The notes under the pieces are model-generated. The model was given only the letters and a program-made list of their open reading frames with translations. It searched no databases and was not told where the DNA came from. A stretch of DNA of 56,969 nucleotides from Alphaproteobacteria bacterium (lineage in GTDB: Bacteria > Pseudomonadota > Alphaproteobacteria > JAPYRI01), in contig JAPYRI010000002.1 of assembly GCA_029941135.1 (NCBI GenBank), positions 30,063-87,031 on the forward strand. Reading direction: 5' to 3'. This document shows positions 1 through 56,969 of this stretch, in pieces; positions within the stretch are counted from its first letter, which is position 1, and every line of letters begins with the position of its first letter. Both the position numbers and the translations under genes were made by a program.

Positions 1-953
1 CAATTGAAGCGTTTAGGGATAAATCGAACCTTGATATATTTGTATTGCATCCGGCGGGACGTGTGTCCGACGTTCAACGTCGGCAAATGACCACGGTGTT
101 GTCGGACAACGTGCATAATTTGGCAATTGAAGGATCGTTCGACGACTGCCAAGCGCTGGTAAAAGCGATGTTCAATGACCTCGAGTATCGCGACGGCATG
201 GGATTGTCGGCGGTCAATTCCATAAATTGGGCGCGGGTCATGGCGCAAACTGTTTATTACTTCAAGGCGGCCATGGCCTTGGGCGCGCCGGGTCAACCGA
301 TCGCATTTTCCGTACCGACGGGTAATTTCGGTGACATTTACGCAGGTTACGCCGCTCAATGTACTGGATTAAATGTGAGCCAGCTCGTCGTTGCCACCAA
401 TCGCAACGATATTTTGGCGCGGGTTCTGTCGACGGGGGAATACCGGACCGGAACGGTCGAGCCCACCATGAGCCCAAGTATGGATATTCAAGTGGCCAGT
501 AACTTTGAGCGCCTGCTGTTCGAAACCTATGGCCGGGAAAGTGGCGCGGTCAACGCCTTAATGACAGACTTGCAAACCAACGGTGGTTTTAAAATGAGCG
601 CTGAAGCATGCGGCAAAGCGTCCCAACTGCTTGATGCCCGCCGTGTGGATGAAGAGGAAACTCTTGCTACTATCGCGTCGGTTTACCAGGACAGCGGCAT
701 CACCATTGATCCTCACACGGCGGTTGGCGTCGCTGCGGGTCGGATTTGTCGCCGCCAATCCGAACATCCAATGGTCATGCTGGCGACCGCTCATCCGGCG
801 AAGTTTCCCGACGCGATCACCAAGGCGACCGGGGTTGTCCCGGAACTACCGCCTGGTTTGGCAGACTTGCACCAACGGCCCGAGCGGTATGACACACTGA
901 CGGCCGACTTGGATGCGGTAAAAACTTACATCACCAAATGCGCGGCCCGGTAG
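1..953 (+). CDS. thrC: Threonine synthase, 3' part (5' end outside window)
   Basis: This is a PLP enzyme of threonine synthesis that converts O-phosphohomoserine to threonine. The frame is open from base 3, before the track's start at 45 (IEAFRDKSNLDIFVLHPAGR), so the gene enters from the left and roughly the first third is missing, probably including the PLP lysine. Visible motifs are HPAGRVSDVQRRQMTT and SVPTGNFGDIYAGYAA, the latter holding the GNFG phosphate-binding loop. It ends with TAG, 18 bp before an M16 peptidase gene, a pairing I recall as common in Alphaproteobacteria. thrB lies about 7 kb downstream on the other strand, so the Thr genes are not one operon. Confidence 0.95.
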   Translation, partial: IEAFRDKSNLDIFVLHPAGRVSDVQRRQMTTVLSDNVHNLAIEGSFDDCQALVKAMFNDLEYRDGMGLSAVNSINWARVMAQTVYYFKAAMALGAPGQPIAFSVPTGNFGDIYAGYAAQCTGLNVSQLVVATNRNDILARVLSTGEYRTGTVEPTMSPSMDIQVASNFERLLFETYGRESGAVNALMTDLQTNGGFKMSAEACGKASQLLDARRVDEEETLATIASVYQDSGITIDPHTAVGVAAGRICRRQSEHPMVMLATAHPAKFPDAITKATGVVPELPPGLADLHQRPERYDTLTADLDAVKTYITKCAAR

Positions 954-971
954 GGGAGGAACCAGCACAGT

Positions 972-2231
972 ATGACAGTCGAAACAACAACACTGGACAA
1001 CGGATTAAGGATCGTCACCGAGCACATGCCCCACCTGGAAACGGCGTCACTCGGTGTGTGGATTGATGTGGGGGCGCGCTTCGAAGATCCGGCGTCAAAC
1101 GGTGTCTCTCACTTCCTTGAGCATATGGCGTTTAAGGGCACGAAGACGCGGAATGCCCGCCAAATCGTAGAAACCGTGGAAGGCGTGGGCGGGCATCTGA
1201 ATGCCTATACTTCGCGCGAGCAAACCGCATATTTCGCCCAAATATTGAAACACGATGTGCCGATGGCACTCGATATATTGTCGGATATTTTACTGAATTC
1301 AGTGTTTGACCAAAGCGAAATTGAGCGCGAACGTACGGTTATTTTACAAGAAATCGGTCAGGCACTGGACACGCCCGATGACATCGTTTTCGACCATTTG
1401 CAACAAGCGGCATTTCCGGACCAGCCCTTGGGTCGTCCCGTACTTGGGACATCGGATCTGGTTTTGACCTTTGATCGTCAGACATTGCGCGGTTATATGG
1501 GCGATCATTATCGCGCCTCCCGCATGGTGGTTTCCGCCGCTGGTAACCTGGATCATAAAGCGATTGTTGAGCAAGCAACTGAGGCTTTTTCCGCCTTGCC
1601 GGGCGCCAACAATAGTAAGTGCCCACCGGCGCAATATTGCGGCGGCGACCATCGCGAAATCAAAGCTCTTGAACAGGCGCATGTGCTTATAGCGTTTGAA
1701 GGTCTTTCCTATGACGATCCCGATTATTACGCTTTGCACGTTGCCAGCACAGTGTTTGGTGGCGGCATGTCGTCACGCCTCTTTCAAGAAGTGCGCGAAA
1801 AATTGGGCTTGGCGTATTCGATATATTGTTATGCGTCCTCCTATCAGGACAGTGGGCTATTTGGTATTTATGCCGGGACGGCGGCGGAGTCGGTTCACCA
1901 ATTGACCACCGTGGTTGCCGATGAGGCCGCCAAATTGTGTGAACGCGCGGAGGAAGATGAAGTCGCGCGCGCGCGGGCGCAACTTAAAGCCGGGCTTCTG
2001 ATGTCGCTTGAAAGCTCGGCTTCGCGCTGCGAGCAGATGGCCAAACAAACGCTCATTTATGACCGTATTGTCCCCGCGGAGGAGCTTATAGAGTCAATCG
2101 ACGCCGTTGACCGAACCGCCGTTCAACGGGTCATGGGCCGTATTATAAGGGGTAATCTGACCGTCGCCGCACTCGGCCCTACTGAACAGCTTGAAAACTA
2201 TGACCGGCTTAGCGCAAGATTTAGTTCGTAG
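972..2231 (+). CDS. M16 family zinc metallopeptidase (processing peptidase-like)
   Basis: A zinc peptidase of the pitrilysin/mitochondrial processing peptidase family. The inverted zinc motif HxxEH is seen near residue 49 (HFLEHMAFKGT), followed by the downstream ERTVILQEIG segment that supplies the third ligand glutamate. The C-terminal half has the typical GGGMSSRLFQEVREKLGLAYS loop region, here in two contiguous parts. At 419 aa it is full length for the beta-subunit-like bacterial form. A GGAGGA ribosome site lies upstream of ATG 972. It follows thrC closely, probably in one transcript. No signal peptide is seen, so it is likely cytoplasmic. Confidence 0.93.
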   Translation: MTVETTTLDNGLRIVTEHMPHLETASLGVWIDVGARFEDPASNGVSHFLEHMAFKGTKTRNARQIVETVEGVGGHLNAYTSREQTAYFAQILKHDVPMALDILSDILLNSVFDQSEIERERTVILQEIGQALDTPDDIVFDHLQQAAFPDQPLGRPVLGTSDLVLTFDRQTLRGYMGDHYRASRMVVSAAGNLDHKAIVEQATEAFSALPGANNSKCPPAQYCGGDHREIKALEQAHVLIAFEGLSYDDPDYYALHVASTVFGGGMSSRLFQEVREKLGLAYSIYCYASSYQDSGLFGIYAGTAAESVHQLTTVVADEAAKLCERAEEDEVARARAQLKAGLLMSLESSASRCEQMAKQTLIYDRIVPAEELIESIDAVDRTAVQRVMGRIIRGNLTVAALGPTEQLENYDRLSARFSS

Positions 2232-2297
2232 TGGGTTGCAGAGAGTATTGGCGGTCGCGAATATGTCGCCATTACTGAGCGGCTGGGAGCACGGTCC

Positions 2298-2891
2298 ATG
2301 CTGGTAAGCTTACTGAAGTCGGATCCGAGAATGCGGTTTGAAGGGCGGACCGTCTATATTCGTCTGCCCCAAACGACGGATTGGGAGCAGTGGTCACAAT
2401 TGCGGGAATGCTCGAGGGATTTTTTGATGGCTTGGGAACCGGTATGGCCGACAGATGATTTGACCAAAGCCGCATATGGCCGCCGATTGCGCCGCTATAG
2501 TCAAAGCATTCGGCAAGGCAGTTTGTACCCGTTTTTTATCTTCACCAAGAAGGATCATCAACTGATCGGTGGCATTACCTTCACCAACGTGCGGCGGGGC
2601 ACCGTGCAGGGGTGTTCGGTGGGTTACTGGGTCGGCGAGCCCTATGCGCGCAAAGGATACATGAGTGACACTATGCAAGCCGCGATCACATTCGCATTTG
2701 ATATTTTAGGCTTACATCGGGTTGAAGCGGCGTGTCTGCCGGAAAACAAACCCAGCCGTAGACTGCTTTTGAAGACTGGATTTGCTGAAGAAGGCTACGC
2801 CCGGGAGTATTTGAAAATATGCGGCGCATGGCGTGACCACGTCCGCTTTGGCATCTTAGCCACCGACTCGCGTCCGGGCAGTCGATTGTAA
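2298..2891 (+). CDS. GNAT N-acetyltransferase, RimJ/RimL type
   Basis: A 197-aa acetyltransferase resembling the RimJ/RimL family that acetylates ribosomal protein N-termini, although the actual substrate cannot be told. The acetyl-CoA loop region appears as VGYWVGEPYARKGYMSD, followed by the characteristic GLHRVEAACLPENKPSRRLL segment. ATG 2298 is chosen because GGGAGC sits 8 bp upstream; an in-frame ATG at 2331 is an alternative. It follows the M16 peptidase by 66 bp on the same strand and converges with yqgE 10 bp beyond its stop. Confidence 0.88.
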   Translation: MLVSLLKSDPRMRFEGRTVYIRLPQTTDWEQWSQLRECSRDFLMAWEPVWPTDDLTKAAYGRRLRRYSQSIRQGSLYPFFIFTKKDHQLIGGITFTNVRRGTVQGCSVGYWVGEPYARKGYMSDTMQAAITFAFDILGLHRVEAACLPENKPSRRLLLKTGFAEEGYAREYLKICGAWRDHVRFGILATDSRPGSRL

Positions 2892-2901
2892 ACCAGGCTC
2901 G

Positions 2902-3468
2902 TTAGGCGTGCCCGGCATTGCCTGAAAACAATGATACATCAATGCCCAGCGTGGCGATTGCGCGCGGCCACTTGTCGGCAAGACCGGGGCCGAATACCAA
3001 TTCCTCATCTGCCTTGGTATGCAACCAGCCGTTCGCGCCGATCTCAACCTCAAGTTGCCCCGGCGCCCATCCGGAATAACCGAGCGCCAACAGGTTGTGG
3101 CGCGGTCCAACGCCTCCAGCAATTGCCGTCAGAATATCGGCTGTCGCTGTCAGCCCAATGTCTTTGCTGACAATCAAAGTCGATTCCTGCACAAAGTCCG
3201 TCGAATGAAGAACAAATCCGCGGCCCGTCTCGACCGGTCCGCCGGCATGCACCAAAATATTCTCAGCCGGGGCCTGGACATCGATTTCCAGCTGTTCCAG
3301 GAGTTCCGGAAAAGTGATGTAATCGACTTCCTTGTTAATGACGAGGCCCATTGCGCCATCTTCGGAATGGGAACACATGTATATGACGGTATGTGCGAAA
3401 CGCGAATCGCCCATATCCGGCATGGCCATCAAGAGTTGGCCTTCGAGGAAATTTTGTTCTTCACCCAT
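2902..3468 (-). CDS. YqgE/AlgH family protein
   Basis: A 188-aa member of the UPF0301 family (YqgE/AlgH), whose biochemical role is not established. Diagnostic features are the start FLEGQLLMAMPDM, the segment DGAMGLVINK and HAGGPVETGRGFVLH in the middle. Length and ends fit the family. The gene points away from the DsbD-domain gene at 3647, leaving a 178-bp divergent promoter region. It converges with the acetyltransferase gene. Confidence 0.93.
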   Translation of the reverse strand: MGEEQNFLEGQLLMAMPDMGDSRFAHTVIYMCSHSEDGAMGLVINKEVDYITFPELLEQLEIDVQAPAENILVHAGGPVETGRGFVLHSTDFVQESTLIVSKDIGLTATADILTAIAGGVGPRHNLLALGYSGWAPGQLEVEIGANGWLHTKADEELVFGPGLADKWPRAIATLGIDVSLFSGNAGHA

Positions 3469-3646
3469 TTTTGTAAATCGAATCTCTAATGTTCGGCGCT
3501 ACTATAAGATCCATTAAAGCACGTTTTAGTCTCAAAACCAGCTCTCGACCCTGTTCAGCTAATAGGGGCTATCGGTGCATTCAATCTTGAGTGAACTGCC
3601 ATTCTGGGGCTTGTTTCCAATACGGCCAAATGGTACCCGGAAGTGA

Positions 3647-4519
3647 ATGACTAGATTAGCACGCATATTGCAATCGGCATTAGTGATGCTCGGCATCATC
3701 TGGGGCGACTGTTCCGAAGTCGCCGCAGAAATTTCAGCGTCCGATTGGCAGGTCACAGAATATGGCCAAATAAGGCTGATTTCTGGTGTGACGGCGGTCG
3801 GCGACAAGGTTTCTGTTCCTTTGGGAATTCAGATCAAACTAAAACCAGAATGGAAAACCTATTGGCGATCCCCTGGTGAAAGCGGGATACCCCCAGGGTT
3901 TAACTGGTCTCAATCACGGAATTTGGCGAAGACCGAAATTTATTGGCCGGCACCTGGCCGCTATACATCGTTTGGCCTCGATACGATTGGCTACAAGAAC
4001 GAAGTCGTTTTCCCGATCACCGCTCAAGTAGAAGTTCCTGGTCAAGCGGTGTCGGCAATTGTGAACGTTGATTATGCCGTGTGCCGGGACATTTGCGTGC
4101 CCCTGCAAACTCGTTTGCACCTCCAAATTCCCGCGGGCGACCGCTCTTCGAGCGAGCACACCTCTTTAATTCAACAGTTTACTGGTCTGGTGCCGACAGT
4201 GGCCGGGGAACGGACGGATGCGAGTGGTCCAATACTCAAGGATTTACATATCAGTGATGTGACGGGAACCGAATTTTTGACAGCTGTGGTGAGACGGCCG
4301 CCAGCCGCAGAAAATTATGACCTGTTTGTTGAGGCTGGCGATGATTTTGGCTTTGGATCTCCGACAGTAAAGGTTCAAAAAGACTTAAATGAGATCGAAT
4401 TCGATGTGCCGGTCTACCGTTTCCGAAAAAATGCCGATTTGTCAGCCGTGCCCGTTTCCCTCACTTTTGTTGCGGGAATATCGGCAATTGTATGGTCGAG
4501 AACTTTGAGCTCGGATTGA
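3647..4519 (+). CDS. Protein with DsbD N-terminal (DsbD-alpha-like) domain
   Basis: A 290-aa exported protein with an N-terminal signal peptide (hydrophobic residues about 7-20, likely cleavage after EVAAE). The rest resembles the N-terminal periplasmic domain of the disulfide reductase DsbD. It keeps the cysteine pair in VDYAVCRDICVPLQ, the counterpart of the DsbD-alpha redox pair. The DsbD membrane and C-terminal thioredoxin domains are absent, so it may receive electrons from a separate CcdA-like protein (inference). A GGAAG site precedes ATG 3647 at short spacing. A peroxiredoxin gene follows 119 bp downstream on the same strand. Confidence 0.82.
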   Translation: MTRLARILQSALVMLGIIWGDCSEVAAEISASDWQVTEYGQIRLISGVTAVGDKVSVPLGIQIKLKPEWKTYWRSPGESGIPPGFNWSQSRNLAKTEIYWPAPGRYTSFGLDTIGYKNEVVFPITAQVEVPGQAVSAIVNVDYAVCRDICVPLQTRLHLQIPAGDRSSSEHTSLIQQFTGLVPTVAGERTDASGPILKDLHISDVTGTEFLTAVVRRPPAAENYDLFVEAGDDFGFGSPTVKVQKDLNEIEFDVPVYRFRKNADLSAVPVSLTFVAGISAIVWSRTLSSD

Positions 4520-4638
4520 TATTCGATGCACGAAACAGTATGGTTTCGCGTGGAATACAGAATTCCAGGATTTAATTTTGCCATATTCGGGAAGGTGTTG
4601 GCGCGTATCTCGACAAACCGAAGCCAAGGGGAGAGCAA

Positions 4639-5127
4639 ATGGATATCAAATTGATGGTCGGCGACGAAATACCGGAATTTACCTTCATGCACATGACAGG
4701 TGATGGACCGGCGCCGATCACTACAAAAGAATTATTTGGCGGCAAGAAAGTAGCCTTGTTTGCCCTGCCGGGCGCATTTACGCCGACTTGCTCGGTCGAG
4801 CATCTTCCCGGGTACGTGAACAATGCTGACGCCCTTAAGGCAAAGGGCATTGATAGCATCGTGTGCTTATCGGTAAATGACGTGTTCGTCATGGATGCAT
4901 GGGCTAAATCTGCGGGCGCCGAGGGCAAAGTTCTCATGCTTGCCGACGGCAATGCCGAGTTTACCAAGCATATGGAGCTTGATTTGGATGCCAGCGGCTT
5001 CGGCATGGGCATTCGCTCGCAACGCTATTCCATGGTCATCGACGATGGTGTGGTCAAACACTTGAATATCGAGGAGGGTGTTGGCCTTGATGTCAGCAGC
5101 GCCGAGACAATTCTTGGACAACTTTGA
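4639..5127 (+). CDS. Peroxiredoxin, Prx5 type
   Basis: A thiol peroxidase of the Prx5 subfamily that reduces H2O2 and organic peroxides. The peroxidatic cysteine (about residue 51) lies in PGAFTPTCSVEHLPGY. A second cysteine sits in IVCLSVND (about 76). There is no C-terminal resolving cysteine, so a 1-Cys mechanism using glutathione/glutaredoxin is likely (inference). The 162-aa length is usual. A strong GGGGAG ribosome site precedes ATG 4639. The gene is followed directly by a good intrinsic terminator. The DsbD-domain gene upstream suggests a thiol-redox pair. Confidence 0.93.
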   Translation: MDIKLMVGDEIPEFTFMHMTGDGPAPITTKELFGGKKVALFALPGAFTPTCSVEHLPGYVNNADALKAKGIDSIVCLSVNDVFVMDAWAKSAGAEGKVLMLADGNAEFTKHMELDLDASGFGMGIRSQRYSMVIDDGVVKHLNIEEGVGLDVSSAETILGQL

Positions 5128-5145
5128 GCCCTAGAGGCAATGACG

Positions 5146-5171
5146 AAAAGGGGGCTTAGGCCCCCTTTTTT
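5146..5171 (+). terminator. Rho-independent terminator after the peroxiredoxin gene
   Basis: GGGGGC-TTAG-GCCCCC forms a 6-bp GC stem, extended by AAAA/TTTT, and runs into a T tract. It lies 18 bp after the peroxiredoxin stop and should end that transcript. Confidence 0.9.
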
Positions 5172-5184
5172 GTGTTTGGCCTTC

Positions 5185-5220
5185 GAACAACCGTGGACAG
5201 TATACTGTCCCCGATTGTTC
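5185..5220. repeat. 36-bp near-perfect palindrome (copy 1 of a shared motif)
   Basis: The core GGACAGTATACTGTCC (5195-5210) is a perfect 16-bp palindrome. Outer arms GAACAA/TTGTTC extend it to 36 bp with two mismatched pairs. The same GGACAGTATA / TATACTGTCC arms recur at 29081-29136 around a longer loop. It lies between a terminator and the SPFH gene. It could be a REP-like mobile palindrome or a protein-binding site. Confidence 0.8.
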
Positions 5221-5298
5221 TTACACTCGTGCTAGGCTATCGCTATCGGGATAATTGCTGATCGGTAAACTCAGCCAGCAAGCCAGAAAGGAACTGCC

Positions 5299-6288
5299 AT
5301 GTTAGATTTTTCAATTTTTGTCGTGGTGTTGTTGGGGTTGGCCGTGATTTTTGTTTTTCTCGGCGTTCGGACGGTATCCCAGGGATACGAATACACGGTC
5401 GAGCGCTTTGGGCGCTACACGCGCACTTTGCGCCCCGGCTTCCATATCATTATTCCGATCATTGATCAGATAGGTTCTAAATTGAACATGATGGAGCAGG
5501 TTCTCGACGTGGCGTCTCAAGAAGTGATTACTCGCGACAACGCAATGGTCACAGTGGATGGCGTTGTGTTTTACCAAATTCTTGATGCCAGTCAGGCGGC
5601 CTATGAAGTTTCCGATTTGACCAGGGCCATTCTCAACTTGACCATGACCAACATTCGGACCGTCATGGGGTCAATGGATTTGGATGAACTTTTGTCTCAA
5701 CGGGACGCAATTAATGCGCGCTTGCTTAACGTTGTTGACGAGGCGACCGGGCCGTGGGGTGTAAAAGTAACTCGGATCGAGATTAAAGACATTTCTCCGC
5801 CCCGCGACTTGGTCGAAGCCATGGCCCGGCAAATGAAAGCCGAGCGCGACAAGCGCGCGAACATTCTTGAGGCAGAAGGACTCAGGCAAGCTGAAATCCT
5901 GGGTGCCGAGGGCAGCAAGCAGGCTGTTATTCTGGACGCTGAAGGACGGCGTGAAGCTGCGTTTCGTGACGCCGAAGCCCGTGAAAGAGAGGCGGAAGCG
6001 GAAGCCAAGGCAACCACCATGCAGTCAGACGCCATTGAATCAGGCAATATTCACGCCATAAATTATTTCGTCGCCCAACAATATATCGACGCCTTGAAGG
6101 CGTTTGCTGGGTCAGAGAACGAGAAAATACTGTTCATGCCATTGGAAGCGGCAAATGTGATCGGGGCGATCGGCGGTGTTGCTGAGATTGCGCGGCAAGC
6201 GTTTGGCGGCTCTGGGAGTGGAAAAGGCGGCGCCGGCAAGGGTGCTGACGATGATTCGTCCGGTCCGTGGCTGTCAGGGGACCAATGA
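5299..6288 (+). CDS. SPFH domain protein (stomatin/QmcA-like)
   Basis: A membrane-anchored scaffold protein of the stomatin/prohibitin/flotillin family. Residues about 5-25 form an N-terminal membrane segment. The SPFH core follows ([20 protein letters not shown] and later [15 protein letters not shown]). The middle has a long charged coiled coil rich in Glu/Ala repeats such as [11 protein letters not shown], and the tail is Gly/Asp-rich. An AGAAAGGAA ribosome site precedes ATG 5299. Its stop overlaps the NfeD start (ATGA), and SPFH and NfeD proteins are known to act as a pair in membrane domain organisation and quality control. Confidence 0.93.
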
Positions 6289-6740
6289 TGCTCGATCCAT
6301 TTCTTGAACAACTCAATCACTGGGACTGGTGGATATTCGCGACCGTGTTGATCATCCTTGAGGTGTATGCACCGAGTGCCGTGTTCTTGTGGTTGGGTGT
6401 GGCTGCCGGCGGTGTCGGCGGTGTGGTTTTCGTTTTGCCTGATATTTCTTGGGAAAATCAGGTTTTGGTGTTTGCCTTGTTATCGGTCGTCAGCGTCCTC
6501 GTTGGACGAAGATATTTTCGTTGGCGTCCCATCGCGACGGACCATCCCTTTCTCAATCGGCGTGGCGAACAATACGTGGGTCGCTCCGCGATTCTGGTAA
6601 AGTCTATCGAACATGGCAAGGGGGCGATCCGGTTGGATGACAGTACTTGGAGTGTAACCGGCCCGGACCTGCCGGAAGGGGCGAGCGTTAAGATCGTTGG
6701 GGCTGAAGGAACCATCTTGCTGGTGGAGGAAGACAAGTAA
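6285..6740 (+). CDS. NfeD family membrane protein
   Basis: A short NfeD-type protein (about 151 aa), the usual partner of an SPFH protein. Hydrophobic segments cover the first 75 residues or so (e.g. [16 protein letters not shown] and [15 protein letters not shown]). A soluble OB-fold domain follows ([28 protein letters not shown]). I chose ATG 6285, overlapping the upstream stop by 4 nt; ATG 6288 is equally possible. The track start at 6267 is a GTG deep inside the neighbour. It ends 2 bp before a convergent gene. Confidence 0.9.
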
Positions 6741-6742
6741 CG

Positions 6743-7381
6743 TCAGCGGCCCACTGAACGCACGGCGGAGGGTTGCGTCGTTTCAATCCGTCTCATTTCC
6801 GAGTTATCGAACAGTGCCGGATTATTTATGTAATCCAACAAGAAATCGGTTGAATCCTGACCCCAAAACAGGGCGCCATTGAGTGCCGCTGTTGGGACGC
6901 CAAAGACATTCGCCTCGATTGCCCGTTTCCCATTTTCATGCAGTTCATCTTTTACTTTTTGGTCAGAAATCAATGCACTCGCGTCGTCAACTCCAACCGC
7001 TTTCGAAATGCTGTTCCAGCCGGTCGGGTTGTCCGGGAGGTGACCGTCCGCCCAGATGGCCTTGAATATCTGCCCAATCGCCGCCGATTTGCTGCCGAGC
7101 GCAATCGCCAACCTGAGTGCTTGCAAGGGATTGAACGGGTGGTTGGGCGGCATCCGATAGGGCATTCCGTCGCGATCGGCCAGCCATTGGGCTTGCCGGA
7201 ATGTATAAACCCGCTTTCCGGGAATTTCAGCTGGCCCTTTGTGGCCCCAGTGGTCCAATAACCCGGCGAACAGTATCGGACGGTATCGAACGGATATTTT
7301 GTCGGACAGGCGTTCCAATTGGCAAAATTGCAGGTAGGCATAGGGAGATATAAAGTCGAAATACCATTCGATCTCGGCCAT
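6743..7381 (-). CDS. 2-hydroxychromene-2-carboxylate isomerase (DsbA/GST-kappa fold)
   Basis: A 212-aa glutathione-dependent isomerase-like protein of the kappa-GST/DsbA superfamily, known from naphthalene catabolism but widespread elsewhere. The N-terminal motif WYFDFISPYAYLQ carries the active-site serine instead of a Cys pair. The C-terminal FGVPTAALNGALFWGQD is the cis-Pro region with the GQD ending typical of the family. It is transcribed with rnhA and thrB on the same strand, 41 bp beyond the rnhA stop. No other aromatic-degradation genes are nearby, so the substrate is unknown. Confidence 0.9.
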   Translation of the reverse strand: MAEIEWYFDFISPYAYLQFCQLERLSDKISVRYRPILFAGLLDHWGHKGPAEIPGKRVYTFRQAQWLADRDGMPYRMPPNHPFNPLQALRLAIALGSKSAAIGQIFKAIWADGHLPDNPTGWNSISKAVGVDDASALISDQKVKDELHENGKRAIEANVFGVPTAALNGALFWGQDSTDFLLDYINNPALFDNSEMRRIETTQPSAVRSVGR

Positions 7382-7422
7382 ACTGTGAGTTACTCCCCGC
7401 GTCTAAGTTTCTTTGAATAGGT

Positions 7423-7857
7423 TTATAAATACATCGCCATACCTTGTCTGGCCAGGGCATCGGCGCGTTCATTCTCAGGGTTGCCCTGGTGACCGCGCAC
7501 CCAGTGCCATTCAATTTGATGCGGCGCGCTGGCAAGCTCAAGACGTTGCCACAAATCGACATTCTTGACCGGCTTTTTGGCGGCGGTTTTCCAGCTCCGG
7601 CGTTTCCAATTGACGATCCACTTGGTTATGCCGTCGCGCACGTAGGTACTGTCGGTATATACGTCCACCAGACAGGGGCGTTTCAATTGGCTTAAGGCCT
7701 CAATCGCGGCCGTCAGTTCCATGCGATTGTTGGTTGTTTCAAACTCGCCGCCGGTGATTTCGCGCTCGTTCCCATTGAACAATAACAAAGCTCCCCACCC
7801 ACCGGGGCCTGGATTGCCCGAACAAGCGCCGTCTGTATAAATCTCAACTTTATCCAC
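7423..7857 (-). CDS. rnhA: Ribonuclease HI
   Basis: Degrades the RNA strand of RNA/DNA hybrids. The Asp/Glu catalytic set is visible: [41 protein letters not shown] and NERADALAR. The track ORF starts far upstream inside thrB. I place the start at GTG 7857, eight bases after the thrB stop, which gives 144 aa and an N-terminus ([10 protein letters not shown]) that fits the family. The thrB-rnhA pairing is, to my knowledge, common in Alphaproteobacteria. rnhB is also in this window at 24 kb. Confidence 0.95.
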
Positions 7858-7865
7858 GACAGAAT

Positions 7866-8828
7866 TCAATCCAAACCATAGGCGCCAGGGCCTGTGACGG
7901 CTTGATGAAAACGCAATCGCCCGAGAAACTCCATGGGATTTTTGGGTTTGACCAGAGCTCCTTCTACCTGATGGAGCCAATCATAGACCCGGGTCAGCAA
8001 AAAGCGCATGGCGGCGCCTCGGGCAAGCACCGGCAATGCGGCGAGCTCGTCGCGATTGAGCGGCCTTATATTACCGTAAGCGGAAAGCAGCATACGGGCC
8101 TTGGTGATATTAAAGGCACCGTCGGGCTCGAAGCACCAGGCGTTCAAGCAGATCGCCAGGTCGTAAGCCAGAAAATCATTGCACGCGAAGTAAAAATCTA
8201 TGAGGCCGGATAAATCGTCGCCAAGAAAAAAGACATTATCCGGGAATAAATCAGCATGAATGACGCCCTCGGGCAAGCCTTGCGGCCAATGGGCCTCCAG
8301 ATAATCCAGTTCCTTCGAGATGATCTCCTTAAGCTTGCTCTGGATAGTGTTGGCGCGCGGCACGCTGTCGTTAAACAGGGGCCGCCATCCACTGACCGAC
8401 AAAGAATTGTCCCGCTTTGTCCCATAGCTCATTCCGGCGAGATGAAAGTGTGCCAAGTGTTTACCCAACTGAGCACAATCCCGGGGCGAGGGCCGCGAAC
8501 GGGCGACGCCTTGGAGGAAACTGATGATAGCCGCCGGCCGTCCGGCAACTGTCCGTAAAGCCTTGCTATCGCGTCCATGTATCGGCGTCGGGCAGGGGAT
8601 GTCACTCGCTGCCAGGTGATCCATCAACCCCAAAAAATAGGGCAGATCCTCCGGATCCACACGTTTTTCATAGAGGGTAAGAATAAAGTTCGCGTGCTCG
8701 GTCTGGAGCAGGTAATTCGAGTTTTCAACGCCCTCTGCGATGCCTTTAAAGGACACCACTTTGCCAATGTCATACTCGGTCACAAATGCCCGTAGCATTT
8801 CATCGGGGACTTCTGTGTACACAGCCAT
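7866..8828 (-). CDS. thrB: Homoserine kinase (APH-fold ThrB)
   Basis: Phosphorylates homoserine in threonine synthesis. This is the aminoglycoside-phosphotransferase-fold type found in Alphaproteobacteria and Pseudomonas, not the GHMP type of E. coli. Seen: [20 protein letters not shown] at the N-terminus, GVENSNYLL in the nucleotide loop region, [11 protein letters not shown] as the catalytic loop and [16 protein letters not shown] for the metal-binding Asp. At 320 aa it is full length. It is the first gene of a thrB-rnhA-isomerase run, and its upstream region diverges from the CDGSH gene. Confidence 0.95.
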
Positions 8829-8970
8829 TCAAATCACCGGCGTTGTTGCGCGAGCACTCCAATGTTGTCCAACATCGGCGCGTCCTCTAAGGTTTAATTT
8901 CCGGGCGCCAAACACCCGGTTGTTTGCTTCGGAAACCTAACCCAGAGTGTAACGAGAGGGAACCCGCGTC

Positions 8971-9210
8971 ATGTCAGAGCCAATTGTTGTCCAAAAAATG
9001 CCCATGAGTGCCGATGTGGAAGAGGGGAAGTCTTATTACTGGTGCGCTTGCGGCAAAAGTGCGGCACAGCCGTTTTGCGATGGCTCGCACAAGGGCTCTG
9101 ATTTTGTCCCCACAGAGTACAAAGCCGATGCGACAAGGACGGTTTTTTTCTGCGCGTGTAAACATACCGACAATGCGCCGCTTTGTGACGGGTCGCACAG
9201 CCGAATTTAA
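8971..9210 (+). CDS. Double CDGSH iron-sulfur protein
   Basis: A 79-aa protein with two complete CDGSH iron-sulfur motifs in tandem: CACGKSAAQPFCDGSH and CACKHTDNAPLCDGSH. Each provides three Cys and one His for a labile 2Fe-2S cluster. Such small proteins are linked to redox or iron-sulfur handling, but the exact role is not known. A GAGAGGGA ribosome site precedes ATG 8971. It stands alone between a divergent thrB and the glycine riboswitch. Confidence 0.92.
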   Translation: MSEPIVVQKMPMSADVEEGKSYYWCACGKSAAQPFCDGSHKGSDFVPTEYKADATRTVFFCACKHTDNAPLCDGSHSRI

Positions 9211-9290
9211 TTTTACATGAGTTGACTAACAGCGGGCCGGCACTATCATGTCGTCTTCGGGCCTTAAGCCCGTGCCGTTAAGTTAGCCTT

Positions 9291-9567
9291 GTGGGAGAGA
9301 TTTGCGGCTCGTTCGATTAATGACGGGCACAGCAAACGCCGAAGGAGCAACCGCCCCGGAAACTCTCAGGCAAAAGGGCCGCAAGGCGTGGCACTCTGGA
9401 AAGTAAACCGGCCGTTTTTATCCGGCTGTTTCCGACAATCGTAAAGTCGGGATCAAGGTTTCACCGAAGGGGTAAGCCGCTTTGATGCCGCGCATTGTGT
9501 CGATACCAAAGCAAAGTGCGGCTGAGTACAAAGTTGGCCAATCTCTCAGGTCCCAAGACAGAGGGGG
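9291..9567 (+). promoter_or_regulatory. Tandem glycine riboswitch upstream of the gcv operon
   Basis: Two glycine aptamer signatures lie in series. The first has GGGAGAGA, GCCGAAGGAGCAA and AACTCTCAGGCAAAAGG, ending near CACTCTGGA. The second has CACCGAAGGGGTAAG, then an unusually long arm, then AATCTCTCAGGTCCCAAGACAGAGGG. The order and sequences match the known glycine riboswitch consensus. It sits directly upstream of gcvT and should switch the glycine cleavage operon on when glycine is abundant. The leader from the end of aptamer 2 to the gcvT ATG is about 75 nt and should hold the expression platform; no clear T-run terminator is seen, so control may be at translation (inference). Confidence 0.93.
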
Positions 9568-9642
9568 CGTGTGTTTCCGTCACGACTCCGCGCGCGGATG
9601 ACGACGGGACGTTGCGCCCTCGTAACCGCTGTCGTAGGACCT

Positions 9643-10761
9643 ATGAGCGATCTGGACCCCGAACCCACTAAGAAAACGCCCTTGCATGGATTGCACATGT
9701 CCCTGGGCGCAAAAATGGTGCCTTTTGCCGGCTATGACATGCCGGTTCAGTACCCGGCTGGGATACTGGCTGAGCACATCCACACCCGTGCCCACGCCGG
9801 GTTGTTCGACGTATCCCACATGGGGCAAATACGCCTCTCCGGGCCGCGAGCCGCGCAAGATCTGCAAACATTGGTTCCTGGTGACATCACCGGTTTGGCC
9901 ATCGGTGACATGCGATACACCCTGTTTACAGGGAATGACGGTGGCATCTTGGATGACTTGATGGTGACCAAGGTCGACGACGGGTTGTTGCTGGTAGTGA
10001 ACGCCGCTTGCAAGCACGCTGATTTTGCCCACCTCAAAAAAAGCCTGCCGTCCACGTCCGCCGTTGAAATGTTGGACGATCGGGCATTGCTAGCGCTTCA
10101 GGGGCCCGAGGCACTAACTGTACTTGCGAAATTAGCGCCTGAAGTGAGCGGATTAACCTTCATGAAAGCGGCAGAGATCGAGGTGGCAGGTATTGCCTGT
10201 TTCGTCAGCCGGTCCGGGTATACCGGTGAGGACGGTTTCGAAATATCGATGGCTGCCGACCGTGCGCGCGAGCTGGCGACGTTGTTATTGGACGCTTCCG
10301 AAGTTGAACCCATAGGCCTCGGCGCCCGCGACAGTCTGCGCCTTGAGGCCGGATTGTGCCTTTATGGCCATGACATTGACGGGACCACAACACCGGTGGA
10401 AGCCGCTTTAAGCTGGGCGATTGGCAAACGCCGGCGGATTGGGGGCGGTTTTCCAGGGTCTGACGTGATATTGGCTCAACTTCGCAATGGCGCGCCGCGA
10501 AAGCGCGTGGGCGTTCAGGCAGAAGGACGGGCGCCGGCGCGCGATCACACTGAAATCAGGGCGCCGGGTGGCGAACCCATCGGCGAGATTACCAGCGGTG
10601 GCTTTGGACCCACAGTTGGAGGTCCCGTCGCCATGGGTTACGTGACTAGCCGTTTTACGGAAGTTGGCACGCCGGTCGAACTGGTCGTGCGTGGTAAAGC
10701 GCGGCCAGCAAATATTGTCAAATTACCGTACACGCCACATCGGTATGTAAAAACCATATAG
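9643..10761 (+). CDS. gcvT: Glycine cleavage system T protein (aminomethyltransferase)
   Basis: Transfers the methylene group from lipoyl-bound aminomethyl of GcvH to tetrahydrofolate and releases ammonia. Family motifs are LHMSLGAKMVPFAGYDMPVQ, FDVSHMGQI and SGYTGEDGFEI. I start at ATG 9643 (372 aa), which gives a normal N-terminus. The track start is GTG 9571, only 3 bp after the riboswitch core, and ATG 9598 also exists in frame; both would add a non-homologous Arg-rich leader. First gene of the riboswitch-controlled operon; gcvH follows 34 bp on. Confidence 0.95.
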   Translation: MSDLDPEPTKKTPLHGLHMSLGAKMVPFAGYDMPVQYPAGILAEHIHTRAHAGLFDVSHMGQIRLSGPRAAQDLQTLVPGDITGLAIGDMRYTLFTGNDGGILDDLMVTKVDDGLLLVVNAACKHADFAHLKKSLPSTSAVEMLDDRALLALQGPEALTVLAKLAPEVSGLTFMKAAEIEVAGIACFVSRSGYTGEDGFEISMAADRARELATLLLDASEVEPIGLGARDSLRLEAGLCLYGHDIDGTTTPVEAALSWAIGKRRRIGGGFPGSDVILAQLRNGAPRKRVGVQAEGRAPARDHTEIRAPGGEPIGEITSGGFGPTVGGPVAMGYVTSRFTEVGTPVELVVRGKARPANIVKLPYTPHRYVKTI

Positions 10762-10795
10762 AAAATTGCTCAAATATTGACGACGGAGGGGGCCA

Positions 10796-11173
10796 ATGGC
10801 CGAACTGAGATTTACCGAAGAACATGAATGGATCCGAATCGACGGAAACGAAGGCACCATTGGCATCAGCGATTACGCGCAAGAGCAATTGGGCGACATT
10901 GTCTATGTGGAGCTGCCCGCCGTTGGCGCGTCACTGTTTCAGGGAGACGAGGCGGCGGTGGTCGAATCGGTTAAAGCCGCCAGCGAGATCTATGCCCCTG
11001 TCGCCGGAGAGGTTACGGCAGTGAACGATGAATTGAATGGAGACCCGGGCATCGTCAATCAGGACTCCATGGGGGCCGGATGGTTCATCAAGATGAAAGT
11101 CGAAAACACGTCTCAATTAAGTGAACTGATGACGGAGCAGACATACAAAGACATGGTCGAGGGATTGAAATAA
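10796..11173 (+). CDS. gcvH: Glycine cleavage system H protein
   Basis: The lipoyl carrier that shuttles the aminomethyl group between GcvP and GcvT. The lipoylation lysine lies in [19 protein letters not shown], the standard biotinyl/lipoyl hairpin. The start [12 protein letters not shown] and the 125-aa length fit the family. A GGAGGGGG ribosome site precedes ATG 10796. Its TAA overlaps the gcvPA ATG by one base, so the two are likely translationally coupled. Confidence 0.97.
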
Positions 11174-12522
11174 TGCGGTATTTGCCGCTGACCGATGGTG
11201 ACCGCACGTCCATGCTGGCGGAAATCGGGGTCGACTCAATTGACGATTTGTATGCCGACGTGCCACCCAGCGTGCGCCTGGACGGATTGATTGATTTGCC
11301 GCTTCACCAGGGCGAGCTTGAGGTCGAGCGAGCCATGAAACAATTGGCGGCGAAAAATCTGGAAGCGGGTGCAGCCCCGTTCTTCGTTGGCGCCGGCGCC
11401 TATCGTCATCACATTCCTGCAGCGGTGGATCACCTCATTCAGCGGAGCGAGTTCCTGACGGCATATACGCCCTATCAGCCTGAAATCAGCCAGGGCACTT
11501 TGCAATGTTTGTTCGAATATCAAACCCAGGTTGCCTTGCTGACCGGAACCGAAGTTGCCAATGCGTCCATGTACGACGGCTCAACCGCCTGTGCGGAAGC
11601 CGTCTTGATGGCGCGCCGGGTGACCCGGCGGAAAAACGTCGTTGTGTCCGGTGGTTTGCATCCACATTACCGGGAAGTCACCAAAACCACCCTCAGATTT
11701 ACGGAGGGAAAACTTACGCCGTGTCCGCCGGCGCCTGACGGGGTCGAAGACCTGGCCGGCCTCATCGATGGCGAGACCGCTTGCGTGGTCGTGCAAACGC
11801 CCGATCTGTTTGGCAATATCCGCGATCTCCAGCCATTGGCGGCTGCTGCCCAGGCGGCGGGCGCGCTTCTGATCGCTGTGTTCACCGAAGCCATGTCCCT
11901 TGGCGCCCTTATGCCGCCTGGGGAAATGGGCGCCGATATTGTCGTGGGCGAAGGTCAATCGTTCGGCAATGGGCTTAATTTTGGCGGACCCAATTTAGGT
12001 CTGTTTGCCACCCGTCAATTGTATCAGCGTCAGATGCCCGGCCGATTATGCGGTGAGACCGTGGATGCGGACGGGCGGCGCGGCTACGTACTGACGTTAT
12101 CTACGCGCGAACAACACATCCGCCGTGAGAAGGCCACCAGCAACATCTGCACGAACGCCGGCCTGTGTGCGCTCGCCTTCTGTATTCACATGGCGCTGCT
12201 GGGGGAAGACGGCCTCAAGCGGATCGCTCAACTCAACCACAAGGCAGCCATCGATTTAGCCGGCAAACTTCAACCGGTGCCAGGGGTGGAGGTACTCAAT
12301 AAAACCTATTTCAATGAATTCACCATCCGTGTTGATGGGCGCGCGGACCGGATTGTAGAAAGTATGGCCGGGCAAGGCGTGCTCGGCGGGGTTCCGCTGT
12401 CGCGCTTATGCCCAGATCGGGAGGAACTAGCAGATTTGATTTTGGTGGCGGCAACCGAGTGCACCACCGACCTTGAAATGGATCAATTGGCGGCCGCGCT
12501 CGGGAAGGCGGTGGCGTCATGA
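11173..12522 (+). CDS. gcvPA: Glycine dehydrogenase (decarboxylating) subunit 1
   Basis: The N-terminal half of a two-subunit P protein, which decarboxylates glycine with PLP. Seen: [51 protein letters not shown] and [17 protein letters not shown]. At 449 aa it has the usual length for the split form. The PLP lysine is in subunit 2. It overlaps gcvH by 1 nt and gcvPB by 4 nt, consistent with equimolar production of the two halves. Confidence 0.96.
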
Positions 12523-14087
12523 ACAGGCAGGGACGGCCAACGGCGCCGGGGCTGCAAGCTCAAGGCGCCAACGAAAGTTTCAATACCCACACGGGGCACC
12601 GGGGGCTTGAACATGAAGAGCCAGTGATTTTCGAGCAAGGCGCCGAAGGACGTTGCGGGGTCGATTTGCCCGATCCAGGCGCCTTCGAAGACTGTTTGGG
12701 TGGACTCAACCGCCACAATGAAATCGGTCTGCCCGGATTGTCTGAACCTCAAGTCATCCGCCACTTTGTTCGCCTTAGCCGAAAAAATTATGCCATTGAT
12801 TTGGGGATATACCCGCTCGGATCTTGCACCATGAAGCACAATCCGCGCCTGAATGAAGTGATTGCGCGTCTTCCCGGCTTCGCTAACGTCCATCCGTTGC
12901 AGCCGGTCAGCACCGTCCAAGGGGCTCTTGAGGTCATCGATATGGTGGCCCACTGGCTGCGCGCACTTACCGGCATGCCGGGGATCGCCATGTCACCCAA
13001 AGCGGGCGCGCACGGAGAATTGTGCGGCCTGATGGCCATTCGCGCAGCGCTTGAAGACCGGGGTGATGCGCGCCAGAAAGTATTGGTGCCGGAATCCGCC
13101 CACGGAACTAACCCCGCAACCGCCGCCTTGTGCGGTTACCGGGTCGAGGCCATTCCCGCCAATGTCCGCGGCCGGGTCGATTTGGGTATTTTACGCGAAC
13201 GTTTGGACGAAACGGTTGCGGCGGTCATGGTGACCAATCCTAACACTTGTGGACTGTTCGAAGACGAGGTCATCGAAATCGCCGAGGCAACGCACGCCGC
13301 CGGTGCTTTCTTTTACTGCGATGGTGCGAACTTCAACGCCATTGTCGGCCGGGTACGGCCCGGTGATTTGGGGGTTGATGCGATGCACATCAATCTTCAC
13401 AAGACGTTTTCAACCCCCCACGGCGGCGGCGGTCCGGGCGCGGGACCGGTCGTGTTCGCGAAAGAGTTGGCACCCTATGCCGCCTTGCCGCACGTAAACG
13501 CCGTCGACGGAGATTATACCCTGATTGAACATCAAGCGCCTGCCGCGGAAGAAAGTAAATCGTTCGGGCGCCTCACCGCTTTTCACGGCCAAATGGGCAT
13601 GTTCGTCCGCACGCTCACTTACATGTTAAGCCATGGGGCCGACGGGTTATGTAAGGTTGCTGAAGATGCCGTATTGGGGGCCAATTATCTGCTTGCGCGC
13701 TTAAAAGATGTCATGCCGCCTTCGTTCGACGGCCCATGTATGCACGAAGCCTTGTTTGATGACCGGTTCTTGATCGGCACCGACGTGACCACGCTTGATT
13801 TTTCGAAGGCGTTGATTGATGAAGGCTTCCATCCCATGACCATGTATTTTCCCTTGGTGGTACATGGCGCCCTGTTGATTGAGCCGACCGAAACCGAAAG
13901 CCGGGACAGTCTGGATGAGTTTGTTGTGGCTTTGCGGGGGCTAGTCGCCGACGCACAATCCGGCAATACCGCACGCTTTGCCGGCGCGCCCTACCTCAGT
14001 CCCCGGCGTCGCTTGGACGAAACCGCAGCCGCGCGCGCACCGGTCCTGCGGTGGTCGCCGCCGGCAACGCCGGAAGCCGCGGAATAG
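12519..14087 (+). CDS. gcvPB: Glycine dehydrogenase (decarboxylating) subunit 2
   Basis: The C-terminal half of the split glycine dehydrogenase, carrying the PLP lysine in [17 protein letters not shown]. Other marks are [14 protein letters not shown]-type sequence (here [14 protein letters not shown]) and [14 protein letters not shown]. It starts at ATG 12519 in the ATGA overlap with gcvPA. The first 30 or so residues and the last 20 (Pro/Ala-rich) are not conserved core. Last gene of the gcv operon; it converges with the F0 operon after 20 bp. An lpd gene for the L protein is not in the window. Confidence 0.96.
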
Positions 14088-14107
14088 TGTTTTTGTTGGG
14101 GTGAGGC

Positions 14108-14596
14108 CTACGTTTGGGGCAACCGGGCACGTAGTTCAGCGACTGACTTTTCGATCTGGTCGTTGGCGGACGCTTCGTCCATTTGATCACGGATGACGGC
14201 GCTGGCCGCTGCTACTGCTACGTCCACCGAAATTTCGCGCGCTTCGTTTATCGCCTCGGTTTCGGCCAGTGCGATTTTGTCCACCGCCATCTGGATTCGA
14301 CGTTCTAAAGTTTCGGCCAACTGCACATCAGTTTCTGCGGTCAGTCTTTCAGCTTCCTGATTGGCGTGATCGATGATCTCATCAGCTTCCGAAACCGCGT
14401 CCCGTTGTTTGCGCTGATAAGATGCCAGCAGCGATTGCGCTTCTTCCCTCAGCGCTCGCGCTTCATCCAGTTCCTTACGGATATCGTCCGCACGCTTGTC
14501 CAAAATGGCCGCGACTGTGCCCGGTAATTTGTAGTAAAGGGCAACACCGACAAGCCCGACAAACGCCATCGCAACCCAAAATGCTGCATCGAACAT
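14108..14596 (-). CDS. atpF: ATP synthase F0 subunit b
   Basis: Peripheral stalk subunit of the F0 sector. A single N-terminal membrane helix (AAFWVAMAFVGLVGVALYYK) is followed by a long charged coiled coil (DKRADDIRKELDEARALREE). It has 162 aa. It is the last gene of atpI-atpB-atpE-b'-b, the order typical of Alphaproteobacteria, where b and b' form a heterodimer. The F1 genes are not in the window, as expected for the split arrangement in this class. Confidence 0.94.
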   Translation of the reverse strand: MFDAAFWVAMAFVGLVGVALYYKLPGTVAAILDKRADDIRKELDEARALREEAQSLLASYQRKQRDAVSEADEIIDHANQEAERLTAETDVQLAETLERRIQMAVDKIALAETEAINEAREISVDVAVAAASAVIRDQMDEASANDQIEKSVAELRARLPQT

Positions 14597-14608
14597 GGAC
14601 TGATCTCC

Positions 14609-15103
14609 CTAAACCTGCCGCGCCGCCAACTCGGCATCCACGGCGGCGTGCAGCGTGTCCTCAGCAACCGATATGCCAATCAATCGCTCTATCGCAAACT
14701 GCGCGGTTTGAGCTGATATCTCGCGCACATTTGCAAGTGCAGTTGATTTAGCCTCTTGAATACGGACATTGGCTTTCTGGGCATTTTCCGCTAGGCGCGT
14801 TTCTAGTTCGGCTTTGCGCCGTTCCGCATCAGCGGCCATTTTAGCATGGGTCTCGAGGGAAAACGCATGGGCCTTTTCACGGGCCTCCGCCAATGAAGCT
14901 TCGTACTCTGCCAGAACGCGCTCCGAATCCTTGCGCAACCGATCCGCTTCGTCCAGGTCGTCGGCAATCCGGTCCTGCCGCGCTTCTAAAACTTCAGCGA
15001 TACGCGGCAAAACCAGCTTCGACAGCACAAAGTAAAGCGCGACGAACGTGATTGTCAGCCAAACCAGCTGGGTCCCGAAAAATTCCGGATTTATTTGGGG
15101 CAT
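14609..15103 (-). CDS. atpG: ATP synthase F0 subunit b'
   Basis: Second, diverged b-type stalk subunit found in Alphaproteobacteria and cyanobacteria. Membrane helix: TQLVWLTITFVALYFVLSK. It is followed by RIAEVLEARQDRIADDLDEA and an Ala/Glu/Arg coiled coil to the end. It has 164 aa and lies 12 bp upstream of the b gene. The symbol atpG (also atpX or atpF2) is used variably for b'; it is not the F1 gamma subunit here. Confidence 0.93.
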   Translation of the reverse strand: MPQINPEFFGTQLVWLTITFVALYFVLSKLVLPRIAEVLEARQDRIADDLDEADRLRKDSERVLAEYEASLAEAREKAHAFSLETHAKMAADAERRKAELETRLAENAQKANVRIQEAKSTALANVREISAQTAQFAIERLIGISVAEDTLHAAVDAELAARQV

Positions 15104-15174
15104 GGAACGTCCCTTATCTGCGCCGCCATCAGGCTACAACACCCAAAGAGCGGATGTTCGCGGGGTAAACGGCC

Positions 15175-15402
15175 CTAAAATACGAACAGAATGAGCATCG
15201 CGATCACCAGCGCAAACAGGGCGATCGCTTCCACCAGCGCGAAGCCGAGCAGAACATTGCCGAAAACCTTCGGGGCCGCAGCCGGATTACGCATAGAGCC
15301 TGCAATAAAGTTGCCAAAAATATTGCCGATGCCAATGCCCACGCCAGCAAGCGCGATGGTCGCGAGACCGGCGCCAATTAATTTTGCTGCTTCAGCTTCC
15401 AT
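15175..15402 (-). CDS. atpE: ATP synthase F0 subunit c
   Basis: The proton-carrying ring proteolipid, 75 aa with two membrane helices. The first contains the Gly/Ala packing motif [13 protein letters not shown]. The polar loop is RNPAAAPK. The proton-binding glutamate is in [16 protein letters not shown]. No extra acidic sodium-site residues are obvious, so a proton-coupled ring is likely. It sits between atpB and the b' gene. Confidence 0.96.
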
Positions 15403-15488
15403 GGTTCGAATTCCCTTTTTCTTGAACGTATCAGATGATGATGTGTGATTGGCCGTCGCCCGTCGTTGGCCCTAAATCCTGTTGTGGT

Positions 15489-16229
15489 CTAGTGATGCAA
15501 GTGCACGGCATCGTTTAAATAGATGCAACTCAGAATGGTGAAAACGTAAGCTTGAAGAAAGGCAATGCCAATCTCGAGGCCGGTAAGGGCGATGATAAAG
15601 GCCAATGGCGCCCAACCACCGATGAAACCCAGTGAAATCACGAACCCACCAAATACTTTGAGCATAGTGTGACCCGCCATCATGTTGGCGAACAGCCGCA
15701 CCGAGAGGCTGATTGGGCGGGTGAGGTAGGACAAAATTTCGATCGGCACCAGGAGGACGAGCAAATACACAGGCACGCCATCAGGCACGAAATATTTGAC
15801 GAAACCCATACCATGGCGGGCAAAGCCGATAACGGTCACGCCGATAAAAACCACGGCGGCCAGGGCAAAAGTGACGATGATGTGGCTGGTGACGGTAAAC
15901 GCATACGGCACCATGCCAACCAAGTTCGAGAATAGGATGAACATGAACAGGGTGAAAATGAAGGGAAAGTACCTGCGCCCTTCTGAGCCCACATTGTCCC
16001 GGATCATGTTAGCGATAAATTCGTAACTGAGCTCGGCCATCGATTGCCAGCGACCGGGGATCATCGCGTGCTGACGCATGCCGAGGATCAAAAATCCGGT
16101 GACCAACATGGCCACGATGATCATAAAAAGGCCGGAGTTGGTGAGCGAAGGATCAACCCCACCAATCGGGGCTATCTCGACCAACTTATGAATTTCAAAC
16201 TGAGCTAACGGGCTGTGACCTCGCGCCAC
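15489..16229 (-). CDS. atpB: ATP synthase F0 subunit a
   Basis: The stator proton-channel subunit, 246 aa with five to six hydrophobic segments. The essential arginine is in SLSVRLFANMMAGH. The C-terminal helix pair ends LQAYVFTILSCIYLNDAVHL, as in the family. The N-terminus (SPLAQFEIHKLVEI) is typical of the alphaproteobacterial form. It lies between atpI and atpE. Confidence 0.96.
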   Translation of the reverse strand: MARGHSPLAQFEIHKLVEIAPIGGVDPSLTNSGLFMIIVAMLVTGFLILGMRQHAMIPGRWQSMAELSYEFIANMIRDNVGSEGRRYFPFIFTLFMFILFSNLVGMVPYAFTVTSHIIVTFALAAVVFIGVTVIGFARHGMGFVKYFVPDGVPVYLLVLLVPIEILSYLTRPISLSVRLFANMMAGHTMLKVFGGFVISLGFIGGWAPLAFIIALTGLEIGIAFLQAYVFTILSCIYLNDAVHLHH

Positions 16230-16262
16230 GTCCTGTCCTTTCTTGCCTAACCGTTACTTAAC

Positions 16263-16616
16263 TTAATACCCAGATCCAGCTGCGCCGCCGTTTCCGTCTG
16301 CTTCATCCCGTTCCGCGGCAAGGCCAATTTCCTTCGCCGTCCGAAACACGTTCATTGTCCCTGCAGCCGCTCCTAAAAAGAAAAACAGCAGCAGGAACCA
16401 CGGTAGAGTTCCAAGCCACTGGTCTAAGAGCCAACCAATACCGCCACCAACCACTAATCCGGTTACCAGTTCGACACCCAGCCGCAGGGCAAGGCCCATG
16501 CTAGTGTTTGGACGCCGAGTCCGGTCCTCCGGATGTCGGTCTTGCCTGATTTTTTGAGCCTTGCGTAACCGGCCATCCAGTTGTCGCAAACTGTTGTGAT
16601 CATTGTCATCGGCCAT
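16263..16616 (-). CDS. atpI: AtpI-like F0F1 ATP synthase assembly protein
   Basis: A 117-aa protein with two membrane segments (LVTGLVVGGGIGWLLDQWLG and LPWFLLLFFFLGAAAGTMNV). This is the layout of AtpI, the auxiliary protein that helps assemble the c ring and is thought to handle Mg2+. The charged N-terminus (QKIRQDRHPEDRTRRP) and the short Gly-rich tail are typical of the alphaproteobacterial version. First gene of the F0 operon; the promoter should lie in the 137 bp between it and smc. Confidence 0.88.
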   Translation of the reverse strand: MADDNDHNSLRQLDGRLRKAQKIRQDRHPEDRTRRPNTSMGLALRLGVELVTGLVVGGGIGWLLDQWLGTLPWFLLLFFFLGAAAGTMNVFRTAKEIGLAAERDEADGNGGAAGSGY

Positions 16617-16753
16617 GACGTAACCGCGCTGCCTGCGTTGGCCTCAAAAACTAGAAAATTCGGGTGCAACATAGAGGCTGTTCTTAGAGCTGTCAAGAGC
16701 CCATAATTCGGTCTTAACCCTATGATAAAACTAATATATTTGGATCGAACTCA

Positions 16754-19700
16754 TCAGCCGATAGCGGCTAAATCCTCGGCTTTGGCCAGGTCCACCGAGA
16801 CCAGGTTTGAAACCCCCCGTTCGGACATGGTCACACCGAATAAACGGTCCATGCGTGACATGGTCACCATGTTATGGCTGACGATCAGGAAGCGGGTTTG
16901 AGTGGCGTCGGCAATTTCGCGCAACAGATTGCAAAAACGATCGACATTGGCGTCGTCCAGGGGGGCGTCAACTTCGTCGAGCACGCATATGGGCGCAGGG
17001 TTGGTGAGAAACACGGCAAAGATGAGGGCAAGCGCGGTTAACGCCTGTTCGCCGCCTGACAGAAGTGACATGATCTGAAGGCGTTTTCCGGGCGGGCTGG
17101 CCATAATCTGGAGTCCCGCTTCCAGGGGATCATCGGAATCGGTCAATTCCAAGTAGGCCTGACCGCCGCCGTAAAGGCGCTCGAACAATTTCGAAAAATG
17201 ATCGTTAACTTCGGTAAAGGCCTTGAGCATGCGTTCTCTGCCTTCCCGATTGAGACTGCTGATCCCTTGACGTAGGCGGCTTATGGCGGCTTCCAAATCC
17301 TGCCGTTCGGTCAACAAGGTCTGAAGCTGCTCATCTAATTCCTCCGCCTCTTGTTCGGCGCGCAAATTAACCGCGCCAATGTTCTCGCGCTCTCGCTTTA
17401 GACGCTCGATTCGGGTTTCCATTTGTTCGGTCGGCAGAAATTCCCCGTCCGGATCGAAATCGGCTTTTGTAGGCACTTGCTGTGGGCGGCAATTCAGGAC
17501 TTCATCGATGCGTTGGGCAATACCATCCCGGCGCTCGATCCCTTGATCACGGGCCGCTTCAACCCGCACCCTGTCTTCGCGCATGAGGCTCAGTGATTCT
17601 TGGACTTGGCGAACTTCTTTATCTGCTTGCACAAGCTTGTTTTCGGCAACGGCCAGCGCATCCGCGGCGATCTTCCGTGTTTCTTCCACATGGGCCGATT
17701 GTTCAGCTAAGGCTTGGCGGTTGGCCTCAATTTCCTTGGGTCGATCCTCGATTTGCTGCAATTCTTCTTTTGCCACCTGCGCACGCTGAGACAATTCCTC
17801 AAGATGTCTGAGCGCCTCCGCGGCACGCACATCCCATGCGTCTTGCTCGCGACCAATCGTTTCAAGGCGTTGCAGCCGGGCGCGGGTTTCCTGCTCCAGC
17901 ATGGCAAGGGCGCCTCTGGTTTCCGCATAGTTGGTCCTTAAGGTGTCCACAGCCTCGCGCTTCCGCGTGAGCGCAACGCGCAAATCTATGCCCTCAGGCG
18001 GTTCCTCTAATTCCTTTTCAAATCCACCGAGACGGTCAACGGTCTCTTTCTGGTCGTCGGTCAGGCGGGACAGTGCTTCAGCCAAAGCGGCCGCCCGTTT
18101 GTCACGGTCGGAGGCTTTGTTCAGGGCGGCGGTAAAGACATCTTGGGCTTCATCCATGTTCTGCCCGGCGGTGCGCCAGGCGTCGCGCGCAGTTTGCTCG
18201 ACCACCCCAGCGGCTGTGGTCGCTGTGCCCAATTCCTCAACTCGTTTGCGGCTGTGATTAGCCGTGCTGACGGCGTCGGGCAGCTTTTGATCCAATTCCT
18301 TCAAGCAATTACGTTGTGCCAGCCGCGTTGCCGCCGGAGTTACCGCCTCGTGTGTGGTTGTGTAGCCGTCCCACCGCCATTGCGAACCCTCGGGGCTCAC
18401 AAGCCGTTGGCCTTGCACCAGATCTTTGGCCAAACGGGGGCCAATTTGCTCGCTGACCACGCCAACTTGCCGAAGGCGTTGTTGCAATACCACAGGTGCT
18501 TTCACGTGATCGGCCAGGGGGGAGGCCCCCGGTGGCAAAGCTGGACCTTCCGTGTCTGATGTCTGCCCGGTTCGTTGCGCCCAATGAATCGGGGCCCCTT
18601 CAACGGCAGATGCGCTTAAATCGTCGCCGAGGGCCGCCCCAAGTGCTGCTTCGAAACCAGGTTCGGCGTCAATTTCATCGACTACGGCTGGCCACAGATC
18701 GTTTTCGTCAACCAATAGCGATTGATTGAGCGCGGCAATTTCGGCATCAATGCGGGTCAAAATACGATCGGTTTCGTCATAGGTGGTGCGCGCGCCGGTT
18801 TCCGCCGTTTGGGCAAGGGTACGGGTTCGCTGGGCTTCCTCAAGGTCGAGAGTTGCTTTTTCTTGCGCCCGGCGTGCCTCGTTAACACCTGCAGCGGCTT
18901 GATCCGCCTTGTCAGTCTGCTCCTGGCTAATATCCAAAAGCCTGTGTTCTTCTTCAATCCCCGACAGTTGGGCGTTCAGGCGCTCCAAACGTAGCTTCGC
19001 TTCACTTACCTGTTGCTCCAAATGGCGCCGGCGCGCCAATAAAGCCGCGCTTTGCTGGCTTAGCTCATCCAATGTCTTCTCTTCGGTGGTGAGCTCGGCT
19101 TCGGCGCTGGCGACAGCCGCGCGGGCTGCCGTTGCCGTATCGGTTTGGTGATTTTGGGCGCTCTCAATCTCCGCTTTCTCATCGTTCAACCGGCTTTGTG
19201 CGGCTTTCGCATCGTCGCCTTGGACGACTTCCCGCTCAACATCGTGCCCAATTTGCGTGAGACGATTATACAGACGCTGTTTTGCTTCCACCAATCTTTG
19301 CGCTTCCGCATCCAAAATGTCGCGCTCGGCGGTCAGTCGATGCACGGCTGCCGCTGCGTCGGCTTCGCTTTGTCGCAAAGCCGGTAACTCCTGTTGCAGT
19401 GTGGCTTGCCGGGTGGACGCGGCGGCCACTTCGCCGGTCATGTTGCGGACCCGGGTCTCCGCCGTTTTTAAATCCTCTTCGGCTTGCTCAACCGCCGCCG
19501 ACGCTTCTTGCCAACGCACATAGTGCAATGTTGCGTCCAGGAGCCGGATTTGCTCGCTAACCTTGCGGTAGCGTTTAGCTTGCCGGCTTTGGCGTTTTAA
19601 ACTCAACAACTGGTTTTCAATCTGGCCGGTGACGTCTTCCAATCGAACCAAATTGTTTTCCGCCGCGCGCAAACGCAACTCCGCTTCGTGACGGCGGGAA

Positions 19701-20221
19701 TGGAGGCCGGTGATGCCAGCTGCCTCTTCTAGGATCGCCCGCCGGTCGGTTGCTTTGGCATTGACCAGCGCGCCAATGCGGCCTTGGCTGACCAGGGCAG
19801 GCGAATGCGCCCCGGTCGCGGCATCGGCAAACAGCAATTGCACGTCGCGGGCGCGAATCTCACGTCCATTGACTCGATAAGTGGAGCCGCTTTCGCGTTC
19901 TATTCGACGGCTCACCAACAGCTCGTCCGCATCGTTCAGGGCGGCGGGCGCCGATCTGTCGGCATTATCCAGCTCAAGACTGACTTCGGCCAAATTGCGC
20001 GCCGGCCGCTTGGCGGTGCCGGCGAAAATGACATCATCCATGGCGCCGCCGCGCATGCTTTTGGGAGACGTCTCACCCATCACCCACCGTAACGCCTCGA
20101 CCAAATTTGATTTGCCGCAACCATTTGGGCCAACAATGCCACTCAAGCCGGGCTCGACAAGAAGTTCGGTTGGATCGACGAAGGATTTAAATCCAGCAAG
20201 TCTGAGGCGGGTAAACTGCAC
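16754..20221 (-). CDS. smc: Chromosome segregation protein SMC
   Basis: A 1155-aa ATPase that forms the condensin core with ScpA/ScpB and compacts and segregates the chromosome. Domains run in order: Walker A GPNGCGKSNLVEAL near residue 32, a long Glu/Gln/Ala coiled coil, a hinge around residues 500-640, the second coiled coil, then the ABC signature LLSGGEQALTALAL and Walker B ICVLDEVDAPLDDANV near the C-terminus. Length and architecture are normal. It follows the DsbA-like gene in the run dciA-dsbA-smc on the reverse strand, an order I recall from Alphaproteobacteria. Confidence 0.97.
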   Translation of the reverse strand: MQFTRLRLAGFKSFVDPTELLVEPGLSGIVGPNGCGKSNLVEALRWVMGETSPKSMRGGAMDDVIFAGTAKRPARNLAEVSLELDNADRSAPAALNDADELLVSRRIERESGSTYRVNGREIRARDVQLLFADAATGAHSPALVSQGRIGALVNAKATDRRAILEEAAGITGLHSRRHEAELRLRAAENNLVRLEDVTGQIENQLLSLKRQSRQAKRYRKVSEQIRLLDATLHYVRWQEASAAVEQAEEDLKTAETRVRNMTGEVAAASTRQATLQQELPALRQSEADAAAAVHRLTAERDILDAEAQRLVEAKQRLYNRLTQIGHDVEREVVQGDDAKAAQSRLNDEKAEIESAQNHQTDTATAARAAVASAEAELTTEEKTLDELSQQSAALLARRRHLEQQVSEAKLRLERLNAQLSGIEEEHRLLDISQEQTDKADQAAAGVNEARRAQEKATLDLEEAQRTRTLAQTAETGARTTYDETDRILTRIDAEIAALNQSLLVDENDLWPAVVDEIDAEPGFEAALGAALGDDLSASAVEGAPIHWAQRTGQTSDTEGPALPPGASPLADHVKAPVVLQQRLRQVGVVSEQIGPRLAKDLVQGQRLVSPEGSQWRWDGYTTTHEAVTPAATRLAQRNCLKELDQKLPDAVSTANHSRKRVEELGTATTAAGVVEQTARDAWRTAGQNMDEAQDVFTAALNKASDRDKRAAALAEALSRLTDDQKETVDRLGGFEKELEEPPEGIDLRVALTRKREAVDTLRTNYAETRGALAMLEQETRARLQRLETIGREQDAWDVRAAEALRHLEELSQRAQVAKEELQQIEDRPKEIEANRQALAEQSAHVEETRKIAADALAVAENKLVQADKEVRQVQESLSLMREDRVRVEAARDQGIERRDGIAQRIDEVLNCRPQQVPTKADFDPDGEFLPTEQMETRIERLKRERENIGAVNLRAEQEAEELDEQLQTLLTERQDLEAAISRLRQGISSLNREGRERMLKAFTEVNDHFSKLFERLYGGGQAYLELTDSDDPLEAGLQIMASPPGKRLQIMSLLSGGEQALTALALIFAVFLTNPAPICVLDEVDAPLDDANVDRFCNLLREIADATQTRFLIVSHNMVTMSRMDRLFGVTMSERGVSNLVSVDLAKAEDLAAIG

Positions 20222-20274
20222 GTGGTTCGCTCGGTCTAAGCTACATTAACGACAAATCTTCTGCGCATCCGCTC

Positions 20275-20922
20275 TCATGGCGCGGGCAGCAGAGGTTGCA
20301 AAATTTCTTCAAACTGTTTGAACGACAGGGCCCCGGAAAACTTGTTGCCGTTAACAATAAAAGTTGGGGTGGACGAAATTTCGAATTCTTGTTCGCCTTG
20401 CATGCGGGTGTTCAGAATACTTTTCTGTAATTCCGCATCGTCCAAGCACTGCTCCACGGTGCTGCTTTTCATCCCGCCAGCTTTGACCACTTTTGCCAAC
20501 TGCGTCCGCGAATCGGTGACAGCCCATTTATCTTGGCTGGTGAAGAGGATTTTGAGAAACCCGAAATATCGATCGGGTCCTGCACAACGGGCGATCATTG
20601 CACCTTCCAGCGCCGGCCGATTGATGGGAAATTCGCGGAAAATAAACCTGATTTTTCCGGTGTCTATGTAATGCTTTTTCAATTCTGGAAATGTTTGCCG
20701 ATGAAATAACGCGCAATGGCCACAACTCATGGACGCGTACTCGATCACCGTAAGCGGCGCATCTTCAGCACCCAGGGCCATTTCCAAACCATAGTTCGTG
20801 GGTTCCGCGGCCCCCGCTTCGCCATTGAATGCGGGTGTTAAATCGCTTTGCAACAGGGCGGCAGTCATCAGTGTTGCGACGAAAGCCGTAATCGAAAAGC
20901 TAAATTTCAATTTTTTCGCCAT
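20275..20922 (-). CDS. DsbA family thiol:disulfide oxidoreductase, exported
   Basis: A 215-aa periplasmic thioredoxin-fold protein. The N-terminus is a signal peptide (KLKFSFSITAFVATLMTAAL, cleavage likely near GAAEP). The active site is SCGHCALFH, a CxxC with Gly-His as in DsbA. The cis-Pro loop is STPTFIVNG. A DsbA/DsbG-type role in disulfide formation in exported proteins is likely; the partner DsbB is not seen here. The gene lies between dciA and smc on the same strand, an arrangement I recall from other Alphaproteobacteria. Confidence 0.92.
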   Translation of the reverse strand: MAKKLKFSFSITAFVATLMTAALLQSDLTPAFNGEAGAAEPTNYGLEMALGAEDAPLTVIEYASMSCGHCALFHRQTFPELKKHYIDTGKIRFIFREFPINRPALEGAMIARCAGPDRYFGFLKILFTSQDKWAVTDSRTQLAKVVKAGGMKSSTVEQCLDDAELQKSILNTRMQGEQEFEISSTPTFIVNGNKFSGALSFKQFEEILQPLLPAP

Positions 20923-21001
20923 ATGCTCCGACCTACCAGATATGGCACCATTATAGTGCGTGCTACTAGATATTGGGAGAAAAATTCAGAACCTCTGCCT
21001 T

Positions 21002-21025
21002 GGCCACCACGAATCGGTGGTGACC
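21002..21025 (-). terminator. Hairpin between dciA and the DsbA-like gene (possible terminator or attenuator)
   Basis: Read on the reverse strand, GGTCACCAC and GTGGTGGCC form a 9-bp stem (one G-U pair) around CGATTC. No T run follows immediately; a short T tract appears about 20 nt later. It might partly end the dciA transcript before the dsbA-smc pair. Confidence 0.35.
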
Positions 21026-21099
21026 GGACGGTAAGAATAGGCGCTATATGAGGCGCTTGTCGGGATTGTTTCAAGGACTTTTGCGTGCGCCTTCTGAAG

Positions 21100-21621
21100 T
21101 TACTGATCCGACGCGATTATCGAATGGCCGAGGGCGGTCAGTGCATGCCGCAAATCATTGTTCCGGACCGCGGACACGGTTTCATTCAGCGCCTTTTGCT
21201 CGCCGTCCGACAGGGCCCGCATGGCGTGTTGCACGGCTTTGGGGCGCGGGGGAATGGGCCCTTGATGCAAAACCAAACGCGAAACGGCCGAAAATCCGTA
21301 GTAGGTATTGACCCGGTCGATGATCAACGGGGACAAATGCTGAAGTTCGAGGGCAAGGGGCCCGTTGGTTTTGATATGAAGGGCCGCATTGCCGCCTTCA
21401 TTTCCTGGGAAAATCAGCTTTTCAGGGCAACTTTGGGCGGCCAATTGCACACCGACAATCGCCGACCACCGGGTCACAATCTCGCGCACGGCAAACCCTC
21501 GGCGGCGGAATACCGGGTCTGACAGCCTGGAAAGGGTATCGGCAAGCTTACGGGGACCGCCGGTCCGGCTGCCCTTCCATCGCTTGCTGGGTACTCTCGT
21601 TTTCTCGAAATTTTTGGCCAC
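21100..21621 (-). CDS. dciA: DUF721/DciA-like protein
   Basis: A DUF721 protein; the family includes DciA, which helps load the replicative helicase DnaB. The recognisable part is LADTLSRLSDPVFRRRGFA, IVTRWSAIVG, SCPEKLIFPG and a C-terminal helical stretch. The track start (21723) overlaps the divergent mutY start. I prefer GTG 21621 (N-terminus MAKNFEKTRVPSKRW, about 173 aa); TTG 21645 is another option. The gene shares a very short divergent control region with mutY. The start is uncertain, the family call fairly secure. Confidence 0.8.
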   Translation of the reverse strand: MAKNFEKTRVPSKRWKGSRTGGPRKLADTLSRLSDPVFRRRGFAVREIVTRWSAIVGVQLAAQSCPEKLIFPGNEGGNAALHIKTNGPLALELQHLSPLIIDRVNTYYGFSAVSRLVLHQGPIPPRPKAVQHAMRALSDGEQKALNETVSAVRNNDLRHALTALGHSIIASDQ

Positions 21622-21700
21622 AAGTGTCTCGCTGCTTATTACCAACCCAGTATGCCACAACCTTTGTGACACATGGGCTTTGGTCTTGTACCGTTTGCCT

Positions 21701-24063
<2,363 letters not shown>

Positions 24064-24678
24064 TCAAGAGGTTGCCAGAGAATCTTTAGCAATTCGTTTA
24101 CGCACGGGCGCGAACGTGCGGCGGTGATGAAGGGTAACGCCTTGGATTTCCAAGGCTTCAGCGTGCTGAGCCGTACCGTAACCGGCGTTGTTCTGCCAGC
24201 CAAAAGCGGGGAAACTTGCGGCTAAATCAGTCATAATCCGGTCTCGGGTCACCTTAGCAATGATTGAGGCGGCGGCAATCGACAAGCTTTTGCTGTCGCC
24301 TTTGACCACAGTTTTTACGGGACAATGGAGCTGAGGCGCCTGGTTCCCATCCACCAGGGCAAGGTCAATATCAATGTCCAAATCGGCAACTGCGCGGGCC
24401 ATGGCTTGAAGACTGGCGGCAAGAATATTAGTCGCGTCAATTTCCGCAACCGTCGCATGGCCAACGCCAATACGGGCCGCGGCCAGTATCTGGTCATACA
24501 GGAGCGCTCTTTTTTTGGCCGACAATTTTTTTGAGTCGTCCAAACCTTCCGGGATGCGCCCTACTGTCAGTACCACGGCAGCGGCAACCACGGGTCCCGC
24601 CCAGGGGCCCCGCCCGGCTTCATCTATGCCGGCGACAATGCCGCTGCTGGCGGTTTCCAGTTCAAAATCCGGGGGCAC
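24064..24678 (-). CDS. rnhB: Ribonuclease HII
   Basis: Cleaves RNA in RNA/DNA hybrids and single ribonucleotides in DNA. Catalytic acidic residues are in GIDEAGRGPWAGPVVAAA and LALVDGNQAPQL, with AAASIIAKVTRDRIM downstream as in the family. It has 204 aa. It precedes ccrM on the same strand with 45 bp between rnhB's stop and the chosen ccrM ATG, and is probably co-transcribed. Confidence 0.96.
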   Translation of the reverse strand: MPPDFELETASSGIVAGIDEAGRGPWAGPVVAAAVVLTVGRIPEGLDDSKKLSAKKRALLYDQILAAARIGVGHATVAEIDATNILAASLQAMARAVADLDIDIDLALVDGNQAPQLHCPVKTVVKGDSKSLSIAAASIIAKVTRDRIMTDLAASFPAFGWQNNAGYGTAQHAEALEIQGVTLHHRRTFAPVRKRIAKDSLATS

Positions 24679-24700
24679 GATTGTGGTCTCAGTCCCTCAA

Positions 24701-25435
24701 TCAGACGTATTGGACGATGCGGGACGCGAGCCCCGGTGTCACGCGATGGAGCCAATAAAATGCTTTCACCCGGCCAGCACGGATTTCGTAGCGATCATTG
24801 GAGACCGCGTGAATTGTTTCCTGGGCCAATTTACGCGGCGAATATTTTTTCTGCGGAACGCCCTCCGACATGGGGGTGTCGGTCAAGGGCGCCATTAACT
24901 CAAAGACCTTGATCCCGGAACCGGACAGTTGATCGCGAAGGCCAATCGTGAACGAGTGGAGCCCGGCTTTGGTTGCGCAATAAATATTGGCCGCTGCGGC
25001 GGGAGCGAGCGCCAGGCTGGAAGTCACATTGATGACAGCGGCCCCCGGCCGGCTGCGCAGGTGGGGCAAAAACAATTGCGTCAATTGCATGGGGGCGAGC
25101 AAGTTGATCCCAATCTCGGTCGCCACCGTAGAGGGGTCTTCAGCTTCATCCAACTGTTCTGCCAACTGAAAGATGGAGGCGTTGTTGACCAATATATCGA
25201 TGCCGCCGAACCGCTCTTCCAATTCCTGCAACATGGCCCGGCAGGCGGCGGTGTTGGTTACATCACAGGTGAAAGTGCGCAACGGCGGCATTTTTTTCTT
25301 GGCGTCTTCCAGGACGTTTTCCCGCCGGCCACATATGGCGACCCTGCCCCCTTTTTGATAAAAAGCCTTGGCGAGGGCGAACCCGATCCCGGTCGCGCCC
25401 CCCGTCACCAACACCGACTTGCCGTCTATTCTCAT
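24701..25435 (-). CDS. Short-chain dehydrogenase/reductase (DltE-like)
   Basis: A 244-aa classical SDR. The cofactor loop is VLVTGGATGIGFALA, the NNAS motif is in DILVNNASIFQ, and the catalytic Ser/Tyr/Lys are in NVTSSLAL and IYCATKAG. The C-terminal stretch (MSEGVPQKKYSPRKLAQ) resembles DltE-like reductases rather than ketoacyl reductases. I use ATG 25435; the track start is a TTG 14 codons earlier. The substrate is unknown. It lies upstream of rnhB on the same strand. Confidence 0.85.
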   Translation of the reverse strand: MRIDGKSVLVTGGATGIGFALAKAFYQKGGRVAICGRRENVLEDAKKKMPPLRTFTCDVTNTAACRAMLQELEERFGGIDILVNNASIFQLAEQLDEAEDPSTVATEIGINLLAPMQLTQLFLPHLRSRPGAAVINVTSSLALAPAAAANIYCATKAGLHSFTIGLRDQLSGSGIKVFELMAPLTDTPMSEGVPQKKYSPRKLAQETIHAVSNDRYEIRAGRVKAFYWLHRVTPGLASRIVQYV

Positions 25436-25557
25436 CTTATTTGCGCTGCCCCTTTGCGAAGCCAAACCTCGGGGCAACTATAGAAAGATTGTGCTTGGCC
25501 TGTCGCGTTAAAAACCCAAGCCCCAATAATCAGAACGACTTCGTTGGAACTCAAACT

Positions 25558-26646
25558 TCAGAACAGTGATAATTGCCCGGTTGGTTGGCTCGGGCGCTGA
25601 AAGCGGCTGACATCCAAGGGCAGGCGTTGGGTATTGAAGCCAAAGCGCTTAACCGCTAACTCAAATCGCCGTTTCAGCAACTCAGCCTCGGCGCCGCTTC
25701 CGCGTCCGCGATGGCCAAATCCGGGATTGTAAAGCTTACCGCCGTGCAGGCCACGCACCCGGTTAAGCACCCGTTGCGCTCGATTGGGAACGGCTTCCTC
25801 AAGCCATTCGGTGAATAGCTCCTTAATCTCCAGCGGCAGGCGCAGTATCACGTAACTTGCATCTCGCGCACCGGCGTTTGCTGATTGCTCGAGGATCGCC
25901 TCCATCTCGGTGTCGTTTAATCCCGGGATCACAGGCGCGTAACTGACACCTGTAGGGATGCCCGCGTCAGATAAAGTGCGAAGTGTGTTTAAGCGCCTTT
26001 GGGGCGTGGGCGCTCGCGGCTCCATCTGGCGCGACAACTTGCGGTCGAGGGTGGTGACCGACAGGTTGACCTCAACCAAACCCTTCTCCGCCATGGGCGC
26101 GAGAATGTCGATATCCCGCACGACCAAGTTAGATTTGGTGACGATGCGCACTGGGTGTTGGTGATCGGCGAGTACCTGCAATAGGCGGCGGGTGAGCTCC
26201 AGCTTACGTTCGATCGGCTGATAGGGATCGGTGTTTGTGCCCATGGCAATGGTGTCCGGCACGTAACTCGGCTTGGCCAGTTCTTTCACCAATTGGGCAG
26301 GCGCATCTGGCTTTTGAAACAGGCGGCTTTCGAAATCAAGGCCAAGAGATAATCCCAAATACGCGTGCGACGGCCGTGCAAAACAATAGGTGCAGCCGTG
26401 CTCGCACCCCCTGTATGCGTTGATTGACCGATCAAACGGCACGTCCGGTGACGTGTTGCGGGTGATGATGGTGCGACTGCGGTCGATACCAACCCGGGTT
26501 CGCAAGGGCGGTGCCGGCGCGTCCAGATTACCCCAGCCGTCGTCGAGCTGAAAGCTGCGGTCGGCCTCAAACCGGCCGCTACGGCGGCTGAGCGCCCCGC
26601 GGCCTCGCCTGGCTTGCGGATTTATTTTGGCTGCATGATCTGTCAT
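25558..26646 (-). CDS. PA0069 family radical SAM protein
   Basis: A 362-aa radical SAM enzyme of the PA0069/SplB-like group. The cluster motif is CxxxCxxC in YRGCEHGCTYCFARPSH. The N-terminus is Arg-rich (RRGRGALSRRSGRFEA), as usual for this family. Further family marks are AMGTNTDPYQPIE, VRIVTKSNLV and the C-terminal FGHRGRGSGAEAELLKRRF. Its reaction is not known. It is not the arsenosugar enzyme ArsS, although glycosyltransferases named for arsenosugar clusters start just across the divergent gap. Confidence 0.92.
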   Translation of the reverse strand: MTDHAAKINPQARRGRGALSRRSGRFEADRSFQLDDGWGNLDAPAPPLRTRVGIDRSRTIITRNTSPDVPFDRSINAYRGCEHGCTYCFARPSHAYLGLSLGLDFESRLFQKPDAPAQLVKELAKPSYVPDTIAMGTNTDPYQPIERKLELTRRLLQVLADHQHPVRIVTKSNLVVRDIDILAPMAEKGLVEVNLSVTTLDRKLSRQMEPRAPTPQRRLNTLRTLSDAGIPTGVSYAPVIPGLNDTEMEAILEQSANAGARDASYVILRLPLEIKELFTEWLEEAVPNRAQRVLNRVRGLHGGKLYNPGFGHRGRGSGAEAELLKRRFELAVKRFGFNTQRLPLDVSRFQRPSQPTGQLSLF

Positions 26647-26745
26647 GGGCCGAATAGGTTATCAAATAAATAAGAACAAAACAAGAACAATTACCAGTTC
26701 AAATTGTTGACCGGGGCCCAGGGCCGTGGTCAATGGGAGCAGCGC

Positions 26746-27483
26746 ATGGGGCAGAAACAGCGAGACACCGATATGGATCGAGTGAGATTGGGCGTCGTCA
26801 TACCAACTTTCAACGCTGAGAAAACTTTGGCGGCGACGTTGAACAGCTTGCAGCCGGGCCGCGTCTCTGGCCTGGTGCGCGAGGTGGTCGTCGTCGACGG
26901 TGGTTCCACCGACGGTACCTGGGCGGTAGCGACGGCGTTTGGGGCGCGACCCATTGGCGCGACAAAGGGGCGGGGCAGTCAGCTGGCGGCGGGCGCCCGC
27001 ACCGCCTCGACCGACCGAAATTTGAGCGTCGATTGGCTCCTGTTTCTGCACGCGGACACAATTTTAGAAGGCGGTTGGGACATGGAGGTGGCCGGGTTTT
27101 GTGACATGCCGGGTAATCAGGAGCGCGTAGGGGTGTTCGCGTTTGCGCTCGATGACACGCACCACGCCGCACGCCGCCTCGAGAAATTGGTCGAGTGGCG
27201 CACTCGCTTTTTTGGCATGCCCTATGGTGATCAAGGGCTTGTCATCCATCGAAGTTTCTACAATGCGCTTGGCGGCTTTCGCTCCCTGCCGCTAATGGAG
27301 GACGTGGATCTGGTGCGCCGCATCGGCAAGCGCCGCCTGCATATGCTCAATACGACCGCGACCACGTCGGCCGCGCGCTACCGGCGTGACGGTTACTTGC
27401 GGCGTTCGGCACGTAACCTGTTGTGCCTGCTTCTCTATTTTCTGCGGGTGCCGCCGCATTTGATCGCAAAGCTCTACCGGTGA
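26746..27483 (+). CDS. TIGR04283-type family 2 glycosyltransferase
   Basis: A GT2-fold glycosyltransferase. The N-terminus RLGVVIPTFNAEKTLAATLN and VVVVDGGSTDGT are the nucleotide-sugar binding elements. HADTILEGGWD holds the metal-binding Asp, and MPYGDQGLVIHRSFY with LMEDVDLVRR completes the family pattern. The TIGR04283 family was named from arsenosugar loci, but many members lie elsewhere. I chose ATG 26746 because GGGAG lies 7 bp upstream. Its stop overlaps the next gene's GTG by 4 nt, so the two enzymes are made together. Confidence 0.87.
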   Translation: MGQKQRDTDMDRVRLGVVIPTFNAEKTLAATLNSLQPGRVSGLVREVVVVDGGSTDGTWAVATAFGARPIGATKGRGSQLAAGARTASTDRNLSVDWLLFLHADTILEGGWDMEVAGFCDMPGNQERVGVFAFALDDTHHAARRLEKLVEWRTRFFGMPYGDQGLVIHRSFYNALGGFRSLPLMEDVDLVRRIGKRRLHMLNTTATTSAARYRRDGYLRRSARNLLCLLLYFLRVPPHLIAKLYR

Positions 27484-28088
27484 TCCGACCACTGCTGATT
27501 GTGTTCCTGAAAGCGCCCCATTTGGGCACAGTTAAATCCCGGCTTGCTTGCGGCATCGGGCCCTTTGCGGCGTGGCGCTTCTACCGTCTGACCGTGGCGG
27601 GGCTCCTCTGGCGCATTGCCCGAGATCCGCGCTGGGATACCGTGATTGCCCTCACCCCCGATCCGGCAGGTCACGAAAAAAATAAATTATTACAGGGGTT
27701 TAGAAAAATACCGCAAGGTCGCGGCGACTTAGGCAAGCGCATGGCGCGCGCGCTTCTTCGTGCCGGTGGTCGTCCGGCAGTGCTCGTGGGCGGAGACATT
27801 CCGAACCTCAAACGAACGCATATTGCCAAGGCATTTCAGGCGCTTGGCCGGGCGGACCTGGTGTTCGGGCCGGCGGTAGATGGCGGCTTTTATTTGGTCG
27901 GGGCGCGCGCGCCCAAGCGGGATGTGCGACGGCTGTTCCATAAGGTGCGCTGGTCCGGGCCCCATGCCCTTAGCGATACCCGCGCCAATATTCCGCCCCA
28001 CCGGAATTTCGAGTTGATCGACAGATTGCATGACGTCGACACGCCGACTGACTATGAGGCGTTCCTTCAGCGCTACAAAAACGAATAA
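27480..28088 (+). CDS. TIGR04282/DUF2064-type glycosyltransferase-like protein
   Basis: A GT-A-fold protein of the DUF2064 family. Seen: LLIVFLKAPHLGTVKSRLA at the N-terminus, LGKRMARAL, VLVGGDIPNLKRTHI and FGPAVDGGFYLVG. GTG 27480 within the GTGA overlap is chosen as start (202 aa); the longer track ORF enters from the preceding gene. It is almost always found beside a TIGR04283 enzyme, as here. The pair probably builds a small glycoconjugate, but the acceptor is unknown, and no ArsM or ArsS gene is seen in the window. Confidence 0.87.
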   Translation: MIRPLLIVFLKAPHLGTVKSRLACGIGPFAAWRFYRLTVAGLLWRIARDPRWDTVIALTPDPAGHEKNKLLQGFRKIPQGRGDLGKRMARALLRAGGRPAVLVGGDIPNLKRTHIAKAFQALGRADLVFGPAVDGGFYLVGARAPKRDVRRLFHKVRWSGPHALSDTRANIPPHRNFELIDRLHDVDTPTDYEAFLQRYKNE

Positions 28089-28178
28089 TTCCTGTTAAGA
28101 TTAGGCCAACAATCAGACAACTTTGAGTCAACACGGGGTCCGGTTCCGGGCCACTCTAAAAAACGGGGAGAATTAAGC

Positions 28179-28997
28179 ATGGCCATGTGGGAAGTGGAGG
28201 TGACCGACGGGGTCGCGGTCGCGAGTTATACCAATCCGCCGATGAATTATATGACCGCCGACGGTATGGGAGAGTTGAAGGATTTGATCGAGACCTGGCG
28301 CGACCCGTCCATCAAAGCTGTGATCTTGACCGGCGGTCCGGCCGACCGTTTCATCACCCATTATAGTGTGGAAGAGTTGGTCGAGAGCGCTCGCGACAAA
28401 GAGATGATGATGAACGTCGGTCGCTCGTGGCTGCATCACCACAACGGCACCTTGACCAACTTGCGCGATTTACCGAAGCCGGTGATTGCCGCCATGACTG
28501 GCAGCACTATGGGCGGCGGCTTTGAGACCTCATTGTCGTGCGATATTCGGATTGCCCAACGGGGCGATTACCGCTTTGGCCTTCCCGAAGTGACCCTCGG
28601 CATTCTACCGGGAGGTTGCGGCACGCAACGGCTGTCTCGTCTCTTGGGCGCGGGCAAGGCCATCGACTTCATCTTGCGCGGGCGCATTTGTAAGCCCGAA
28701 GAAGCGTTTGAGCTGGGCCTCGTTCACGAATTGGCCGACGACGCCAAGGCACGCGCCATCGAAATCGCCCGCGAAATGACGACCTTGTCGGCGGTCGCTA
28801 TCGCCGAGATCAAACGCGCGGTCTACGAGGGCTCGGAAGTACATTTGGCCGGCGGCCTTGAGATCGAGGGCGACGCGTTCATCCACACCATGATCACAGA
28901 CGAAGCGGTCGAGATCATGCAGGAATATGTGGATACGCCGTTCGACGAGCGCATCGCATGGTTGGAACGCAAAAAGGGCCTGCTGCATCCGAGATAA
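28179..28997 (+). CDS. Enoyl-CoA hydratase/isomerase family protein
   Basis: A 272-aa crotonase-fold enzyme acting on acyl-CoA. The oxyanion-hole regions are DRFITHYSVEEL and GSTMGGGFETSLSCDIRI. A glutamate sits in GLPEVTLGILPGGCGTQRL at the site of the second catalytic acid, and one in GFETSLSCD near the first, so hydratase chemistry is possible. A GGGGAG ribosome site precedes ATG 28179. An amidohydrolase, a thiolase-fold protein and DUF35 follow on the same strand, but a palindrome and a weak hairpin lie between, so it may be a separate transcript. Confidence 0.92.
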   Translation: MAMWEVEVTDGVAVASYTNPPMNYMTADGMGELKDLIETWRDPSIKAVILTGGPADRFITHYSVEELVESARDKEMMMNVGRSWLHHHNGTLTNLRDLPKPVIAAMTGSTMGGGFETSLSCDIRIAQRGDYRFGLPEVTLGILPGGCGTQRLSRLLGAGKAIDFILRGRICKPEEAFELGLVHELADDAKARAIEIAREMTTLSAVAIAEIKRAVYEGSEVHLAGGLEIEGDAFIHTMITDEAVEIMQEYVDTPFDERIAWLERKKGLLHPR

Positions 28998-29080
28998 ATT
29001 TGGGGCGGTCGGTGCAGATGGCTCAAAGGCTCCTCGAGCCAAGTGAGTTCAAATGCGGAGTGTTTCAAAAATGGGCAGTT

Positions 29081-29136
29081 AAACCGAGGACAGTATACCT
29101 TTTTCACAAATGTAAAAAATATACTGTCCCCGGTTT
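29081..29136. repeat. 56-bp inverted repeat (copy 2 of the GGACAGTATA motif)
   Basis: Arms AAACCGaGGACAGTATA (29081-29097) and TATACTGTCCcCGGTTT (29120-29136) match over 17 bp with one mismatch. The 22-nt spacer can pair further (TTTT/AAAA, CA/TG). The inner arms GGACAGTATA/TATACTGTCC are identical to those of the palindrome at 5195-5210, where the spacer is absent. It lies between the crotonase and amidohydrolase genes. Confidence 0.8.
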
Positions 29137-29141
29137 AGCTT

Positions 29142-29166
29142 GTCCCGAGTTGGGCACACTTTTTTT
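29142..29166 (+). terminator. Weak hairpin plus T7 tract after the crotonase gene
   Basis: GTCCC-GAGTT-GGG(C)AC forms a short stem with one bulged base, followed closely by seven T. It is 145 bp after the crotonase stop and just beyond the palindrome. A possible terminator, but the stem is weak. Confidence 0.3.
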
Positions 29167-29239
29167 AAAGCGCCGCGTGATGGTGTAAGGTGGGCTCCCG
29201 CGCGGACGCGGCGTCGATGAATAAGAACGAGGGCGAACG

Positions 29240-30502
29240 ATGAGCACAGAACCTGAGTCTCGCATCCATCCCGATCCCAATCTGTGGCGGCAAAGCACCC
29301 CAGGCAGCGAGAGTTGGCCGCGCTCGCCCCAGCCTTCGGCAGACAATAAATTCTTTATGGCGTCTGCCGATTGCCATGCGCAGGAGCCGCTTGATTTTTT
29401 AAGCGCGCGCATGCCGGAGAAATATCACGAGCGCCTGCCGGCGGTGATTTTGGGTGGCGACGGCACCAAATGGCAAAAGACCGAGGGCTACCGGCCAACC
29501 AAGCTCTTCAACTTTAAGTTTGAGGGCGAGGATCTGGAGCGGTCGCAAGCGGGCTTTACGCCGGACGAGCGTTTGGCGGCGTTGGACCGGGACGGGGTCG
29601 ATTGCGAGCTTATTTTCCCCAACAAGGGATTGACCGTTTGGGCGACGCCAGACACGGCGTTCAGCCAGGGCATGTGCCGTGCGTGGAACGAATGGGCGTG
29701 GGAGGAGTTCGGCCCCCACAACGACCGCCTGTCGCCGGTCGCTTGCATCGCCCCGGGTGATATGGATGGTGCGATTGCCGAAATAGAACTCGCGGCCAAG
29801 CTTGGTTTTAGGGCCTTGGCGCTGCCGACCAAGCCCGAATGGGGGCCGCCCGATTTTGAGCAAAACAATTACAACAACCCCGAGTTCGACACCCTGTGGG
29901 CCGCCATTTGTGATGTTGATCTCCCGGTGACGTTCCATATTTCCACCGGGCGCGACCCGCGCACGTCGCGGGGCAAGGGTGGTGCTGTTATCAATTATGT
30001 GGTGCATGCGCTGTCGCAAGCCATGGAGCCGCTGGTGAATATTTGCGCGTCGGGGGTGGCCGAGCGCTTTCCCAAGATGAAGTTCGGCACCATCGAAGCC
30101 GGCATCGGCTGGATGGCGTGGATGCTCACCGCCATGGACGAGGGCTACCATAAGCACCACATGTGGGCGCGGCCTAAACTCAAAAACTTGCCGAGCGATT
30201 ATTTTAAGGCCAACGGATTCTCAAGCTTTGGCGAAGACGTGCCGGGGCTTGATTTGCTCCGCGAGCATGGCCTTGCCGATAACTGTTTGTGGGCGAACGA
30301 CTTCCCTCACCACGAAGGCACCTGGCCCCATTCGGCATCGGCCATCGAGCGCACCATGGGCAACTTGTCCGACCCCGAGCGCGCGAAAGTCTTAGGCCTG
30401 AATGCCGCGCGCATATTCAAATTCCCCATCCCCGCGCGCTATCGAAACTTCGATGATTGCGCAGCAGTTGTAGGCGAAGTTGCCGAAAGAATGAGTGAGT
30501 AA
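29240..30502 (+). CDS. Amidohydrolase family metal-dependent hydrolase
   Basis: A 420-aa TIM-barrel hydrolase of the amidohydrolase-2 (decarboxylase/ACMSD-like) group. The N-terminal metal motif is degenerate: ASADCHAQEP keeps Asp and one His instead of the usual DxHxH. Later signature segments are VTFHISTGRDPRTS, FPKMKFGTIEAGIGW and WANDFPHHEGTWP, the last holding the catalytic Asp. Such proteins occur in many acyl-CoA and aromatic catabolic clusters. A GAGGGCG ribosome site precedes ATG 29240. It is followed after 3 bp by the thiolase-fold gene, so they form one unit with DUF35. Confidence 0.9.
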   Translation: MSTEPESRIHPDPNLWRQSTPGSESWPRSPQPSADNKFFMASADCHAQEPLDFLSARMPEKYHERLPAVILGGDGTKWQKTEGYRPTKLFNFKFEGEDLERSQAGFTPDERLAALDRDGVDCELIFPNKGLTVWATPDTAFSQGMCRAWNEWAWEEFGPHNDRLSPVACIAPGDMDGAIAEIELAAKLGFRALALPTKPEWGPPDFEQNNYNNPEFDTLWAAICDVDLPVTFHISTGRDPRTSRGKGGAVINYVVHALSQAMEPLVNICASGVAERFPKMKFGTIEAGIGWMAWMLTAMDEGYHKHHMWARPKLKNLPSDYFKANGFSSFGEDVPGLDLLREHGLADNCLWANDFPHHEGTWPHSASAIERTMGNLSDPERAKVLGLNAARIFKFPIPARYRNFDDCAAVVGEVAERMSE

Positions 30503-30505
30503 ATA

Positions 30506-31678
30506 ATGCAATCCATTGCGAACAAGGCCTGCATCGTTGGGGTGGGGCACACGGAGTATTCAAAAGATTCAGGCCGCAGCGAACTGAAATTGGCGACCGA
30601 GGCTATTGGCACTGCCATTGCAGACGCGGGGCTGTCGCCCGTCGACATCGACGGCATCACTAAATACACCATGGACAACAACGACCCGATCGACATCGCG
30701 CGCAATTTGGGCATACCGCGGCTGCGCTTTTTTGGCGAAGTTGCCTACGGCGGCGGCGGCGGGCCGTGCGGTACCATCTTGATGGCGGCGATGGCGGTCG
30801 CGACCGGGCAGGCGAAAGCGGTGGTCGCGTTCCGTGCCATGAACGAGCGCTCGGGCCGTGGCACGGCGCGCTTCGGCCAAGCCCCAACCGACGAAAGTGT
30901 CACAGGGGTCAAAAGCTACATGTCGCCCTATGGTCTCTTTAGCCCGGCGCAGATGGTCGCACTGGCCGCCCGCCGCCACATGCATCTGTACGGCACCGAG
31001 AGCAAACATTTTGGCGAGATCGCGGTCGCGTGCCGGCACCACGCCAACATGAACCCGGACGCCATGATGTACGGCCGCCCGATGACGATTGAAGATCATC
31101 AGGCCTCAAGGATGATTGCCGATCCACTCCATTTGCTCGATTGCTGCTTGGAGACCGATGGGGGGGCGGCGGTGGTGATCACTACCCCGGATCGCGCGCG
31201 TGATTTGAAGCACGTGCCGGTGCATATCGCCAGTGCTGGTTTGGGCGGCGGTGCGTGGAACCATTTGCATATCTTAAAAGACGTGGAGGCACCGCACACG
31301 GAATCAACCGTCATCGCTGATCACTTGTTCGGGGATGCGGGCATCACCCAGGCGGACATTGACGTGCTGTTTGTCTATGACCACTTCACGCCCTTGGTGA
31401 TGATGGCCATCGAAGACTACGGCTTTTGTAAGCGCGGCGAAGGCAAGGACTTTGTCGGCAATGGACGCCTGCGCTGGCCGGATGGGGAGCTGCCCTTGAA
31501 CACGAGCGGCGGTAATCTGTCTCATGGCTACATGCACGGCATGCAGAACAACATCGAGGCGGTGCGGCAATTACGCGGCACCGCCCGCTGTCAGGTGAAG
31601 GACGCGGATTTCGCTTTTATTGCCGCCGGGAACGCGGTGCCGACGAGCGCCATGATCCTGCGGAGGGACGGCGCATGA
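30506..31678 (+). CDS. Thiolase-fold protein, lipid-transfer/SCP-x type (possible retro-aldolase, Ltp2-like)
   Basis: A 390-aa thiolase-superfamily protein. The N-terminus ANKACIVGVGHTEYSK and the nucleophile region AYGGGGGPCGT (Cys 88) are of SCP-x type. Where thiolases have a GHPxG motif near the end, this one reads GGNLSHGYMHG, with Tyr 342 replacing the catalytic His. Another Tyr (291) lies in FVYDHFTP. The actinobacterial steroid aldolase Ltp2, which works with a DUF35 partner, uses Tyr residues in these regions, so C-C bond cleavage by retro-aldol chemistry is plausible (inference). A DUF35 gene overlaps by 4 nt. Confidence 0.85.
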   Translation: MQSIANKACIVGVGHTEYSKDSGRSELKLATEAIGTAIADAGLSPVDIDGITKYTMDNNDPIDIARNLGIPRLRFFGEVAYGGGGGPCGTILMAAMAVATGQAKAVVAFRAMNERSGRGTARFGQAPTDESVTGVKSYMSPYGLFSPAQMVALAARRHMHLYGTESKHFGEIAVACRHHANMNPDAMMYGRPMTIEDHQASRMIADPLHLLDCCLETDGGAAVVITTPDRARDLKHVPVHIASAGLGGGAWNHLHILKDVEAPHTESTVIADHLFGDAGITQADIDVLFVYDHFTPLVMMAIEDYGFCKRGEGKDFVGNGRLRWPDGELPLNTSGGNLSHGYMHGMQNNIEAVRQLRGTARCQVKDADFAFIAAGNAVPTSAMILRRDGA

Positions 31679-32124
31679 GCACACCTGACGTTAAAAGCGT
31701 GTTGGCGTTTCCCTACCCAGTGCCGGAGGTGGGCGCCGAGGACTATTGGCAGGCGGCGAACGATGAACGCCTCGTCATGCAAAAGTGTGATGCGTGCGCC
31801 AAACTGCGCTTTACCCCTGCGCCCATCTGCACCCATTGCGGCGACGATCAATTCACCTGGGCCGAACTCTCCGGCAAAGGCAAGATCATCACCTGGACGG
31901 TGATCACCCACCCCATCCACCCGGCGGCGGTCGCCAAAGTCCCCTACGTAGTCGTCGTCGTCGAACTCGATGAGCAGCCGGGTCTCAGGATGGTGAGTAA
32001 CCTCATCGACGCTGAAGTTGGCGAGGACGGGAGCGCGCCCACCATCACTTTCTACGCGGCTGTCTCAGTTGCGTTCGAGCCGCATCCGAGCGGCCAAAAA
32101 CTCCCGATGTTCCGATTGGTGTGA
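31675..32124 (+). CDS. DUF35 zinc-ribbon/OB-fold protein
   Basis: A 149-aa acyl-CoA-binding partner of SCP-x-type thiolases (OB-fold with rubredoxin-like zinc ribbon). The zinc ligands are CDACAKLRFTPAPICTHCGD. The OB-fold part includes GKGKIITWTVI and VPYVVVVVELDEQPG. It starts at ATG 31675 inside the end of the thiolase-fold gene (ATGA overlap), which strongly suggests a protein complex, as known for ChsH2(DUF35)-Ltp2. Last gene of the unit. Confidence 0.9.
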   Translation: MSTPDVKSVLAFPYPVPEVGAEDYWQAANDERLVMQKCDACAKLRFTPAPICTHCGDDQFTWAELSGKGKIITWTVITHPIHPAAVAKVPYVVVVVELDEQPGLRMVSNLIDAEVGEDGSAPTITFYAAVSVAFEPHPSGQKLPMFRLV

Positions 32125-32164
32125 GGAGTAACCGGGGAACAACACCCCAGACCCCACAAAATCC

Positions 32165-32263
32165 TCAGAGAATAAAATCGTCGGCGTGGAGGTCGGAAAG
32201 CTCGTCGTCAAGCAAGATCACGCTGTCGTCACCGTCGAGGGCGATCACAAGGTCGTCGTTCAT
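32165..32263 (-). CDS. Possible 32-aa ORF resembling the C-terminal end of RTX proteins
   Basis: An ATG-to-TGA frame of 32 codons in the otherwise empty 299-bp gap between DUF35 and moaB. It reads MNDDLVIALDGDDSVILLDD, then ends LSDLHADDFIL. The acidic pattern and the end resemble the last residues of RTX calcium-binding, type I-secreted proteins. An in-frame TAA lies 24 nt upstream. It may be a gene-end remnant or chance; no ribosome site is seen. The rest of the gap, to 32423, is AT-rich with nothing recognised. Confidence 0.2.
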   Translation of the reverse strand: MNDDLVIALDGDDSVILLDDELSDLHADDFIL

Positions 32264-32423
32264 TTGTGCGGCTAATACTGTCGATTAATGATTTGTTAAC
32301 CTATTTCTTCCCGAACGGTTGCGATAATGTAATCAGGGAAATAATTTAAATGACTTGACACATTTATAAAGAGTTAGAACGAGAGGGGGGTTTAATCCCG
32401 TCACACCTATAAATGCGCAGCCT

Positions 32424-32957
32424 CTACAAATGCTCGGTGAGCCGGGGCATTAACTCGACGAAGTTGCAAGGCTTGAAGCGATAGTCCAATTGGTGGACGA
32501 GGATGTCGTCCCAGCCGTCTTTGCACGCGCCTGGCGACCCCGGAAGTGCAAACAGGTAGGTGCCGCGGGAGACGCCGCCGACCGCACGGGATTGCACGGT
32601 CGAGGTGCCGATCTTCTGAAAACTCAGCATGCGGAACAGCTCGCCGAAGCCGGGGATTTCCTTATCGACTACTTTCAGGAAGGCCTCTGGGGTCACGTCG
32701 CGGCCAGTCACGCCGGTGCCGCCGGTGGAGATGACCACGTCCACGTCGTCGTCCGAAATCCACACGTCGAGTTGTCCGACAATGTTGTCCATGTCGTCGG
32801 TCACAATCTCGCGTCCGGCCAAGGTGTGCCCGGCGGCTTCCACGCGCGCGACCAAAATATCGCCGGAATTGTCATCGGCCAAGGTGCGGCTGTCCGACAC
32901 AGTCAGGATGGCGATGCGCACCGGCAAGAAAGGGCGGGAAGAGTCCAGATTGGTCAT
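32424..32957 (-). CDS. moaB: Molybdenum cofactor biosynthesis protein B
   Basis: A 177-aa MoaB/Mog-fold protein of molybdopterin synthesis, probably adenylating molybdopterin. Seen: VRIAILTVSDSRTLADDNSG, DDVDVVISTGGTGVTGRDVT and FALPGSPGACKDGWDDIL. It starts at ATG 32957, overlapping the transglycosylase stop by 4 nt. A molybdopterin oxidoreductase is present near 55 kb, but no other moa genes are in the window. Confidence 0.95.
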   Translation of the reverse strand: MTNLDSSRPFLPVRIAILTVSDSRTLADDNSGDILVARVEAAGHTLAGREIVTDDMDNIVGQLDVWISDDDVDVVISTGGTGVTGRDVTPEAFLKVVDKEIPGFGELFRMLSFQKIGTSTVQSRAVGGVSRGTYLFALPGSPGACKDGWDDILVHQLDYRFKPCNFVELMPRLTEHL

Positions 32958-34954
32958 GGCATATCGCTCGCGATCATTGTCTGTTGAGCGGCGTTTTGTG
33001 GTGCGCCAGATTGTTGAGCGCCGGTTTGTTGAGCAGTAGTTGAGAGGGCGTCTTTCTGCTGCTTATCCGCTACCTTACCATCCATTGCCATATAGGTGGG
33101 CCAGCCCCCCGCTGCAACCGCATCCAGACTGGGCGATGGCTGACCGAGGCGCGCGCGGTAAATCCACAGGTTGCTCAAGACCCGCTCCACATACCCCCGG
33201 CTCTCGCGCGATGGGATGCTCTCAATAAACAAAAGCGGGTCGACTTTTTGGCCGATGCGTTTGCGCCATTTGCGCAAATTGCCTGGCCCGCCATTATAAG
33301 CGACGGCCAATGAAAACAAATCCCGATGCTTGTCGTCATCGAAGCCAAGCAGGTGATCCAAGTACCGTTGCCCCAATTGCATGTTGTATTCGGGGATGAA
33401 CAGCTTCGCGCGGTTGCTCCACCGGAGCGACCGGTCGCGGCCAATAAAGCTCGCCGTCCGTGGCATCAGTTGCATCACCCCACGCGCACCGGCCGAGCTT
33501 TTGGCGTGGCTGTTAAAGCGGCTTTCCTGACGCATGAAGGCGTAGACGAGGGCGCGATCAAGCGTGAAGCCGCCACGCGGCACCCAGTCGGGCAGGGGGT
33601 AGATGACGCGGTCATAGGCCGGGCCGCCATCGGCCACATGCTGGCGGCCCAATCTGAGTTGAGTTGCCGGTAAATTGAGATGATTGGCGAGGCTCAAGAG
33701 GCTTTGGTCGAGCGCGGCGCCCCGCCGCCCAGACAGCAGGCGCAATTCCTGCTCGGCCCGGTGGTCTTGCGCAACTTCGGTCAAGGCTATGGCGCGCTTC
33801 ACCGCCTTGGTCGACAAAACTTTCTCTAGGTCGCTGTGGTCGAACGGCGGGGCCGACCAATCGAACGGCAGCGGCAAGCCTAGTTGGCGCACGGCGATAA
33901 GGCCATAAAAAGTGCGGGGATAGCTCGCGGCCATATCCAGGAATAAGTTCACATGTTCGGGTTTGCCGGCCGCCAAATGCGCGCGCGCGGCCCAATAGGC
34001 GCCCGCCGACGCGTACCAGTCGGACAGATCGTCTGATGTGGAGAGCTTGTCGAAATGCTTGGCGGCCAAATCAAACTCACCCAACCGCCAGGCGGTGAGG
34101 CCGGCGGTCCAATCAGCGAGCTTCACCCATTTGCGCGAGCGGTTGGCGGCAGCCGCGGCGAGATCTAACGCCTCGCGGTCTTTGCTTGCAAAGAAATAAC
34201 CGGCGGCGATGCGGGCGCGGGCCTGGTCGATTTCAACCCGGTCCAAAACTTTTTTGACGCGTTTTTGATTGAGAATTTGCAGCGCGCGGGTGGGCCGGCC
34301 ACGGCGCAGGTTGCGGCGGATTGTCACCTTGTAGGAGCGGACCTCCCGGCGCAGCTTGCGGGAGCGCTTGCGCGCGCTTTTGTAGTCGCCGGATTTGCGC
34401 ACGTCGCCGTAAGACGGCAAGGCCACGCGGGAGGGTTTTTTTGGGCTCTTATAATTAGCCGGACGGCGTTTGACCGCGAGCCTGTACACTTGCTTTGCCC
34501 CCGGGTGGTCGCTGTAGGATTTCAGCCAGCCGGACAGCTCAACATACTTGGAGCGGTATTTGGTCGGGTGCATGTAGCGGTCGAACAGCACGTGACCCAT
34601 CAGCAGACGGCTGTCGAGCTTTTTGATAATCCTGTCGGCACGGCTCCAGCGCCCGGTTTCCTGGTAGGCAAAAATCTGCTGGTACCGGTCCCGGTCGGCT
34701 TCGCCAAGGATGCTCGGCACTTGTGGTGAAACTTTGGCCGGCGAAATTTTGACGGCGGCGGCTTTAGACTTACGTTCGGCTTCAGCCGCAGGTGTTTTGA
34801 TGGCCGGCACGGGCGCGGCAATGATATCCAATGTACCGGCAAGGCTGAAGATGAGAGCGCTCATCAGCACCATGCGCGCCGCCCAGCGTGCCCATTTGGC
34901 TCGCACAGGATGTGCGTGGAACTTGGTGATTGATACGCGACACAACAAAAACAT
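32954..34954 (-). CDS. Soluble lytic transglycosylase (Slt70-like)
   Basis: A 666-aa exported murein hydrolase that cleaves glycan strands to anhydro-muropeptides. N-terminus: basic, then a hydrophobic stretch (MVLMSALIFSLAGTLDIIAA) as signal peptide. The middle is an alpha-superhelical region typical of Slt70. The catalytic SLT domain near residue 470-610 has FMRQESRFNSHAKSSAG with the catalytic Glu, then GVMQLMPRTA and AVAYNGGPGNL. The last 40 residues are a Gln/Ala/Thr-rich tail with repeats such as AQQTGAQQSGAP, unlikely to be folded. It is followed by moaB with a 4-nt overlap. Confidence 0.93.
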   Translation of the reverse strand: MFLLCRVSITKFHAHPVRAKWARWAARMVLMSALIFSLAGTLDIIAAPVPAIKTPAAEAERKSKAAAVKISPAKVSPQVPSILGEADRDRYQQIFAYQETGRWSRADRIIKKLDSRLLMGHVLFDRYMHPTKYRSKYVELSGWLKSYSDHPGAKQVYRLAVKRRPANYKSPKKPSRVALPSYGDVRKSGDYKSARKRSRKLRREVRSYKVTIRRNLRRGRPTRALQILNQKRVKKVLDRVEIDQARARIAAGYFFASKDREALDLAAAAANRSRKWVKLADWTAGLTAWRLGEFDLAAKHFDKLSTSDDLSDWYASAGAYWAARAHLAAGKPEHVNLFLDMAASYPRTFYGLIAVRQLGLPLPFDWSAPPFDHSDLEKVLSTKAVKRAIALTEVAQDHRAEQELRLLSGRRGAALDQSLLSLANHLNLPATQLRLGRQHVADGGPAYDRVIYPLPDWVPRGGFTLDRALVYAFMRQESRFNSHAKSSAGARGVMQLMPRTASFIGRDRSLRWSNRAKLFIPEYNMQLGQRYLDHLLGFDDDKHRDLFSLAVAYNGGPGNLRKWRKRIGQKVDPLLFIESIPSRESRGYVERVLSNLWIYRARLGQPSPSLDAVAAGGWPTYMAMDGKVADKQQKDALSTTAQQTGAQQSGAPQNAAQQTMIASDMP

Positions 34955-35005
34955 TAGCTAATACCTACCGGAATCCGCCAGTTACGGCAAGCTATCACAT
35001 ATTAG

Positions 35006-35785
35006 TTACGGAACTTTTGCCTGGGTTTCGTCGGCGTTCATACGCGCGCGCAGGCTCAGGAGGTCGCGCCAAGCATCGCGTTTCTGGGCCGGTTGGCGCA
35101 GAAGGTAGGCCGGGTGGTAGGTGGGCAGGGTGTCAATCTGGCGGTCGCCGGCTTGATAGGACTGCCATTTACCGCGCAGGCGGGTAATGCCCTCGGTGGT
35201 GTTGAGCAAAGTGCCCGCTGACGTGCCACCGAGCAGCATGAGGAGATTAGGCGCGACCAGTTCGATGTGGCGCTCGATGAAAGGCAAACAAGTGAGGGTC
35301 TCTTCCGTGGTCGGCTTCCTATTGCCGGGCGGACGCCAGGGCAGGATGTTGGCGATGTATACACTTTCGCGGTCGAGTCCGATGGCCGCCAGCATTTTGT
35401 CCAATAGCTGCCCGCTTGAGCCCACAAACGGCAAGCCCTGCCGGTCTTCTTCAGCACCCGGCGCTTCCCCCACTAGCATGACTGTCGCGTGCGGATTGCC
35501 ATCGGCGAAGACGAGGCTTTTGGCGGTGGCCTTTAAGCCGCAACCGTCGAACCCCTCCAATGCAGATTTGAGCTGGTCCAAGGTGGTGCAGGCAGCGGCC
35601 AAACGGCGGGCTTTCCCCGACACGTCGCCCACCGGCAGCGTATCAAGACTCGGCCGGGGTGTTGGAGCGGAAGTCTGTGGCGGCGTGTCCGCTGATGTGG
35701 ACTCGGTGTAACGATTGATCGGCACGTCGCCGATGGCTTCGTCGGCTCCAGATTCTACGTACCACTTAAGAAGATTTTCAGGCAT
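35006..35785 (-). CDS. Uracil-DNA glycosylase, family 4
   Basis: Removes uracil from DNA; 259 aa of the iron-sulfur family 4 type. Motifs: [20 protein letters not shown] with the active-site Glu region, [30 protein letters not shown] and [10 protein letters not shown] with the His loop. Cysteines suitable for the cluster are in [11 protein letters not shown] and [10 protein letters not shown]. The first 75 residues are a less conserved Pro/Thr-rich extension, common in alphaproteobacterial members. It lies upstream of the transglycosylase gene on the same strand. Confidence 0.94.
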
Positions 35786-35853
35786 GGAGGGACATTACCA
35801 ACTTCGCGGGTGCGTTGCTCTAATAACTGCGGTGCTGCGCATCCGTGGGCAAA

Positions 35854-37011
35854 TTACTGCCGGTCTACCGGCAGGTCGTGCCGGATCCAGGCCTCCATGC
35901 CGCCTTTCAATACCCGCACGTCGGAAAAATTCTGCTGACGCATCAGTTCCGCCGCCGCGGCCGAGCGCTTGTCGGTCTTGCAAATCATGGTGATGGATTT
36001 GGCTTGTTCCGTCGCCAGGTCGTTGATTCGGTTCGGGAGTTCGTCCAAGGGAATGTTGCGCGCGCCCGGAATGTGACCGAGCTCACCGACATATTCGTCA
36101 GGGCCGCGCACATCGATCAATACTTCATCGCTGTTCTGCGCGAGCTTTGCTTGCAGTTCGGGTACGTCAATCCACTGTTCAGGCTTATGGCCGAGTGCAT
36201 AAGGACCGATATCGCCGCGGAACGGCTGCACTAAAAGCCGGTCGAGCCAAAGTTCACGGCCGTCGCGAAACTGGCCGATGCCGATGGTCATGCCCCTATG
36301 GCCGCGCTCGGGCTGATCCCGATAGGTGCCGCACAGCCGATCCCACCACGGCAAACTAAAGCCAAAGTTGCTGTTGGTCTCATGGGGGAGGTCCGAATGG
36401 TGAATCCGGTGCATGTCTGGGGTTACAACAATCCAGCGCAACACGCGGTCGATGGCCGGCGCGATGTGGATGTTGCCGTGATTAAACATCGATGTACCGT
36501 TCAACAGCACCTCGAAGATGAGTACCGCTACAGGCGGCGCGCCCAAGGCCGATACCACGACCAGCTTCAAGCCCATGGACAGCACAATTTCGATCGGATG
36601 AAAGCGTGCGCCGGTGGTCACATCGAAATCCAGGTCCGTGTGGTGCATACGGTGCAATCGCCATAGGGCGGGGACCGCATGAAACATCATGTGCTGAAGG
36701 TAAACGACAAAATCGAGGATGATGACGGCGAGAACGATCGCGACAAGCGGCGGCAGATCAGTAGTATTCAAAAGTCCCCAGCCGTTTTGTTGGGCGATGG
36801 CAGCCGTACCCACGGCGGCGACCGGAAACGCAAAACGGGCAATGACCGAGTTAAAGACGACGATGCCAAGATTATTAGGCCAGCGCTGCCAGCGCGAGAA
36901 GGCGCGGGTCCGGCAGGGGGCAGCCGCCTCCCACACCCCAATCGTCAAGAGGATGGCCCCGAAGCAGGCCATGCGGATCAGCGGCTCGTTGGCGAGGATC
37001 AAGTCTACCAT
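35854..37011 (-). CDS. Sterol desaturase/fatty acid hydroxylase fused to a rhodanese domain
   Basis: A 385-aa fusion. The first 265 residues are a membrane di-iron hydroxylase with three histidine boxes, HMMFH, HRMHH and HRIHH, and several hydrophobic segments. Residues from about 280 form a rhodanese domain: VLIDVRGPDEYVGELGHIPG, then the active-site loop MICKTDKRS with the catalytic Cys, and GGMEAWIRHDLP. This joins an O2-dependent lipid-type oxygenase to a sulfur-transfer domain. ATG 37011 is preferred over the track's GTG 37020. It diverges from the arsR-type gene, which also carries a rhodanese domain. The substrate is unknown. Confidence 0.9.
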   Translation of the reverse strand: MVDLILANEPLIRMACFGAILLTIGVWEAAAPCRTRAFSRWQRWPNNLGIVVFNSVIARFAFPVAAVGTAAIAQQNGWGLLNTTDLPPLVAIVLAVIILDFVVYLQHMMFHAVPALWRLHRMHHTDLDFDVTTGARFHPIEIVLSMGLKLVVVSALGAPPVAVLIFEVLLNGTSMFNHGNIHIAPAIDRVLRWIVVTPDMHRIHHSDLPHETNSNFGFSLPWWDRLCGTYRDQPERGHRGMTIGIGQFRDGRELWLDRLLVQPFRGDIGPYALGHKPEQWIDVPELQAKLAQNSDEVLIDVRGPDEYVGELGHIPGARNIPLDELPNRINDLATEQAKSITMICKTDKRSAAAAELMRQQNFSDVRVLKGGMEAWIRHDLPVDRQ

Positions 37012-37043
37012 GGGTGCCACCTTATACTAAAGTAATTAATTGA

Positions 37044-37072
37044 ATAATGTTCGATAGAGCTCAGCTTGTCAA
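37044..37072 (-). promoter_or_regulatory. Candidate sigma70 promoter for the sterol desaturase/rhodanese gene
   Basis: On the reverse strand a consensus -35 TTGACA (37067-37072) is followed after exactly 17 bp by CATTAT (37044-37049, 4 of 6 matches to TATAAT). It points to the gene starting at ATG 37011. Assignment is by inspection only. Confidence 0.6.
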
Positions 37073-37118
37073 GATTAATTACCTAAGTAAATATTTATTA
37101 AATATGATGAAAATTCAT

Positions 37119-37147
37119 TTGTATTCCAAAGTGGGATAATCTATATT
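37119..37147 (+). promoter_or_regulatory. Candidate sigma70 promoter for the arsR/rhodanese-mco operon
   Basis: TTGTAT (37119-37124) and TATATT (37142-37147) are separated by 17 bp, with the predicted start near 37154, about 36 nt before ATG 37190. The -10 box overlaps an inverted repeat that could be the ArsR operator. Confidence 0.5.
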
Positions 37148-37177
37148 CAAGGAATCTATTGAAAGATAGTAGAATAT
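37143..37177. promoter_or_regulatory. Candidate operator: interrupted inverted repeat over the -10 and start site
   Basis: ATATTC (37143-37148) and GAATAT (37172-37177) are perfect inverted arms 23 bp apart, with an inner CTAT/ATAG pair. The left arm lies within the proposed -10 box. The position suits autorepression by the ArsR-type protein encoded just downstream. Confidence 0.35.
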
Positions 37178-37189
37178 CGAGTAAAATAA

Positions 37190-37870
37190 ATGTCCGTGAG
37201 CGCACCCAGTCCCCACCATCAAATGCTTGAACATTTTGCCACCATGGCCAAGGCGCTGGGTCATGTTCATCGCCTGGATTTGTTGGAATACCTGGCGCAA
37301 GGGGCGCGCGGGGTCGACGAACTGGCGGCGCTTGCGGGCCTCAGCATCGCCAACACCTCCCAGCACCTGCTTCAGCTCCACCGGGCCGGATTGGTCACGT
37401 CGCAGAAATCCGGAGTGCGGGTGATCTATCGCTTGTCCGGGGATGACGTGGTCGACTTGCTGGGGGCGCTGCGCCACACCGCCACGCGGCACATGTCTGA
37501 GATTGACGCGGTCATCGACGGCTACTTCCGCGCCCGGGATATCTTGGAGCCGGTGTCGCGGGAAGAGTTGCTGCGCCGGGCACGTGACGGCCTGGTGACC
37601 GTGCTCGATGTGCGGCCAACGGGTGAGTATGCGGCAGGTCATATTCCTGGTGCAATCAATCTGCCGATAGACGAACTGGAGCGGCAGTTGGCTGAGCTGC
37701 CTCCGGGCCGCGAAGTGATTGCCTACTGCCGTGGACCCTATTGTGTGTTCGCGTTCGAAGCGGTTGCTTTGTTGCGCGCGCGCGGCGTCGAGGCCCGCCG
37801 ACTGGAGGGTGGCTACCCGGAATGGAAGGCCGCCGGGCTGCCGCTCGAGACAGCGACCGCGACCCCGTGA
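37190..37870 (+). CDS. ArsR-family transcriptional regulator fused to a rhodanese domain
   Basis: A 226-aa regulator. Residues about 10-95 are a winged helix-turn-helix (DELAALAGLSIANTSQHLLQ is the recognition region). Residues about 120-220 are a rhodanese domain (VLDVRPTGEYAAGHIPGAIN, loop AYCRGPYCVFAF, GGYPEWKAAG). The only two cysteines in the whole protein are Cys180 and Cys185 of that loop; the DNA-binding half has none. A sensor of sulfane sulfur, redox state or metal through this CxxxxC pair is a reasonable guess. Its stop overlaps the start of a multicopper oxidase gene (GTGA), and a rhodanese-bearing gene diverges from it. Confidence 0.92.
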   Translation: MSVSAPSPHHQMLEHFATMAKALGHVHRLDLLEYLAQGARGVDELAALAGLSIANTSQHLLQLHRAGLVTSQKSGVRVIYRLSGDDVVDLLGALRHTATRHMSEIDAVIDGYFRARDILEPVSREELLRRARDGLVTVLDVRPTGEYAAGHIPGAINLPIDELERQLAELPPGREVIAYCRGPYCVFAFEAVALLRARGVEARRLEGGYPEWKAAGLPLETATATP

Positions 37871-39447
37871 TTTCGCGAAGAACAGTGCTTGGCGGAGTTC
37901 TCATTGGCGGCGCGGGTCTTGCGGATATTGGATTATGGCGATACCGATCCCGGCGCGACCCGAGCTTGGGCGCGGCAGGGCCTGCAACCGAACCGCAGCC
38001 GCTCGCCATTCCGGAAATAATGGACGGCGTTTTGCACGACGGCTTGCGCACCTACGATCTCGAACTGCGCACGGGGGTTTCCCATTTTTTCCCGGGGCTC
38101 GACACCCCCACCCTCGGCATCAACGGCGATTATCTGGGACCGACCTTGAGAATACAGGCGGGATCTGATGTACGCATAAATGTGACCAATCGCATCGGCG
38201 CGGCGAGCACCCTTCATTGGCACGGCCTTCACCTGCCCGCCCGCATGGACGGCGGTCCGCATCAGGTGATCAGGGACGGCGAGACCTGGTCGCCCGAGTT
38301 TACGGTGAAGCAGCGCGCCGCAATGTTCTGGTACCACTCGCACATGGTGCCTCATACGGGCCGACAGGTTTATCAGGGTCTCGCCGGGCTTATCTACGTG
38401 GAGGATGATGAGACATCGCAGCTTAATCTGCCGCGCGACTATGGGATCGACGATATTCCGCTCGTCTTGCAGGACCGCGCTTTTAATGGCGACGGCTCGC
38501 TTCTTTACGATACCGGCATGCGCAGCCGCATGATGGGCATGCGCGGGGATGTGATGCTGGTGAATGGGACAGTGCGGCCTTATTTTGCGGCACAAACCGA
38601 CAAACTGCGCCTGCGTCTGTTAAACGGCTCCAATTCGCGCTTTCACACCTTGGGTTTCGCCGACGGCCGCGCTTTTTTTCAAATTGGCACCGACGGCGGT
38701 CTTTTGCGACATCCGGTTGAGACAGCGCGATTGACTCTTGCGCCGGGGGAGCGCGCGCAGATCATTGTTAATTTGGGCGACGGCCGCCCGGCCCAGTTGC
38801 GGACTTATCAGACACCTGTATCAGGACAGATGGGACAAATGATGCGCCGTATGATGGGCGACGACTTGGTGTTCGATGTGCTCCAGATTAGGCCGGAGGC
38901 GCAGCGCCGCATATCAGGCCCACTGCCGCAAAAATTGATCGCCTTGGTGCCCCCCGATCCCACTCGCGCCGTCCGCATGCGGCGTTTCGTGTTGCGCATG
39001 GGCATGATGGGGGGCGGGATGATGGGAGGGACGGGGAGTGAACGCGGGATGATGGGAAGCCGAGGAATGATGGGCGGCATGCGCGGCGAAGGCGGTATGC
39101 GGGGCGGTTTCACCATCAACGGCAAGGAAATGGACATGAACCGGGTGGACGAGACGGTCAAGGTGGGCACGTCTGAAATTTGGCAGATCGAGAACCCATC
39201 GATGATGGCTCATCCGTTCCACATTCACGACGTGCAGTTCCGCATTCTTGACCGCAATGGCGCCCCGCCTGCTCCCGGTGAGAGGGGCCTCAAAGACACG
39301 GTGGTCGTCAATGTGGGCGAGCGCGTTCGCCTGCTGCTCGATTTTGTCGACTACGCCGACCCGGACCGCCCCTACATGTACCATTGCCACATATTGGAGC
39401 ACGAAGACGCGGGCATGATGGGGCAGTTTGTGGTGACTGCCAGGTGA
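37867..39447 (+). CDS. Tat-exported multicopper oxidase with Met-rich insert
   Basis: A three-domain copper oxidase of about 526 aa (CueO/CopA/SufI-like). I start at GTG 37867, overlapping the regulator's stop, which yields the twin-arginine signal SRRTVLGGVLIGGAG. Copper ligands are in TLHWHGLHLP, MFWYHSHM, MAHPFHIHDVQF and YHCHILEHEDAGMM (T1, T2 and T3 sites complete). Between them, around residues 375-415, lies a Met/Gly-rich stretch (MGMMGGGMMGG and repeats), as in cuprous oxidases that handle Cu(I). Likely periplasmic oxidation of Cu(I) or another small substrate; the link to rhodanese suggests copper or sulfur stress (inference). Confidence 0.93.
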   Translation: MISRRTVLGGVLIGGAGLADIGLWRYRSRRDPSLGAAGPATEPQPLAIPEIMDGVLHDGLRTYDLELRTGVSHFFPGLDTPTLGINGDYLGPTLRIQAGSDVRINVTNRIGAASTLHWHGLHLPARMDGGPHQVIRDGETWSPEFTVKQRAAMFWYHSHMVPHTGRQVYQGLAGLIYVEDDETSQLNLPRDYGIDDIPLVLQDRAFNGDGSLLYDTGMRSRMMGMRGDVMLVNGTVRPYFAAQTDKLRLRLLNGSNSRFHTLGFADGRAFFQIGTDGGLLRHPVETARLTLAPGERAQIIVNLGDGRPAQLRTYQTPVSGQMGQMMRRMMGDDLVFDVLQIRPEAQRRISGPLPQKLIALVPPDPTRAVRMRRFVLRMGMMGGGMMGGTGSERGMMGSRGMMGGMRGEGGMRGGFTINGKEMDMNRVDETVKVGTSEIWQIENPSMMAHPFHIHDVQFRILDRNGAPPAPGERGLKDTVVVNVGERVRLLLDFVDYADPDRPYMYHCHILEHEDAGMMGQFVVTAR

Positions 39448-39581
39448 CGAACGATAACCCTACCATAGCTTAAAGAAGGAGCCCGCGTTGACCCTCGGCA
39501 GCAGGGCGGCTAAAAATAAGGGGAAGGCCAATACGGCGTACGGCAGTGGGCGCGAAATTACCAATAAGGCGAGGCATTTCC

Positions 39582-41225
39582 ATGGAACGGGAATCGATGG
39601 AGTTTGATGTGGTAATCGTCGGCGCAGGGCCTTCGGGTCTGGGCGCGGCGATCCGGTTTCGCCAACTGTGTATGGAGCACGATCTGGACTTATCCGTATG
39701 CGTTTTAGAAAAAGGCTCGGAGCCCGGCGCGCATATTTTGTCGGGCGCAGTTTTGGAGCCGCGCGCGCTGGACGAGCTGATCCCCGATTGGCGGGACAGT
39801 GACGCGCCCATTCATACGCCGGTCACTGACGACAAGTTCATGTTTTTGGGCCCCGCCGGTGTGCTGCGTTTTCCCAATATGTTTCTACCGCCCGAGTTCC
39901 ATAACAAGGGCAACTACATTATTAGCCTTGGCAATCTTGTGCGCTGGCTGGCGGCCCAGGCCGAAGAACTGGGGGTTGAGATATACCCGGGTTTTGCCGC
40001 CGCCGAGGTTCTCTATAACGAAGATGGCAGCGTCAAGGGGGTGGCGACGGGCGACATGGGCCTGGCCGAGGATGGTTCGCAAAAGCCAAGCTACGAGCCT
40101 GGTATTGAACTGCACGCCAAATACACGTTTTTTGCCGAAGGGGTGCGCGGGTCTTTGTCCAAGAACCTGATGGAGACGTTTAATCTGCGCGAGGGCGTGG
40201 ATCCGCAAACATTCGGCATCGGCATTAAGGAACTGTGGGAAGTTGAGCCTGAAAAACACCACCAGGGCCGGGTCGTTCACACCGCCGGCTGGCCCCTGGA
40301 CCAGATGACTTATGGCGGCGCGTTTATTTACCACTTGGAAGACAATCAAGTGGCGGTCGGGTTCGTGGTCTCGCTCGACTATAAGAACCCCTACTTGTCG
40401 CCGTTCGACGAGTTTCAGCGCTACAAAAGCCATCCCGAGATCAAGCCTCTATTTGAAGGTGCCCGCCGCATTGCCTATGGCGCGCGGGCGATTAACGAAG
40501 GTGGTTTCCAATCGGTCCCGAAGCTGGTTTTCCCAGGCGGCGCCTTGATCGGCTGCTCGGCCGGGTTCCTCAATATGCCCAAAATCAAGGGCAGCCATAC
40601 GGCTATGAAGTCCGGGATGCTGGCGGCGGAATGCGCGTTTTCGGCCCTTAAGGAGGGCAGCACGGGCGGCGATGAGCTGAACGCCTATCCGGAAGCTTAT
40701 CGCAAATCGTGGATTTACAAGGAACTGAAGATTGCCCGCAACGTTCGGCCGGCATTCAGGTGGGGTCTGGTGGCGGCGACCCTCTATACGGGCATTGATC
40801 TATGGTTGCGGGGCAAATTGCCGTGGACCATGCACCACCACGAAGATCATAAGTCGCTGAAACCCGCTTCCAAATGCAAGCCGATTGAATATCCAAAACC
40901 CGACGGCGTGATTACGTTTGACCGGCTGTCTTCGGTGTTTTTGAGCAACACCAATCATGAAGAAGACCAGCCGGTTCATCTGACATTGAAGGACACAAGC
41001 GTCCCGATCGAAGTTAACCTGGAGCTGTACGACGCGCCGGAGCAGCGCTATTGCCCGGCTCAGGTGTATGAGATTCTGCGCGATGAGGATGGCAGCAACC
41101 CGCGACTGCAGATCAACGCGCAAAACTGTGTGCACTGCAAAACTTGCGATATCAAAGACCCCACCCAAAACATCAATTGGGTAGTTCCCGAGGGGGGTGG
41201 GGGCCCGAATTATCCGAATATGTGA
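39582..41225 (+). CDS. Electron transfer flavoprotein-ubiquinone oxidoreductase
   Basis: Passes electrons from acyl-CoA dehydrogenases via ETF into the quinone pool. A 547-aa membrane-associated flavoprotein: FAD loop [17 protein letters not shown], then [18 protein letters not shown] and [17 protein letters not shown]. The C-terminal 4Fe-4S ligands are in RYCPAQVYE and [22 protein letters not shown] 39582 has an AAGGCGAGG site upstream; the track's GTG 39546 adds 12 residues. It serves fatty acid and branched-chain oxidation, consistent with the crotonase/thiolase genes 8-11 kb upstream. Confidence 0.96.
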
Positions 41226-41338
41226 GCCAAATTCCAATTGGCGATTAAATATGTGGCCCCTAGGCCCAATCTTCGGGAAGTGTTAAAATGGATACAGTAT
41301 TAATGGGGTTCAGGCCCTAGACTGAAGACCGGAATAAC

Positions 41339-43243
41339 ATGGAGCTTGTTGAACCAATATACCTAAAGAGACGGGCGCTTCGTTTTCCCCTGTTCAGGCC
41401 ACAAGGGTCTAAACTGCAAATATACAGTTTTAGGAAGTGTTCTGTTTTGGGCAAAGCTGCCGTGATCGGGTTGCTACTAACGGCTTGCACGGCGGTGGAA
41501 CCGCCCCGTGCGTACGTGCAACCTGCTGGGGGAAAAGCTGTTTCTTTGGCGGCGGCAAGCCCGGTTGCGACGACGGACAGCGTGTTTGTTGCCCCTGATC
41601 AGACGTCACCCATGGTGGCGGCGCGCCCGGACTCGAAACGTTCAGAAATCTTTTCCGGTAGTTATCTGGCGGGTCTTCATGCGGGGAAGCTGCAGGATAC
41701 CCGTGCGGCCGCCAATTTTTTTGCTGAGGCGCTTGAGCGCGACCCCAGCAATACGACTTTACTGAGACGTACGTTTATTTTGATGCTGTCCGATGGGCGC
41801 ATTGATGAAACGCTCGCGCTGCTGAACCGATACGACGACCCGGACTCGCGCGGCAGTGTCGGGCGGTTGGTGCGTTACCTGGACGCGATCAAGAAAAGTA
41901 GTTGGGTGCAAGCGCGCAGTGAATTGGACGGTATGTCGCGGGCCGGATTCAATGCGTTGTTTGCGCCTCTGGCGCACGCCTGGGCGCTGGCCGGAGCAGG
42001 TCGCATTGACGAAGCCATTGAGCACGTTGGTGAGATTAGCGACAACCCGGCGTTTGTTCCCTTTACCAGCTATCACGAGGCTCTCTTGCGCGATCTGGCC
42101 GATCAACCGGAAGCGGCCGAGACCGCGTACCAGCGAGCGTTTGATACCGATACCGTGCCTTCCTTTCGGGTCATTCTGGCATTTGGCCGGTTTCTCGAGC
42201 GGCAAGGACGCGTCAAAGAAGCAAAAAAAATATACACGGATGGCCTGGAGCGGTTGAACGACAATCCAATCCTGCTGCGCGCGCTGGAGCGGATTGCAGC
42301 GGGGAAAAAGCCCCCGCGTCTGGTCAACCGGCCGGGAGAAGGGTTTGCGGAAGCTCTATATACGGCGGCGAGCGCGCTCAGTCAGGATCGGGCTCACGAA
42401 TCTGCAACGATATATCTGCAACTTGCCGTGTTTGCCCGTCCTCGTTTCGAACTTGCGTATTTACTGCTGGCCCGACAGTTCGAAAGCGCGGGCCGCTGGC
42501 AGGATGCCTACCAACAATATCAAAAAATAGATGCGCGTGGCCCGCTTGGCTGGGAGGCGCAATTTCAGTCCGCCCACAGTTTGGGGCGTTTGGATCGTTT
42601 AGATGACGCCGTCACTTTGCTAAAGACCATGGCTGCAACCCGAAACGACGACCCGGCACCCGTGGTGTTGTTGGGAGATTTGTTCCGCGGCCGCGAGATG
42701 TATCGGCAGGCGGCGGATGAGTATGACGCCGCGATAGGGCGTATTAAGAACCTCAATCCAGCCCATTGGATTTTGTACTACTCGCGCGGCGTTGCCTATG
42801 AGCGCACCGGACGTTGGGAGTTGGCGGAGGCAGATTTCATCAAGGCTCTTGATCTCGAGCCCGAACAACCGTTGGTACTAAATTACCTGGGATACACCTG
42901 GATCGAAAAAGGCCGCCACATAGAAAAAGCTCATAAAATGGTCGAGAAGGCAGTGACATTGCGGCCAAACGATGGCTATGTGGTAGATAGTTTGGGCTGG
43001 GTTCTCTATAAACTCGGTCAGTATTCCAAGTCCGTTAAGCACCTGGAGCGTGCCGTTGAATTACGGCCACAAGACCCGACCATCAATGATCACCTGGGTG
43101 ATGCTCTGTGGAAAGTTGGCCGCCAGATAGAGGCGCGGTTCCAATGGCGTCATGCTTTGGCGTTTAAACCCGACAATCAGTTGGAGACCAAACTGCGCGC
43201 AAAACTTCTGAACGGATTACTGGCGGAAAACTCGGGGAGTTGA
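41339..43243 (+). CDS. TPR-repeat lipoprotein
   Basis: A 634-aa protein made mostly of tetratricopeptide repeats. A lipobox-like LLLTAC near residue 49 follows a hydrophobic stretch (GKAAVIGLLL), so it is probably lipid-anchored; the track start gives a long N-region, and a later start is possible. TPR units are clear at the C-terminus, e.g. PLVLNYLGYTWIEKG, DGYVVDSLGWVLYKLGQYSK and DPTINDHLGDALWKVGR. It resembles the large TPR proteins I recall upstream of ispE in Alphaproteobacteria, whose role is probably in envelope assembly. ispE starts 6 bp after its stop. Confidence 0.88.
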   Translation: MELVEPIYLKRRALRFPLFRPQGSKLQIYSFRKCSVLGKAAVIGLLLTACTAVEPPRAYVQPAGGKAVSLAAASPVATTDSVFVAPDQTSPMVAARPDSKRSEIFSGSYLAGLHAGKLQDTRAAANFFAEALERDPSNTTLLRRTFILMLSDGRIDETLALLNRYDDPDSRGSVGRLVRYLDAIKKSSWVQARSELDGMSRAGFNALFAPLAHAWALAGAGRIDEAIEHVGEISDNPAFVPFTSYHEALLRDLADQPEAAETAYQRAFDTDTVPSFRVILAFGRFLERQGRVKEAKKIYTDGLERLNDNPILLRALERIAAGKKPPRLVNRPGEGFAEALYTAASALSQDRAHESATIYLQLAVFARPRFELAYLLLARQFESAGRWQDAYQQYQKIDARGPLGWEAQFQSAHSLGRLDRLDDAVTLLKTMAATRNDDPAPVVLLGDLFRGREMYRQAADEYDAAIGRIKNLNPAHWILYYSRGVAYERTGRWELAEADFIKALDLEPEQPLVLNYLGYTWIEKGRHIEKAHKMVEKAVTLRPNDGYVVDSLGWVLYKLGQYSKSVKHLERAVELRPQDPTINDHLGDALWKVGRQIEARFQWRHALAFKPDNQLETKLRAKLLNGLLAENSGS

Positions 43244-43249
43244 TCGCAC

Positions 43250-44158
43250 GTGACGCCTGCTCCCGCGCATCGACCGCCCGTCATTCACCGACTGGCCGCC
43301 GCGAAAATCAATCTAACACTGCACGTCACCGGCAAACGGGCTGATGGCTATCATTTGCTCGACAGCCTGATCGTGTTTACCGATTTTGGCGATCAATTAG
43401 AAGTGACTCCAGACGACGATTTAGCCATGGAATTGGGCGGCCCGTTCGGTGCGGAATTGGCCGCCGCCGGGGCAAATGAAGACAATCTGGTGATGCGCGC
43501 CGCGCGCATGCTGGCCGCTCGGCAAGTTAGGGTGGGTGCCAGTGCACTTCAAGGCGCCCGCATCAAACTGATTAAATACTTGCCGATTGCGTCAGGTGTT
43601 GGCGGCGGCTCGGCCGACGCAGCGGCCACATTAAGGGCCCTGTCTGATCATTGGGGCCTGTCCCTGCCGCAAGCTGAATTGATGGCATTGGGGTTGGAAT
43701 TGGGCGCCGATGTGCCGGCCTGCCTTGCCAGTGCGCCGGTGCATATGACCGGCATCGGCGATCATGTCGAACGCGTGGCCGATCTTCCCGCCTTTTATCT
43801 GGTCTTAGTCAATCCCCGCATCCCGCTCTCGACCGCGCAGGTTTTCGGCACTTTGCGGCCTGAAACTTTTGTGACCGCCCCGCCTCCATGCCCGCCGGTG
43901 AAGGGACTTGATCAGTTGGTGAGGGAATTGGAGCAACGGCGTAATGACCTGGAAGCGGCTGCCGTCAATCTGGTGCCCGAGATTGCCGATATCTTGGCCG
44001 TGCTCTTGGATCAACCCGGGTGCCGGATGAGCCGCATGTCGGGAAGCGGCGCGACCTGCTTTGGCATATTTCCAGACCTTACAAGTGCGTCCAGCGCCGC
44101 ACGCCAAATCGAAACTGCTCATCGCCAGTGGTGGACGGCGGCGGGGGCGGTTCTTTAG
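43250..44158 (+). CDS. ispE: 4-(cytidine 5'-diphospho)-2-C-methyl-D-erythritol kinase
   Basis: GHMP kinase of the MEP isoprenoid pathway. Motifs: AAAKINLTLHVTGKRADGYH at the start, the ATP loop PIASGVGGGSADAAATLRAL, and the C-terminal MSRMSGSGATCFGIF. The 302-aa length is slightly above average. Start is GTG 43250, 6 bp after the TPR gene. The extra segment near residue 240 (VRELEQRRNDLEAAAV) is normal for the family. Confidence 0.96.
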   Translation: MTPAPAHRPPVIHRLAAAKINLTLHVTGKRADGYHLLDSLIVFTDFGDQLEVTPDDDLAMELGGPFGAELAAAGANEDNLVMRAARMLAARQVRVGASALQGARIKLIKYLPIASGVGGGSADAAATLRALSDHWGLSLPQAELMALGLELGADVPACLASAPVHMTGIGDHVERVADLPAFYLVLVNPRIPLSTAQVFGTLRPETFVTAPPPCPPVKGLDQLVRELEQRRNDLEAAAVNLVPEIADILAVLLDQPGCRMSRMSGSGATCFGIFPDLTSASSAARQIETAHRQWWTAAGAVL

Positions 44159-44170
44159 ATTGAGTACTTG

Positions 44171-44611
44171 ATGAGCAAATATTTGGGCGAGGTTGCCATT
44201 GTCATCGGCGCCGACAATGTCCTCCAAAACGCTGTCGTCGTTCACACGGAAGTCGAGTTTGTGCCCATGTATGAAGAGCAGCCTCTGTTCACTGAGGTCG
44301 ATCAAGCCCTGCGGTCACGTGGCTTCTCGTTCCACACATTTGCTGGATTTGCGGGGCGGGCGTTTAAAGCCATGCAAGCCGACAACATAAACGCGACGAT
44401 GAGCCAGTACATATGGAGCGAAGCCATCTATGTAAAAGACTTTACGGCGCTTGACGACTTGACGAGAGACCAGCTTCTCAAGCAGTCGTTCATCCTGCAC
44501 GAGGTTTACGGCTCATTTGACCTGGTGCACCATTGTCTTTGCGCCCATGACCGCAAAACCGGGGGGTCGCTGGCGCCTAGGTATCTCGCGAAGTTCGGAA
44601 CTGTTTCCTAA
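44171..44611 (+). pseudogene. FkbM-type methyltransferase, C-terminal fragment
   Basis: About 146 codons that match the last part of FkbM-family methyltransferases, e.g. HTEVEFVPMYEEQPLF, LRSRGFSFHTFAGFAGRAFK and ILHEVYGSFDL. The AdoMet-binding N-terminal half is missing: the frame begins at IGADNVLQNAVVVH, where a complete protein would be in its last methyltransferase strand. ispE ends 12 bp before it, so the front was lost. It may still be expressed from ATG 44171 but should not be a working methyltransferase. It ends 4 bp before the convergent gmhA. Confidence 0.7.
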
Positions 44612-44615
44612 ACCT

Positions 44616-45200
44616 TTAGCCTTCGCCAAGCTCGAGTTCGCGCTCAAGCGCACCACACAGCATGTGGCCGAGTAAGATGTGCATTTCCTGAATGCGCGCG
44701 GTGCTGTCGGACGGCACCACCAACACCGGGTCGGCCACGGCGGATAACCCACCGCCCTCTCGGCCGCCAAACGCGGCGGCGGTAAGGCCCATATTTTGAG
44801 CGGCACTCAAGGCGGCCAGTATATTGCGACTGGTACCCGACGTGGAAATCCCAATGGCAACGTCGCCGGCCCGGCCCAAGGCTTCAATCTGGCGGGAAAA
44901 TACCGCGGCAAAGCCCATATCGTTGGCAGTTGCCGTCAATACTGAGGTGTCAGTGGTGAGCGCCAAAGCGGCGATCGCAGGCCGGTCGCCCAGAAAGCGC
45001 ACCGAAAGCTCGGCTGCAATGTGTTGGGCGTCGGCCGCACTGCCCCCATTGCCGAACAGGAGGATTTTGCCGCTCTGCCGTACGGCAATTGCACATGCCG
45101 CCAGCAGTTGTGCAAAGGGTTCCTGGACGGCGCTCCAGGTGGTATCGACCAGATCCCGATGGGCGTTCACTTGGGCAATCAGGTAATCACTTTGGGACAA
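44616..45200 (-). CDS. gmhA: SIS-domain phosphoheptose isomerase-like protein
   Basis: A 194-aa sugar isomerase domain protein, likely sedoheptulose 7-phosphate isomerase for lipopolysaccharide heptose. SIS motifs: ILLFGNGGSAADAQHIAAEL, TANDMGFAAVFSRQIEAL and ISTSGTSRNILAAL. The track ORF runs back across the tRNA gene; I use TTG 45200, which has AGAGGG 7 bp upstream and gives an N-terminus (MSQSDYLIAQVNAHRDLV) of the right length. Other heptose genes are not in the window. A related DiaA role is possible but less likely. Confidence 0.88.
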   Translation of the reverse strand: MSQSDYLIAQVNAHRDLVDTTWSAVQEPFAQLLAACAIAVRQSGKILLFGNGGSAADAQHIAAELSVRFLGDRPAIAALALTTDTSVLTATANDMGFAAVFSRQIEALGRAGDVAIGISTSGTSRNILAALSAAQNMGLTAAAFGGREGGGLSAVADPVLVVPSDSTARIQEMHILLGHMLCGALERELELGEG

Positions 45201-45334
45201 TTTGAGCCCTCTGTAGGGGTGGCACAACAGTGTGGCGCGCAGATTAACCGGTTTCAATGCCGAGCGGTAGAGAGGAGCCTCGCACAGCCGTTGCGCCCCA
45301 ATTCCAATCTCCCTATATTGCGCGCCAGAACTAA

Positions 45335-45409
45335 TGGGGCGTAGCCAAGTGGTAAGGCACCGGTTTTTGGTATCGGCATTCGCAGGTTCGATCCCTGCCG
45401 CCCCAGCCA
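45335..45409 (+). tRNA. tRNA-Gln (anticodon TTG)
   Basis: A complete cloverleaf with encoded CCA. Acceptor arms TGGGGCG/CGCCCCA pair fully. The D arm is GCCAAGTGGTAAGGC, the anticodon stem-loop CCGGTTTTTGGTATCGG has anticodon TTG, and the T arm is GCAGGTTCGATCCCTGC. The discriminator is G, followed by CCA. AT-rich DNA and repeats follow immediately. Confidence 0.95.
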
Positions 45410-45543
45410 ACCAAAAATAAACGATAAAAATCAATAGTTTAATGGTTTTTAATGATTAAAAGTAGCACATCATCGAGTAACGTACTATCGGCGATTACAT
45501 GGAGTAATATGACTCAATATAATCCCTTTTTTAGTGTGTTCTT

Positions 45544-45682
45544 CCCTCATTAACCACCGATGGTCAAACCACAGAAAACCAACGGCTCGCCTTAATGAGG
45601 GAGCCATTGGCTCTGGGTTCGATGATTATTCCACACCGAACATTAATGAGGGAGCCATTGGCTCTAGATACGATGATTTCGC
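45544..45682. repeat. Direct and inverted repeats downstream of tRNA-Gln
   Basis: TTAATGAGGGAGCCATTGGCTCT begins at 45592 and again at 45643 (51-bp period), each followed 5 bp later by CGATGATT. Inside each unit GAGCCA-T-TGGCTC is a perfect palindrome. An inverted TCCCTCATTAA lies at 45544. The 45410-45772 gap holds no gene that I can see. It could be a multi-copy binding site, a decayed element end, or a small repeat family. Confidence 0.7.
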
Positions 45683-45772
45683 AGGGTAAAGGCAGGGCTC
45701 CGTACCCTGATCTGGTCACCAAGAACACCGAGTAGAGCGTCCCTCCAGCAGGAGGTCGCCAAATACTGCAGC

Positions 45773-46552
45773 TTACAAATCCAAGGGTAGGGTCAGGTAC
45801 TCCGCGTAGATAAAATCACGATGCTCGATCAACGCCGGGTCTATGGCCGCCTCGATCACCGGGCCGACCGTCGAGTACATAGTGCGGAAATCATCGGTCA
45901 TGGGGCATTGTTCGTGGGGCAGGGGCTGAACAATCGTCGCGCACGCCGCCCAATAGATATCCAACGCTGATAATTGATCGCCAATGAGAAACTTGCTGCC
46001 CTTCGCCTTTTGGGTGCCGAGTTGCGCCGCTAACGATCGTAAAAAGCCTGCCGCATGTTCCGGCGCCTTTTCGGCTCGGCTGGCTTCGTAGAGGTACTTG
46101 TCGGCAAAGTATGTGGCGAAGGCTTGGGCTTCGGGCGGGGCTTCGGGATTGGTCATGGTGGGGTGCAGAATTTGCAACCGCCGCGACCAAACAAAGCCGT
46201 TTTCACCGAGAAGTTCGTGGCAAAAACTCATCATCCGCATGCGATCCTCGAAGTCATCTGGAATGAGCTTTGGCTCCGGCGCCAGACGCTCGGCCAGATA
46301 GAGCTGTTCGATCCAGGTCGCGCGCGGGGGCTCGTCGTTCCAAACCGCAACCGGCGCGGTCGCCTGTGCCGTCCAGTCAATCAAGTCGAGGTTTTCGCCG
46401 CCGACCACCTGCTCGACCCACGCGTAATCAAGTTTCTTGACCCCAAAAATACCCTTGGCGCTTTCGCTCCAGGGTCCCGGGATGCCCGGTGTGAGCACAA
46501 TTCTCAATCCCGACATGTCGCGCGCTTCGGCCACACTGATAAAGTTTGACAC
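45773..46552 (-). CDS. Glutathione S-transferase-like protein
   Basis: A 259-aa protein with a divergent GST pattern. The N-terminal thioredoxin-like part is weak (LRIVLTPGIPGPWSESAKGI, then TAPVAVWNDEPPRATW in the place of the cis-Pro/glutathione motif). The C-terminal helical domain is clear (GSKFLIGDQLSALDIYWAAC). The start is GTG 46552 with AGGAGA 6 bp upstream. An NTF2-like gene lies just downstream... on the same strand but upstream in transcription (46595-46996), so the two may be co-transcribed. The substrate is unknown. Confidence 0.78.
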   Translation of the reverse strand: MSNFISVAEARDMSGLRIVLTPGIPGPWSESAKGIFGVKKLDYAWVEQVVGGENLDLIDWTAQATAPVAVWNDEPPRATWIEQLYLAERLAPEPKLIPDDFEDRMRMMSFCHELLGENGFVWSRRLQILHPTMTNPEAPPEAQAFATYFADKYLYEASRAEKAPEHAAGFLRSLAAQLGTQKAKGSKFLIGDQLSALDIYWAACATIVQPLPHEQCPMTDDFRTMYSTVGPVIEAAIDPALIEHRDFIYAEYLTLPLDL

Positions 46553-46594
46553 GTACTTTCTCCTATTTTCTATGTAGACCGACGCAACGGTTTA

Positions 46595-46996
46595 TCAGCC
46601 GTGCCCAAAAACCTCGGTGACCAATTCGCTATCCAAATTCTCCCGAATATCGCAAATCTTGCCGTCCCGCACCGTATAGATAATGCAGTAGTCGTTATTG
46701 TAATCTTTGCCGTTCTTGGCCCGGGCTTTTCCCTTGGCTTCAATCACGACTTTGTCGCCCTCGGCAATCACCTGATTGATGGTGAGACTGATACCGTCTT
46801 CCAATAGCGCGCCCAAAGACCCGAACAATCCTTCCTCGATTTCCTTGCGGCCTTTGAAAGTGCCGGCGTAGCGGTGGCTGCCGAAAAAGGTCCAGGTGAC
46901 GTCGTCCGACAGGGCGCCATAAAAGGCTTCCATGTCGCCACTGGTGATGGCCGCGCCCGCGTCCAATACGACTTTCTTATTGTCTGCGATGCTCAT
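46595..46996 (-). CDS. SnoaL/NTF2-like protein
   Basis: A 133-aa cone-shaped alpha+beta (NTF2/SnoaL) fold protein of the ketosteroid-isomerase-related group. Seen: AAITSGDMEAFYGALSDDVT, TFFGSHRYAGTFKGRKEIEE and YCIIYTVRDGKICDIRENLD. The chosen ATG 46996 has a perfect AGGAGGG site 5 bp upstream; the 162-aa track ORF is too long. Such proteins bind or isomerise small hydrophobic molecules. It is followed by the GST-like gene on the same strand. Confidence 0.87.
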   Translation of the reverse strand: MSIADNKKVVLDAGAAITSGDMEAFYGALSDDVTWTFFGSHRYAGTFKGRKEIEEGLFGSLGALLEDGISLTINQVIAEGDKVVIEAKGKARAKNGKDYNNDYCIIYTVRDGKICDIRENLDSELVTEVFGHG

Positions 46997-47128
46997 GTTT
47001 TCCCTCCTAGAAAATGTGAGCCCGGTATCTTGTCCTGCGAAAGCAGTACCGGACGGATGATTGGGATATAGTTTACGTCCCAATCAAGCAAAGGCAAAGT
47101 GGGCTAAATGGAAAAGCGAACTTAGAAA

Positions 47129-47542
47129 ATGCCGGTCAGTTCAGATTACAAAGAATTCGTACGCGAGCTCATGACGCCGCTCGGATCAGCGACCATGAAA
47201 CCTTTTTTCGGTGGGTTCGAGCTCAAATACGGCGATGTTCAGTTTGCCTGGGTCTTGAACGACACTTTGTATTTTAAAGTGGATGACGGCAACCGGCCTG
47301 ATTTTGAGGAAGCAGGGGTGCCGCCGTTCGAATACGAACGTAACGGCAAAGTGTTTGCCGTGCGCAAGTTGCACGAGGCGCCGGCGTTTTTGTTTGACGA
47401 TCCGGACGAGATGTTGGTCTGGGCGCGAAAAGCCATCGATGCCGAAATGCGGGCCCAAAAGGCCAAAGCCAAGAAAAAGAAACGGCCCAAAAAGAATGCT
47501 AAGGCCAAAAAGAACGCGCCATCGTCCCGTGCCAAATCCTAA
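47129..47542 (+). CDS. TfoX N-terminal domain protein with Lys-rich tail
   Basis: A 137-aa protein. Residues about 5-100 are a TfoX/Sxy N-terminal domain (ELMTPLGSATMKPFFGGFEL, FAWVLNDTLYFKVDDGNRPD, FEYERNGKVFAVRKLHEAP). The tail after residue 105 is almost all Lys, Ala, Arg and Pro (KAKKKKRPKKNAKAKKN) and could bind nucleic acid. TfoX is a competence regulator in Gammaproteobacteria, but stand-alone domains have no set role. It ends 9 bp before the broken glucosaminidase gene. Confidence 0.87.
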   Translation: MPVSSDYKEFVRELMTPLGSATMKPFFGGFELKYGDVQFAWVLNDTLYFKVDDGNRPDFEEAGVPPFEYERNGKVFAVRKLHEAPAFLFDDPDEMLVWARKAIDAEMRAQKAKAKKKKRPKKNAKAKKNAPSSRAKS

Positions 47543-47551
47543 ATAGAATTC

Positions 47552-48455
47552 ATGAATACACTTCAGACCTATGGCGCCCTCGCGCTCAAAGGTGGATTGG
47601 CGCTACTGGTTCTGATCATTTTGCCGCTCGCGTTGGCTCTTGAATTTGTGCCCGAGCGCGGTGTGATCGGTGCTCTGAGTGTTGAACGACTGGTCGTGCG
47701 CTTGCAAGACCGAGGGGTTAATTTTGACTTTTCCGCCGGCAATCTGGCCCCCATTCCGCGCATTTTTACGGCGCATATCCCCGCTGATTGGCGATTCCTC
47801 AAACCGCCTGCACGCCAGAAAAAATATTTCTCGCGGTAATGCTGCCCCTGGTGTTGCGGGAGAACGAACGCATTCTCGAAAACCGGGAGCGATTGAATAC
47901 TCTGCTCGTGGATGACCAACGATCGCCGAGAGACAATCGATGGCTGCGCGTGCGGACAGTAGACTATGGTGTAAAACCTGACGATTGGACCGCACTTTTA
48001 GATCGCATGGACGCGGTGCCGCCGGCTTTGGGTCTGGCCCAGGCGGCAATTGAAGCGGGCTGGGGCGGCTCGCGGCCGAAGGCAACGCATTGTTTGGTCA
48101 ATGGACCCAAGTTTCGGGGCAGGGCATCGTGCCGGAACGACGGGCCGCCACGTCGCGCCACGAGGTGCGGAAATTTAGAAATATCGGCGCGTCAGTAACA
48201 GCCTACTTGAGGAACCTCAATACCCATATGGCCTACACCGATTTTCGCAGTTTGAGATCAAAAATCCGCAGCGAAGGCGGGGCGATAACGGGTCAAGAGG
48301 CTGCGGGCACGCTCATTCATTATGCTGAAACCGGTTCTGACTATGTCGTCTTGTTGAGCGAGGTGATGGTCACCAATGAACTCGGCCGGTTCGATCCGGC
48401 AAAATTAACGCCCCAAAAGGGTGCGTTCAAATGGAAGGGAATTCAGTCACGATGA
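47552..48455 (+). pseudogene. Bax-like glucosaminidase, broken by two frameshifts
   Basis: Three overlapping frames together spell one Bax/glucosaminidase-domain protein of about 300 aa. The first (47552) has a membrane segment (LALLVLIILPLALAL) and runs to the A6 tract at 47819-47824. Adding one A joins it to IFLAVMLPLVLRENERILEN in the next frame. That continues to AAIEAGWGGSR near 48075, where a loss of 1 or 4 nt shifts it to EGNALFGQW-type sequence (FGQWTQVSGQGIVP). The rest, AYLRNLNTHMAYTDFRSLR, is the expected end. The catalytic Glu region (AIEAGWG) survives, but the gene is interrupted unless the sequence is in error. Confidence 0.85.
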
Positions 48456-48827
48456 GCGATTCAGCAAATCGCTTACCACTTCGCACACCTGCTTAATGTT
48501 AAAGAGTTTGGTCAAGTAATCGGCGAAGCCGGCAGCTTGTCCTTGTTCAATATCAAACGGATCGATATTCGCACTCAAGGCGATCACCGGAATGGCCCGG
48601 GTTTCGTCGTCGATCCGCAGTTGTTCAAGAGCCTGATAGCCGTCCATGCCCGGTGAATTTATATCCATCAGAATAAGATCCAGGTGGGTCGATTTGGCGA
48701 GTTCAAGTCCAAGCTCCGCAGACTCAATGGAGATCAGATTGACGAGAGGAAAGCGTGCCAAAATCCGTTCCATGAGAAACCAGTTTGTCACATTGTCCTC
48801 TATGTAGAGTACAACACCCGATGTCAT
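48447..48827 (-). CDS. Stand-alone response regulator receiver domain
   Basis: A 126-aa CheY-like receiver with no output domain. The acidic pocket is YIEDN (Glu10, Asp11), the phosphorylation site is Asp55 in LILMDINSPGMDG, the switch Ser is in VIALSAN, and the Lys is in DYLTKLFN. Pro normally follows this Lys; here it is Leu. It resembles the terminal receiver of hybrid histidine kinases (VVLYIEDN, LGLELAKS), so it may be a detached piece or a single-domain regulator. It overlaps the end of the broken Bax-like gene by 9 nt and abuts a LysR remnant. Confidence 0.85.
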   Translation of the reverse strand: MTSGVVLYIEDNVTNWFLMERILARFPLVNLISIESAELGLELAKSTHLDLILMDINSPGMDGYQALEQLRIDDETRAIPVIALSANIDPFDIEQGQAAGFADYLTKLFNIKQVCEVVSDLLNRSS

Positions 48828-48854
48828 AAATTCGGAAGTCCCAAGCGATCATGC

Positions 48855-49142
48855 GGCCCTGACGGGGTTCATCACGTACCGGTAAACGGAAACATGCGGG
48901 TAAACAATGGCGAGTTTGTGCGATCGAGCCTACTGGCCGGCTTGGGGGTCGGCTATTTGCCCGCTTTTATGGTGAGTCAAAATGTGAAATCAGGCGCCAT
49001 TGCGACCGCCCTCGACGATTATATCCGTCCGGCTACAGCGGTTTATGCGGTCTATTCCCATAGCCGGTATCTGTCCGCCAAGGTTCGCGCCTTTGTCGAC
49101 TTCATGGTGGAGCGTCTAGCCAACAATCCGTTTCACCTGTAA
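48855..49142 (+). pseudogene. LysR-family regulator, C-terminal remnant
   Basis: About 95 codons match the end of the LysR substrate-binding domain: GPDGVHHVPVNGNMRVNNGE, LLAGLGVGYLPAFMV and SAKVRAFVDFMVERL. The helix-turn-helix and most of the binding domain are gone. The upstream part of the track ORF is antisense to the receiver gene and not LysR-like. This is a truncated relic. Confidence 0.8.
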
Positions 49143-49239
49143 TACCTAGGAACAGCCCCTTGTTGGCTGGATCTGTGAGCAAAAAACCCAATTATGAACA
49201 TTAAGTCGTGCGCCAGTTTTAATATGGCCGTTCAAGCGA

Positions 49240-49797
49240 ATGTCAAAATCTAATCTACCCACTGAAATAGGGACATTAACACCCGAAGACATTCACTTGT
49301 CGGCAGAACTGCCCAAAGACAGCTGCGACATTGATCGCCTATTGGATTTGGCGTTTGGTCCTGACAGACAGGGAAAAGCGGTTTATCGCTTTCGGGAAAA
49401 CTTGGCGCCAATTGCTGAACTGAGCACGGTTGCCCGGGTCGATGGAATTTTGCGGGGGGCGATTCGATATTCGCCTGTCAAAATCGGCGATCACGGCGTC
49501 TCCGCTTTGCTGCTAGGGCCTCTCGCGGTAGATCCTGCATTTCGCGGCGCGGGCGTAGGTCTTTCATTAATGCGCCACACTCTGGAAGTGTCGCGCGACC
49601 TGGGCCATAAAATTGTCGTCCTAGTGGGGGACGAGCCCTACTATGCGCGCGTCGGCTTTTCCACGTCGATTGCGAAGAATCTCATCATCTCGGGACAGGC
49701 GGCCCGCAATCGAATTCTGGGGTTGGCTCTGGTTGACGGCGCAATGAAGGACGTTGAGGGGATACTGCGGCCCGATCATGGCCCTTCTGTTTCTTAA
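49240..49797 (+). CDS. GNAT N-acetyltransferase, YhbS type
   Basis: A 185-aa acetyltransferase. The acetyl-CoA loop is LAVDPAFRGAGVGLSLMRHT, and VVLVGDEPYYARVGF is typical of the YhbS group. The substrate is unknown. It stands alone, following the LysR relic; 450 bp without a gene follow. Confidence 0.88.
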   Translation: MSKSNLPTEIGTLTPEDIHLSAELPKDSCDIDRLLDLAFGPDRQGKAVYRFRENLAPIAELSTVARVDGILRGAIRYSPVKIGDHGVSALLLGPLAVDPAFRGAGVGLSLMRHTLEVSRDLGHKIVVLVGDEPYYARVGFSTSIAKNLIISGQAARNRILGLALVDGAMKDVEGILRPDHGPSVS

Positions 49798-50251
49798 TTA
49801 ATTAACGATATCCGGTGATAATCAGTCGCTTCTGGGGTGTCACCCTTGATCGATGATTTGACTGAGTTATGTAGCGACTTCGAGGCGGCGGGAGCAAATT
49901 AAATTATGCGACCTGGGCAAGTTTAGGGTGGGATATGTCGGGCAACGATACTTGGCAATTGCCTTTCGACGGAGAAAGGGAGCCGGACAGCGACTCGAAC
50001 AGTGGGTCGCCACGACAGGTCTCCTATGAGCGGTCGGCAACGAGACACTGTTCAAATTGGACAGTTCAGGCAACGGTAACTGTTTGATTGTAATAGATTA
50101 AATTATGGTATTCTGGTAGGGTGGGAGGGTTCGAAGGCGTTGATTCAAACAACTAGTGGTGAATTATTATTAATGGATGAGGATTGATTCGCGCCTTATT
50201 CATTAACAATGACTGAATATTTCTTCTTTTGGCAAATGCCGCAGGCCGAAA
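49798..50251. other. Intergenic region without a recognised gene
   Basis: About 450 bp between the YhbS-type gene and DUF1285. Short frames are present but none has a recognisable product or a ribosome site. The last 150 bp are AT-rich and could hold the DUF1285 promoter. I see no RNA gene, clear terminator or long repeat here. Confidence 0.5.
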
Positions 50252-50977
50252 ATGAACTCAAAACAGCCCCCTCAATCCACCTCTACGCCGGTCGCTTCGG
50301 CGACCGAAAGTGGTGCCGGTCCATCGGGCGAGGATGCCTCTTTCGATTTGATGCGGGTGGCCCAGGATTTGGGCAAGCGGAGCAAAAGTAAGCGTGAGCT
50401 CCCGCCCATTCATCTGTGGAATCCCGACCTGTGCGAGGGCGTCGATATGCGTATCGGACGCGATGGAACATGGTACTACATGGGCTCACCTATCGGGCGG
50501 AAGCCCATGGTGCGGTTGTTTTCGACCATACTGCGCCGCGAGGAAGACGCGCACTATTATGTTGTGACCCCGGTTGAGAAAGTGCGGGTCATTGTGGACG
50601 ATGCGCCGTTTGTGGCGATTTATGTGGACGCGGAAGGGGAAGGGCCGGATCAAAAACTTACTTTCCGTACCAATGTGGACGATCTGGTTATTGCCGGGCC
50701 AGAACACCCGATCCGCGTCGTCATCGACACCGAGACCGGCGAACCTTCACCTTATGTTCATGTCCGTGATCGCCTGGAAGCCTTGATTGGCCGGTCGGTG
50801 TTTTACGAATTGGTCGAATTAAGTGTTGAACGCGTGCTAGAAGGCGATCCGGTGTACGGTGTCTGGAGCAATGGCGGGTTTTACCCGGTGGGCGCTTACG
50901 TGGATACCGTGGATGATGAGACGGCGGACGGCGAGGCCAGCAAAGGCGAAGATCGAGAAGATGCAAGAACGAATTAG
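50252..50977 (+). CDS. DUF1285 family protein
   Basis: A 241-aa member of DUF1285. Conserved parts: LPPIHLWNPDLCEGVDMRIG, DGTWYYMGSPIGRKPMVRLF, HYYVVTPVEKVRVIVDDAPF and YELVELSVERVL. The first 45 residues and the acidic tail (DDETADGEASKGED) are not conserved. The biochemical role is unknown. It begins a four-gene run with Nudix, DUF6111 and CCA transferase genes, overlapping the Nudix gene by 17 nt. Confidence 0.9.
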   Translation: MNSKQPPQSTSTPVASATESGAGPSGEDASFDLMRVAQDLGKRSKSKRELPPIHLWNPDLCEGVDMRIGRDGTWYYMGSPIGRKPMVRLFSTILRREEDAHYYVVTPVEKVRVIVDDAPFVAIYVDAEGEGPDQKLTFRTNVDDLVIAGPEHPIRVVIDTETGEPSPYVHVRDRLEALIGRSVFYELVELSVERVLEGDPVYGVWSNGGFYPVGAYVDTVDDETADGEASKGEDREDARTN

Positions 50978-51644
50978 ACAACGGATCGGGGGCCAAAAAC
51001 GGGGCCAGAACGATCTTCAGAAGGGCGCTAAAAATGGCGCCGGATTAAACGGATATTCTCTTGAACGTGCGATCGGCCATTCCCGGGGCGACGCCGATCT
51101 AAATCCTCACGTCGATGACATGCGCGTCGATGAAGCCGAACTGCGGCCGGCGGCGGTTCTGATACCCATCATCGACCGGCCTGAGGGTCTGACAGTGTTG
51201 CTCACTCAACGCACCGACCACTTGGATCACCATCCGGGGCAGGTCAGTTTCCCGGGTGGCCGGATCGAAGAAAGTGATCGCGACGAGATTGATGCCGCCT
51301 TGCGGGAGACCGAAGAAGAGATCGGCCTTGACCGGTCTTATGTCGAAGTGATTGGTCATCTGGATCAGTACCGCACCGGCACCGGTTTTGACATCACCCC
51401 GGTGGTTGGGCTGGTGCGCGAGGGCTTTACCCTGAAGCTGGATGAGTTTGAGGTTGCCAAGGCCTTTGAAGTCAGCCTCGAATTTGTCTTGGATCCGACC
51501 AACCACAAGCGCGAAAGTAAATTCTGGCGGGGGGCGATGCGGCACTACTATGTGTTTCCTCACGATGATTATTACATTTGGGGGGCCACTGCCGGCATGC
51601 TGGTGAATCTCCATGATCGCCTGCGGGACGAGGGTGAAAGCTAA
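50961..51644 (+). CDS. Nudix hydrolase, CoA pyrophosphatase type
   Basis: A 227-aa Nudix enzyme, likely splitting CoA or acyl-CoA to phosphopantetheine and 3',5'-ADP. The CoA-specific motif LLTQRTDHLDHHPGQVSFPG precedes the Nudix helix (ALRETEEEIGL). The C-terminal part (YYVFPHDDYYIWGATAGMLV) also fits NudL. I start at ATG 50961 inside the end of DUF1285; the track start adds 34 unrelated residues. It overlaps the next gene by 1 nt. Confidence 0.93.
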   Translation: MQERIRQRIGGQKRGQNDLQKGAKNGAGLNGYSLERAIGHSRGDADLNPHVDDMRVDEAELRPAAVLIPIIDRPEGLTVLLTQRTDHLDHHPGQVSFPGGRIEESDRDEIDAALRETEEEIGLDRSYVEVIGHLDQYRTGTGFDITPVVGLVREGFTLKLDEFEVAKAFEVSLEFVLDPTNHKRESKFWRGAMRHYYVFPHDDYYIWGATAGMLVNLHDRLRDEGES

Positions 51645-51910
51645 TGCTGCGAAAACTTCTCTTTCATGGCATTCCTCTCATTCTTCCTTTTCTGATGTAC
51701 GGATTGTGGGTGTATACGGTTCGGCGCAAGAAAGACGCATCAGGCGGCCTGTGGGACGATACGCCGTGGACTTGGCTCGTGGCGGCCGGGTTTGGCTTGA
51801 TGATCACCAGTTTAATCGCGGTTGGTTTGTTGGCGGGGGATGACCCGGGCGGCACGTATGTTCCGCCCCATGTTGTCGACGGAGTGATCGTGCCGGGGCA
51901 AGTCGAGTAA
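51644..51910 (+). CDS. Small membrane protein, DUF6111-like
   Basis: An 88-aa protein with two membrane helices (FHGIPLILPFLMYGLWVY and TWLVAAGFGLMITSLIAVGL). The C-terminal part DPGGTYVPPHVVDGVIVPG is conserved in small alphaproteobacterial proteins between Nudix and CCA transferase genes (DUF6111, from memory). The function is unknown. Its ATG overlaps the Nudix stop by one base. Confidence 0.78.
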   Translation: MLRKLLFHGIPLILPFLMYGLWVYTVRRKKDASGGLWDDTPWTWLVAAGFGLMITSLIAVGLLAGDDPGGTYVPPHVVDGVIVPGQVE

Positions 51911-51930
51911 CTGGATGTAGGGATCGGGCC

Positions 51931-53175
51931 GTGGACCCCGAGGGAAAATTAGACACACATACTTGGATGACGGCGCCGGAGACGGTGGCTGTCTTTGACG
52001 CTTTGACAGCCGATGGTGCGGTTGCGCGCTTTGTCGGCGGTTGCGTACGCGATGCGGTGTTGGGCCGGCCGGTCAATGACGTGGACATCGCCACCGACGC
52101 GACCCCAGAGACAGTGCTCCAACTCCTCAAAGAGGCAAAACTAAAGGCGGTCCCCACCGGGCTTTTGCACGGTACGGTGACGGCAATCTCGGGCGGCAAG
52201 CCCTATCAAATCACTACTTTGCGGCGCGATGTCGAAACCGATGGCCGCCATGCCCAGGTCGCCTTCACCGACGATTGGACGGAGGATGCCGCGCGCCGGG
52301 ATTTCACCATGAACGCCCTCTATAGCGACCCAGACGGCACCCTTTACGACCCAATGAATGGGCTCGACGACGCGCGTGCGGGCCGCGTTCGGTTCGTGGG
52401 TGACCCGGTGCGACGCATCGACGAAGACCGGCTGCGAATCCTGCGGTTCTTCCGCTTTCACGCCTGGTTCGGCAGCGGCGATCTGGACCCAGCCGGATTG
52501 GCGGCTTGCGTCACTGGGGCGGGCGGGCTGAGCGACTTGTCGGCCGAGCGGGTGCGCACTGAAATGCTGCGCCTGTTGGAAGCGCTCGCGCCTGTGAGGG
52601 TGTTCGAGACCATGGTCGCCCGCGGTATCTTGGACGCATTACTACCGGAAGCCACCCAATTTAAGCGGTTTGATCGCTTGGTCGAAATCGAAACGGCTCT
52701 TGATCAAGCCGATCCAGTGCGCCGGCTGGGCGCGGTCGTGTCCGCCACAGGCGACAATATTCATTCGATTTCAGATCGTTTGCGCCTGTCCAACATGGAG
52801 CGCGGCCGGTTGGTAGCAATGCTTAATTGCGACGCTGCACCCGATCCTAAACTGTCCGAACAAGAAAGCCGCCGCATGCAATATGCGTTGGGCCGACGCT
52901 TGTATGTCGATGTTGCGCTGCTGCGCTGGGCGGAAAGCACAGCACAGACGGATGCGGTCGCGTGGATTGACACGATCCACGTAGCGGAACAGAGGATGCA
53001 ACCGCTATTCCCGTTGCGCGGCGCGGACATTGTTGAAATGGGAGTGGCCGCCGGGCCGGAAGTTGGAGACCTATTGGCCCAAGTTGAACGCTGGTGGATC
53101 GATGACGACTTTGCGGCCACGCAATCCCAATGCTTGGCTGAAGTAGAGCGGATTGTATCGGCCGCCGCTAACTAG
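51931..53175 (+). CDS. CCA tRNA nucleotidyltransferase/poly(A) polymerase family
   Basis: Adds or repairs the CCA end of tRNAs (class II nucleotidyltransferase). The catalytic head is FVGGCVRDAVLGRPVNDVDI with the two Asp residues. It continues TDGRHAQVAFTDDWTEDAARRDFTMNAL, split here over two conserved blocks, and RRIDEDRLRILRFFRF. The 414-aa length and C-terminal helices match the alphaproteobacterial type. Start is GTG 51931; ATG 51967 is a possible alternative. tRNA-Gln in this window encodes its own CCA, so a repair role is plausible. Confidence 0.93.
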   Translation: MDPEGKLDTHTWMTAPETVAVFDALTADGAVARFVGGCVRDAVLGRPVNDVDIATDATPETVLQLLKEAKLKAVPTGLLHGTVTAISGGKPYQITTLRRDVETDGRHAQVAFTDDWTEDAARRDFTMNALYSDPDGTLYDPMNGLDDARAGRVRFVGDPVRRIDEDRLRILRFFRFHAWFGSGDLDPAGLAACVTGAGGLSDLSAERVRTEMLRLLEALAPVRVFETMVARGILDALLPEATQFKRFDRLVEIETALDQADPVRRLGAVVSATGDNIHSISDRLRLSNMERGRLVAMLNCDAAPDPKLSEQESRRMQYALGRRLYVDVALLRWAESTAQTDAVAWIDTIHVAEQRMQPLFPLRGADIVEMGVAAGPEVGDLLAQVERWWIDDDFAATQSQCLAEVERIVSAAAN

Positions 53176-53183
53176 GGCGGTCA

Positions 53184-53690
53184 CTAACCGGCGTTCTGGG
53201 TGTCCCACCACGGCTCCCAAGTTCTTTGATTGCCTTTTGCGAAACACTCTTCTACAAACTTTTGAAATTCTGGCGTACACTGGTCGCGGCGGTCTTTCCA
53301 GACCACCCTCGCGCCCGGACGGGTGGCAAAGTTTTCCATACCGATGGAGATGCCGGCGAACAATTCGTCGTCGTAGACGCCATGTTGCCACTCACAATGA
53401 ATGCTCTGGCCCGCGCGAAAAACGCTGTTGACCGCGACATCGAAGCGCAGACGAGAAGCCCCCTCAAGCTTGTCTATATCCTGGTAACCCTGCCAGACGA
53501 CCTCGGCCATATCAGCGGTGTTGGCGAGTTGCGACACGGTCCCCTGGAACATTGTCGTTTGCGATTGCACCGACGCGAGCCGGAGCCCGACGTTGCTTTG
53601 CCGCATTTGAAAGCCGACGAAAATCAGTGATCCAATGACGCCGAACGCCGCCACCAAATCTGCCATGCCTGATATAAATGTCCATTCCAT
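53184..53690 (-). CDS. Hypothetical protein with N-terminal membrane segment
   Basis: A 168-aa protein of unknown function. Residues about 8-28 are hydrophobic (DLVAAFGVIGSLIFVGFQMR), followed by an amphipathic helical region. Aromatic-rich parts are HCEWQHGVYDDELF and NQRTWEPWWDTQ. A strong AGGAGGGG site precedes ATG 53690, so it is probably expressed. I recall similar one-helix proteins in marine proteobacteria without a known role. It converges with the CCA transferase gene. Confidence 0.75.
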   Translation of the reverse strand: MEWTFISGMADLVAAFGVIGSLIFVGFQMRQSNVGLRLASVQSQTTMFQGTVSQLANTADMAEVVWQGYQDIDKLEGASRLRFDVAVNSVFRAGQSIHCEWQHGVYDDELFAGISIGMENFATRPGARVVWKDRRDQCTPEFQKFVEECFAKGNQRTWEPWWDTQNAG

Positions 53691-53815
53691 TGTGGCCCCT
53701 CCTGTGACTGAAGTATTTGGTTGTTGCCGGGTAGCGTTTCACGCTGCACCTCGGTCAATCGCTGAGATCAATGTGGCATCTGCGGCGGGTCACTTTATCG
53801 TGAGTGACTGACTAA

Positions 53816-53832
53816 TGACTCTCGGGGAGTCA
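53816..53832. repeat. Short hairpin with two GANTC sites
   Basis: TGACTC-TCGGG-GAGTCA has perfect 6-bp arms. Each arm contains a CcrM target (GACTC, GAGTC). It lies about 80 bp upstream of the DUF1326 gene start. Confidence 0.6.
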
Positions 53833-53910
53833 CGACTGCCAATAGGGTTATGAAGAGACTTCTTAATGCGCAGTAAAACAGCAAACGCCGTCATTGGGAG
53901 AATCACACGC

Positions 53911-54551
53911 ATGCCTGACCAATGGGAGTTTAAGAGCCAAAGTTGCGATAATTGTAATTGCGCCGTGAACTGTGGATGTCAGTTTAATTTACCGAGCACC
54001 CACGGCTATTGTCAGTCGTGCTACGTCGGCAAGTTATCGAAGGCCACTTCAATGACACCCTGCTCGCGGGCCTAAAGTGGGCGTGCCTCTACAGGTGGCC
54101 CGGGGAAATCGCCGACGGCAATGGCAAGATGCAGATCGTCATCGATGAGCGTGCGGATGCGGCGCAACGTGTTGCCATGGAGACCATAATCTCAGGCGAG
54201 GCGTGCGTCCCCCTCAGCAATCATTATTCGATCTTTGCGTCTTTATGTACGGAAGTATGCGAGACCCTGTTCCTGCCGATTAATCTTGAAGCGAACGCTG
54301 AACTCCGAACCGCAAAGGCCGACATACCGGGCGTGTTGAAGACCAGCTGCCGACCGATCATGAACGAGTTCAGTGGCGAGCCGTTCCACATTGCGCTGGC
54401 AAGGCCGAGCGGAAATTTTGAGTTTATCTATGCTGAAATCGGCGTCGGCACCACCACGGTAACCGGTGAAATGGCGATGACGTTCGAAGAGTCCTATGCG
54501 CATTTTTACATTCACCACCACAATCAGGATGGCATCATTCGAGCCGCCTGA
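53911..54551 (+). pseudogene. DUF1326 protein, broken by one frameshift
   Basis: Two frames join to one DUF1326 protein of about 213 aa. The first, from ATG 53911 (GGGAG upstream), gives DQWEFKSQSCDNCNCAVNCG, with the Cys-rich start typical of the family. At about 54033 the frame fails in CYVGK; restoring one base (AAG-GTT) continues as VIEGHFNDTLLAGLKWACLY in the frame of the 54009 ORF, then YRWPGEIADGNGKMQ and so on to the normal end. One missing base separates it from an intact gene, so a sequencing error is possible. The role of the family is unknown. Confidence 0.82.
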
Positions 54552-54571
54552 AGACCCCTGCTTCGACCCGG

Positions 54572-56623
54572 TTACACGGCGGCGACTTCAACCATAGCGT
54601 CGTACTCGGCTTGGCCGACCGAGAAGTGAAAAAAGTTGAGCGCTTTTGCGGGCAAGATCGGCGCGCCGGAGGTAACGTTGTTCATGCCGATGCAACCGTC
54701 CCGCATCCACACCACGCCTTTGGGTATATGGTCGGTAAAATGCGCCTTGGCGTCGAACGCGCCGCGCTGATTGTAAACCCGAACCGGGGCGCCATGAGCA
54801 AGACCCCGCGCGCGTGCATCGTCAGGTGAAATCCACAGTTCCGGTCCCGGGTCGCGTGCGGCCAACATCGGCAGGGCCTGACCGTGATCATAGAAGGCAT
54901 GAAACTGGATGAGCGCACGGCCCTGGCAAAACGCCAACGGATAGTCGGCAGCGTCTGCGGGCGATGATTGCGTTTTCGCCACATGGACCGGCAAGGGGGG
55001 CAGCCCGGCTTCTTCGGCCCGCGCGGAGTAAAACTCAATCTTGCGCGACGGCGTATTGAATTCGTGGGTCGGGTAGGCGACGTGCGATATATTTAACGCC
55101 GCCCTGCCGCCACTCTTGCGCAAGGACGCAACGGTCGCGCCTGCCATGGCCGGATGATCCAGCACAACGTCGAGCAATTCTTCCTGGGACGCCCACGGGT
55201 AAAAGTCATCGACCCCGAGCCGTTGGGCGAGCCCCTTTAAGACATCTTGAATGGGCCACGCTTCGCCATCGGGTTCCAATATCCGGTCCATCAGATACAC
55301 GTGCGTCGGCGTCGCTTTGCAGCCAATATCCTCGAGCCACGCGGTGCCGGGCAATACGACGTCAGCGAAACGGCGGGTGGTCTCGTTCATGAAAAGTTCA
55401 TGACAGACGACGAGATCGAGTTTGTCCATGGCCGCGGCAGTACTTTCCGTGTCCGGAAAGGACGATAATATATTGGAACCGAAAAACATCTGTACCCGCA
55501 CCGTTCCGTCCGCGAGCGCCGCCGAGATATCGGACATTTGATTGGCGATGTAAGTGCCTGGTGGCCGCTTGTCCGCGGCGACAACGTTGGCAACACCGGC
55601 ACCATGCGAAGCTGTGCCGTGGCGGGGGCCAAGCCCGCCGCCGGTAATGCCAAAACTACCAATGAGTGCGGGTAGGCATGAAACCGCGCGTGCTGCATGC
55701 CAACCATTTGCGCCTTTATGAAGGGAGCTTCCGCCGAGCAGAATCATCGCGGGCTTGGTGGTGGCATACATTCGGGCGAAGGCAATGATTTGCTCGGCAT
55801 CGATGCCGGTCTCGGCCGCTGCCCATGCGGGGCTGAAGGGCTCGACGTGTCGGCGGAGTTGATCAAATCCAACTGTGTGATCGGCAACAAAATCAGCGTC
55901 GAACAGATTTTCGCCAATGATCACGTGCATCAGGGCCAGCGCCAGGTCGGCGTCAGAGCCCGGACGGATCAGCAAAAATTCGTCGGACTGTGCGGCGGCT
56001 TCGGTCCGGCGCACATCTATGGTGATAATTTTGGCGCCGCGCTTTTTTGCCGCGATCACGTGCCGCGCCGTGTTGGGCTGGCTCGCGAGGTTGGCGCCCC
56101 ACATCACGATCAGTTCGGCGTTTGCGCTCATGTCTTCTTTGGTGGTGGTCTCGATCGCGCCGGTAAGGCCAACGCCGAAGCCCCCCAGGCCCCAACAGAT
56201 CATCGACGCATCCCAACCCTGGCAGCCGTAAAGATTGGCAAATCGCGCGACCAACTGCCCGCCCGTGAAGATGCCATATCCATTGGCGACGCTGCCGTGA
56301 CCCAGCCATAAACCTGTTGCTTCACGGCCGACTTTTTGGATCCGCGCCGTGATGAGATCTAGGGCTTCGTCCCAACTCGCCTCGCGCCATGCGTCTTCGC
56401 CGCGGCGTTCACGGATCATTGGCTTCAGGATCCGCTTGGGGTTGTCGATAATTTGGTGAGAGGCTTGGCCGCGCACGCACAGAAACCCCTGACTGTCGGG
56501 ATTGTCCTTATCGCCCGTGATCCCGAGAAGCTTGCCGTCTTGCACTTCGACCAGCATGCCGCACTGGGTTGGGTCGCAGTTCATCGGGCACATGGTAGGG
56601 GTAATCTCAACAGTGCCACTCAT
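54572..56623 (-). CDS. Molybdopterin-dependent oxidoreductase (formate dehydrogenase/DMSO reductase superfamily)
   Basis: A 683-aa Mo/W-bis-MGD enzyme. The N-terminal 4Fe-4S ligands are in MCPMNCDPTQCG plus FLCVRGQ (Cys 12, 16, 21, 49). The likely metal ligand is Cys143 in GWDASMICWGLGGFG. Further motifs: VMWGANLASQPNTARHV, SSLHKGANGW and, at the C-terminus, DARARGLAHGAPVRVYNQRG for the dinucleotide-binding domain. No signal peptide, so it is cytoplasmic. No iron-sulfur or membrane partner genes are seen next to it. AAGGAAG precedes ATG 56623. The substrate is not known. Confidence 0.9.
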   Translation of the reverse strand: MSGTVEITPTMCPMNCDPTQCGMLVEVQDGKLLGITGDKDNPDSQGFLCVRGQASHQIIDNPKRILKPMIRERRGEDAWREASWDEALDLITARIQKVGREATGLWLGHGSVANGYGIFTGGQLVARFANLYGCQGWDASMICWGLGGFGVGLTGAIETTTKEDMSANAELIVMWGANLASQPNTARHVIAAKKRGAKIITIDVRRTEAAAQSDEFLLIRPGSDADLALALMHVIIGENLFDADFVADHTVGFDQLRRHVEPFSPAWAAAETGIDAEQIIAFARMYATTKPAMILLGGSSLHKGANGWHAARAVSCLPALIGSFGITGGGLGPRHGTASHGAGVANVVAADKRPPGTYIANQMSDISAALADGTVRVQMFFGSNILSSFPDTESTAAAMDKLDLVVCHELFMNETTRRFADVVLPGTAWLEDIGCKATPTHVYLMDRILEPDGEAWPIQDVLKGLAQRLGVDDFYPWASQEELLDVVLDHPAMAGATVASLRKSGGRAALNISHVAYPTHEFNTPSRKIEFYSARAEEAGLPPLPVHVAKTQSSPADAADYPLAFCQGRALIQFHAFYDHGQALPMLAARDPGPELWISPDDARARGLAHGAPVRVYNQRGAFDAKAHFTDHIPKGVVWMRDGCIGMNNVTSGAPILPAKALNFFHFSVGQAEYDAMVEVAAV

Positions 56624-56729
56624 AGTGTCTTCCTTTCGTCCAGCAATCTAAACCCTGCTTATTCGTGCTTCGCCTTCATACGAAACATAATACACCGCAA
56701 CTATCTTATTAAATAACGGACATAGCGGG

Positions 56730-56969
56730 TCAACCTTCTTCGGCGATCAACTCTGGGTACAGGGGTTGACCCTTGCCCTCTGTCATCATCTTGTCCGTGC
56801 ACTGCTGGAAATCGGCATCATATTGGTGGCGGCGGACGCGCCATATTTGCCGCCAACCAGGAGCAACAGCAAAATCTTCCAGTAGAGCGGTTATTCGCTC
56901 GATCACGTGCGTTATCTTTTCAGTTGCGGCGGCTGACCCGTGCTGTTGGAAAAGGACGGTGAACTGGTG
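56730..56969 (-). CDS. Unidentified gene, 3' end only (5' end outside window)
   Basis: The reverse strand is open for 79 codons from the window edge to TGA at 56730-56732. This frame is not in the ORF track because it lacks an early start codon. It reads QFTVLFQQHGSAAATEKITH, later PGWRQIWRVRRHQYDADFQQ, and ends YPELIAEEG. Helical and polar; no family recognised. It lies 106 bp upstream of the molybdopterin oxidoreductase on the same strand and might belong to its operon. Confidence 0.5.
   Translation of the reverse strand, partial: HQFTVLFQQHGSAAATEKITHVIERITALLEDFAVAPGWRQIWRVRRHQYDADFQQCTDKMMTEGKGQPLYPELIAEEG

Follow-up and report, generated by a model that had tools for sequence, protein, structure and literature searches.

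Among the internally deleted, non-coding derivatives of Y1 transposase elements, PATEs retain a hairpin near either end. RAYT-like genes that are enclosed by long terminal inverted repeats are known as TIRYT or TIRtrons, and the repeats of this kind have the motif GGGGWSAS in common and form moderately abundant repeat families (Di Nocera 2013, PMC3733652). Most TIRYT have been placed in subclass 2.1 (Quentin 2018, PMC6006769). The palindromes described here are a new example of this known kind of mobile repeat. They have in common with TIRYT/TIRtrons a TnpA-REP-type Y1 gene, the GGGGWSAS motif in its terminal inverted repeats, and free-standing repeats of the same sequence that are moderately abundant and often paired, and they differ in showing, within the source genome, a graded series from the full element to a spacer-free palindrome of 36 bp. 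The likeness to REP/RAYT systems and REPINs lies in the small intergenic palindromes, arranged as inverted pairs, and in a related HUH transposase bordered by the same repeat, whereas there is no GT[AG]G foot here, a single arm is no REP hairpin, and the copies number about ten and not hundreds. The family would also resemble PATEs and other MITEs derived from IS200/IS605, in that all are internally deleted non-coding Y1 derivatives, but PATEs, to the extent that they are described in PMC4853749, carry subterminal hairpins at each end, whereas here both ends form one hairpin.

The stretch of DNA analyzed, referred to as the window, comprises 56,969 nucleotides of an alphaproteobacterial genome (G000, 3.02 Mb in 178 contigs, which are given C-numbers). 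It contains two related palindromes, W1 and W2 (Table 1). W1 is an imperfect palindrome for which the inverted-repeat scan gives 16 pairs out of 18, and at its center stands the perfect 16-bp palindrome that an earlier note on this DNA had described, exactly as given there. That note had also stated that the arms recur at a site 24 kb away, where a 22-bp spacer parts them, and that both sites are intergenic; the sequences confirm the first statement and the gene calls on either side confirm the second. In W2, 17 of 18 positions pair and both ends reach TAAACCG. When folded as single-stranded DNA, W1 gives -9.1 kcal/mol (z -5.7 versus shuffles) and W2 gives -16.7 kcal/mol (z -8.7). Taken alone, the 16-bp palindrome of W1 is unremarkable against chance, as simulated windows of 57 kb hold between 0 and 4 such palindromes, with a mean of about one. 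A spacer-free palindrome of 36 bp with 16/18 pairs was found in none of 20 simulated windows. Across the whole window, inverted repeats of this quality with spacers of 0-39 are W1 and W2 only, and the arm decamer GGACAGTATA, counted with at most one mismatch, is present seven times against an expectation of 0.87, a number that no shuffle reached.

Table 1. Positions of the palindromes, of their neighboring genes and of further family members in the source genome (plain numbers are positions in the window; entries with C are contig positions).
Feature	Location	Strand	Remarks
W1, spacer-free fold-back copy	5185..5220	.	36 bp, GAACAACCGTGGACAGTATACTGTCCCCGATTGTTC
W1 core	5195..5210	.	perfect 16-bp palindrome GGACAGTATACTGTCC
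W2, fold-back copy	29080..29137	.	58 bp, 18-bp arms TAAACCGAGGACAGTATA...TATACTGTCCCCGGTTTA, 22-bp spacer
W2 inner arms	29088-29097 / 29120-29129		GGACAGTATA / TATACTGTCC, 22-bp spacer between
Peroxiredoxin (Redoxin PF08534)	4639..5127	+	upstream of W1
Intrinsic terminator-like hairpin	5145..5170	+	of the redoxin gene, distinct from W1
SPFH/Band 7 (stomatin-like) protein	5299..6288	+	downstream of W1
NfeD	6267-6740		after the SPFH gene
Enoyl-CoA hydratase/isomerase	28179..28997	+	neighbor of W2
Amidohydrolase (PF04909)	29240..30502	+	neighbor of W2
Y1 transposase gene	C127:826-1491
Two-armed copy	C58:12840		~60 bp
Two-armed copy	C67:1255		~60 bp
Two-armed copy	C3:46206		~60 bp
Two-armed copy	C20:17		~95 bp
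Two-armed copy	C19:23678		~95 bp
Two-armed copy	C46:8099		100 bp
Two-armed copy	C37:5050		226 bp
One-armed copy	C104		adjoining a gene end

W1 and W2 each lie between genes of the same direction. The sequence around W1 yielded nothing promoter-like, and neither W1 nor W2 has a match in Rfam. The window also holds a glycine riboswitch aptamer (RF00504, 62.8 bits, 9282-9391, + strand), upstream of an open reading frame from 9571, and a tRNA gene (RF00005, 61.3 bits, 45335-45406, + strand).

The earlier note had proposed that arm pairs and their spacers be counted throughout the genome and that a Y1/RAYT gene be sought, and both searches were productive. Exact arms occur at eight loci of the source genome in the pattern search, and at more once mismatches are allowed. 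Pattern and model searches together give, besides the Y1 locus, at least nine two-armed copies, W1 and W2 included; C37 and the one-armed copy at C104 were recovered as pattern hits. The copy number is low, at about ten scattered copies. The spacers are graded, with the half-sites from 0 to more than 200 bp apart, and the feet of the palindromes read GAAC or TTAAACC. A covariance model trained on W2 and on the copies at C58, C67, and C3 picks up C20, C46, C19, and W1, none of which was used in training, with E-values from 1.5e-10 for C20, the best independent match, to 1.3e-4 for W1. A two-arm pattern is found at four loci, three of which are family members, and its reversed control at 0; the fourth locus, on C28, is unconvincing as a member. 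Lone arms like GGGGACAATATA at C5 and C34 lack a partner arm and are probably due to chance. At C104:2840 (L035, near 1490-1520), the apparent end of an acyl-CoA dehydrogenase gene is directly followed by a right arm without a partner, TATACTGTCCTCGGTTGTTAGC, which is of the AACAACCG type seen in W1.

The source genome contains only one Y1_Tnp gene, on a different contig from W1 and W2, and it is flanked on both sides by the arms of W1 and W2, with inverted repeats at distances of 64 bp (upstream) and 2 bp (downstream). The element, the only copy of the family that looks intact, is about 750 bp long and sits on a contig of 6.4 kb, and its two repeats are imperfect. The left repeat is AAAAACCGGGGACAGAATGCTGTTT and the right one, reading inward, is AGTAAAACCGTGGACAGTATACAGTTT, with the bounding arms AAAAACCGGGGACAGAATGCTGTTTATTGACA on the left and AGTAAAACCGTGGACAGTATACAGTTTT on the right, again reading inward. 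The left repeat holds GGGGACAG, which is also present in the right arms of W1 (when read on the - strand) and W2, while the right repeat has GTGGACAG; the GGGGWSAS motif is present in the flanking repeat. The encoded protein, of 221 aa, matches PF01797 (44.6 bits over cut-off), and its match to REP_Tyr_transpos (NF047646) has an E-value of 1.5e-19 with 70.3 bits, slightly below the NCBIfam cut-off of 80. Its catalytic motifs are intact, with HVH (60-62) and Tyr119 invariant in eight aligned family members, and the closest solved structure for the family profile is that of TnpA-REP (4er8, E 5.5e-9). With regard to the C-terminal helix-turn-helix domain of subclass 2.1, Y1_Tnp is the sole domain in the Pfam scan, and the protein has a short conserved basic C-terminus (TGRPLG...GRPKK). 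The search for plasmid copies of the element gave no match.

What the earlier note had suggested, namely a dispersed REP-like element, possibly mobilized by a RAYT-type transposase elsewhere, is supported for this family. The element is dispersed, it is a relative of REP/RAYT, and a Y1 gene with the same arms exists; mobilization of the copies in the source genome is what we infer from their dispersal and anatomy. The identity as a GTAG REP was rejected, given that the feet carry no GT[AG]G tetranucleotide and that no stem tagged in this way was found in the 2.5 kb around the Y1 gene. For this reason the family is filed under the TIRtrons, although it is REP/RAYT-like in its working.

The relatives compared with the source genome, and with a second genome (G007) described below, are relatives at the level of the class. 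The Y1 protein has matches at E <= 1e-30 in 22 of 289 genomes of the class, counting the source genome. Around the homologue loci, an inward-facing GG[GT]GACA[GC] motif occurs no more than 180 bp away in 19/28 cases upstream and 12/27 downstream, versus 2/28 and 3/27, respectively, on the wrong strand, and versus 0/24 and 0/27 in control windows placed 600 bp farther out. In one of these genomes, G121, there is also a fold-back whose arms are those of that genome's Y1 element (GGTGACAGTGCACT). An apparent 36-bp copy in another genome (G123) is a low-complexity GTTGAC/GTCAAC repeat and is not a member. Genome G007, which belongs to another family of the same class, carries the most copies, at least 14 near-perfect fold-backs of 61 bp with GGAGACAGTATA-type arms, and a Y1 gene was found there only as a fragment at a contig edge.

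In the source genome, the copies form a series of decreasing size, from the ~750-bp TIRtron through a 226-bp remnant and copies of ~95 bp to the ~60-bp fold-backs and the 36-bp W1. The graded internal deletions can be followed in what is left of the interior. Aligned in inverted orientation, the interior of the 226-bp copy (C37) matches the beginning of the Y1 gene plus the leader with a score of 88 (maximum of 52 in 200 shuffles), short stretches from the left end and leader survive in the copies at C20 and C19 (27 and 26 bp, 88-89%), and the ~60-bp fold-backs consist of the arms and a few inner bases only. In the C58 copy the self-palindromic hexamer GTATAC occurs twice in direct orientation, and removal of one GTATAC together with the intervening 18 bp gives the 36-bp palindrome AATAAACCGGTGACAGTATACTGTCACCGGTTTATT, which has the form and length of W1. 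The suggestion that W1 is a collapsed form gains from this comparison, given that a deletion between direct GTATAC repeats would explain it without special assumptions.

These observations make it very probable that W1 and W2 derive from an IS200-like Y1 element bounded by terminal inverted repeats and that internal deletion has left them non-autonomous. Against this weigh the low copy number, the short contig and imperfect repeats of the Y1 locus, the narrowly missed NCBIfam cut-off, a comparison confined to class-level relatives, and the pairing in G007 of the most copies with only a Y1 fragment. The parent would be a Y1 HUH transposase gene between terminal inverted repeats of the AAACCGGGGACAG type, with TATAC(T/A)nTTT inside (a "TIRtron"). 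The transposase presumably recognizes the arms as single-strand hairpins and may have moved the deleted copies in trans, and W1 would be the product of slippage within a ~60-bp fold-back, from one GTATAC to the other, the two being direct repeats and self-palindromic. The match between the near-perfect arms could be maintained through hairpin-templated (template-switch) correction, through repeated transposition, or through both.

The way in which the arms have changed bears on this last point. In the alignment of 18 fold-backs, 4 from the source genome and 14 from G007, the arms covary strongly, with 14 of 26 pairs changed on both sides, and the corresponding count of cells is 40, versus 10.5 +/- 2.7 after shuffling. 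The alignment is 95% paired, versus 35-45% in slid controls, a percentage that alone is no independent evidence because these sequences also supplied the structure. Two-sided changes outnumber one-sided changes by four to one. Judged from these sequences, the covariation would fit homogenization of the arms at the DNA level by template switching, which is described at hairpins (PMC8794818), better than selection for RNA pairing.

In G007, the pairing also extends into the host DNA. A contiguous mirrored length of at least 15 bp outside the ACAG core is found in 4/14 copies versus 0/182 between-copy pairings, and the mirrored stretches pass beyond the common arm into locus-specific sequence. 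At the loci L173, L175, L178, L184, and L186, about 15-22 bp are mirrored on either side of the ACAG core; L184, the fifth case, has one mismatch followed by about 20 mirrored bases. L175 has within its mirrored stretch the sequence CCTGTG, the conserved Pro-Val codons that close an M24 aminopeptidase gene, repeated across the element, which could reflect inverted copying of host DNA or entry into an existing palindrome. A tentative proposal, which we consider rather doubtful, is that the fold-back copies arose or grew through inverted copying of one arm along with adjoining host DNA, or that they entered at the tips of existing host hairpins; the inverted copying would be template switching at a hairpin, perhaps started by Y1 nicking. 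At three further loci (L176, L177, and L182) a second partial arm (e.g., AATTAAACCGGAG) stands immediately next to a complete fold-back, an arrangement that would result if one copy had landed in or beside another.

Most of the G007 copies (L163, L169-L172, L203-L210) are flanked by convergent genes, in some cases donating a stop codon. Given that these genes stand a few tens of bp apart, and that several copies of the source genome are likewise placed between convergent genes, some again donating the stop codon, the repeats might be RNA hairpins or bidirectional terminators selected at gene ends, with a secondary link to the transposase, and the convergent-gene fold-backs of G007 might indeed act as two-way terminators. 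As an account of the family this is improbable. W1 and W2 are between genes of the same direction, a complete terminator already precedes W1, and the stem has no adjoining T-run. The ratio of two-sided to one-sided, G-U type changes (40 versus 10) is also unlike that of selection for RNA pairing alone, and accumulation at gene ends is general for REPs (PMC3733652), as would be expected of tolerated insertions.

The earlier note had offered, as its alternative, a regulator site common to two loci, that is, the operator of a dimeric regulator with GGACAGTATACTGTCC before the SPFH-NfeD genes and a split form before the amidohydrolase gene. The position of W1, a perfect 16-bp dyad that follows a terminator and precedes a start codon by 89 bp, would suit an operator, but this reading is very unlikely given that the motif is present in the 420 bp upstream of 0/80 SPFH orthologues, that the region around W1 gave no promoter-like site, and that the spacing of the half-sites, which differs between W1 and W2 and varies so widely among the copies, could hardly be tolerated by a dimer. 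In addition, an alphaproteobacterial MAG (L126), which serves as a distant substitute for an empty-site comparison, keeps the order of redoxin, terminator, and SPFH without the palindrome; its intergenic region is shorter and has a similar hairpin at the position of the redoxin terminator. The arms, moreover, correspond to the termini of a transposase element. Chance palindromes, of which one perfect 16-bp example is expected per window of this size, have next to no probability as an explanation, given the 36-bp extent, the identical arms elsewhere, the E-values of the model, and the Y1 link, and the counts already refute them.

The reading of W1 and W2 as deleted derivatives of a TIRtron concerns TIRYT-linked repeats, a group that has received far less study than GTAG REPs. 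Within a single genome, the path can here be followed from the element that carries the gene, by way of intermediates, down to a plain 36-bp palindrome. Given that homologues in the class have the same inverted end motif, recognition of the arm by this branch of Y1 transposases is directly testable, and the mirrored host flanks in G007 bear on the origin and upkeep of long perfect palindromes.

Follow-up and report, generated by a model that had tools for sequence, protein, structure and literature searches.

In SqrR and BigR, the sensor cysteine pair is placed within the winged-helix domain. Together with YgaV and SoxR, these sulfur-responsive ArsR repressors have sulfur-handling gene neighbours, an AT-rich inverted-repeat operator with ATTC...GAAT ends, and autoregulation (PMC9774250, PMC12423496). 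The closest solved helix-turn-helix (HTH) to the regulator studied here belongs to the mycobacterial ArsR proteins of the Rv0324/Mb0332 type (2kko/3gw2). Rv0324, of 226 aa, is likewise an ArsR-rhodanese protein. The only description of it ties this regulator to bedaquiline tolerance and reports neither a hydroxylase partner nor a sulfur signal (PMC9480834). The nearest described relatives of the two other genes of the locus are the cuprous oxidase CueO, which has the closest solved structures, and OlsE of the fatty acid hydroxylase superfamily.

The window, a stretch of 56,969 nucleotides from an alphaproteobacterial contig (JAPYRI010000002.1), contains a three-gene unit whose members were identified by profile searches (Table 1). 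The initial annotation had described a hydroxylase/rhodanese fusion divergent from an ArsR/rhodanese fusion, with the regulator and a multicopper oxidase overlapping at GTGA, and all of this was confirmed. The divergent spacer is 178 bp when counted from the likely ATG start at 37011. The locus had been called a two-rhodanese module; two rhodaneses are indeed present, both above the PF00581 cutoff and with a cysteine in the catalytic loop (CKTDKRS in the hydroxylase fusion, CRGPYC in the regulator), but they belong to different families. The suggestion that the unit is an insertion into a core gene order is supported as well: of 29 other class members examined, 23 have UDG immediately next to ETF-QO in divergent orientation, and slt mostly follows UDG there, whereas in the window this pair is split by the three genes. 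No terminal repeats or mobile-element boundary repeats were found at the unit edges.

Table 1. Genes and candidate operator copies of the unit (positions in the window).
Feature	Position	Strand	Remarks
Membrane fatty-acid-hydroxylase-superfamily enzyme with C-terminal rhodanese (loop CKTDKRS)	35854..37020	-	PF04116, PF00581; likely ATG 37011
Candidate operator near hydroxylase start	37026..37045	.	ATTCAA-N8-TTTAGT on the minus strand, 2 mismatches; PWM score 26.7
Candidate operator near regulator start	37145..37164	.	TTTCAA-N8-TTGAAT on the minus strand, 1 mismatch; PWM score 27.3
ArsR winged-helix regulator with C-terminal rhodanese (loop CRGPYC)	37190..37870	+	NF033788, PF00581
CueO-like multicopper oxidase, Tat-type leader, Met-rich insert	37867..39447	+	GTGA overlap with regulator

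The HTH of the regulator matches the ArsR/SmtB metalloregulator model (67.5 bits, cutoff 55), and its rhodanese domain scores 70.7 bits (cutoff 22.2); a fold search re-found these separate domains and nothing more. The only cysteines of the protein, C180 and C185, both lie in the rhodanese loop and are invariant in 42 of 42 relatives. By contrast with SqrR and BigR, the regulator thus carries its thiols in a fused rhodanese loop, has no cysteine pair in the winged helix, and faces a membrane hydroxylase as its probable target; the BigR equivalog model yields 32.3 bits, far from the cutoff of 155. No metal-binding Cys/His site of the ArsR/SmtB type was found in the HTH or the dimer helix, and the alignment of relatives has no conserved metal-site cysteines in the HTH, where the sole invariant histidine, H59, is within the recognition-helix motif SQHL.

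The hydroxylase belongs to the fatty acid hydroxylase superfamily, as its PF04116 domain (residues 96-232) scores 97 bits against a cutoff of 31 and retains the His boxes, H110/H114, H123/H126/H127, H181, and H204/H207/H208, all invariant in 35 relatives. It shares these di-iron His boxes and membrane helices with OlsE, the nearest named family, but its score of 93.2 bits is far under the OlsE equivalog cutoff of 475, and it is also fused to a rhodanese (PF00581, 69.1 bits, residues 288-380, cutoff 22.2). The substrate is most likely a membrane lipid. Of 385 class members sampled, 91 encode the hydroxylase, and among these the fusion in the window is the only full-length one; elsewhere, the fused domain has its counterpart in the rhodanese part of a VTT-rhodanese protein whose gene lies beside that of the hydroxylase. 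A PDB search with the hydroxylase profile gave no match, and the AF2 model of the fusion was rejected as too poor for use (pLDDT 66.8).

The single circuit proposed in the initial annotation depended on a neighbourhood repeated in other genomes, and one was found for the regulator and the hydroxylase. Of 86 hydroxylase loci, 42 have the two genes as a divergent pair, as do 17 of 34 regulator loci from an independently drawn set; the pair with its operator is present in many bacteria, also on plasmids. The divergences of the two proteins are correlated (Mantel r 0.665, with none of 2000 permutations as high). The shared operator, ATTCAA-N8-TTGAAT, occurs with at most one mismatch in 40 of the 42 divergent spacers, against 0.04 in shuffles; 28 of the 42 carry perfect copies, and the signal appears at spacer length 8 only. 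In 60 further class-wide regions, the operator was found near the hydroxylase in all seven regions with the regulator and in none of the 53 without it. Because the neighbourhood recurs and the spacer operator is conserved, comparison of sequences supports the regulator and the divergent hydroxylase as one regulatory unit. Chance adjacency of three unrelated genes in the source genome would fit the failure to find the exact set, with its coupled oxidase, among the other loci read, but the recurrence, the operator, and the correlated divergence refute it for the pair; as an account of the whole unit it is most improbable, and it may still apply to the oxidase alone.

In the window, the copy of the operator beside the hydroxylase shares bases with the end of one promoter-like site (37072-37044), and the copy near the regulator, which has the same position as in relatives, overlaps another (37159-37187). 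There is no third strong operator in the window, the next best, unrelated site having a PWM score of 8.8. A wider regulon in the source genome was considered and, as far as one-mismatch matches show, rejected: the others score at most 13.3, which is the chance level, compared with 27 in the spacer. The comparative footprint suggests that the regulator binds these sites. The conserved site reads ATTC-N12-GAAT, in contrast to the ATTC-N8-GAAT deduced for SqrR (PMC9774250).

We compared the gene company of 41 regulator-linked loci with that of 82 other loci. DsrE, rhodaneses, and cysteine desulfurase are enriched with the regulator, and such sulfur-transfer genes give the strongest enrichments. 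In relatives, the switch adjoins a sulfur relay of VTT-rhodanese, DsrE/TusD-like proteins, NifS-like cysteine desulfurase, and MFS exporters, while regulator cousins adjoin soxB or a DsrE/cysteine desulfurase operon, and some of them mercury genes. A sulfur signal is therefore favoured, judging by domain type and gene company. Of the sulfur- or copper-responsive circuit initially proposed, the sulfur part is backed by the loop cysteines and the relay genes, and copper in general is not.

The oxidase itself resembles CueO in its twin-arginine motif (SRRTVLGG), Met-rich insert (MMGGGMMGG), and complete copper-ligand motifs (HWHG, HSH, HPFHIH, HCHILEH...M), with 107.5 bits for Cu-oxidase_3 and 96.2 bits for Cu-oxidase_2; it differs in being encoded behind an ArsR-rhodanese regulator and scores 447.6 bits on the CueO equivalog model (cutoff 525). 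Its coupling to the regulator, together with some loci that have mercury genes, multicopper oxidases, or copper ATPases in their vicinity, could point to a stress circuit in which the CRGxxC thiols of the regulator sense Cu, Hg, or As and the hydroxylase, rhodanese, and oxidase confer metal tolerance. Copper P-type ATPases are indeed found near 3 of 41 regulator-linked and 0 of 82 other loci (p=0.035), and because of these and of the mercury-gene cousins, a thiophilic metal or other thiol-active agent could be the signal. However, multicopper oxidases show no enrichment beside the regulator (3/41 versus 4/82, p=0.68), translational coupling of an oxidase to the regulator was seen in none of the other loci read, and the oxidase-hydroxylase pairs in L007, L046, L047, and L081 have neither regulator nor operator. 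Given also an HTH devoid of metal-site cysteines and the predominance of sulfur-transfer genes, we regard the metal circuit as unlikely. Copper was rejected as a common signal, although the source genome alone may differ, and of the originally proposed circuit the regulator and divergent hydroxylase remain, without copper or the oxidase as a general part. The oxidase looks like a local add-on captured in the source genome.

Operon-like strings elsewhere, with cysteine desulfurase, DsrE, DUF1499, phosphorylase, and MFS genes, and a second lineage of loci with an HAO-like octahaem cytochrome and a NapH-like protein, would also suit a biosynthetic or redox pathway devoted to a single sulfur compound: the hydroxylase, rhodanese, DsrE, cysteine desulfurase, nucleoside phosphorylase, and exporter would together synthesize, or degrade and export, a metabolite that contains sulfur, with the regulator sensing an intermediate. 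Still, the accessory genes vary widely among loci, all are absent from the window, and typical assembly enzymes are missing, which makes a pathway decidedly less plausible than a stress response.

We thus consider it probable that the unit represents, in reduced and fused form, a widespread, apparently undescribed ArsR regulon responding to sulfane sulfur, with a membrane di-iron hydroxylase as its main target. The part of the open-access literature covered gave no account of the unit, the combination of ArsR, rhodanese, and multicopper oxidase being at most mentioned in passing. The regulator would repress its own operon, as expected from SqrR/BigR/YgaV/SoxR-type repressors (PMC9774250, PMC12423496), and the divergent hydroxylase gene via ATTCAA-N8-TTGAAT. 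Persulfide or polysulfide would load Cys180, probably bridging to Cys185, and the loaded regulator would lose DNA binding, so that both arms are expressed. Induction would yield the hydroxylase, a di-iron enzyme by its motifs whose substrate is most likely a membrane lipid, together with a rhodanese tethered to the membrane, also classed by motifs, that may accept or pass on sulfane sulfur. As a CueO-like oxidase stands behind the regulator in the source genome, periplasmic copper oxidation would be co-induced there as a local feature.

More tentatively, and with some doubt, ArsR-rhodanese proteins could form a distinct class of sulfur sensors that sense by the rhodanese loop. Their commonest output would be lipid hydroxylation plus a membrane-tethered sulfur carrier. 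Such an arm of reactive-sulfur stress would remodel membranes and be carried by both chromosomes and plasmids across Proteobacteria, and the fusion in the window would be a physical sign of the link between hydroxylation and sulfur carrier. The analysis identifies the regulator, the exact operator, and the target genes of a proposed regulon now split in annotation between "metalloregulator" and "sterol desaturase family protein", and the operator makes the regulon directly testable in culturable carriers. If this reading is true, the "metalloregulator" label misleads for ArsR-rhodanese proteins, and part of the bacterial answer to reactive sulfur would be a change in membrane lipids.

The unit lies in a genome assembled into 178 contigs (3.02 Mb). 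Its three genes, their fusions, strands and GTGA coupling are as the initial annotation described them, and the hydroxylase is an enzyme of the His-box type. With the ATG at 37011 taken as the hydroxylase start, the spacer between hydroxylase and regulator is AT-rich and 178 bp long. The proposed insertion into core gene order is supported: of the 29 further class members examined, 23 have UDG and ETF-QO as divergent, direct neighbors, and slt usually follows UDG; hence the unit interrupts an otherwise stable order. A search for terminal repeats at the unit found none. A tRNA-Gln (TTG) gene is located ∼1.2 kb past ispE (45335-45409), and a DNA methylase (N6_N4_Mtase) with a C-terminal RAMA domain is encoded at 22813-24045 on the minus strand.

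Genes and putative operator copies of the unit
Feature	Position	Strand	Remark
Fatty-acid-hydroxylase-superfamily membrane enzyme with C-terminal rhodanese	35854-37020	minus	
Operator copy near hydroxylase	37026-37045		weight-matrix score 26.7
Operator copy near regulator	37145-37164		weight-matrix score 27.3
ArsR winged helix with C-terminal rhodanese (regulator)	37190-37870	plus	
CueO-like multicopper oxidase, Tat-type leader, Met-rich insert	37867-39447	plus	GTGA overlap with regulator gene

A hydroxylase-profile scan of genome contigs yielded at least 80 loci; five plasmid loci and the window brought these to 86, and their ORFs were clustered. Among the matches listed, the plasmids and the window, an ArsR-rhodanese gene is divergent from the hydroxylase in 42 of the 86 loci, many of them chosen by hydroxylase match and some being near-copies. 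In nearly all 42 it immediately adjoins the hydroxylase. The record titles name Rhodobacterales, Hyphomicrobiales, Rhodospirillales and some Gammaproteobacteria, as well as Deltaproteobacteria and Vicinamibacterales, the latter two as bin labels; several loci come from metagenome bins, and the taxon names given to these could be mistaken. The pair also occurs on plasmids of Roseibium, Fuscovulum, and Sulfitobacter. Reciprocally, when 399 genomes of the phylum were searched with the regulator alone, it was present in 44, and a divergent hydroxylase stood beside it in 17 of the 34 loci read. The pair thus recurs from either side, which settles the question of a repeated neighborhood raised by the initial annotation. 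On the hydroxylase tree, regulator linkage needs 24 changes, at least seven of them forced by well-supported branches; therefore the linkage arose or disappeared repeatedly. In the linked loci, hydroxylase and regulator divergence are correlated (Mantel r = 0.665, 0/2000 permutations).

The 42 divergent spacers share a putative operator, ATTCAA-N8-TTGAAT, perfect in 28 and with at most one mismatch in 40 (dinucleotide shuffles give 0.04), usually 19-26 bp upstream of the regulator start. The half-sites are found only with the 8-base spacing. With the window kept out of the weight matrix, both copies in the table were detected, and no further site in the window scored above 8.8. Among 60 class-wide hydroxylase regions, a site near the hydroxylase is present in 7/7 with the regulator (one of which, L158, repeats the training locus L020) vs. 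0/53 without it. In the phylum sample, the site (at most one mismatch) precedes 21 of 34 regulators (0.015 in shuffles), and is found in 10 of the 17 regulator loci with no hydroxylase seen. From these two comparisons, the predicted operator follows the regulator, not its target.

The regulator has only two cysteines, C180 and C185, both in the rhodanese loop CRGxxC and invariant in 42/42 sequences, while the HTH contains no conserved cysteine in the same set. The pattern favors a sensor of sulfur or thiols over a metal site of the classical ArsR kind. Both domains are well folded in the AF2 model (pLDDT 89). The regulator may act like the sulfur-responsive ArsR repressors SqrR, BigR, and SoxR (PMC9774250, PMC12423496), although it differs from them in cysteine placement, operator spacing, and model score. 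We found no description of the regulator-hydroxylase pair in the open-access literature.

Gene company was compared between 41 regulator-linked and 82 regulator-less hydroxylase loci, with the window omitted and near-copies removed. Commoner in linked loci were DsrE (19/41 vs. 4/82), VTT-type rhodanese (15/41 vs. 3/82), stand-alone rhodanese (10/41 vs. 0/82), cysteine desulfurase (8/41 vs. 2/82), MFS and nucleoside phosphorylase (each 7/41 vs. 0/82), and DUF1499 (5/41 vs. 0/82). On a Methylocystis plasmid (L279:879-5672), a regulator cousin faces genes for an MBL-fold hydrolase, MFS, SHOCT, DsrE, and cysteine desulfurase; other plasmid cousins have soxB nearby in Bradyrhizobium, and mercury genes in Acidithiobacillus and Methylobacterium.

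The longest alphaproteobacterial version among the loci read, in a Hoeflea MAG (L060:10001-15500), runs hydroxylase, MFS, DUF1499, DsrE, rhodanese, cysteine desulfurase, nucleoside phosphorylase. Plasmid cousins in L277 (near soxB) and L280 (near merA) also face an MBL-fold hydrolase and an MFS transporter. L259:6447-11544, L261:6319-11256, L265, and L267 are of the same phylum, not marked as the same class. In this group, the operon facing the regulator encodes the hydroxylase, a NapH-like 4Fe-4S membrane protein, an HAO/hydrazine-dehydrogenase-like multihaem cytochrome, and a VTT-rhodanese, the multihaem cytochrome being fused into one ∼800 aa ORF in L259 and L265; L261 adds a DsrE-like protein and L259 a small multihaem cytochrome. 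No hydroxylase was seen in L267.

In many relatives, VTT-rhodanese is the next gene past the hydroxylase, its frame often touching the hydroxylase stop. The window's fused rhodanese shares a loop, mostly C[KR]TDKRS, with this VTT-rhodanese, and resembles it more closely (∼39-53% identity) than it does the rhodanese of the regulators. In L023, L173, and L183, the same rhodanese lacks the VTT part and starts 114-150 bases past the hydroxylase match; L023 has it as a gene of its own. The fusion looks as if the VTT part was lost and the rhodanese then joined to the hydroxylase. No further full-length fusion was found among 91 hydroxylase-bearing class members.

We propose that the regulator would repress at the operator, and that reactive sulfur acting on C180/C185 would relieve repression; the hydroxylase may act on a lipid, with the rhodanese serving as a membrane-located sulfur carrier. 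The initial annotation placed hydroxylase, regulator, and copper oxidase in one sulfur- or copper-responsive circuit. Recurrence and the operator support its regulator-hydroxylase part, but not the oxidase as a general component, as multicopper oxidases are not enriched in linked loci (3/41 vs. 4/82, p = 0.68). Four Roseobacter-type loci (L007, L046, L047, L081) have an oxidase ahead of the hydroxylase but lack the regulator and operator, and hence a looser copper connection exists that the regulator does not track. The window's oxidase is probably a local capture that would bring copper oxidation into the same response.
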